Shown one piece after another: positions 1-35,048 of a stretch of DNA of 35,048 bases. Within the stretch, counting starts at the first letter, position 1. Each line of letters opens with the position of its first letter. The notes beneath the pieces were generated by a model. It was not told the origin of the DNA and did no database searches. It saw nothing but the letters and a program-made list of their open reading frames with translations. The translations under genes and the position numbers were made by a program. The DNA comes from Deltaproteobacteria bacterium (GTDB lineage: Bacteria; Desulfobacterota; Binatia; HRBIN30; JACQVA1): positions 1 through 35,048 of the forward strand of contig JACQVA010000206.1 in the NCBI GenBank assembly GCA_016210005.1, written 5' to 3'.

Positions 1-79
1 CCCCAATGTACAGCGTGCCGTTTGCAGGCCAGGATGTAAACGCAGAACTGCTTGTCCATAGCGCCCAACGCCAAACTGG

Positions 80-99
80 ATTCCCGCTTTCGCGGGAAT
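80..99. repeat. Dispersed-type palindromic repeat
   Basis: Two perfect 8-base arms (ATTCCCGC and GCGGGAAT) flank the 4-base loop TTTC, inside the longer string CTGGATTCCCGC...GCGGGAATGACGG. This string is familiar as a REP-like intergenic element scattered through many bacterial genomes. Here it lies outside any recognisable gene. It could fold as a hairpin in RNA, but it has no T-run and so is not called a terminator. Confidence 0.55.
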
Positions 100-339
100 G
101 ACGGCCATAACACCGAACCACGTTACCCACGAATTTGTCGCGCACCGCTCGGCAAGTCGTGCGCCTCGTGGGAACTTGCGGCGGCGATCTTATAAGTCTA
201 GCTCTTTCCGAGGACTTTCGGAAGATCGCCGCCGACGCGGACCGCCGCTTCGGCCGCGGGTATCGTTGCGCCGCGGGCGGCCGCGGAAGGGCGAGAAGGT
301 CGTTGGCACGGTGGCGAAGAGCGTGAAACACACCCCAGG

Positions 340-435
340 GCTCTGGGATGCGATGGCGCCAAGGCGAAGGCCAAAGGACTCACGCTACACGAGGCGATGC
401 GCCAAGCGCTGCGCGAATGGGTCGGCGCCCGCTGA
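340..435 (+). pseudogene. Possible remnant of a ribbon-helix-helix-like protein
   Basis: A frame ending in TGA at 433-435 reads AKAKGLTLHEAMRQALREWV followed by GAR. This resembles the helix-turn-helix end of small ribbon-helix-helix (CopG/antitoxin-type) proteins. No start codon with a ribosome binding site lies upstream in this frame, and the frame is closed by stops near 193-201. If it was ever a gene, only the C-terminal part survives. The resemblance is by eye only, so a chance open frame is a real alternative. Confidence 0.22.
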
Positions 436-597
436 GCGCGCCGGTCTCGGGCCCCCGGAGGTAGCAACGTAACGCCCTTTCGTTTGGCTACAGGCCGGAG
501 AGCGCATACCCGGAGAGGACTCGCACCTCTTTGTCCATGCACGCTCACACTAGGGAGCACGACCTCCGGCCGCGCTGAACTCGGCTCTGTCAATGTC

Positions 598-2196
598 TCA
601 GTTCTGAGTCGGTGCCGCCGGTGCGGCTGATGCGGGCTCGCTGGCGCGGGTTTCGAGGGTGAAGAAGAAGGTGGCGCCTTTTTCGGGCGCTCCCTCGGCC
701 CAGACGCGACCGCCGTGGCGTTGAATGATGCGCTCCACCGTGGCCAGGCCGATGCCGGTGCCCTCGAACTCGGCGACGCCGTGCAACCGCTCGAACGGCC
801 GAAACAGCTTGTGAACATAGGCCATCTCAAAGCCGGCGCCATCGTCGCGAACGAAGTAGACCGGGTGCGGTGTGCGCAAAATGGCATGGGTGCTGGCACC
901 GAACTCGATGCGTGCGGTCGGGTGCTTGCTGGTGTACTTCCAGGCATTGCCGAGCAGATTCTCCAGCACCACCCGCAGCAGCCGGGCATCGCCGTTAGCT
1001 ACGACATCCTCGGCGATCACAAAGGTCACGGCGCGTTGGGGCTCCCCCTGTTGCAGCTCGGTTGCGATTGCTTGCGCCAGCTCGCTTAGATTGACGCGCT
1101 CGCGGCGCATGGCGCGGCGCGTGACCTGGGACAGGCCCAAGAGATCATCGATCAGCTCGCCCATCCGCTGCGCCGCCACCCGCACTTGGCGCAGATAATT
1201 GCGCCCCTGCTCGTCCAACCGTTCGGCGCAGTCGGCCAACAGCAGGTGACAGTAGCCGTCGAGTCCGCGCAAGGGTTGGCGCAGATCGTGCGACACCGAG
1301 TAGCAAAAGGCTTCGAGTTCGCGGTTGCTCGCCGTCAGCTCGGCGGTGCGCTCCGCCACCCGCCGCTCGAGCTCGGCGTTGAGCGAGCGGACCTCGTCCT
1401 CCGCCCACTTGCGGTCGCTGATGTCCATGATCACGGCTTGCAGGCCTAACAGGTTCTCCCCCGATTGAATCAGGCGGCTCGAACTGTGGAGCCAGCGAAT
1501 CGCGCCGGACTTGGTCACGGCTCGAAACTCGCGCGGGCCCGGTTTGCCGGCGATCGCCACCATAAAACTTCCCATCAGCGCTTCAAGATCGGGTGGATAG
1601 ATGAAGTCCGCAAAGCGCCGCCCGACCATTTCCGACGGCTGGTAGCCGGCGGTCTGCTCGATCACCTGACTGATGTAAGTAATGACCCCGTCAGTGGTGA
1701 CCACACAGACCACCTCGTTGAGATTCTCGACCAGATCGCGGTACTTCTCTTCCGACTGCCGCAGGGCTTCTTCCGCGCGGTGGCGGGCGCGGGCGTAGCG
1801 GATGGCGCGGCCGAGGAGGTTGGCGTCGACGTGTCCCTTGACGAGAAAATCCTGCGCCCCCGCCTGCACCGCCCGGGCCGACAACGCGATGTCGTCGCTG
1901 CTGGTCAAGACGATCACGGGCAGGTGCGGCGCGGCCGCGTGCACCCGGGCGAAAGTGTCGAGCCCCCAGCTGTCGGGTAAGCCGAGATCCAGCAGGACGA
2001 GGTCAAAGGCGGCAGTCGCCAGCTGCTCGATGCCATCCTTAAGCGAGCTAGCGCCGGTCAACTGGAATGACATGTGCGGCACCCGGCGCAGCATGGCGGC
2101 GAGGAAGCGGTGATCGCTGGCGTTATCCTCGATCAACAGGAGATCGAAATGCTCGTTCTCGCCATCGGGTACTGCGGCAACTGCTTTGGCTTTCAC
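598..2196 (-). CDS. REC-PAS hybrid sensor histidine kinase
   Basis: This 532-residue soluble kinase has no membrane segment. Order of parts: an N-terminal receiver domain (about 17-135; acidic pair E23/D24, phospho-acceptor D70 in LLDLGLPD, T98, K120), a PAS domain (about 145-262), a short coiled coil (266-296), a HisKA dimerisation helix with H303 in SVSHDLRQPLRG, and an HATPase_c domain with N-box ENLLGNAWKY (412-421), DDGAGF (451-456), FRPFERLH and GTGIGL (479-484). The receiver at the front suggests it takes phosphate or signal from another kinase and senses internally through PAS. The start is inferred: GTG at 2196 has AGGTG 8 bases upstream, and GTG at 2205 is the alternative. The frame stays open further upstream but runs antisense to dodecin there. 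No response regulator gene is adjacent, so its target is unknown. Confidence 0.88.
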   Translation of the reverse strand: MKAKAVAAVPDGENEHFDLLLIEDNASDHRFLAAMLRRVPHMSFQLTGASSLKDGIEQLATAAFDLVLLDLGLPDSWGLDTFARVHAAAPHLPVIVLTSSDDIALSARAVQAGAQDFLVKGHVDANLLGRAIRYARARHRAEEALRQSEEKYRDLVENLNEVVCVVTTDGVITYISQVIEQTAGYQPSEMVGRRFADFIYPPDLEALMGSFMVAIAGKPGPREFRAVTKSGAIRWLHSSSRLIQSGENLLGLQAVIMDISDRKWAEDEVRSLNAELERRVAERTAELTASNRELEAFCYSVSHDLRQPLRGLDGYCHLLLADCAERLDEQGRNYLRQVRVAAQRMGELIDDLLGLSQVTRRAMRRERVNLSELAQAIATELQQGEPQRAVTFVIAEDVVANGDARLLRVVLENLLGNAWKYTSKHPTARIEFGASTHAILRTPHPVYFVRDDGAGFEMAYVHKLFRPFERLHGVAEFEGTGIGLATVERIIQRHGGRVWAEGAPEKGATFFFTLETRASEPASAAPAAPTQN

Positions 2197-2530
2197 TGCA
2201 ACCACACCTGTCTTCGAGTCGTTCTCATACCGATATCTAAACCCATACGCCACCGGCAACCGCGCTGCCGTTGGCGCAGCAATTCGCGTGCACAGTGAGT
2301 GCCGGCGATCACGGGCCGGCCATGGGCGAACGGCCCGACGATCACTACGGCACCGGCGCCAAGTTCGTATCGAAATGCCAGTATCTTGCCCGCCGGCCAA
2401 CGGTACGGCCCGATACACGAAAGCTGCAGGCGACTGGTCAGATGCCCGGCTTGGTGCGAACGTCGGACTGCAGTCGCCGGCTTGACTGGGCTCTGATGGT
2501 CTCGTAGCGTCGGCTCGCTGGAGGCACGGG
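2197..2530. other. Divergent intergenic region, kinase/dodecin
   Basis: This 334-base gap separates the divergent kinase and dodecin genes and presumably carries both promoters. An open plus-strand frame at 2271-2507 (78 residues) has no ribosome binding site and no family resemblance, so it is not called as a gene. The only promoter-like site noted is at 2482-2510. Confidence 0.5.
2482..2510 (+). promoter_or_regulatory. Possible sigma-70-type promoter of dodecin
   Basis: TTGACT (2482-2487) is separated by 17 bases from TAGCGT (2505-2510). The -35 box is good and the -10 box is poor (three of six). It lies 20 bases before the dodecin start codon, which is close but leaves room for the GGAGG ribosome binding site at 2520-2524. 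Confidence 0.28.
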
Positions 2531-2743
2531 ATGGTAGAGAAAACCATTGAGCTGACCGGGGCGTCGGCCAATAGTATCGAGGACGCCGTCAACATCGCTC
2601 TGGCGCGAGCGGCCGTCACCATCGACGGGATTCGCCACGTGCACATTGAAGACATCGCTGCCAGCGTTGAGAACGGCGCGGTGGCCACCTGGCGGGTGCG
2701 CATCCGCATCACCTTTGCGGTGCAGGACCGCTTGCACGAATGA
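2531..2743 (+). CDS. Dodecin, flavin-binding storage protein
   Basis: At 70 residues it has the size and layout of dodecin: a short beta strand (VEKTIELTG), the signature A-S-x-x-S-x-E-D-A before one long helix (ASANSIEDAVNIALARA), then two strands ending WRVRIRITFAV. Dodecins assemble as hollow 12-mers in the cytoplasm that bind riboflavin, FMN or FAD and buffer the flavin pool. The ATG is supported by GGAGG six bases upstream. The acyl-CoA dehydrogenase in the same stretch is an FAD enzyme, but nothing links the two directly. The MBL-fold gene begins 44 bases downstream and may be co-transcribed. Confidence 0.9.
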   Translation: MVEKTIELTGASANSIEDAVNIALARAAVTIDGIRHVHIEDIAASVENGAVATWRVRIRITFAVQDRLHE

Positions 2744-2787
2744 GCGCGGGCCCACGCGCCATGCCGCTGGCCTGAGCCCCGATAGCT

Positions 2788-3768
2788 ATGGAAGCCAAAC
2801 TCCGGGAGGTCTGGCCTGGTATCTTTCTGGTGCACCTGCCGCTGCCGATGCGGCCCACCATCGTCAACGTGTACCTGCTCCACAGTGCCGGCGAGTGGGC
2901 ACTGGTGGACACGGGGATCAATAGCAGCGACAGCATTCAGGCCTTCGAGGCGGCTGTGCGCGCCGCCGGCGGTACGCCCTCAAAGATCGGCAAGATCATC
3001 TGCACCCATCATCACCCCGATCATTTCGGTGCCTCGAAGGCGTTGAAAGAACTCACCGGCGCGCAGCTGCTCATTCATCGTGCCGAGCACGAACGCACGC
3101 GCATCTTCAACGTCTTGGACCGGCCACCTGAGACGGCGCAGTACTTCTACGCCAACGGCTTCCCGATCGACCGCTATATGAATGTACCCTCGCCGGGCGA
3201 GTTCTGGGCCGGCCTGTTCGTAGCAGCGGCCCCGGACGCGTTTCTCGAGGACGGCGATATCATCCGCGTCGGCGAGCTCGAGCTCGAAGTGATCTGGACT
3301 CCGGGGCACGCCCCCGGGCACTGTGTGCTCCACCTGCGCAAGGAGAAGCTGTTGTTCGCCGGCGACCACCTGCTGCCCAAGATCACGCCGCACGTGGGCT
3401 ATTTTCCCGGCGGACCGGAAGACCCGCTGGGTGATTTCCTCGACTCCCAGCGCAAGGTGCAACGCTGGGAGGTGTCGATGATCTTGCCGGCACACGGCGG
3501 CATTTTCACCGACCACCGCCACCGCGCCAACCAGATCATTCAGCACCACGATTACCGGCTGCGCGAGATGCTCGACTTCGTCCGGCGCGCCCCCCACACC
3601 GCCTACGAGGTCGCGATCCACGCCTTCGCGCTCGATGAGGATAGCCCGATGATGGTGCGCTTTCCGGCGACCTTCGAGACCCTCGCCCACCTCGAGCATC
3701 TGTGCCAGCGCGGCTGGGCCGAAAAAGACCTTCGCAACGATCGCATCTATTACCGCGGTCGCCGATGA
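2788..3768 (+). CDS. MBL-fold metallo-hydrolase
   Basis: This 326-residue protein belongs to the metallo-beta-lactamase superfamily. The zinc signature HxHxDH is seen as HHHPDH (residues 74-79), preceded by LVDTGIN. The later ligands lie in TPGHAPGHCVLH and in FAGDHLLP. A C-terminal helical extension after about residue 245 is typical of glyoxalase-II-like or lactonase-like members. Such enzymes hydrolyse thioesters, lactones or phosphoesters in the cytoplasm; the substrate cannot be told from the fold. There is no signal peptide. The stop overlaps the next start in an ATGA, implying translational coupling with the secreted esterase. No good ribosome binding site precedes the ATG, but the fold begins right after it. 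Confidence 0.85.
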   Translation: MEAKLREVWPGIFLVHLPLPMRPTIVNVYLLHSAGEWALVDTGINSSDSIQAFEAAVRAAGGTPSKIGKIICTHHHPDHFGASKALKELTGAQLLIHRAEHERTRIFNVLDRPPETAQYFYANGFPIDRYMNVPSPGEFWAGLFVAAAPDAFLEDGDIIRVGELELEVIWTPGHAPGHCVLHLRKEKLLFAGDHLLPKITPHVGYFPGGPEDPLGDFLDSQRKVQRWEVSMILPAHGGIFTDHRHRANQIIQHHDYRLREMLDFVRRAPHTAYEVAIHAFALDEDSPMMVRFPATFETLAHLEHLCQRGWAEKDLRNDRIYYRGRR

Positions 3769-4685
3769 AGCCCGCCGCGGCCAGTGCCGCCCTCGCGTTT
3801 CTTGTCACCGTTCTCGGCGGGCTCGCAGCCGCAGTGGCAGCCGAGGTGCCGGCGCGCCCGAGCGCAGGCTGCGCTGCACCCGCAGCCGCGAACGGCCGCC
3901 GGCTGGAGCGGACCATCGTGGTCAGCGGCGTGAGTCGGTCCTATGTCCTAGATGTCCCCGCATCCACCGAGCCGTCGCGTCCAGTACCGCTGCTGTTCGA
4001 CTTCCACGGCCTGGGGCACAGCGGCGGCGGCGTGTGGGCGGTGTCGGAGTTCCGCCAGCTGGCGGAGCGCGATGGTTTCATTACCGTCTATCCGGACGGG
4101 TTGACTGTGACTCTCAACACCGGGACGCAGCAACTCGAAGGCACCGGCTGGGAAATCGCCGCGGCCGACTCGAATCGCGACCTGAAATTCACCGCTCTGC
4201 TGCTCGATCACCTGGAGGCGACCTATTGCATCGACCGCGCCCGCGTCTTTGCCACCGGGTTTTCCAATGGCGCGTTCTTCAGTCACCTGCTCGGGTGTGT
4301 GATGGCGGATCGTTTTGCCGCGATCGCGCCGGTGAGCGGCGGGCGGGCTCCGGCAGCATGTGCGCCGTCACGCGGGGTAGCGGTGCTGATCTATCATGGC
4401 CGGCAAGACCAGCGCGTGCCGGTGCAGCATGCACGGGTTGCGCGTGATGCCTGGTTGGCGCTCAACCGCTGTCGCGAACACGCCAGCAACGGTTGCGAAG
4501 AGCATCGCCAATGCCGCGACGGCGCGGTGGTGGAGTACTGCGAGGCCGACTTTGCCCACCGTTGGCCGGCGCTGGCCACGGCCCACATCTGGGAGTTCTT
4601 TCAGGCGCACCCGCTGGCGGCGGCAGCGCGCGGGCCGCCAGCAATACTGCCCTCGACCCCGGCGGGTACCCGGGCCACGCATTGA
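3765..4685 (+). CDS. Secreted PHB-depolymerase-like esterase (LpqC type)
   Basis: This 306-residue alpha/beta hydrolase of the polyhydroxybutyrate depolymerase / feruloyl esterase family carries a clear signal peptide (residues 1-26, charged start then a hydrophobic run ending AVAAE). The oxyanion region is FDFHGLGHSGGG, the nucleophile S167 sits in GFSNGAF, the acid is probably D215 in HGRQDQRVPV, and the base is probably H265. Known members cleave short-chain polyesters or aryl esters outside the cytoplasm. Several cysteines suggest disulphides. The ATG shares bases with the stop of the MBL-fold gene, and an upstream in-frame start at 3702 would destroy the signal peptide. The C-terminal 25 residues are Ala/Pro-rich and unstructured. 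The natural substrate is unknown. Confidence 0.82.
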   Translation: MKPAAASAALAFLVTVLGGLAAAVAAEVPARPSAGCAAPAAANGRRLERTIVVSGVSRSYVLDVPASTEPSRPVPLLFDFHGLGHSGGGVWAVSEFRQLAERDGFITVYPDGLTVTLNTGTQQLEGTGWEIAAADSNRDLKFTALLLDHLEATYCIDRARVFATGFSNGAFFSHLLGCVMADRFAAIAPVSGGRAPAACAPSRGVAVLIYHGRQDQRVPVQHARVARDAWLALNRCREHASNGCEEHRQCRDGAVVEYCEADFAHRWPALATAHIWEFFQAHPLAAAARGPPAILPSTPAGTRATH

Positions 4686-4718
4686 GTCGGGGCGCCGGCT
4701 CGGTTACATAGAGCCACC

Positions 4719-6707
4719 ATGGCCATCGCGCTTGGGTCCGATTATCCGTTGCTGGCAGCCGTTGAGTCGCCGGCCGACATAAAGAAACTGGACGACGGTG
4801 GTCTGCGCGCGCTGGCCGACGAGATCCGAACCTTCATTATCGAGTCGGTAACGCGCACCGGTGGCCACCTGGGGGCCGGGCTGGGGGTGGTCGAGCTGAC
4901 GCTGGCGCTATTTGCCGAGTTCGACTTCAATCAGCACGACAAGCTGGTATGGGACGTCGGACATCAGTGCTATCCGCACAAGATCGTGACCGGCCGCGCC
5001 GCCGCGTTCGACTCCTTGCGCCAAGCGGGCGGGCTGTCCGGTTTCCCCGATCCCGCCGAGTCCGAGTTCGACACCGTCAAGACCGGCCACGGCGGGACGA
5101 GCATTTCCACCGCTGTCGGCCTGGCGCTGGCCTGGCGAGCGCACCCCGAGTGCGCCACGCGCAAGGCGGTGGCGGTGATCGGCGACGGCTCGCTGCAAGA
5201 AGGCAACGCCTACGAAGCCCTGAACCACGGCGGTACTTTCAAGGACCTCAACCTGGTGGTTGTGCTCAACGACAACAACATGAGCATCAGCCCGAGCGTC
5301 GGCGCCATGAGCGGCTACCTCTCGCGGGTGCGCAGCTCGACCTGGCTGCAAACGCGGCTGCGCACGATGCAGCGGGCCATCAAGCAGATCCCGGGCGTGG
5401 GCTCGAACCTCGAAGACGTGCTCCAGCGCTGGTATCACTCGCTGCAAGGCATCCTGCCCCAACATGCGCTGGGGATCATCTTCGAGGAGTTCGGTTTCTT
5501 CTATTACGGCCCGATCGACGGCCACGACGTCGGCGCGCTGCGGCGCGCCTTTCGCGACACCCGCTGGATGAAGCGGCCGGTGCTCATCCACGTCGTCACC
5601 ACCAAGGGGCGCGGCTACAAGGACGATGAGCCCGAGATCACCTGCTACCACGCTGCTCCCCCCAGCGCCGCCGTCACCGCCCAGATCGGCAAGGAGTACC
5701 CGGAGCAAGGCGGCCAGAGCTTCACCGCCGCCTTCGCCGAGCAGGCCATCAAGATGGCCGAGCGTGATCCGCGCCTGGTCGTGATCACGGCGGCGATGCT
5801 CGATGGCACCGGACTGACCAAGTTTCAGCAGCGCTTCCCCGAGCGCTGTTTCGACGTCGGCATGGCGGAGCAACACGCGGTGGCGATGGCCGCCGGCTTG
5901 GCCCTGGCCGGCTACTGGCCGATCTGTGCGATCTACTCCACCTTCCTCCAACGCGCCTACGACCAGGTGTTTCAGGAAGTGGCGTTGCAAAAGGCCCGCG
6001 TCCTCTTCTGTCTCGATCGTGGCGGCCTGGTCGGCTCCGATGGCGCCACCCACAACGGCGTGTTCGACATCGGCTACTTGCGCTGTCTGCCCAATTTCGC
6101 CCTGATGGCGCCGCGCGATGCCGGGGAGTTGGGTCAGATGATGGAGCTGGCCGCATCGTGGGACGGACCCGTGGCCATCCGTTTTCCGCGCGGCACCGGC
6201 GCCGCTGCGGGCGAGCGGCTGGCACACCGCCCCTTCGGCTTGGGCCAGGCCGAGCGCGTCGCCGACGGCAGCGACGGTTGCATCCTGGCTTACGGGCCGC
6301 TGACTTACACCGCCCTCGACGTGCGCCGGCGGATTCAGGAGCAAAGCGGTCAAACCTTGGCCGTGGTCAACGCCCGCTTCGTCAAGCCGCTCGATGAGCA
6401 ACTCATCCGGGAAGAGCTCGAGCGCCAGCCGGTGGTGTTCACGCTGGAAGATCACGCGCTCGCCGGCGGGTTCGGCTCAGCGGTGGCCGAGTTTGCCCTC
6501 ACGCGCCTGGAGAATTCCGCCCCTGCCGGCAGGCTGCAGCTGCTCGCCGTTCCCGACCGCTTCATCGATCATGGGGATCGCACCGAACAGTTGGCCGAGG
6601 CCGGGTTGGACATCGAGACTCTCACCAGCCGGATCAGTGCGCGGGTGGCACTGGCGTCGCCGGCGGTGCGGCCGATCAAGCGCGTCGGTCAAGCCGCTCG
6701 CCGCTGA
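4719..6707 (+). CDS. dxs: 1-deoxy-D-xylulose-5-phosphate synthase
   Basis: DXS condenses pyruvate and glyceraldehyde 3-phosphate to DXP, the first step of the MEP isoprenoid pathway, using thiamine diphosphate. The 662-residue length is normal. Motifs: TRTGGHLGAGLG (near 46-57), WDVGHQCYPHKI, the ThDP-binding GDGSLQEGNAYEALNH with LNDNNMSIS, FYYGPIDGHD, KGRGY...YHAA (conserved His), the catalytic Glu in FDVGMAEQHAV, and YSTFLQRAYDQV. The N-terminal MAIALGSDYPLL aligns with normal DXS beginnings, supporting ATG 4719 although the ribosome binding site is weak. No other MEP gene is nearby. It sits 33 bases after the esterase and 58 before an acyl-CoA dehydrogenase, so it may be transcribed with the fatty-acid-type genes. 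Confidence 0.95.
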   Translation: MAIALGSDYPLLAAVESPADIKKLDDGGLRALADEIRTFIIESVTRTGGHLGAGLGVVELTLALFAEFDFNQHDKLVWDVGHQCYPHKIVTGRAAAFDSLRQAGGLSGFPDPAESEFDTVKTGHGGTSISTAVGLALAWRAHPECATRKAVAVIGDGSLQEGNAYEALNHGGTFKDLNLVVVLNDNNMSISPSVGAMSGYLSRVRSSTWLQTRLRTMQRAIKQIPGVGSNLEDVLQRWYHSLQGILPQHALGIIFEEFGFFYYGPIDGHDVGALRRAFRDTRWMKRPVLIHVVTTKGRGYKDDEPEITCYHAAPPSAAVTAQIGKEYPEQGGQSFTAAFAEQAIKMAERDPRLVVITAAMLDGTGLTKFQQRFPERCFDVGMAEQHAVAMAAGLALAGYWPICAIYSTFLQRAYDQVFQEVALQKARVLFCLDRGGLVGSDGATHNGVFDIGYLRCLPNFALMAPRDAGELGQMMELAASWDGPVAIRFPRGTGAAAGERLAHRPFGLGQAERVADGSDGCILAYGPLTYTALDVRRRIQEQSGQTLAVVNARFVKPLDEQLIREELERQPVVFTLEDHALAGGFGSAVAEFALTRLENSAPAGRLQLLAVPDRFIDHGDRTEQLAEAGLDIETLTSRISARVALASPAVRPIKRVGQAARR

Positions 6708-6765
6708 GCACCGGCGCAGAAATTCCGCCCGTCGCTCGCGCCGGCAAAGAAAGCAGGAAAGCTCG

Positions 6766-7926
6766 ATGGATTTCCAGCTGAGCGAAGAACAGCGAGCACT
6801 GCAAGCAACGGTGCGCGAGTTGGCCGACCGGGAGCTCGCCCCCTTGGCCGCGCTGTGGGATCGCCAGGCGCGTGTGCCGCAAGCGCACGAGCTCGCTGCG
6901 CTGCTCAAAATGGGGTTGCACGGCATGTGCCTGCCTTCGCGCTACGGCGGTGGCGACCAGGACCTGCTGTCAGCGATCCTGGTGATCGAGCAGCTCGCGC
7001 GGGTCTCGCCGCTATGCGCCGCCGGCGTCTTCGAGTCGAACGTGGGACCGGTGCGCGTGATCGAGAAGTTCGGCACCGAGGAGCAAAAGCAGCGATTCCT
7101 GCCCGCGGTTTGCCGGGGCGAGATGCAGATCAGCGTCGGCATGACCGAGGCCGAAGCTGGTAGCGCGCTGACCAGCCTGCGGACCAAGGCCGAGAAGGCC
7201 GGCGGCGGCTGGGTTTTGAATGGCCGCAAGTGTTTCTGTACCGGCGGCGGTCATAGCGAGGCTTACCTGGTCTATTGCCGCTTCGGTGACGTGCCGGGCG
7301 CCAGAGGCATCGGGGCGATCGTTGTCGACAAAGACACCCCCGGCTTCAGTTTCGGCAAGCAGGAGCATTTCCTGGGGTTTCGCGGTTTCCCTTCTTGTGA
7401 CCTTATCTTCGAGGACTGTTTCGTTCCCGCACACAATCTAGTGGTCGAGCCGGGCGGCTTTGCCGGGTTGATGCAGTGCTTCGACATCGAGCGCTGCGGC
7501 AATGCCACCATGGCGCTCGGCATCGCCACCGGCGCACTCGAGTATGCCACCCAATACGCCTTGCAGCGTCACACCTTCAGCCGGCCCATCTGCGAGCGGC
7601 AGGCGATTCAGCTGATGATCGCCGACATGGCCACCCGCGTCGAGGCGGCGCGCTTGTTGGTCTACCGCGCGGCGGTGAGCGCTGCCGGCGGCTTCCCCTC
7701 GGTCCAGCAGACCTCGATGGCCAAGGTCTTCGCCAACGAGACCGCCAAGGCGGTAACCGATATGGCGCTCGAAATCCTCGGCGGGTATGGTTACAGCACC
7801 GAGTACCCGGTGGAGCGTATGCTGCGCGACAGCCGCGGCTGGCCCGTCGCCGGGGGCACGCTGCAAATCCAGAAGATCATCATCGCCGCCACCGTATTCG
7901 GGCGGCCTTTCGATCAGCGCAAGTAG
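6766..7926 (+). CDS. Acyl-CoA dehydrogenase, LCAD/IVD-type catalytic Glu
   Basis: This 386-residue FAD enzyme has the full acyl-CoA dehydrogenase fold: a helical N domain (DFQLSEEQRALQ), the middle beta domain (MTEAEAGSALTSL and the WVLNGRKCFCTGG region) and a C-terminal helical domain with RHTFSRPICERQAIQ and EILGGYGYSTEYPVER. It oxidises an acyl-CoA to the 2-enoyl-CoA and passes electrons to ETF. The MCAD-type base position (Glu in YEGT) is Gly here (G363 in AGGT), while E242 in FDIERCG occupies the site used by long-chain and isovaleryl-CoA dehydrogenases. That swap is known in those families and indicates an active enzyme, perhaps with long or branched substrates. AGGA lies upstream of the ATG. 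It leads the ligase/GRE/dehalogenase block; no ETF gene is nearby. Confidence 0.93.
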   Translation: MDFQLSEEQRALQATVRELADRELAPLAALWDRQARVPQAHELAALLKMGLHGMCLPSRYGGGDQDLLSAILVIEQLARVSPLCAAGVFESNVGPVRVIEKFGTEEQKQRFLPAVCRGEMQISVGMTEAEAGSALTSLRTKAEKAGGGWVLNGRKCFCTGGGHSEAYLVYCRFGDVPGARGIGAIVVDKDTPGFSFGKQEHFLGFRGFPSCDLIFEDCFVPAHNLVVEPGGFAGLMQCFDIERCGNATMALGIATGALEYATQYALQRHTFSRPICERQAIQLMIADMATRVEAARLLVYRAAVSAAGGFPSVQQTSMAKVFANETAKAVTDMALEILGGYGYSTEYPVERMLRDSRGWPVAGGTLQIQKIIIAATVFGRPFDQRK

Positions 7927-7965
7927 TGTCAGGGGGCGGGGCGCCGAGCGGGCGGAGGGAATCGC

Positions 7966-9513
7966 ATGAGAACTGTCGCTGAGCTCATTCGCTGGCGCGC
8001 CAAGCAACATGCCGAGCGCGTGGCGCTGGAGTACGCCGGCCGGTGGACGACCTACGCCGAACTCGATCGCCGCGCCAACCAAGTGGCCAACGCCCTGGTG
8101 CGCTGCGGGGTGCAACCGGGCGAGCACGTCTGCGTGCTCGACCACAATCACGCTCACATGTTCGAGACCATCTTCGGTATCGCCAAGGCGGGGGCGGTCT
8201 TTACGCCGATCAACTGGCGCCTGGCGCCGCCGGAGATGGCATTTCTGATCAACGACGGCAAAGCCCGGGTGGTGTTCGCCGGCCCGTCCTTCAGCGCTGC
8301 CCTCGGCTCGATCGAGCAGCAACTCGACACTGCCGGCACGATCGTCTGCTACGCCGAGGCGCACGAGCGCTGGCAGCCGTACGAAACTTGGCGTGACGCC
8401 GCCGCCACCACCGACCCTCGGCACGACGGCGGCGAGGACGACACCGCTTGGCAGCTCTACACCAGCGGTACCACGGGCACGCCCAAGGGCGCCGAGATCA
8501 CCCACCGCAACCTTTTGACCGTGCTCGCCAACGGGTTGCTGCCCGGGATCAGTGTAACCCCGGGCGAGCGCGCGCTCGTCTGCCTGCCGCTGTATCACAT
8601 CGGCGGCGCCGGCTACGCCCTGACCCTGTTGTACGCCGGGATGACGGCCGTTGTCGCCAACGTCTTCGACCCGGCGCAGATTCTGCGCCTGCTCGAGGAG
8701 CGCCGCATCACCCAGGCGTTTCTCGTGCCCACGATGATCAACTTCCTGCTGCAGACGCCGGCGTGCGCCGCCACCGACTTCAGCGCCCTCAAGACCATCA
8801 TCTACGGGGCCTCGGCCATACCGGTCGATCTGCTCGAACGCGCCCTCGCCGGCTTCGGCTGCTCGTTCGTGCAGGCCTACGGTCTGACGGAGACCACCGG
8901 CGCCATCTGCTATCTGCCGGCGGCCGATCACCTGCCGGGCAGCGCGCGGCTGAAGTCCGCCGGCCAGCCGGCTTTCGGCATCGACATCCGCACGGTCAAC
9001 GCTAGCGGTGACTTGTGCTCACCCGGGGAGGTAGGCGAGATCGTCGTCCGCGGCGATGCGGTGATGAAGGGCTATTGGAATCAACCCGAGGCCACGCGCG
9101 CGGCCATCGTCGATGGCTGGTTTCACACCGGCGATGCCGGGTACTTCGATGATGCCGGCTACCTGTACATCCACGACCGCGTCAAGGACATGATCGTCTC
9201 GGGCGCCGAAAACATCTACCCCGCCGAGGTCGAGCGGGTGTTGGCCCAGCATCCGGCGGTGTTCGACGTCGCCGTCATCGGCGTGCCTGACGAGCGCTGG
9301 GGCGAAGCGGTCAAGGCGGTGGTGCAGCTGCGGCCGGGCGCGCAGGCGAGCGAGAGCGAGCTGATCGCGCATTGCCGCGGCCGCATCGCCGACTACAAGT
9401 GCCCGAAGTCGGTCGATTTCTGCGCGGTCATCCCGCGTAACCCCAGCGGCAAAGCCCTCAAACGTGAGCTGCGCGAGCCTTACTGGCGCAACCGCAGCCG
9501 GCGCGTAAACTGA
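7966..9513 (+). CDS. AMP-forming acyl-CoA synthetase
   Basis: This 515-residue class I adenylate-forming enzyme activates a carboxylic acid to its acyl-AMP and then acyl-CoA. The core motifs are complete: phosphate loop YTSGTTGTPKG (165-175), YGLTETTG (305-312), GWFHTGDAGYFD, the hinge DRVKDMIVSGAENIYPAEVE, and the C-terminal catalytic lysine K496 in NPSGKALKREL. This layout matches fatty-acid and related carboxylate CoA ligases; chain length or aromatic preference cannot be read by eye. A GGAGGG ribosome binding site precedes the ATG. It follows the acyl-CoA dehydrogenase by 39 bases and precedes the glycyl radical enzyme by 14, so the three are probably one transcript acting on one CoA-linked substrate series. 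Confidence 0.93.
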   Translation: MRTVAELIRWRAKQHAERVALEYAGRWTTYAELDRRANQVANALVRCGVQPGEHVCVLDHNHAHMFETIFGIAKAGAVFTPINWRLAPPEMAFLINDGKARVVFAGPSFSAALGSIEQQLDTAGTIVCYAEAHERWQPYETWRDAAATTDPRHDGGEDDTAWQLYTSGTTGTPKGAEITHRNLLTVLANGLLPGISVTPGERALVCLPLYHIGGAGYALTLLYAGMTAVVANVFDPAQILRLLEERRITQAFLVPTMINFLLQTPACAATDFSALKTIIYGASAIPVDLLERALAGFGCSFVQAYGLTETTGAICYLPAADHLPGSARLKSAGQPAFGIDIRTVNASGDLCSPGEVGEIVVRGDAVMKGYWNQPEATRAAIVDGWFHTGDAGYFDDAGYLYIHDRVKDMIVSGAENIYPAEVERVLAQHPAVFDVAVIGVPDERWGEAVKAVVQLRPGAQASESELIAHCRGRIADYKCPKSVDFCAVIPRNPSGKALKRELREPYWRNRSRRVN

Positions 9514-9527
9514 ACGGAGAGATGATT

Positions 9528-11915
9528 ATGGCAGCACCCGCAGCACAGTTGCACAGCGATGCCGGGGCGAGCGCGCGGGTGTTACGCTTGCGCCAGCGCA
9601 TTGTCCACGCGCCGCGCGAGGCCTGCGTCGAACGCGCGCGCTATCTCACCCGCTCGATGGCGGCCAACTGGAGCGATCCGCCGCTGACCCGGATGAGCAA
9701 GGCGCTGGCGGAGGTGCTCGATAACATCAGTATCATCATCCGCGATGACGAGGTGATCGTCGGCTGCCGCACCAGCAAGCTCAAGGGCGCCCCGTTCTTC
9801 CCCGAGAACAAGGCGCGCTGGATCGAGCAGGATGCCGGCGGCTTGGCCGCGCGCACCATCCAGCGGGTGCTCATCAGCGACGCCGAGCGCGACGAGCTGG
9901 TGCAGGAGATCCTGCCGTTTTGGCGCGGGCGCACGGTCGAGGACCGCTTCGAGGTGCTGCTCCCGAGCGACGTCAACGAGGACATGCAGAAGTTCGTCTT
10001 CGGCGTATTGCTGGAGATCACTTACGGTATCGGACACTTCACCATGAACCACCGCCGCCTGCTGGCACAGGGCCTTGGCGGTATCATGGCCGCGGCCCGT
10101 GAAAAGCTGGCGGCACTAAGCCCCGACAAGCACGGCACCGACGAGGCGCTGTTCTTCGCGGCCGTCATCCGCTCGCTGGGGGCCGCCATCCATTTCGCGC
10201 ACCGCTACGCCGAGGAGGCTGAGCGCCTGGCCGGGCGCGCGCGCGACCCCCAGCGCCGCGCGGAGCTGCGCGAGATCGCCCGCGTCTGCCGCCGCGTTCC
10301 CGAGCACCCGGCGGCTAGCTTTCGCGAGGCCGTCCAGTCCGTCTACTTCATGCACCTCGTCGCCCAGATCGAAAGCGGCGGGAACTCGATCTCGCTCGGC
10401 CGCATCGACCAGATTCTGGCGCCTTACTACGATGCCGACATCGGCGCCGGCAGAATCACTCCTGGTGAGGCCAAGGAGCTGCTGTCGCTGCTGTTTCTCA
10501 AGACCAACGAGATCTGGAACATTCTCGAGGAGCCCTACATTCCCGGCGGCGAGGACACCGAGGGCAAGACCACCCAGAACGTCACCGTCGGCGGCATCGG
10601 CGCGGATGGCGCCGATGCCACTTGCGCGCTGAGCTACGTCGGCCTCGAAGCCTATGCCGATGTTCGCACCGTCCAACCCAACTTCGGCGTCCGCGTCGGT
10701 CCGGAAGCCCCGGCGGACTTCTGCCAGGCCGCCGTGCGCCATGCGCTAGCCGGCGTGGCGATGCACTTCTTCAACGACGAGGCCATCGTCGAGTCACTGG
10801 TAACCGCCGGCCACAGCCTCGAGGACGCCCGTGACTACGGCGTCGTCGGCTGCCTCGAACCCAACGCTCAGGGCAAGACCTTCGGCTCCACCTTCGCCGT
10901 GCAGCTCAACGGGCTCAAGTGTCTGGAGCTGGCGCTCAGCAACGGCGTCGACACCGTGTTCGGCAGCCGCGCCGGGCTGGCCACCGGCGACCCCGCCGCA
11001 TTCGCCTCGTTCGACGACGTCTGGCGCGCATACGACCGGCAGCTGCGCTACTTCCTCGATCAGATCGAACGGGGCATGGCGGCGCTCGATCAGGCGATCG
11101 CCGAGATGCTGCCCTCACCGCTGGCTTCGGCCATGATCGACGGGCCGTTGGACAAGGGCCTCGACCTCACCCGCGGGGGCGCGATCTACAATTCCACCGG
11201 CGTGCAACTCATCGGCTTCGCCAACGTGGCCGACAGTCTCAGTGCCATCCGTGAGGCGGTGTTCGAGCAGCGGGCGGTAACGGCCGCGGAGCTGGCCCGG
11301 CACTTGGCCGAAGATTGGCGCAACGGCGAGGCGCTGCGAACACGCCTTCTCCACCAGATTGAGAAGTACGGCAACGACGATGACCAAGCCGACGCCATGG
11401 CGGCCCGGGTGCTCGAACACTTCTGTGAGCAGGTGCGACAGCGGCGCAACATCCGCGGGGGCTCGTTCTGGCCGGGCGCCTTCTCGGTCGGGCTGCACAT
11501 CGCTATGGGCAGTTTCTCCGGTGCCAGCGCCGATGGCCGCCATGCCAGCGAGATCCTCAGCAACGGCATCACGCCGGTCGAAGGGCGCGCCAAGACCGGC
11601 CCGACGGCGCTGCTGAACTCAGTGGCGCGCATGCCGATCCGCTATGCTCCTAACGGCACCAACTTGAACATGCGCTTTAGTCCGAAGTGGCTCAAGGCGC
11701 CCATGCTCGCGTCGCTGTTGCAAACCTACTTCCGACTCGGTGGCGCGCAGGTGCAATTGAACATGGTCGACGGCGAGATCCTGCGCCAGGCCCAGCGCAA
11801 TCCCGAGGCCTACCGCGATCTCGTCGTCCGGGTCAGCGGTTACTCGGCGCTCTTCACCGAGCTGAGCCCGCGCGCCCAGGAAGAGATCATTAGCCGCATG
11901 CAGTATTGCGCCTGA
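9528..11915 (+). CDS. Glycyl radical enzyme, dehydratase/lyase type
   Basis: This 795-residue member of the pyruvate-formate-lyase superfamily is intact. The thiyl-radical cysteine C442 lies in YGVVGCLEPN, and E444 completes the GCxEP motif of glycerol/propanediol dehydratases, choline lyase and related C-O, C-N, C-S or C-C cleaving enzymes. PFL itself has adjacent cysteines instead, and arylalkylsuccinate synthases lack this Glu. The radical-bearing glycine is G771 in RVSGYSALF, at the usual distance from the C terminus. Other family blocks are NSISLGRIDQ, SFSGASADGRHASE and NGTNLNMRFSP. ATG 9528 is preferred over 9522 because CGGAGA ends at 9520, seven bases away. Such enzymes need a radical-SAM activase and die in oxygen; no activase is in this window. 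Substrate unknown. Confidence 0.93.
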   Translation: MAAPAAQLHSDAGASARVLRLRQRIVHAPREACVERARYLTRSMAANWSDPPLTRMSKALAEVLDNISIIIRDDEVIVGCRTSKLKGAPFFPENKARWIEQDAGGLAARTIQRVLISDAERDELVQEILPFWRGRTVEDRFEVLLPSDVNEDMQKFVFGVLLEITYGIGHFTMNHRRLLAQGLGGIMAAAREKLAALSPDKHGTDEALFFAAVIRSLGAAIHFAHRYAEEAERLAGRARDPQRRAELREIARVCRRVPEHPAASFREAVQSVYFMHLVAQIESGGNSISLGRIDQILAPYYDADIGAGRITPGEAKELLSLLFLKTNEIWNILEEPYIPGGEDTEGKTTQNVTVGGIGADGADATCALSYVGLEAYADVRTVQPNFGVRVGPEAPADFCQAAVRHALAGVAMHFFNDEAIVESLVTAGHSLEDARDYGVVGCLEPNAQGKTFGSTFAVQLNGLKCLELALSNGVDTVFGSRAGLATGDPAAFASFDDVWRAYDRQLRYFLDQIERGMAALDQAIAEMLPSPLASAMIDGPLDKGLDLTRGGAIYNSTGVQLIGFANVADSLSAIREAVFEQRAVTAAELARHLAEDWRNGEALRTRLLHQIEKYGNDDDQADAMAARVLEHFCEQVRQRRNIRGGSFWPGAFSVGLHIAMGSFSGASADGRHASEILSNGITPVEGRAKTGPTALLNSVARMPIRYAPNGTNLNMRFSPKWLKAPMLASLLQTYFRLGGAQVQLNMVDGEILRQAQRNPEAYRDLVVRVSGYSALFTELSPRAQEEIISRMQYCA

Positions 11916-11925
11916 GCGTGCGGAT

Positions 11926-12882
11926 ATGAGTGAGAGCAGGGGGCCGTTGCTCGAGGTGCTGCGAACGCCCGAGGCGCGCTTCGCGAACCTACCCGGGTAC
12001 GGCTTTGCGCCACACTATCTCGAGGTCGCAGGGCCGCAAGGCACGCGCCTGCGCATGCATTACCTCGACGAGGGGCCACGCGCCGCACCGGTGGTGCTGT
12101 TGCTTCACGGCGAGCCGACCTGGTCGTACTTGTATCGCAAGCTGATCCCGGTGCTGGTGGCGGCCGGGCTGCGCGCGGTGGCGCCGGATCACATCGGGTT
12201 CGGGCGTTCGGACAAGCTGGTCACCCGCACGGATTACACCTTCGAGCGTCATCGCGATTGGCTGCGCACTCTGGTGCGCGCCCTGGATCTGGTCAACATC
12301 GTGGTGGTCTGCCAAGACTGGGGCGGGCCGATCGGTCTCGGCGTGCTGGCGGGTGAACCGGAGCGGTTCGCGGCCGTGGTCGCGGCCAACACCATCTTGC
12401 CCACGGTCGAGCCCGAACTCACTGCCGGTGTACTCGAATGGCGCAGCGACTTGCTGCTGGATTGGATCCTCACCTCGCAGCGGCTAGCCGAATTTCCCGC
12501 CGGTGGCATCGTCGCCGGGGTGTGCAAGTCGGCGCTAACACCGGCGGTGATTGCGGCCTACGACGCGCCGTTTCCAGACGAAAGCTACAAGGCGGGGGTG
12601 CGGCAGTTCCCGGTGTTGATTCCACTGACGCCGGCTGATCCCGGCGCCGCAATCAACCGGGCCACCTGGGCGGTGCTGGCGCGTTTCGAGCGCCCCTTTG
12701 TGACTGCTTTCTCCGACTCCGACCCTGCTACCGCCGGCTGGCAGACGATCTTCCAGCGCGGCGTGCCCGGTGCGCAAGGCCAGCCGCACGTGACCATTGC
12801 CGACGCCGGCCACTTTTTGCAGGAAGACGCGGGCGAGGCGTTGGCGGAGGTGATCGTCGCGCTGGCGCGCCGGCTCGGTTGA
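11926..12882 (+). CDS. Haloalkane dehalogenase, DhlA-like (HLD-I)
   Basis: This 318-residue cytoplasmic alpha/beta hydrolase aligns by eye along its length with Xanthobacter DhlA: RTPEARFANLPGY at the start, HYLDEG, HGEPTWSYLYRK, then FGRSDK. The nucleophile is D131 (VCQDWGG), the acid D266 (FSDSDP) and the base H296 (ADAGHFLQE). Both halide-holding tryptophans are present: W132 beside the nucleophile and W172 in the cap (LEWRSD). Together these are the HLD-I catalytic pentad, so hydrolysis of a carbon-halogen bond is the best prediction, with an epoxide hydrolase or another alpha/beta hydrolase as the alternative. It starts 10 bases after the glycyl radical enzyme without a strong ribosome binding site, suggesting translational coupling. 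It ends 19 bases from the convergent CoA-transferase. Confidence 0.85.
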   Translation: MSESRGPLLEVLRTPEARFANLPGYGFAPHYLEVAGPQGTRLRMHYLDEGPRAAPVVLLLHGEPTWSYLYRKLIPVLVAAGLRAVAPDHIGFGRSDKLVTRTDYTFERHRDWLRTLVRALDLVNIVVVCQDWGGPIGLGVLAGEPERFAAVVAANTILPTVEPELTAGVLEWRSDLLLDWILTSQRLAEFPAGGIVAGVCKSALTPAVIAAYDAPFPDESYKAGVRQFPVLIPLTPADPGAAINRATWAVLARFERPFVTAFSDSDPATAGWQTIFQRGVPGAQGQPHVTIADAGHFLQEDAGEALAEVIVALARRLG

Positions 12883-12901
12883 GGCGGCGCTCGGCCGGTT
12901 G

Positions 12902-14314
12902 TCAGAACTGCATCTCTTGTACGTCGCCGGCTACGCGCAGAGGCGCGGCGGTCGCGGCCCTGACGTCGTCCACGCTCAGTCCGGGCGCGAGCTCGCGCAA
13001 CCGGAAGCCTTCTTCGTCAACGTCGATCCAGGCCAGGTCGGTGACCACCGACTTGACGCAAGCGAGCGCGGTGGGCGGGTAACTGAGTTGCTCGACCAGC
13101 TTGGAGCGGCCGTTGCGCTCGCGGTGATAGCAGACGGCAATCACGCGGGCGCCGCCCGCGGCCATGTCCATCGCGCCGCCGATCCCGCCGCTGCCGTTGG
13201 GCGTGCTCCAGTTGGCAAGATCACCGTTCTGCGCCACCTCAAAAGCTCCGAGCACGGTGGTCGAAACGCGTCCGCTGCGTGCCATGGCGAAGGAAGCGTT
13301 CGAGTCGAAATACGCCGTCCCGACCACCGGCGTCACCAGTTGCCCGCTGGCGTTGTAGAGGTCGATGTCCTCCTCACCCTCGGCCGGGAATGGGCCGTAG
13401 CCGAGGATGCCGTTCTCCGCGTGCAGCGTGATGTCGCGCCCGGCGATGTAGTTGGACACCAGCGTCGGCAGTCCGATGCCGAGGTTGACGTACTCGCCGG
13501 CGCGTAGCAGTGCCGCCGCCTTGGCCGCCATCAAGTCGGCGGGCAACCCCACCGGACCGCCGTCGCGCAGCGCGCGCCCCTCTGCGTCGCTTACCCGGCC
13601 GACCGATTGGAGGATGTAGCGCAGCACGCCGATGTCGACATGTGTGGTTGTCTGGACGATGCGGTCGACGAAGATCCCGGGGGTTACCACCGCCTCGGGT
13701 TCGATGGCGCCGAGGGCGACGACCTCCTTGACCTCGGCGATGGTGGTACGCGCGGCCGAGGCGAACGCCGGCCCGAAATTGCGCATGCCGCGGCGGTAAG
13801 TGAGGTTGCCGGCCGGGTCGGCTTGGTAGGCCTGCAGCAGAGCGAAGTCGGCGCTAAGCGCGCGCTCGAAGATGTAGCGCTTGCCGTCGAACACCCGCTC
13901 TTCTTTTCCGGCCGCCACCGCGGTGCCCACGCCGGTGGGCGTGAAGAAGCCGGCCAGTCCGGCACCGCCGGCGCGCACGCGCTCGATCAGGGTTCCCTGC
14001 GGCACCATTTCGAGTTCGATCTCCCGCGCCTTGACCATGTCGCTGATCGGTGTCGGAATCGCCGGGGCGCCGATGTAGCTGCAGACCAGCTTGCGGATCT
14101 GCCGCTTGTCGGCAAGCACATTGAGTGAGGTTGGACCACCAGCCGGCGTGTTGCAGATGACTGTAAGATCCTTGACCCCACGCTCAGCGAGCGCGAGCAG
14201 GCAGTCGGTCGGCCACGCCTGCGGCGGGCCGAAGCTGTGGACGAGGAGGGTGGCGCCGTCGTTGATATCGGCGACGGCCTCGCGTGCGGATGAGCAAATC
14301 GTCTTGGTCGCCAT
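12902..14314 (-). CDS. Fused alpha/beta CoA-transferase (family I, SCOT-like)
   Basis: This 470-residue protein carries both halves of a family I 3-oxoacid-type CoA-transferase in one chain: an alpha-like half (about 1-235) and a beta-like half (about 258-470). The second contains E300 in HAENGILG, the glutamate that forms the covalent CoA thioester, and the oxyanion stretch GIGLPTLVSNY. Such enzymes move CoA between an acyl-CoA and a free acid. Bacterial forms are usually two separate subunits, so the fusion is notable; the usual alpha-subunit start is also altered (DGATLLVHSFGP in place of the glycine-rich loop). ATG 14314 is preferred to an upstream GTG at 14332; neither has a strong ribosome binding site. 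It faces the dehalogenase convergently and follows the SRPBCC gene by 51 bases. Donor and acceptor acids are unknown. Confidence 0.88.
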   Translation of the reverse strand: MATKTICSSAREAVADINDGATLLVHSFGPPQAWPTDCLLALAERGVKDLTVICNTPAGGPTSLNVLADKRQIRKLVCSYIGAPAIPTPISDMVKAREIELEMVPQGTLIERVRAGGAGLAGFFTPTGVGTAVAAGKEERVFDGKRYIFERALSADFALLQAYQADPAGNLTYRRGMRNFGPAFASAARTTIAEVKEVVALGAIEPEAVVTPGIFVDRIVQTTTHVDIGVLRYILQSVGRVSDAEGRALRDGGPVGLPADLMAAKAAALLRAGEYVNLGIGLPTLVSNYIAGRDITLHAENGILGYGPFPAEGEEDIDLYNASGQLVTPVVGTAYFDSNASFAMARSGRVSTTVLGAFEVAQNGDLANWSTPNGSGGIGGAMDMAAGGARVIAVCYHRERNGRSKLVEQLSYPPTALACVKSVVTDLAWIDVDEEGFRLRELAPGLSVDDVRAATAAPLRVAGDVQEMQF

Positions 14315-14365
14315 GGCTGGTCCGGATGTCACGCCGAGCGCGCGTTGGCAAGCCGATCGCGCCGG

Positions 14366-14836
14366 TTACTCGCCGCCTTCCAGAGCGCGCTTGATGTTGC
14401 CGAGGTACTGCTTGACCGCCTCGGCGGCCTCGCTATCGACGAACCCGCGGATCAGGCCCTGGAGCAAGCGCGGCACGGGAGTGTCGGGCGCCAGCGTTTG
14501 CTTGAGTGTGATCTTGGTGGCCTCGGCCCCGCTCGCTTGCAGCTTCAGGACACCGCTGACGTCGGTGTTGTCAGCCTTGGCGGCGATGCTCTCGAACGTG
14601 ATCCGATCCTTGCCGTTGCCGTCATAGCGCGCGGTGTATTGCACCACCAGGCTCACCGGCCCGGTCGACTTCTCCTGGTAGACGAAGCGGTAGGTGTTGT
14701 CGCCGACGCGCTTGCAGGTGTCGATGCCGGGAACGCAACGCGACGAGCCGACGACGTCCCACATGAACTCGTACGCGTGCGCTAGCGGCACCTTAACGGT
14801 GACGGACTTCTCGATCTCGGTGGGAAATTTGGCCAT
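14366..14836 (-). CDS. SRPBCC (START-like / CoxG-type) lipid-binding-fold protein
   Basis: This 156-residue single-domain protein has the SRPBCC pattern: an opening strand (EIEKSVTVKVPLAHAYEFMWDV), VPGIDTCKRVGDNTYRFVY, alternating strands, and a long C-terminal helix (LIRGFVDSEAAEAVKQYLGNIKRAL). These folds enclose a hydrophobic pocket for lipids, polyketides or aromatic compounds. The P-G-x-x position after the first helix is seen in CoxG-like members, some of which help assemble oxidoreductases. A perfect AGGAGG precedes the ATG. It lies between the spermidine-synthase-like gene and the CoA-transferase on the same strand, so it may serve the same lipid or acyl-CoA chemistry. No catalytic residue is recognised. 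Confidence 0.75.
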   Translation of the reverse strand: MAKFPTEIEKSVTVKVPLAHAYEFMWDVVGSSRCVPGIDTCKRVGDNTYRFVYQEKSTGPVSLVVQYTARYDGNGKDRITFESIAAKADNTDVSGVLKLQASGAEATKITLKQTLAPDTPVPRLLQGLIRGFVDSEAAEAVKQYLGNIKRALEGGE

Positions 14837-14869
14837 GCGCCTCCTCCTGCCGCAGATGCCTTAGCCGAG

Positions 14870-14881
14870 TCGGCCGGCCGA
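14870..14881. other. 12-base perfect palindrome before the SRPBCC gene
   Basis: TCGGCCGGCCGA is its own reverse complement and lies about 35 bases upstream of the SRPBCC start, in the 137-base gap after the spermidine-synthase-like gene. It could be an operator or a small hairpin. In GC-rich DNA a palindrome of this composition can also arise by chance. Confidence 0.25.
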
Positions 14882-14973
14882 AGTCCACGGGCAACACCGC
14901 GCAACCGCCGCGGCCGAGGGATGACCGAGACTGGCGCACTCAGAACGATTGCGTGACTAGTGGTGTCCATGCA

Positions 14974-17145
14974 TCACAACGGGGCGGCCAGCTTGCCGCC
15001 GCCCACCGCCGTAACCGTAAGCGGCGCGGCAGCAGCGGCTTGCGCGCGTAGGCGAACCAACACCGCCACCATGTAGGCCAGCAGCGCCACCAGTGACAGG
15101 GCCTTGATCCCGATCACCATCGAAAGGCATTCCAGCAAGCCGCCGGCCACCGCGCCCAGCAGATTCCAGCCGAACGCGACATCCGCTTCGGCCCGCTCAC
15201 GGAAGAGCAAGGCAAAGCAGGCCGAGGCGAAGAAGATCGGTGTGCCGACAAACAGCGCCGAGAGGCCGAGTTTCACGGCGAGATTCAGCCGCAGCAGCAG
15301 ATGTACCGGCGTGAAATAGGCCAGGAGCAGCGACACCACCAGCCCGGCGACGCTCACCGTCCAGGGGATCGGGCGCAGTTGCATCCACCCGGTGGCGAAC
15401 AACACCATCGCCAGGATCGCCCCGAACACGATCGCACTGGTCAACCAGGTTGCACCCCAGACCAGGTTCATTGCGGTCACCGATTTGGTTTCGAGCAGCA
15501 GAAACGCCAGACCGAAGCAGAACATCTCGGTGTCCATGCGCCGGCGCGACGACAAGCTGCGCCGCATTTCGCCGGAAGCCGCGGCCACGCCCGCGAGCGC
15601 GAGTGTCGCGAAGACCGCCATCAGCGTCAGGTAGAACCCGCTGATCGTGCGCCCTTGCAGGTAGAGGTACGGCCAATCGTCGTCCGGCAGCTCGACGCCC
15701 TGCGCCTGGGCGAAATACGCGCCGATGGCGGCGCGCTCGTCGGGCAGTTGGCCGGCAAAAGCCGGCCCGCCCATGTAGATCGTGTTGAACAGCTGCGAGA
15801 ACCTGCGGATAACTATCGGCGGTTCGCCGAATGCCTCGAACAGCATGCCCGCCAGTCGGTCGTCGATATAGGAAGTGCCGACGGCGAAGTACATGACGAT
15901 GCCGCCACGCGGCGACAGGCGTGCCCGGGCGGCATGCAGGCAATCGCGTGTGTAGACGAAGTTGTCGAGCCGTACGTTGGACAGTGCCGACAAGCGCGTC
16001 ATCGAATCGAGGGTGCCGAACACGATCAGGTCGTATTCTTCGCGCGACTCGTTGAGGAATGAGCGGGCATCGGTGTTGATCGCCCGTACCCGTGCCGGCG
16101 CGTACGGCCGATCGGGATGTCGCGTGACACCTAATTGCAGGATTACCGGATCGATCTCCACCGCATCGACCTGTTCGGCACCCTCCGCCAGCGCGACGGC
16201 TACGTCGTTGCCGGTGCCCGCACCCAACACCAGCACGCGCCGCGGTGGCTGCGGCAGAAAGCGGTACGGTACGTGGTAGCCAATCCGCACCGACTTGTGC
16301 CAGTCGTTCACGGCCGGACGGGTCTCGTCGAAACTCACCGCCACCTGGTGCAGCGAGCCGTTGGCCAGGATCTCCACCCCCGCTCCGCCGGGCTCCTGGC
16401 TCGCCCGGATGGCGTAGTAAGGGCTGTAGCGTTCGGCCCGCTCGGCCTGCGCCACCAACACCAGCGCCAGCGCCGCCACCGCCCCATAAGCCGGACGTAG
16501 GCGCCCTTGCGCCGTGAAGAACACGAAGCCGGCCAGCAGCACCACTGCAAACCAGATCACCGGAAAGGTTTCGAGAAAGCCGCAAGCGGCGAACGTGATC
16601 ACACCGGCGAGCGAGCCGAGAATGTCGCAGCAGTACCCCCACAGCGCGCCCGAGCGGGCTTGGAACTCGCGCAGTCGCTCGGCGACGAGCTGACCCAGTG
16701 GGACAAACGCCAGCGCACTCAGGACAAAGGCGAGCACAATCGGCAGGCGCACGTCGCCGACCACCGCAGCATCGTGCGGCAGATCGTAGTATAAGAGCCA
16801 GAGATGTTCGGTGACCGAGTTCTGCGTGAACGCCACGCGGCTCATAGCGAAACCGGCTGCGATCACCACCAGCAGACTCACCGGCCACAGCCACAGCAGC
16901 GGGCGCCGCCCCGCGCGCAGGCAGCCGAGACCGAGCCCGAGAAAGGCACTCAACAGAATCAGATTGGGAAAATACGCCAGCGCCCGCACCTGCCCCGGCA
17001 ACCAGCGGATCAGCGCCAGCTCCTGAAACAGGACGACGAAGGAGGCGAAAAACAGCTCGACCCCGAGGCGAGCTATCGACTTGGCAGAAAGGTCGCCGCC
17101 GCAATGATTGCCGGCAACCGAGCCGGGAGCTGTTGTGGACACCAT
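14974..17145 (-). CDS. Membrane-embedded spermidine-synthase-like protein
   Basis: This 723-residue protein has three parts. The first is an N-terminal membrane block (about 27-235, roughly six or seven hydrophobic helices). The second is a spermidine-synthase-like Rossmann domain (about 240-480) with the nucleotide-binding GAGTGND (308-314), acidic E330 in AVEID, and a DLIVFGTLDS strand where true spermidine synthases carry a catalytic Asp motif. The third is a C-terminal membrane block (about 505-715). Proteins of this layout are common in bacteria but have no settled function; an aminopropyl transferase role is unproven because the polyamine-binding residues are not evident. The chosen ATG (17145) has GAGG four bases upstream; an in-frame ATG at 17160 is the alternative. 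It is probably first in a minus-strand run with the SRPBCC and CoA-transferase genes. Confidence 0.82.
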   Translation of the reverse strand: MVSTTAPGSVAGNHCGGDLSAKSIARLGVELFFASFVVLFQELALIRWLPGQVRALAYFPNLILLSAFLGLGLGCLRAGRRPLLWLWPVSLLVVIAAGFAMSRVAFTQNSVTEHLWLLYYDLPHDAAVVGDVRLPIVLAFVLSALAFVPLGQLVAERLREFQARSGALWGYCCDILGSLAGVITFAACGFLETFPVIWFAVVLLAGFVFFTAQGRLRPAYGAVAALALVLVAQAERAERYSPYYAIRASQEPGGAGVEILANGSLHQVAVSFDETRPAVNDWHKSVRIGYHVPYRFLPQPPRRVLVLGAGTGNDVAVALAEGAEQVDAVEIDPVILQLGVTRHPDRPYAPARVRAINTDARSFLNESREEYDLIVFGTLDSMTRLSALSNVRLDNFVYTRDCLHAARARLSPRGGIVMYFAVGTSYIDDRLAGMLFEAFGEPPIVIRRFSQLFNTIYMGGPAFAGQLPDERAAIGAYFAQAQGVELPDDDWPYLYLQGRTISGFYLTLMAVFATLALAGVAAASGEMRRSLSSRRRMDTEMFCFGLAFLLLETKSVTAMNLVWGATWLTSAIVFGAILAMVLFATGWMQLRPIPWTVSVAGLVVSLLLAYFTPVHLLLRLNLAVKLGLSALFVGTPIFFASACFALLFRERAEADVAFGWNLLGAVAGGLLECLSMVIGIKALSLVALLAYMVAVLVRLRAQAAAAAPLTVTAVGGGKLAAPL

Positions 17146-17469
17146 CTCACCTCGTGGCATAGCGCCGTGATTGAGTCCAGCAACTCACCTGCCATGTCAC
17201 CACCTCGCCAACTGCTGAGGTTGACTGTCCGGGGTCTTGCCGGCGAGCTATAGCGATACCGCTGCGCCGGGAAAATGCGGCACAGATTCGCCGGCTGCGC
17301 GAAGGCAGTCGGCGCGCCACGGCCGGTTCAGAGCCGCTGGGCGCCGGCTGATCGCTGGGATAATCCAGCCTGGTGGCGCTGCGCCGGGGTGCCGGGGTGC
17401 AACGCTGATTGACTCTCCACCGCAGCTCATCGTAGCAGTTTCAGCTCGGGCAACCGCTGGAGGTCGAGC
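17146..17469. other. Divergent intergenic region before the creatininase gene
   Basis: This 324-base spacer between two divergent genes should hold both promoters. On the plus strand a TTGACT at 17409-17414 is followed 18 bases later by TAGCAG (17433-17438), a weak sigma-70-like pair. A tandem 8-base repeat (GCCGGGGT twice) lies at 17383-17398. No gene is supported here. Confidence 0.45.
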
Positions 17470-18459
17470 ATGGCCGAAAACAATCCGAACCAAACGCGCC
17501 CCGTGCGCGACTGGCAGTACCTCACCGGCGAGGACTTCCGCCGGCTCGACAAGAGCAAGACGGTGGTCACGGTGACGTGCTCGCCGATGGAGGTGCACGG
17601 CCCGCACTTGCCGGTGGTGTGCGACAACCACGAGGCTGAAGCACTGACCACGCGCACGATCGAGTTGCTGAGCGCACGCTACCCCGAAATGATGTTCTTG
17701 CGGCTGCCGCCGATTTACGTGGCGGCCGACGTCGTGCCGCACAGCGGCTCGCTGATGTTTCGCAGCACCACGATCGTGCGCGTGCTCTGCGACCTCGGCC
17801 GCACGCTGGCCAAGCAGGGCTTCAGCAATATCTGGGTGGCCAGTTTCCACGGCGGGCCGCGTCACTTCGTGGCGATCGAGCAAGCTTGTCACCTCACCAA
17901 CCGGCGCTACGGTGCCCGCATGGTGTCGCTGTTTTCGCTGCTGGCGAAGCGGCTCACCGCCGGCACCTCGAACCTTGCCGCCGTGCTCGCGCGTATCCCC
18001 GGCCTCACGCCCGCCGACCTCGACGGTGACACCCACGCCGGTGTGATCGAAACCTCGCTGTTGCTGCACCTGCTTGGCGAGCACGTCGATCCGGTCTTTC
18101 GATCTTGCGCGCACGTGACCGTGGATATGAAACTGGCCCGCAGCGGCCAGAGGCCGCGCGCCGGCAAACCCGGGCGGGCCTCGATCGGGCAGCTTTTGCG
18201 CAGCTTCACGGCCTCGCTGAAGTACTTCGAGGAGGAGACCTACTCCGGCAAGCCCGCCATCGCCTCGGCCGAGATCGGCAAGCAGATCCTCGAGGTCTTG
18301 GCCAACCACAGCGCGGAGGTGCTGGGCCAGCTATGGGCCGGCCGAATCAGCCCGGATGACTGCCACTCGCCGGTGTGGCCGCTCAAGTGGGTCTTCTTGA
18401 GCCCCACCGCCAGCCGCCTCTTCGAGTGGGCAGTGCGCTATCGCAATCCGATCTTCTGA
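17470..18459 (+). CDS. Creatininase-family amidohydrolase
   Basis: This 329-residue protein has the creatininase metal site. E41, H43 and D52 in PMEVHGPHLPVVCD match the spacing of the creatininase ligands Glu34, His36 and Asp45. The following HGG is at 127-129 and the late signature is DGDTHAGVIETS. Members include creatinine amidohydrolase, FAPy deformylase (ArfB) and the peptide-processing MftE of mycofactocin synthesis; all are metal-dependent amide hydrolases. No mycofactocin or flavin-synthesis gene is adjacent, so the substrate is open. The usual HGGN is HGGP here. The chain is longer than typical members (about 250), with an extra C-terminal part after residue 240. GGAGG six bases before the ATG fixes the start. 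Confidence 0.85.
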   Translation: MAENNPNQTRPVRDWQYLTGEDFRRLDKSKTVVTVTCSPMEVHGPHLPVVCDNHEAEALTTRTIELLSARYPEMMFLRLPPIYVAADVVPHSGSLMFRSTTIVRVLCDLGRTLAKQGFSNIWVASFHGGPRHFVAIEQACHLTNRRYGARMVSLFSLLAKRLTAGTSNLAAVLARIPGLTPADLDGDTHAGVIETSLLLHLLGEHVDPVFRSCAHVTVDMKLARSGQRPRAGKPGRASIGQLLRSFTASLKYFEEETYSGKPAIASAEIGKQILEVLANHSAEVLGQLWAGRISPDDCHSPVWPLKWVFLSPTASRLFEWAVRYRNPIF

Positions 18460-18654
18460 GTCGCGGGGGTGTTATCGGCGGGACAGTTGCCGATTGTAGC
18501 TGCCCTCCGTGGTGAACATGAATGCCTTCACGGCGCGTGCCCGCGCAACACCACGAGCCCGGCGGCCGCGAGCGTGCCATTATCGGCAAGGCTTTCCTTG
18601 AATCAGCGTGGGACGTGTGGTTAACCAACCAGGAGAATACTTGCAGAGGATGTT

Positions 18655-19971
18655 GTGAAGGTCGAAGTTGAAGCAGTGGACCCGGTGCGCCGGCGACTGG
18701 CGATCGAGGTCCCGGCAGAAGAAGTTCGTGACGAGATCGAGCGCGCCTATGCCGATCTCGGCCGGCGAGCGCGCGTGCGCGGTTTTCGGCCCGGGCGTAC
18801 GCCGCGTCCGGTGCTCGAGCAGCTGTTTGGTGATCAGGTGCGGGCCGAGGTGTTCGGCAAGCTGATTCAGCGCTCGTACGCGGAGGCTTTGCAGGGGCAG
18901 GATCTGGCGGTGGTAAGCGAGCCGCAGATCGTCACCGAGCAGGCTGAGCCCGGGGCGGCGTTGCGCTATTCGGCGACGGTCGAAGTCAAGCCCGAGGTGG
19001 TGGCGCGGGATTACAGCGGCTTTCGAGTTGAGCGCACGCTGGTGCTGATAACCGAGGCGGAGGTCGGCGCCGTTCTCCAGCGGTTGCAGGATTCACTAGC
19101 GCAGCTGCTTCCGATCACCGAGCGCACGCGCGTGGCGCGCGGCGATGTCGTGACCCTGGATTACGAGGCGCGCCGCGAGCAGCGTCTGGTGGGGCGCGGA
19201 GAGAACCGGCTGGTCGAGATCGGCCGCGGCCAGTTTTCGCAGAGTTTCGACGAGCAGCTCGAGGACGCCGAGGTGGGCACGACCCGCGAGTTCTCGGTTG
19301 CTTATCCCGCCGACTACTCCAACGCGGAGCTGGCGGGGCAAACGATCGATTTTCGCGTGACCGTGAAGGCACTGGCACAACGCGAGGTGCCGGCGCTCGA
19401 TGACGACTTCGCCAAGGATCACGGGGAGTGCGAAACGCTGGCCGCGTTGCGGGAGCGCGTGCGCCAGCGCCTGGAAGCGCAAGCCGCGCTGCGCGCCGAC
19501 CAGGAGGTGCGGGCGAAGCTGATCGATCAGCTCCTCGCCGCCCACGGCATCGCGGTGCCGGACGTGATGGTGCAGCGCCGTGCCCTGGCCTTGGCCGAGG
19601 AAGTCATCAACTCGATGCGTGATGTGCGCTTGCGCCAGCGCGATGCTGCGGCAGAGCGCGAGCGGCTGGCCGCCGAACTGGTGCCGCAAGCGCGCAAGCA
19701 AGTGCAGACGGCGCTACTGCTCGAAGCCATCGCCCGACAAGAGCACCTCGAGGTCAGCGACGATGAAGTGCGCGCGCAGATCGATGAAATGGCAGCGCCA
19801 GCCGGTACCGGCGGCGAGCGCGTGCGCGCGCAGTATCAAGACGAAGGCATGCGCGCGGGGTTGCACGCGCGCATGTTGCAGCAACGCGCGCTCGAGCTGG
19901 TCGCCTCGCGGGCCACCATTACCACTACCACGCACGCATCTGTCGTTGCTGACTCCGGCCAAAACGGCTAA
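18655..19971 (+). CDS. tig: Trigger factor, ribosome-bound chaperone
   Basis: Trigger factor binds the ribosome exit tunnel and shields nascent chains; it also has peptidyl-prolyl isomerase activity. The 438-residue length is normal. The N-terminal ribosome-binding domain ends in the signature GFRPGRTPRPVLEQLFG (the usual GFRxGKxP loop, with Arg for Lys). An FKBP-type domain follows at about 155-245 (RGDVVTLDYEA to DFRVTVKAL), then the helical C-terminal arm. The start is GTG 18655 with AGAGGA ending four bases before; no in-frame ATG fits. It leads the tig-clpP-clpX-lon block, the standard gene order, and ends six bases before clpP. The C-terminal tail is a low-complexity Thr/Ser stretch. 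Confidence 0.96.
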   Translation: MKVEVEAVDPVRRRLAIEVPAEEVRDEIERAYADLGRRARVRGFRPGRTPRPVLEQLFGDQVRAEVFGKLIQRSYAEALQGQDLAVVSEPQIVTEQAEPGAALRYSATVEVKPEVVARDYSGFRVERTLVLITEAEVGAVLQRLQDSLAQLLPITERTRVARGDVVTLDYEARREQRLVGRGENRLVEIGRGQFSQSFDEQLEDAEVGTTREFSVAYPADYSNAELAGQTIDFRVTVKALAQREVPALDDDFAKDHGECETLAALRERVRQRLEAQAALRADQEVRAKLIDQLLAAHGIAVPDVMVQRRALALAEEVINSMRDVRLRQRDAAAERERLAAELVPQARKQVQTALLLEAIARQEHLEVSDDEVRAQIDEMAAPAGTGGERVRAQYQDEGMRAGLHARMLQQRALELVASRATITTTTHASVVADSGQNG

Positions 19972-19977
19972 GATTCT

Positions 19978-20604
19978 ATGCAGAATGAGCGACGTGACCC
20001 GCACGCCATGAGCCTGGTGCCTATCGTTGTGGAGCAGACGGGACGGGGCGAGCGCGCCTACGACATTTACTCCCGTCTACTCAAAGATCGCATCGTATTT
20101 CTGGGTACGCCCATTACCGATGACATCGCCAACCTGATAACCGCGCAGTTCCTCTTCCTGGAATCCGAGGACCCCGAGAAGGACATCCACTTCTACATCA
20201 ATTCCCCCGGGGGTTCGGTCACCGCTGGACTGGCCATCTACGACACCATGCAGTACATCAAGCCCGACATCTCGACGTTGTGCTTGGGACAGGCCGCGAG
20301 CATGGCGGCGTGGCTATTGGCGGCGGGAACCAAGGGCAAACGCTTCTGTCTGCCGCACTCCCGCATCATGATTCATCAACCCTTGGGCGGGGCCCAAGGC
20401 CAGGCGGCCGACATCGACATCCAAGCCCGGGAAATCCTCCGCATCCGCGAGCAACTCAACGCCATCCTCGTGGCACACAGCGGGCAGAGCCTGAAACGCA
20501 TCGAGAAGGATACCGACCGGGACCTCTTCCTCAGCGGCAAACAGGCGGTAGAATACGGGCTGGTCGATGAAGTGATCGCCAACCGGCCCGTGCGCAAAGT
20601 GTGA
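19978..20604 (+). CDS. clpP: ATP-dependent Clp protease proteolytic subunit
   Basis: ClpP forms the 14-subunit barrel that degrades proteins fed by ClpX or ClpA. The 208-residue chain has the serine-protease triad S108 (GQAASMA), H133 (RIMIHQP) and D182 (DTDRD), each three less than the E. coli precursor numbers. The N-terminal [19 protein letters not shown] begins at residue 11; the ten residues before it (from ATG 19978) could be a propeptide, or the true start could be ATG 20008. Neither start has a clear ribosome binding site, consistent with coupling to tig six bases upstream. The residues after the serine are A-A-W, where most ClpPs have G-A followed by a smaller hydrophobic residue. 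clpX follows by seven bases. Confidence 0.96.
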
Positions 20605-20611
20605 GGGATCT

Positions 20612-21865
<1,254 letters not shown>

Positions 21866-21895
21866 GCGGCAGGGTCACCAGGAGAGGACGAACGC

Positions 21896-24367
21896 ATGCT
21901 CTTTCGTAACGACAAGAAGGATGGCCGCGAAGGCGGCTCCCCCAACGCCCCGCGGGTGCCACTGCTGCCCTTGCGAGACATCATCGTGTTCCCGCACATG
22001 GTGGTGCCGCTGTTTGTCGGACGGCAGAAATCGATCAAGGCCCTCGAAGAGGCGATGAACAAGCAGAAGTTCGTCTTGCTCGCTGCCCAGCGCGAGGCCA
22101 AGACCAATGAGCCCGACGAGAACGACATCTATCGCGTCGGCACTCTCGGCAGCGTGGTGCAGTTGCTGCGCCTGCCGGACGGCACCGTCAAGGTGCTGGT
22201 CGAGGGCAAGAAGCGGGCACGGGTGCTGCGTTACGTCGACAATCCCGACTTCTTCTGCGTCGAAGTGGAAGAGATCGAAGAGCAGCCGGAGCGCTCCACC
22301 GAGGTCGAGGCCTTGGTCCGCTCGATCAATTCCACGTTCGAGAACTACGTCAAGCTGAACAAGAAGATCCCACCCGAGATGATCATGTCGGTGGCCTCGA
22401 TCGACGACGCCTCGCGGCTAGCCGACACCATCGTAGCTCACCTCGGAATCAAGCTGGAGGACAAGCAGGCACTGCTCGAAGTCATCAACCCGACCGAGCG
22501 GCTCGAGAAAGTCCTCGGCTACATGCGCTCGGAGATCGAAATCCTCGAAGTCGAAAAACGCATCCGCACCCGGGTCAAGAAGCAAATGGAGAAGACCCAG
22601 AAGGAGTACTACCTCAACGAGCAGATGCGCGCGATCCAGAAGGAGCTCGGGGAGAAGGACGAATTCAAGAACGAGATCCAGGAGCTGGAAGAGAAGATCA
22701 AGCAGAAGAAGATGTCGGCCGAGGCCAAGGAAAAGGCCGAGAAGGAGCTGCGCAAGCTCAAGATGATGTCGCCGATGTCGGCCGAGGCCACCGTCGTGCG
22801 CAACTACATCGACTGGTTGATCTCACTGCCCTGGCACGAATACACCGACGACAAACTCGACATCAAAGAGGCCGAGAAGGTACTCGAAGAAGACCACTAC
22901 GGCCTGGAGAAGGTGAAGCAGCGCATCCTTGAGTACCTCGCCGTCCAGTCGCTGGTGGGGCAGATGAAGGGTCCGATCCTGTGCCTGGTTGGCCCGCCCG
23001 GGGTCGGCAAGACCTCGCTGGGCAAGTCGATCGCCCGTGCCACCGGGCGCAAGTTCGTGCGGGTGTCGCTCGGCGGCGTGCGTGACGAAGCCGAAATCCG
23101 CGGCCACCGGCGCACCTACATCGGCGCGTTGCCCGGCAAGGTGATCCAGAGCATGAAGAAGGCCGGCTCCGGCAACCCGGTGTTCTTGCTCGACGAGGTC
23201 GATAAGATGTCGACCGATTTCCGCGGCGACCCCTCGGCCGCGCTGCTCGAAGTGCTCGACCCCGAACAGAACCAGAACTTCGATGATCACTACCTCGATG
23301 TCGAGTACGATCTCTCCAAGGTGATGTTCATCACTACCGCGAACACGCTGGACCGGATCCCGCGGCCGCTGCAGGACCGCATGGAGATCATCCGCATCGC
23401 CGGCTACACCGAGTTTGAGAAGCTCAACATCGCCAAGCGCTACCTGGTACGCAAGCAACAGGATGCCAACGGCCTGAAGCTGGATAACGTCGATTTCTCC
23501 GACAACGCGATCCTCGCCATGATCCGGCACTACACCAAAGAGTCCGGCGTCCGTAACCTTGAGCGCGAGATCGCCTCGATCTGCCGCAAGGTGGCGGTCG
23601 ATGTCGTCAAGAAGGACAAGAACTTCAAGGTCCACGTCAGCGGTAAGAACGTCAACAAGTTCCTCGGCCCCCCGCGCTACCGCTACAGCAAGGCCGAAGA
23701 AGAGCACAAGGTTGGCGTGGTCACCGGGCTGGCTTGGACCGAACTGGGCGGCGAGCTGCTCAATACCGAAGTGACCGTGATGCCCGGCAAGGGCAAGCTG
23801 ATCATCACCGGCCGGCTCGGGGACGTCATGCAGGAGTCGGCCCAGGCTGCGCTCAGCTACGTCCGCTCGCGCGCCGAAGAGCTCGGCTTGGAGCGCGACT
23901 TCTACCAGCGCGTGGATATCCACATCCACGTCCCCGAAGGAGCCATACCTAAGGACGGCCCGTCGGCGGGCGTAACCATGGCTACCGCCTTGGTGTCGGC
24001 CCTCACCAAGATTCCTGCCCGGCACGACGTGGCGATGACCGGCGAGGTCACGCTGCGCGGTCGCGTGCTGCCGATCGGCGGTTTGAAAGAGAAGGTCCTG
24101 GCCGCGCATCGGGGTGGCATCAAGCTGGTGCTGATTCCGGGAGAGAATGAGAAGGACATCGAGGAAATCCCGCCCGCGATCCTGCGCACGATTCGGATCG
24201 AGCTGGTGGAACATATGGACCAGGTGTTGCGCCAAGCACTGATTGTGCAGGATGAGGCCAACTTCCTGGCAAAGAAGGCCGACGGCGGTGCCGAGGCGGC
24301 GAAGGTACCGACGACCGCGGCCTTCCCCCCAGAAGTCCCCGAAACCACGGACATTGTGACCCATTGA
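21896..24367 (+). CDS. lon: ATP-dependent Lon protease
   Basis: Lon is a cytoplasmic hexamer that unfolds and degrades damaged and regulatory proteins. The 823-residue chain has the N-terminal substrate-binding domain (about 20-210, opening [15 protein letters not shown]), a coiled-coil linker rich in Lys/Glu (about 225-300), the AAA+ domain with Walker A GPPGVGKT (366-373) and Walker [10 protein letters not shown], and the protease domain with S690 in KDGPSAG and K733 in GGLKEKV, the Ser-Lys dyad. A short acidic/Ala-rich tail follows. AGGAGAGGA lies upstream of the ATG. It follows clpX by 30 bases and is followed by its own intergenic promoter for hup. Confidence 0.97.
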
Positions 24368-24374
24368 GGCTTTC

Positions 24375-24403
24375 TTGACTTGGGCCGGGCCGGTTGTTAT
24401 GAG
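24375..24403 (+). promoter_or_regulatory. Sigma-70-type promoter of hup
   Basis: TTGACT (24375-24380), a 17-base spacer, then TATGAG (24398-24403). The -35 box matches five of six consensus bases and the -10 box four of six. It lies in the 63-base gap between lon and hup and would give a short leader ending in AGAGGA before the hup ATG. HU could therefore be expressed independently of the protease block. Confidence 0.55.
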
Positions 24404-24430
24404 TCGCGCCACTTGTGAGAAGAGGACGTG

Positions 24431-24703
24431 ATGACGAAGGCAGAACTGATCGAGTCCGTCGCCAGTAAGGTCGATCTCCCGCGGGCGACGGCCGAACGAG
24501 CCGTGAACACGCTCTTCGACGACATTGTGGCCGCTTTGAAGCAAGGAGATAAGGTAAATATCTCGGGGTTTGGGACCTTTGCGATCTCCACTCGTAAAGC
24601 GCGCACCGGGCGCAACCCCAAGACCGGCGAGAGTATCGAAATCGCGGCCTCGCGCGCCGCCAAGTTCAAAGCGGGCAAGACGCTGAAGGATTCCCTGAAT
24701 TGA
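24431..24703 (+). CDS. hup: HU-family DNA-binding protein
   Basis: HU is a small dimeric protein that bends and compacts chromosomal DNA. The 90-residue chain has the normal length: N-terminal helices (MTKAELIESVASKVDLPRAT), GDKVNISGFGTF, and the DNA-binding arm with GRNPKTGESIEI. The ending FKAGKTLKDSLN is typical. ATG 24431 is chosen over an in-frame GTG just before it, with AGAGGA at 24421-24426. The position after lon is the common arrangement in proteobacteria. Two tRNA genes follow. Confidence 0.96.
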   Translation: MTKAELIESVASKVDLPRATAERAVNTLFDDIVAALKQGDKVNISGFGTFAISTRKARTGRNPKTGESIEIAASRAAKFKAGKTLKDSLN

Positions 24704-24731
24704 ACGGTTGCCGCTGCCAGCAGCGCTCGGC

Positions 24732-24803
24732 GGGCGGTTAGCTCAGGGGGAGAGCATCGGCCTTACAAGCCGGGGGTCATCCGTTCAAATCGGATACCGC
24801 CCA
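24732..24803 (+). tRNA. tRNA-Val (anticodon TAC)
   Basis: The sequence folds as a full cloverleaf: acceptor GGGCGGT pairs with ACCGCCC, D-stem GCTC/GAGC, anticodon stem TCGGC/GCCGG (one T-G pair) with loop CTTACAA giving anticodon TAC, and T-arm ATCCG-TTCAAAT-CGGAT. Discriminator A is at 24803. The 3' CCA is not encoded (TTA follows), so it must be added after transcription. It lies 28 bases after hup. Confidence 0.95.
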
Positions 24804-24851
24804 TTATCGGCAGCTTTTGAGAGGAGAGACCGCCGCAGCCCACTAGTTACC

Positions 24852-24929
<78 letters not shown>

Positions 24930-24996
24930 TTTTGAATGACGACCGAATTGCGGTAAGGCAACGGTGCTCCTGCGGCGACGCTTTGGGTGAAGAGCC

Positions 24997-25434
24997 ATGA
25001 GAACGACATACATTGCCAAGCGTGAGGAAGCCTTGGATGCGCGTCGCTGGTACATCATCGACGCTCAAGGCAAGGTGCTCGGCCGACTGGCGACCACGGT
25101 TGCCAACCTGTTGCGGGGCAAGGGCAAGCCAACCTTTACCCCGCATGTGGATACCGGCGACTTCGTCATTGTCATCAATGCCGGCAGCCTGAAGCTGACC
25201 GGCAAGAAGACCGAGCACAAGCTTTACCGCCGCCATACCGGGTACCCGGGCGGGGTGCGCGAGGTGGTGGCGAGCAAGCTGTTGAGCAGCAAGCCCGAGC
25301 GCATCATCCAGTTGGCGGTCACCGGTATGCTGCCGAAGAACCGACTTGGCCGGCAGCTCGCCACGAAACTCAAGATTTATGCGGGCGCGGATCATCCCCA
25401 CGCAGCCCAACAGCCGCAGCTCATCTCGGTGTGA
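24997..25434 (+). CDS. rplM: 50S ribosomal protein L13
   Basis: L13 is an early-assembling large-subunit protein. The 145-residue length is normal, and the family blocks are [52 protein letters not shown] and [13 protein letters not shown]. The ATG follows GAAGAG. It is paired with rpsI 13 bases downstream, the near-universal arrangement, and may be read together with the tRNAs 67 bases upstream. The C-terminal tail is Ala/Gln/His-rich. Confidence 0.97.
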
Positions 25435-25447
25435 TTGAGGTTCAGCC

Positions 25448-25846
25448 ATGGCAGAACGTGCGAATGCATATGCAGCGACCGGGCGGCGCAAGTCCGCCGT
25501 GGCCCGTGTCAATTTGGTTCCCGGTGCCGGACAGGTGACTGTGAATCGCCGCCCGGCCGATGATTACTTCGGACGGCCGACTTCACGCATGGTGATTCGC
25601 CAGCCCTTCGAGGTCACCGGCACCGAAGGCCAGTTCGATGTGTCGGCCAACGTTCGTGGCGGTGGTGTCTCGGCGCAAGCCTCGGCCGTGCGCCACGGCA
25701 TCACTCGGGCACTGTTGTTGGCCAATCCCGAGTTTCGGCCGGCGCTGAAGAAAGCCGGCTTCGTTACCCGCGACCCGCGCGAGGTTGAGCGCAAGAAGTA
25801 CGGCCGCCACAAGGCTCGCAAGCGGCCGCAGTACTCGAAGCGTTAG
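25448..25846 (+). CDS. rpsI: 30S ribosomal protein S9
   Basis: S9 binds the 30S head, and its C-terminal tail reaches toward the P-site tRNA. The 132-residue chain has the usual N-terminal [17 protein letters not shown], the middle [20 protein letters not shown], and the basic end [16 protein letters not shown] with the terminal SKR. The start is supported by GAGG seven bases upstream. It follows rplM by 13 bases and is the last gene of this run before a hairpin and convergent genes. Confidence 0.97.
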
Positions 25847-25886
25847 TTGGCCGGGGCTCAGCTAGCCAATTTCGCCCGTGTTACGT

Positions 25887-25912
25887 GCCGCGCTGGCCGA
25901 CCGCAGCGCGGC
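25887..25912 (+). terminator. Hairpin between convergent rpsI and lptG
   Basis: A perfect 9-base inverted repeat, GCCGCGCTG and CAGCGCGGC, surrounds an 8-base loop (GCCGACCG) in the 71-base gap between the stops of rpsI and lptG. Because it is symmetric it could stop transcription from both sides. There is no following T-run, so it is a terminator by position and stem rather than a classic intrinsic one. Confidence 0.5.
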
Positions 25913-25917
25913 GCCAG

Positions 25918-27000
25918 TTACTCACTCCCTAAGAACAGCGCCAGCCCGGCGACCCCGAACACCACGTTGGCGGTCCAGGCCGCCACGGGTGCCGGCAACA
26001 CCCCGCCATGGCCGAGCGAGTTGGCCAGCGCCAGAACAACCCAATAGGCAAAGCCGGCTCCCAGCCCGAGAGCAATCACCGCCGCCACGCTGGCGTGGCG
26101 GCGCGCGCGCCCGGCCAGCGGAACGCCGACCAACGTCAGCACGAAGCTGGCGCAAGGCACCGCCAGCTTGAGGTGCAGGTCGACCAAATACGCCGAGGCA
26201 TCAATGCCTTTGCGGGTGAGCGCGGCAATGCGATCGCGCAACATGGTGAAACTCAACTCCTCAGGCTCGCGGTGGACGTCGAGAAAGTCGTCGAGCGTTT
26301 CTGCCATCACCACCGAGTTGGCGGCCAGCGCGCGGGTGTTGACCGGGCCCGCGGGCGAGAACACGCGCTCGGTGGCCGGGCTGGTCTCCCACCCCCCTTC
26401 GCCCCAGCGCGCCGTCGGGACCTCGATGATGGAGGCCAGTGAGAACGCCTGGTCCAAGCGGTAAATCGTCAGCCCGTGCAAGGTGCTGCGTCCGGCGTCG
26501 ACGTAGTCGACGTTGTAGAAGCCGTCGCGGCCGTGGTACCAGATTTCGCGGTCGCTGAGCAGGCCGCGCTGCGGCCGCTTGCGGATCTCGACCACGTTGA
26601 CGTACTGAAACTTGCGCGAGCAGTAGGGCACCACGGTTTCTTCCCACAGCCAGGTTCCGGCGCTGATCAGCGCCGTCAGGCCCAGCAGCGGCGCGGCCAT
26701 TTGCCCGAGACTGACTCCGAGCGCGCGCAAAGCGATGATTTCGTTGCGCCGTGAGAGCGAGCCCAAGCTCAACAGTACGGCCGCCAGCACCGCCGGTGGC
26801 ATCACCTGCGTGATCATCAGCGGGATCTTGAACAGGAAGTAACGCGCCGCCAGCACCGGCGTGGCTTCGTTGCGCAGCAGGATGTCCAGCCGATCGAAGA
26901 AATCAACGATCAGGTAGAGCGCCACAAAGCAGAGCAACACCGGGGCGAAGAACGACCAGAATTCCCGCGCCACGTAGCGGCTGATAACACCGGAGAGCAT
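25918..27000 (-). CDS. lptG: LPS export permease LptG
   Basis: LptG and LptF form the membrane half of the LptB2FG transporter, which extracts lipopolysaccharide from the inner membrane and pushes it onto the LptC-LptA bridge. The 360-residue chain shows the YjgP/YjgQ layout: membrane helices near the start (SFFAPVLLCFVALYLIVDFFD, IPLMITQVMPPAVLAAVLLSLGSLSRRNEIIAL), a periplasmic beta-jellyroll (about 125-250) and C-terminal helices. ATG 27000 is chosen because the frame upstream is antisense-free but overlaps lptF in a different frame and lacks family sequence. It begins 14 bases after lptF stops. LptG is assigned by second position and length; the two paralogues are hard to tell apart by eye. 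Confidence 0.85.
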   Translation of the reverse strand: MLSGVISRYVAREFWSFFAPVLLCFVALYLIVDFFDRLDILLRNEATPVLAARYFLFKIPLMITQVMPPAVLAAVLLSLGSLSRRNEIIALRALGVSLGQMAAPLLGLTALISAGTWLWEETVVPYCSRKFQYVNVVEIRKRPQRGLLSDREIWYHGRDGFYNVDYVDAGRSTLHGLTIYRLDQAFSLASIIEVPTARWGEGGWETSPATERVFSPAGPVNTRALAANSVVMAETLDDFLDVHREPEELSFTMLRDRIAALTRKGIDASAYLVDLHLKLAVPCASFVLTLVGVPLAGRARRHASVAAVIALGLGAGFAYWVVLALANSLGHGGVLPAPVAAWTANVVFGVAGLALFLGSE

Positions 27001-27014
27001 CGTCGGAGCGGGGC

Positions 27015-28199
27015 CTAGGCGTTCGGGCTCAGCCGCGCCGCCCAGCGGGCGCGCAGTGCCAGCAGCCAGTGATCTAGGCGCGTCAAGCTCGCCAGGCTGG
27101 TCTCGCGCGCGGCGCGCCACAGCAGCATCACTCCAAGTGTGGCCAAGACCGCGTTGGCGATCCACATCGAGATCACCGGCGGCAAGTGGCCCCGCTCGCC
27201 CAGGCTCTCGCCCAAGGAGAGCATGAGATAATAGGCGAGAATCAACAGCAGGCTGGTGGAAAAGCCGCGCGCGCGCACCGCCCGCGTCGGCTGGACCCCG
27301 AGCGGGACGCCGACTGCGGCGAACACCAAGCAAGCAAAAGGAATGGCGAACTTGCGGTGGAACTCCACTTGCTCCGCTAGCGCCGGCTTGCCGCCCTCGG
27401 CCCTGGCCGCGATGGCGTGGCTCAACTCGGCCAGCGTCATCTCACTCGGCTCGCGCTCGCGACGGTGCACCCGTGCCAGCGCGGTGTCGAGGTCGAGGCT
27501 GATGTCATAGACGCTGAAGTCGGTCTTGCTGTAACTGCGCCCGCTCGGGTCGAAGCTGTGCATGCTGCCGTCAAGCAGGCGCAGCGTCAGCGTCTGGGTC
27601 GCCTCGTTGTTGACCACGATGCCGAGCTTGGCGAACACGGTGTTGCGCTGCGCCGGCTCGCGCGTGTCCGAGATCAGTATCCCTTTGAGCGTCGTCCCCG
27701 GCGGCTCGATCTCCTCCACGTAGATCACCAGGTCGCTGAAGTCATCGTTGAATACCTGCTCGCGAATGCCGGCACTGGCGCGGATTTTCGCCACTTCATA
27801 CAGGCCGTCACGCAGCATGCGATTGCCCCACGGGCGCGCGTAGATCGACAGCCCGAGCGTGATGCAGTAGACCACGGCGGCGATCACTGCGACCGGGCGC
27901 AACAACTGATAGAGGCTGATGCCCGAGGTGTGCAGCGCTACCACCTCGCTGTCCGAGGAGAGCCGGCCGAAGGCGACCAGTATCCCCAGCAGCAGGGCCA
28001 TGGGCACGGTCACTTCGAGGAACGCCGGCATGATGTACGAGAACAGCTTGGCGACCTGCCATAACGGCACGCCGCGGTTGACCACCAGCTCGACTAACTT
28101 GAGAATGCGTGCGATCAGGAGAATGACGGTGAACACCCCGAGACCCAGCACAAAGGGCACAAGGATTTCCCGGGTGATGTAGCGGTTGATGGTGCGCAC
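27015..28199 (-). CDS. lptF: LPS export permease LptF
   Basis: This is the partner permease of LptG in lipopolysaccharide export. The 394-residue chain opens RTINRYITREILVPF, typical of the family. It has the first membrane pairs, the conserved GRLSSDSEVVALHTSGIS coupling helix that contacts the LptB ATPase, a periplasmic jellyroll (about 130-265), and C-terminal helices starting near FHRKFAIPFACLVFAAVGVPLGV. The start is GTG 28199 without a visible ribosome binding site; no better start keeps the family N terminus. The divergent rlmB gene begins only 14 bases away, so the promoter must overlap rlmB coding sequence. lptG follows by 14 bases. LptB, LptC and LptA genes are not in the window. 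Confidence 0.86.
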   Translation of the reverse strand: MRTINRYITREILVPFVLGLGVFTVILLIARILKLVELVVNRGVPLWQVAKLFSYIMPAFLEVTVPMALLLGILVAFGRLSSDSEVVALHTSGISLYQLLRPVAVIAAVVYCITLGLSIYARPWGNRMLRDGLYEVAKIRASAGIREQVFNDDFSDLVIYVEEIEPPGTTLKGILISDTREPAQRNTVFAKLGIVVNNEATQTLTLRLLDGSMHSFDPSGRSYSKTDFSVYDISLDLDTALARVHRREREPSEMTLAELSHAIAARAEGGKPALAEQVEFHRKFAIPFACLVFAAVGVPLGVQPTRAVRARGFSTSLLLILAYYLMLSLGESLGERGHLPPVISMWIANAVLATLGVMLLWRAARETSLASLTRLDHWLLALRARWAARLSPNA

Positions 28200-28213
28200 T
28201 TAATAGGATCGTA

Positions 28214-28981
28214 ATGAAACGCCGGTTCTTTGTAAATCAACGCGGCGGTGCGCCCGCTAGCGCCGGCCACTGCGTTTATGGTGTCCACGCGGTCAGCGCT
28301 CGGCTGGCCGCCGCCCCGCCGCAAGTGCAGGATCTGATGGTGCGCGAACAGCCCTCGACCCGGCTGGCGGCGCTGGTGGCTGCCGCCACGCGCCACGGCG
28401 TACCCGTGCGGGTTGTGCCGGCGGCGGCGTTGCGTGAACTATGCGGCAGCGATGAACATCAAGGGGTGGTGGCCCGGGTGCCGCCATTTCGCTACGCCGA
28501 CTTGGAAGCGGTGCTGGCCCGCGGCTGCGAGCGCGTTTTGGTGCTCGATCACTTGCGCGACCCGCACAACTTCGGAGCCCTGCTGCGCACCGCCGAAGCA
28601 GCCGGGGTCGGTGCGGTCGTGATCCCTAAAGACGGCGCGGTCGGTGTGACTGCCGCGGTCGAAAAAGCCGCGGCCGGCGCCGCGTTGCGCGTGCCCGTCG
28701 CACTGGTGGTCAATGTGGCGCGCACTCTGCAACAACTTCAAGCGGCCGGTTACTGGATCATCGGGCTGGCGGCCAACGCCGGCAGCGAGCTCTTCGAGTT
28801 CGACCCGCCGCCGCGGCTGGCGATCGTGCTCGGCGGCGAAGCAGGCCTGCGCCGCCTGGTACAAGAGCAGTGTGACGTGCTGCTGCGCGTGCCGATGACA
28901 GGTCAGACCGAGTCGCTCAACGCCTCAGTGGCGGGAGCGCTGGCGATGTATGCTTTGCGACCTCGCAACCGGCCAACTTGA
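28214..28981 (+). CDS. rlmB: 23S rRNA (guanosine-2'-O-)-methyltransferase RlmB
   Basis: RlmB methylates the ribose of G2251 in the 23S rRNA P-loop using SAM. The 255-residue SPOUT (TrmH-family) enzyme has the substrate-binding N domain beginning YGVHAVSARL, the linker HQGVVARV, and the knotted domain with LDHLRDPHNFGALLRTAEAAG, VLGGEAGLRRL and the final PMTGQTESLNASVAGALAMY. The start ATG 28214 has AGGA five bases upstream but adds about 18 residues before the usual N terminus. Generic TrmH-family tRNA/rRNA methyltransferase is the fallback name. It ends 54 bases before the dockerin-bearing gene. Confidence 0.88.
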   Translation: MKRRFFVNQRGGAPASAGHCVYGVHAVSARLAAAPPQVQDLMVREQPSTRLAALVAAATRHGVPVRVVPAAALRELCGSDEHQGVVARVPPFRYADLEAVLARGCERVLVLDHLRDPHNFGALLRTAEAAGVGAVVIPKDGAVGVTAAVEKAAAGAALRVPVALVVNVARTLQQLQAAGYWIIGLAANAGSELFEFDPPPRLAIVLGGEAGLRRLVQEQCDVLLRVPMTGQTESLNASVAGALAMYALRPRNRPT

Positions 28982-29035
28982 CTTGTTGCCGGGGCTCGGC
29001 CAAGAACCACAAGCTGTTTTCGGAAAGCGGATGCC

Positions 29036-31588
29036 TTGCGGGGTATAAGCCCATCGGTTCTTTTCGGCGTGCTCGGCCTGTGCACGCTAGCGGCGTTGCC
29101 GCCGGCGCGCGCCGCCTTTGTCCCCGGCGACGTCAACGGCGACGGCGAGGTCAGCATCGCCGACTTGCGTGATCTGGTCGTGGAGATTTTCGACGGCGAC
29201 GGTGACGACGTGGCCGGCGTCGCCGGCGGCGACTTCGTCGGCGGCCCCGGGGCTGACGCAAATCAAGACGGCAGTATCACTGCTGCCGACTTCGCTCTCA
29301 CCGTCTGGGTGCAACCTGGGCTCACTCCGGCGCTGCCGACTACCTCCGCCACCCACCAGCCTTCGCCCACACCAACCGTGACCTCAACACCCAACCTGAC
29401 GCAGCCGACCGCCAGCGCGACGGCGACGGCCTGCATCTCTGAGGGTATCCCGCCGCTACGAGTGGGCTCGCCGGAAGTCATCGGCGGTGCCTTGGTCGCG
29501 GGCGATTGCAGCAACCATGGCACCGGAGGAAGGCCGGGGGATGTCTTCGCCGTCTCGGCCGCTCCGGGGCAGGCCGTCACCATCGCCGTCACCGCCACCG
29601 ACTTCACCCCGCGCGTCATTATTCACGACGCCAATGGCTACTTCGGGCGCCCGTGGCTGCGCCCGCCACTCGAGTTCCTCGTCACGACCAGCCGGCCCTA
29701 CGAGTTCGTGGTCACCAGTCAGGCACCGGGAGCTATGACCGGGGCGTACACCGTGACCGTCAGCGTGCGCAATTGCCCGAGTGCCCGCAACCTGACCAGT
29801 GGTGGCCGCGTCAGCGCGACCTTGAAGGATACCGACTGCCCAGACCCGGCCAGCCCGTCCACACCGGCGCACCGTTACACGTTTTCGGCCGCCGCGGGTT
29901 CGGCGGTCGAGTTCAGAATGACGACCTCGCCGGCCAACGAGGATGTCCCGGACCCCTTCCTCACCATCTACGGCCCCAAGCCGACTGAAGACGCTTTCAC
30001 TGGCATCGAGATCGCGGAGGACGAAGAAAGCGGCGGCGAAGTCGAGAACGGGACTACCGATGCGCTGCTGTCGTTCTACGCCGTGCAAAGCGGGACTTAC
30101 ACGGTGGTGGCGACCGGCGGTAGCGGGCCTTACAACGTGTCGTTCTCGACCCGCACCTGCACCGCTGTGCCGGTCTCGGTCTCAGATCAGCCGCGCACGG
30201 TTTCGGGTACGCTGACGGGCGCATCATGTCCGGCCCCGTTCCCGCTGGTGCGCGCCGAGAAGGGCGAATTCAATACGCGGGCCGAGATGTGGTCGCTGAC
30301 GGCCGACGCCGGCGATGTGCTGGCCTTTAACATGAACTCGCTCGACTTCGATGCTCAGCTTTACTTGCTGGAACCGGGCCAGAGGGTTGTTGCGGCCGAC
30401 GACGACAGCTCAGAAGACAGCGGCAGCGATGCCCAGCTGGCGTTTACTGCGCCGCAAGCCGGTACCTACACCGTGATTGCCGCCAGCAATGACGCCTACA
30501 TCACTCAGGACGATTCCACCGGCAGCTATTCACTGACTGCGCAGAAGTGCCCGGCAACGCCGCTCTCGCTCGACACGCTCACAGCCGGCAGCCTCGCGTT
30601 GTCGGACTGTCACGGCCAGGGAGGGGCGTTGATCAAGAGCTACAAGCTCGACTGCCGGCCCGAGCTCGGTTGTGGGCCAAACCAGTTTGTGACCGCGACC
30701 ATGGCGGCGGCCGCGGACTCCTTCATCGATCCCGCGCTACAGTTGATCGAGCCGAGCGGGCACAGGCTGGCTAACAACGACGATCCGTTCTTGCTGGGAA
30801 CATCGCTGAACGCCCGCGTGAGCCGGGTGCTGCCCGAGGCGGGAACGTACTTCCTCACCGCGAGTTCGTTTCAAGATTGGTCGGAGGGCGGCTTTGCCGT
30901 GCGGGTGCAGCGCTGCCGCACTGCGGCGGCAGCCGCGGGAACCGTAACCGGAGAATTCCGCGACGATGACTGCGAACTCGCGGGTGACGGCGAAGACCCC
31001 GGGCCGAAGTTCAACGTCTTCACTATCCCGACCAACACCAACCAACTCCTCTCGCTGGTGCCACCGGAGGATGCTTGCGCCTTGGTGGCAAGTCCGGACG
31101 GGTTGCAGGGCCCGGGACCCGAATGTTCTTCCGAATTCCTCGCCATGCCCCTGGCTCAGGCTGGAACGACCGCGCTCATGATCGCCGCTCCCGACTCGGG
31201 CTTTCGTGGCCAGTACACGTTTGCGGTGCAAACATGCCCGGCCTCCGGAGTGCTGAGCTTTGCCTCGTCCGCGGTCGGCTTCGTCACCGGCACGGAATGT
31301 CGCGACGCGAGCACTGCTCCAGCAGACTTCTACTTGATCCGCGCTCCTCGTGAGCTGACGATGTTCAGCGAGGGATTGAGCGCTAACCTGACGCGCTCGT
31401 TCAACGGCGGCTCGGTGGTGGTCGACGCGACCGGGGTCTACGGGGTAGCGAACAAGATCACGGAGAACTCCGAGGAGATGTTCGCCTTTGGCGCCGATCT
31501 CGGTATTGGCTTGGCAGTGCGGCCAGCGGATCCCGCGGCCACCGGCAGCTACACCATCGCGGTCGATCCGGCCAATTTCAGTCGCTGA
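29036..31588 (+). CDS. Secreted dockerin-like protein with Cys-bounded beta repeats
   Basis: This 850-residue exported protein of unknown function starts at TTG 29036, which gives a signal peptide (1-26, ending PPARAA). It is followed by two calcium-loop repeats of dockerin type: D32-N34-D36-E38-D43 and D74-N76-D78-S80-D85. A Thr/Pro/Ser linker (about 95-130) leads to roughly six tandem units of about 110-130 residues. Each opens near G-x-L/V...D/E-C and ends in a strand like GTYTV...C, resembling pre-peptidase C-terminal (PPC-like) beta-sandwich domains. Acidic DxDxD-like stretches between strands could bind calcium. Dockerins normally plug into cohesins, but no cohesin is seen here. No enzyme domain is recognised, so an adhesive or structural surface role is only inferred. 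Confidence 0.75.
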
Positions 31589-31635
31589 GACGCTGCGGTG
31601 GCGGGCGGCTGAAGAAATTTATCGGCCATTTTCGC

Positions 31636-31665
31636 TTGACCCGTACAAGCACCGTGCTCTATATG
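31636..31665 (+). promoter_or_regulatory. Sigma-70-type promoter of the repeat lipoprotein
   Basis: TTGACC (31636-31641), an 18-base spacer, then TATATG (31660-31665), in the 125-base gap between the two surface-protein genes. It matches five of six at -35 and four of six at -10. Transcription from it would start near 31672, about 40 bases before the GTG at 31714, which supports that start over the ATG at 31663 that lies inside the -10 box. Confidence 0.5.
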
Positions 31666-31713
31666 CCTGTGCTGCGTGCAGCTTCTGATGCAAGGTGTGA
31701 GTGGAGTGGCCAG

Positions 31714-34700
31714 GTGGTGCCTAACAGTAAGCGCTTTGAGATAGCGGTTGCGCTGGCATCGTTCATCGCCGTGATGGCGGTGGCGGCCGCTGGCTGCGGC
31801 GGTGGCGGCGGCGGGGCGGCCGGCGGTGGTGTTTCGCTGCAAGCTGTGTGGGAGAGGTCGAACCTCACGCGCGGCGCGCGGCTGGGCTCGTTTGATGGCT
31901 CAGCCGAGCTGCCGCCGAGCGTGCGCACGGTGGAGGTGCGGATCGAGGGAGCCGGCTTCATCATGCGCAGGTTCTTTGATCCCGCGATTACCCGCTCCGC
32001 GGAGATCGACGACGTTCCGGTCGGACCGGTAAATGTCAGGGTGCTTGGCTACGACGTGGCCGGATACGACCTTGAGTACGAGCGCCAGCTCGGCCTGCCA
32101 GGGAGCGGGCTCACACCTTCGTACGCCAGCGACCGGGTAGCTGTGATCGTTTACCCGGGCCGGGTTACGGATGCGGGTGAGGTCGCTGTGCTGGCGCGCC
32201 CGTTCGTGGCGGAGTTCTCGCCAGTACCAGGCGCCGACGAGGTCTTGCGCAACGCACCGGTCTCCTTCGCCATCGTCACCGCGCGCGGTGACATCGACCG
32301 CAGCAGTGTCACCGTCCACGTGGCCGGCGAGCTGCAAGTCGAAGCCGGAGTCGCCCGATCCGGCGCGTTGCTCGAAGCCTGCGCCGATGACGGGCCCGCC
32401 CCGTGTGCCGTTCCCGGCCGTAATATGCGCGGATTTCGCTTCCTCAGCGGCACGCCTACCTTCCCGGCTCTGAGCGACATCAGAGTGCGAGTTAGAGCCA
32501 CAGACAACAGCACGCCGCCGCGTCGTATGGACCCAGAACCGTTCGAATACGGCTTCACTACCGGCACCGAGGTTGTGACCTCGACGCCGACTGGCACGGT
32601 GACCAACACTCATACCCCCAGCGTGACTTCGACGCGCCCGCCGACACTGACGCCAACGGCAACCCTGACCGATACCGCCACGCCAACCGCCACCGAGACT
32701 CTCACCGCGACCGCCACCGAGGTTCCAACGGTCACTCCCACCAGTAGCCCGAGCGTGACCTCGACGGCGTCCCCGAGTGCAACCGCGACCGCTACGGCAA
32801 CAGCCAGCGACACCCCGACGGCGACGGTGACCGAGACGGCGACCGAAACTCCGAGCGAGACGCCCACCGACACGCCGACCACGACGGCAACCGAAACCCC
32901 GAGCGAGACGCCCACCGCCTCTCCCAGCGAGACGCCAGTGCCGACCGACACGCCGGTGGCGACGCCTACGGCAACAGCTGCCGATACGGCCACGGCGGCG
33001 CCGACAGAAACAAGCACGGCAACTGCAACGGAGACGGCGTCGCCATCGCCGACCCCCACGGAATCAGCGACTGCATCGGCAACGGTGACGGTGACCGAAA
33101 CGCCGGCACCGACCGCCACGGCGGCACCGCCGCCTGGCACATACGTCGTCACCACGCTGCTGAACGACGGCGAGGGCTCGCTGCGCGCCGCCATTATCGC
33201 CGCCAACAGCGACGGCATCCCCAGCCGCGTTCTCTTCGCCCCCGAGTTGATCGGCGCCACCATCGAGTTGAACGACGCCCTTCCGGCTCTGGCCGCAGAC
33301 GCCACCGTGATCGACGCTAGCTTTGGCTTGGCACAGCCGTGCGTGGCCGTTGCTGGGCCTGCCGATGGGCCGGTATTCGAGGTCACCGCCCAAGGTATCG
33401 AAATTCGTGGGTTGGCTCTGATTGCCGCCGGCGGCGGCGTGCTCTTGAACGAGCACTCCGCTGATGCGCTCATCGCCGCTAACTACATCGGTGTGGCGCT
33501 CGATGGCACCACCGCGGTTCCCAACCTGGGCCCGGGCGTGGAGGTCGGCGGTGCCGGCCACCGCATCGAGCACAACGTTATCTCGGCCAACATAGATGAC
33601 GGTATCGTGGTCGAGCTGGATGCGACCGACACGGTGATCGCTGGCAACACTATTGGCGCCTCGGCCAACCGACTGCACCCGCTTGGCAACGCCGGCAGCG
33701 GCATCTTCGCTTTAGGCGATCTGGTCATCGGTGGCACCGCCGGTAACTTGATCGTGAATAACGGGCTTAGCGGCATACTGTTGCTCGGACTCGACGGCTC
33801 GGTCCACGACGTAACTATTGCCGGCAACGACATTGGCTCAGCCGCTCTCGGCGGCAACGAAATGGACGGCATCACCATTATCGAAGCGGTGAACGTCACC
33901 GTCGGTGGCCCCGGCTCGGCCGCCAACCGGATTCACTACAACGCCGCCTTCGGTGTCAGTATCTACGGTGCGCTCGCCACCGGCGTGCAACTGCGGCAGA
34001 ACTCCATCGCCAACAACGCGGGTCGCGGCATAGTCCGCGGCGACCGGGCGGAAGAGCTGGTCGGCCCGCCGGTCATCTTCGGCGCCGGCGGCGTCATCGT
34101 GGGCTCTGCCGAGCCCGGCGCCACGGTCGAGCTGTTCATGACCGGTACGCCGCCGGACGCCAGCGGTGCCGGCGAGGGCGAGACGTTCATCGAGAGCGCG
34201 ATCGCTAACGAGGAAGGCTTGTTCGTCTTCTTGTTGGTGGCCGCGGAACCTATAACGGTGACCGCAACTCAGACCAATGCAGGAAACAACACCAGCGAGT
34301 TCGCCTTGAACCTAGAGGTCGCCCCGCTGCTGCCTACGACAACGCCGACTGAAACGCTGCCGCCAAGCCCGACTACTACCTACACACCGGAACCGGCGGC
34401 GACAGATACGCCGCTGCCCCCAGACACCGACACACCAACCCCGACTGCAACGGCGTCGCCAACGCCGAGCGAGACGGCGTTAGCAACCGAAACGGCTACC
34501 CCCGCCGCAACCGAAACGCTGTCCCCAAGCGCAACGCCAACAGTTACCGAAACGCCAGCCCTCCCGCCGACGGAAACGGCGCCGCCGACTGACACGCCGG
34601 CGGCAACCGAAACGGCCACCGCACCTGCACCCGAGACCGAGACCCCGACCGATACGCCGACGATCACGCCGACCGCAACCGCGCCGCCGACTGATACGCC

Positions 34701-35048
34701 GGCGGCGACCGAAACGGCCACCGCGCCTGCGCCCGAGACCGAGACCCCGACGGCTTCGCCGACCGATACGCCGGCAGTCACACCGACGGAGACCGCGCCG
34801 CCTACCGACACGCCGGCGGCGACCGAAACGGCCACCGCGCCTGCGCCCGAGACCGAGACCCCGACGGCTTCGCCGACCGATACGCCGACGATCACGCCGA
34901 CGGAAACCGCGCCGCCGACTGACACACCGGCGGCAACCGAAACGGCCACCGCGCCTGCGCCCGAGACCGAGACCCCGACGGCAACGCCGACCGATACGCC
35001 GACGATCACGCCGACGGAAACCGCGCCGCCGACTGATACGCCGACGCA
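31714..35048 (+). CDS. Long lipoprotein: Ig-like, beta-helix, Thr/Pro linkers (partial)
   Basis: One frame stays open from here to the window end (over 1,100 residues, no stop), so the 3' end is missing. Starting at GTG 31714 (GGAG seven bases upstream), a lipoprotein signal ends in the lipobox AAGC (C28), then a Gly run. Residues about 40-288 look like beta-rich Ig-like domains. About 290-473 is a Thr/Pro/Ala/Glu-rich linker. About 476-865 is a right-handed beta-helix like those in CSLREA/parallel-helix surface proteins, opening [18 protein letters not shown], with repeated xNxIxxNxxxGI rungs. From about 870 a second Thr/Pro linker begins, made of 38-residue repeats. The product is probably anchored in the outer membrane with the helix displayed on stalks. 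Function is unknown; polysaccharide binding or adhesion is a guess from the fold. Confidence 0.82.
34579..35048 (+). repeat. In-frame 114-bp tandem repeat in the Thr/Pro linker
   Basis: Units start at 34579, 34681, 34795, 34909 and 35023. The first is 102 bases and the next three are 114; the last is cut by the window end. Each 114-base unit encodes 38 residues beginning [20 protein letters not shown]. The first unit lacks four codons (TASP), so length changes in whole codons. Differences between units are mostly third-base changes. Longer or shorter arrays would keep the frame, which suggests variable stalk length. Confidence 0.9.

Follow-up and report, generated by a model that had tools for sequence, protein, structure and literature searches.

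Gene layout and active sites

The window, i.e. the whole stretch of 35,048 nucleotides that was analysed, is contig C206 of a draft genome (5.9 Mb, 268 contigs, completeness 97.6%, contamination 4.5%); all genes discussed here are known from draft or metagenome assemblies. Four plus-strand genes follow one another in it, with dxs lying 58 bases upstream of the first: an acyl-CoA dehydrogenase (ACAD; 6766..7926, 386 aa, three ACAD domains), which is the conserved partner of the glycyl radical enzyme; an AMP-binding acyl-CoA ligase of the PRK06187 type (7966..9513, 515 aa); the glycyl radical enzyme itself (GRE; 9522..11915, 797 aa), with PF02901 and PF01228 both far above cut-off; and a haloalkane dehalogenase-like hydrolase of the PRK00870 type (11926..12882, 318 aa). 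A fused A+B 3-oxoacid-type CoA-transferase faces them on the minus strand (12902..14332). The domains and coordinates of these five genes confirmed the initial annotation, as did the intergenic gaps of 39 and 10 bases on either side; the middle gap, between ligase and GRE, is 8 bases instead of 14, the latter value fitting a second in-frame ATG at position 9528.

The GRE had been described as an intact GCxEP-type enzyme, and this holds: the GCLEP motif (10848..10862, plus strand) and the glycyl radical motif RVSGYSALF (11829..11855, plus strand) are complete, and the frame contains no internal stop. In a 10-row alignment Cys444 (the expected thiyl radical site), Glu446 and Gly773 are invariant. 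The four genes of the window are genuine and the GRE is undamaged.

The family placement raised by the initial annotation came out as a group of its own, monophyletic with a support of 0.87 in a midpoint-rooted FastTree tree of 50 sequences that held one typed reference and did not include BssA. No NCBIfam equivalog cut-off was reached by the window GRE or that of locus L037 (the two members scanned), the window GRE scoring far below the cut-offs for CutC, HypD, HpsG/HpfG, indoleacetate decarboxylase, hydroxyphenylacetate decarboxylase and PFL; with the TIGR01774 PFL2-3 subfamily model (cut-off 678.2 bits) the two scored 667.6 and 682.8 bits, respectively. These sequence comparisons indicate a distinct and apparently uncharacterised subfamily.

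Its closest solved proteins are glycerol dehydratase (504 bits) and 1,2-propanediol dehydratase (478 bits). With these enzymes (1r8w, 5i2a, 9rco) it has in common the full-length fold, the Cys, the Glu of C-x-E, the glycyl loop and residues H164 and S282, but identity is only 33-36%, the neighbouring genes encode ACAD, short-chain dehydrogenases (SDRs) and CoA activation, and the substrate site differs. Residues were compared in 23 members of the 28 loci described below, five partial or broken ones being excluded: N, T and F replace H281, Y339 and D447 of glycerol dehydratase (H281N, Y339T, D447F) in 23/23 members, while H164, S282, C433 and E435 (glycerol dehydratase numbering) are retained in the same 23. 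H281, Y339 and D447, together with H164 and S282, are what we take to be the diol-site residues of glycerol dehydratase.

Structure prediction gave a poor model from 10 alignment rows (pLDDT 59.5) and a better one from 16 rows (pLDDT 73.2), the latter being of low confidence near the active site (residues 337-350, 455-458, 655-695 and 771-775). This model matched the glycerol/1,2-propanediol dehydratases with a Z score of 45-46, tied with CutC and hydroxyproline dehydratase. The best sequence matches and this shared fold would suit an ordinary 1,2-diol dehydratase of the glycerol/propanediol type, whose neighbours merely oxidise the aldehyde, as would the aldehyde dehydrogenase (ALDH) or aldehyde ferredoxin oxidoreductase (AOR) genes of some loci; given the three presumed diol-site residues replaced throughout, and a window GRE that reaches no dehydratase equivalog cut-off, we consider it rather improbable. 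The choline TMA-lyase CutC shares the GC-x-E motif with the subfamily; CutC, isethionate lyase and HypD, which yield carbonyl products, are 26-30% identical to the GRE, which does not reach the CutC and HypD cut-offs.

The ACAD is likewise unusual. It reads AGGT, with Gly where the usual YEGT has the catalytic Glu. ACADs were collected by the frame F-[DN]-x-x-R-C-G-N (32 sequences, of which 31 extend to the canonical Glu region): Gly occupies the canonical position in 31/31 (AGGT in 28, AGGS in 3), against YEGT in the three solved ACADs compared, and Glu precedes Arg in F-[DN]-x-E-R-C-G-N in 32/32, the window (FDIERCGN) included. This Glu presumably corresponds to the base position of isovaleryl-CoA dehydrogenase. 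The best NCBIfam models for the window ACAD, those of the 3-sulfinopropanoyl-CoA desulfinase and acryloyl-CoA reductase ACADs, gave 348 and 347 bits, far below their cut-offs of 600 and 640.

Conservation of the neighbourhood and co-occurrence across genomes

Seventeen related loci were recovered, 11 with close GRE relatives (58-71%) and six with Firmicutes GREs at 29-33%, which were excluded from the subfamily. According to record titles the 11 loci belong to Deltaproteobacteria (2), Ardenticatenales, Dehalococcoidia (2), Desulfosudis, Desulfobacteraceae, Desulfobacterium, Spirochaetes, Zymogenus and Binatota. Together with the window and 16 loci from a search of 291 genomes (three more loci of the 19 GRE genomes were left out, being the same places as L037, L039 and L042), they form a set of 28. 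Genes in these loci were called with a simple codon model, so that starts are rough, and were counted as present at 50% identity or more.

Across these loci the genes recur in the order PadR, extended SDR (F6), SDR (F1), GRE, GctA, GctB, PrpD, ACAD and F10. The full PadR-to-ACAD order is usual in sulfate-reducer-class genomes, and abridged forms of it are present in Chloroflexota and Spirochaetes, as named by record titles. Among the 28 loci, SDR F1 was counted in 23, SDR F6 in 21, GctA in 19, ACAD, GctB and PadR in 18 each, PrpD in 16, F10 in 11, ALDH in 4, the ligase in 2, and the dehalogenase and the facing CoA-transferase in one each. Eight of the ten loci without ACAD stop short of its place (L038, L042, L043, L092, L095, L096, L098, L105); the other two, L040 and L106, lack it in spite of long flanks. 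The Chloroflexota loci L034, L035 and L041 read GRE-GctA-GctB-PrpD-ACAD, with F6 and F1 added in L041. L033 belongs to the window's class; next to its GRE, on the other strand, lie the ligase (69%) and ACAD (77%), followed by MarR, SDR F1 and an activase. L036 and L104 combine GRE and ACAD, a CoA-activating gene being absent from the available stretch. An AOR gene lies near the GRE in L099 and L102, and ALDH or AOR genes occur in 6/28 loci altogether. The F10 protein had no Pfam match and no PDB match better than E 0.65; an SCP2-like assignment was dropped, the likeness being by eye only and not evidence.

The operon SDRs are absent from the window's contig, and the window's genome has a single SDR F1 relative (64%) on another contig. 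SDR F1 relatives (61-66%) were found once each in G000, G098, G105 and G101 (E 1e-40), on another contig than the GRE in two of these four genomes tested.

Co-occurrence was counted in 291 genomes belonging to the same class as the Desulfosudis genome and sampled from a larger group, at thresholds of E 1e-200 or better for GRE and E 1e-130 for ACAD. GRE was found in 19 genomes, ACAD in 20 and both in 16 (p = 5e-20); if two genomes with a GRE truncated at a contig end are added, the count becomes 18 with both, three with GRE only and two with ACAD only (p = 1e-23). Both p-values treat related genomes as independent and so overstate certainty. In the two added genomes, G310 and G349, part of a GRE stands at a contig end, and both are among the four with ACAD only at threshold; the other two, G109 and G173, lack GRE at the threshold used and have PadR (54-60%), GctAB, PrpD and ACAD with no GRE or SDR adjoining. 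In two of the three genomes with GRE only, G107 and G170, contig ends interrupt the sequence; in the third, G171, the GRE is broken into three pieces by an in-frame TGA and TAG, with a 403-aa ORF between.

Within the window's class (98 genomes), GRE at 69% or more occurs in three genomes, the source genome included, and all other GRE matches reach at most 39%, except short C-terminal pieces at 42-44%. All three GRE genomes carry ACAD (counted at 69% or more), against 8/98 overall (p = 0.0004). Two pairs of labels, G078 and G105, and G044 and G098, are taken from shared coordinates to denote the same genomes; in G078/G105, GRE and ACAD lie on contigs C105 and C41.

A sister GRE clade (L023, L026, L051; support 1.0) was considered as a second partner of ACAD, as suggested by L051 alone, and rejected: the sister-clade loci L112-L116 gave an ACAD match in 0/5, and an activase with a PPOX-like gene in 5/5. 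The link with ACAD thus seems particular to the GRE subfamily of the window.

The recurrence of the same partners in distant genomes supports, at the level of gene content, that GRE, ACAD and CoA activation belong together. The initial annotation had asked whether the four-gene order is kept in relatives: these three functions recur together, and the dehalogenase had no match in the 27 other loci. Since related loci repeat the GRE with its partners, the grouping in the window exceeds chance. A set of chance neighbours with no shared pathway, to which the GRE of L040 without any operon partner alongside might point, is scarcely credible beside an order that repeats across four or more phyla, judged by record titles, and the strong co-occurrence at genome level.

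CoA activation, dehalogenase and activase

The window and one relative of its class carry an acyl-CoA ligase where most relatives have GctAB. For GctA, G000 has relatives of 30-34% only and G098 none at E 1e-20; in the absence of a close GctA, the ligase is the candidate CoA activator in the window. The facing fused CoA-transferase, which had been noted alongside the four genes, differs from the GctAB operon pair of the relatives, had no BLAST match in the 27 other GRE loci (many of whose contigs end early), and does not appear to be a member of the system.

The CoA-transferases also bear on another reading, in which the GRE adds its substrate to fumarate, as benzylsuccinate synthase does, and oxidation of the substituted succinate falls to CoA-transferase, ACAD and SDRs. 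The bss/bbs toluene pathway combines a GRE with a CoA-transferase, ACAD and two SDRs. The gene set described here resembles the bbs set, and the nearest match of the L037 GctB is glutaconate CoA-transferase (E 8e-54), a dicarboxylate enzyme. The GRE, however, is far from BssA (236 bits) and MasD (262 bits) when compared with its 504 bits to glycerol dehydratase, and retains the C-x-E that lyases use; the operons further differ from bss/bbs in their GctAB-type transferase or ligase and PrpD-type protein. We hold fumarate addition to be quite unlikely.

The dehalogenase is well supported as such by sequence scores (407.7 bits against a PRK00870 cut-off of 265; E 5e-110 to solved haloalkane dehalogenases). 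The halogenated acid suggested by the initial annotation would make this DhlA-like enzyme a working member of the route, in keeping with its same-strand position 10 bases downstream of the GRE. The window is the one locus where it adjoins the GRE, with BLAST matches in 0 of the 27 other loci, many of which end early, so that the suggestion found no support and is very improbable; despite strand and spacing, the gene is probably a neighbour from outside the system.

A radical-SAM activase is usually, not always, encoded beside a GRE. A whole-genome search with TIGR02494 gave eight matches, none on the window's contig; a single match exceeds the cut-off, and it lies on contig C207 next to the second GRE of the genome, whose motif is GCIN and not GC-x-E. 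The genome thus has two GREs and one activase above cut-off, and the reported absence of an activase applies to the window and not to the genome. Nor is the absence a trait of this GRE subfamily: an activase-like gene occurs in 6/28 loci (L033, L036, L096, L097, L099, L103), those of L096, L097 and L099 by BLAST only and that of L096 following a second GRE, and in genome G101 the sole GRE and the sole activase above cut-off both lie inside the cluster. In G100 the activase lies about 15 kb from the GRE, in G105 there are two activases, each adjoining another GRE, and 10/11 related genomes checked have an activase above cut-off.

A dedicated activase clade was rejected on a 25-sequence activase tree that did not take in the genes from L096, L097, L099 and L103. 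In this tree the cluster activases of L033 and L036 fall in different branches, and the orphan activases of G102 and G107 stand nearest to others. Since no activase clade is tied to the GRE subfamily, a shared activase is more likely, and the window GRE would be activated in trans. Alternatively, its activase gene is possibly missing from the draft genome.

Proposed pathway and a possible substitute for the glycyl radical enzyme

GREs carry out some of the hardest known anaerobic bond cleavages, and new GRE subfamilies have tended to uncover pathways. A literature search whose coverage left out most subscription journals and preprints found no description of the combination of GRE, ACAD and CoA activation, in agreement with the initial annotation, which knew of no described pathway that joins its four activities. 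The recurrence of these partners in distant bacterial lineages makes the operon look like an undescribed breakdown pathway and not a chance grouping. The reading that we favour, with a probability of roughly 0.55, is that the GRE is a radical lyase catalysing the first step of an uncharacterised catabolic module, from which an acid passes to CoA activation and oxidation by ACAD.

From the gene content we infer the order of the steps, the type of bond cleaved, activation in trans and all the chemistry, as follows. A radical-SAM activase would charge the GRE, in trans in the window's genome and in cis in some relatives, and the radical on Gly773 would move to Cys444. With the substrate prepared by one or two SDRs, the thiyl radical of Cys444 would abstract a hydrogen from it, and a substituent would be cleaved off, Glu446 serving as acid or base, to leave a carbonyl product. 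This could be converted to the acid by an aldehyde dehydrogenase or aldehyde ferredoxin oxidoreductase, as encoded near some loci, and the acid to its CoA ester by the ligase in the window or by a GctAB-type CoA-transferase elsewhere. ACAD would then desaturate the CoA ester, its base presumably relocated to the isovaleryl-CoA-dehydrogenase-like position, and PrpD and the SDRs may provide hydration and 3-hydroxyacyl oxidation.

Several observations weigh against this reading: ALDH or AOR genes are found in no more than 6/28 loci, L036 and L104 show no CoA-activating gene, L040 has the GRE without its partners, and the window's contig carries none of the operon SDRs. The downstream half would also work without the GRE, as ACAD occurs without GRE in five of the eight ACAD genomes of the window's class and in G109 and G173. 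In G173 (L132), an Fe-ADH and an ALDH gene lie on the other strand next to GctA, which suggests that the acid may also arise from an alcohol.

In the five class genomes with ACAD and without GRE (L126-L130, L128 being a short contig), a UGSC-family gene lies by the ACAD in 5/5. The same surroundings hold SDR F1 (4/5), SDR F6 (3/5), a ligase of 30-40% (5/5), a GMC oxidoreductase (5/5; by Pfam in L127, by BLAST in the others) and a partner protein with no Pfam match (4/5). A PF24696 search of 17 genomes found UGSC in six (the five above and G105) and none in G000, G098 and nine genomes of other classes, nor in 14 control genomes; within the window's class this search covered the eight ACAD genomes, those without ACAD coming only from other classes. 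A UGSC gene thus lies within 700 bases of ACAD in 6/8 ACAD genomes of the class, and the remaining two have the GRE within the ACAD cluster and no UGSC in the genome. In G105, UGSC is near ACAD, with the GRE on a different contig.

Bioinformatic work has identified UGSC selenoproteins, with no function established for them in the available text of two sources (PMC2398784, PMC13188914). We tentatively suggest, as a possibility on the weaker side, that the GRE and a UGSC selenoprotein with its partner are interchangeable entry enzymes of one pathway. If so, the same bond would be cleaved by a glycyl radical or by selenocysteine, and the UGSC family would gain a functional lead. In 5/6 genomes a further UGSC copy, the second or the third, lies elsewhere than by ACAD, which weighs against such an interchange and indicates that the family has other settings too. 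The multi-gene context conserved in sulfate-reducer-class genomes, Dehalococcoidia and Binatota, the distinct active site and this possible selenoprotein substitute together allow the search for the substrate to focus on a few genes.

An in-frame TGA precedes GSC in L122, L126, L127, L128 and L130, and a Cys codon stands there in G053 (L129). The UGSC partner protein is about 360-470 aa long, and that of G105 is 66% like the one of L127.

Genes flanking the GRE and ACAD

A dxs gene (4719-6707, + strand) lies in the window 58 bases upstream of the acyl-CoA dehydrogenase (ACAD) gene, on the same strand; a dxs match adjoins the glycyl radical enzyme (GRE) at 0 of the 27 other loci. At L033, a locus of the window's class, the activase of the GRE cluster is directly followed by genes for a 4Fe-4S dicluster protein and a molybdopterin oxidoreductase (11809-15680, + strand).

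Genes of the UGSC selenoprotein family were found next to ACAD and a conserved partner of ~360-470 aa, for which no Pfam match was obtained. An in-frame TGA immediately precedes GSC in the UGSC-family genes of L122, L126, L127 (9481-10071, + strand), L128 and L130, and the gene of L129 is a Cys version.

Disrupted GRE copy and sister clade

In genome G171, the GRE copy (L106, 9776-13106, - strand) is disrupted into three pieces, with a 403-aa ORF between them on the opposite strand; ACAD was not found in this genome at the threshold used.

In the sister GRE clade (L112-L116 and L051), the GRE is paired with an activase, together with a PPOX-like gene at L112-L116 and with ACAD at L051, where the GRE motif is GCLENT.

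Additional GREs in the same genomes

The window's genome carries a second GRE (L011, 10610-13168, - strand), in which GCIN replaces GC-x-E and which reaches none of the equivalog cut-offs; a close relative is present in G008. In two other genomes, a second, distant GRE (~35%) adjoins the PadR end of the operon, at L095 (7084-9531, - strand) and at L096 (2855-5374, + strand), an activase-like gene separating the two at the latter locus.
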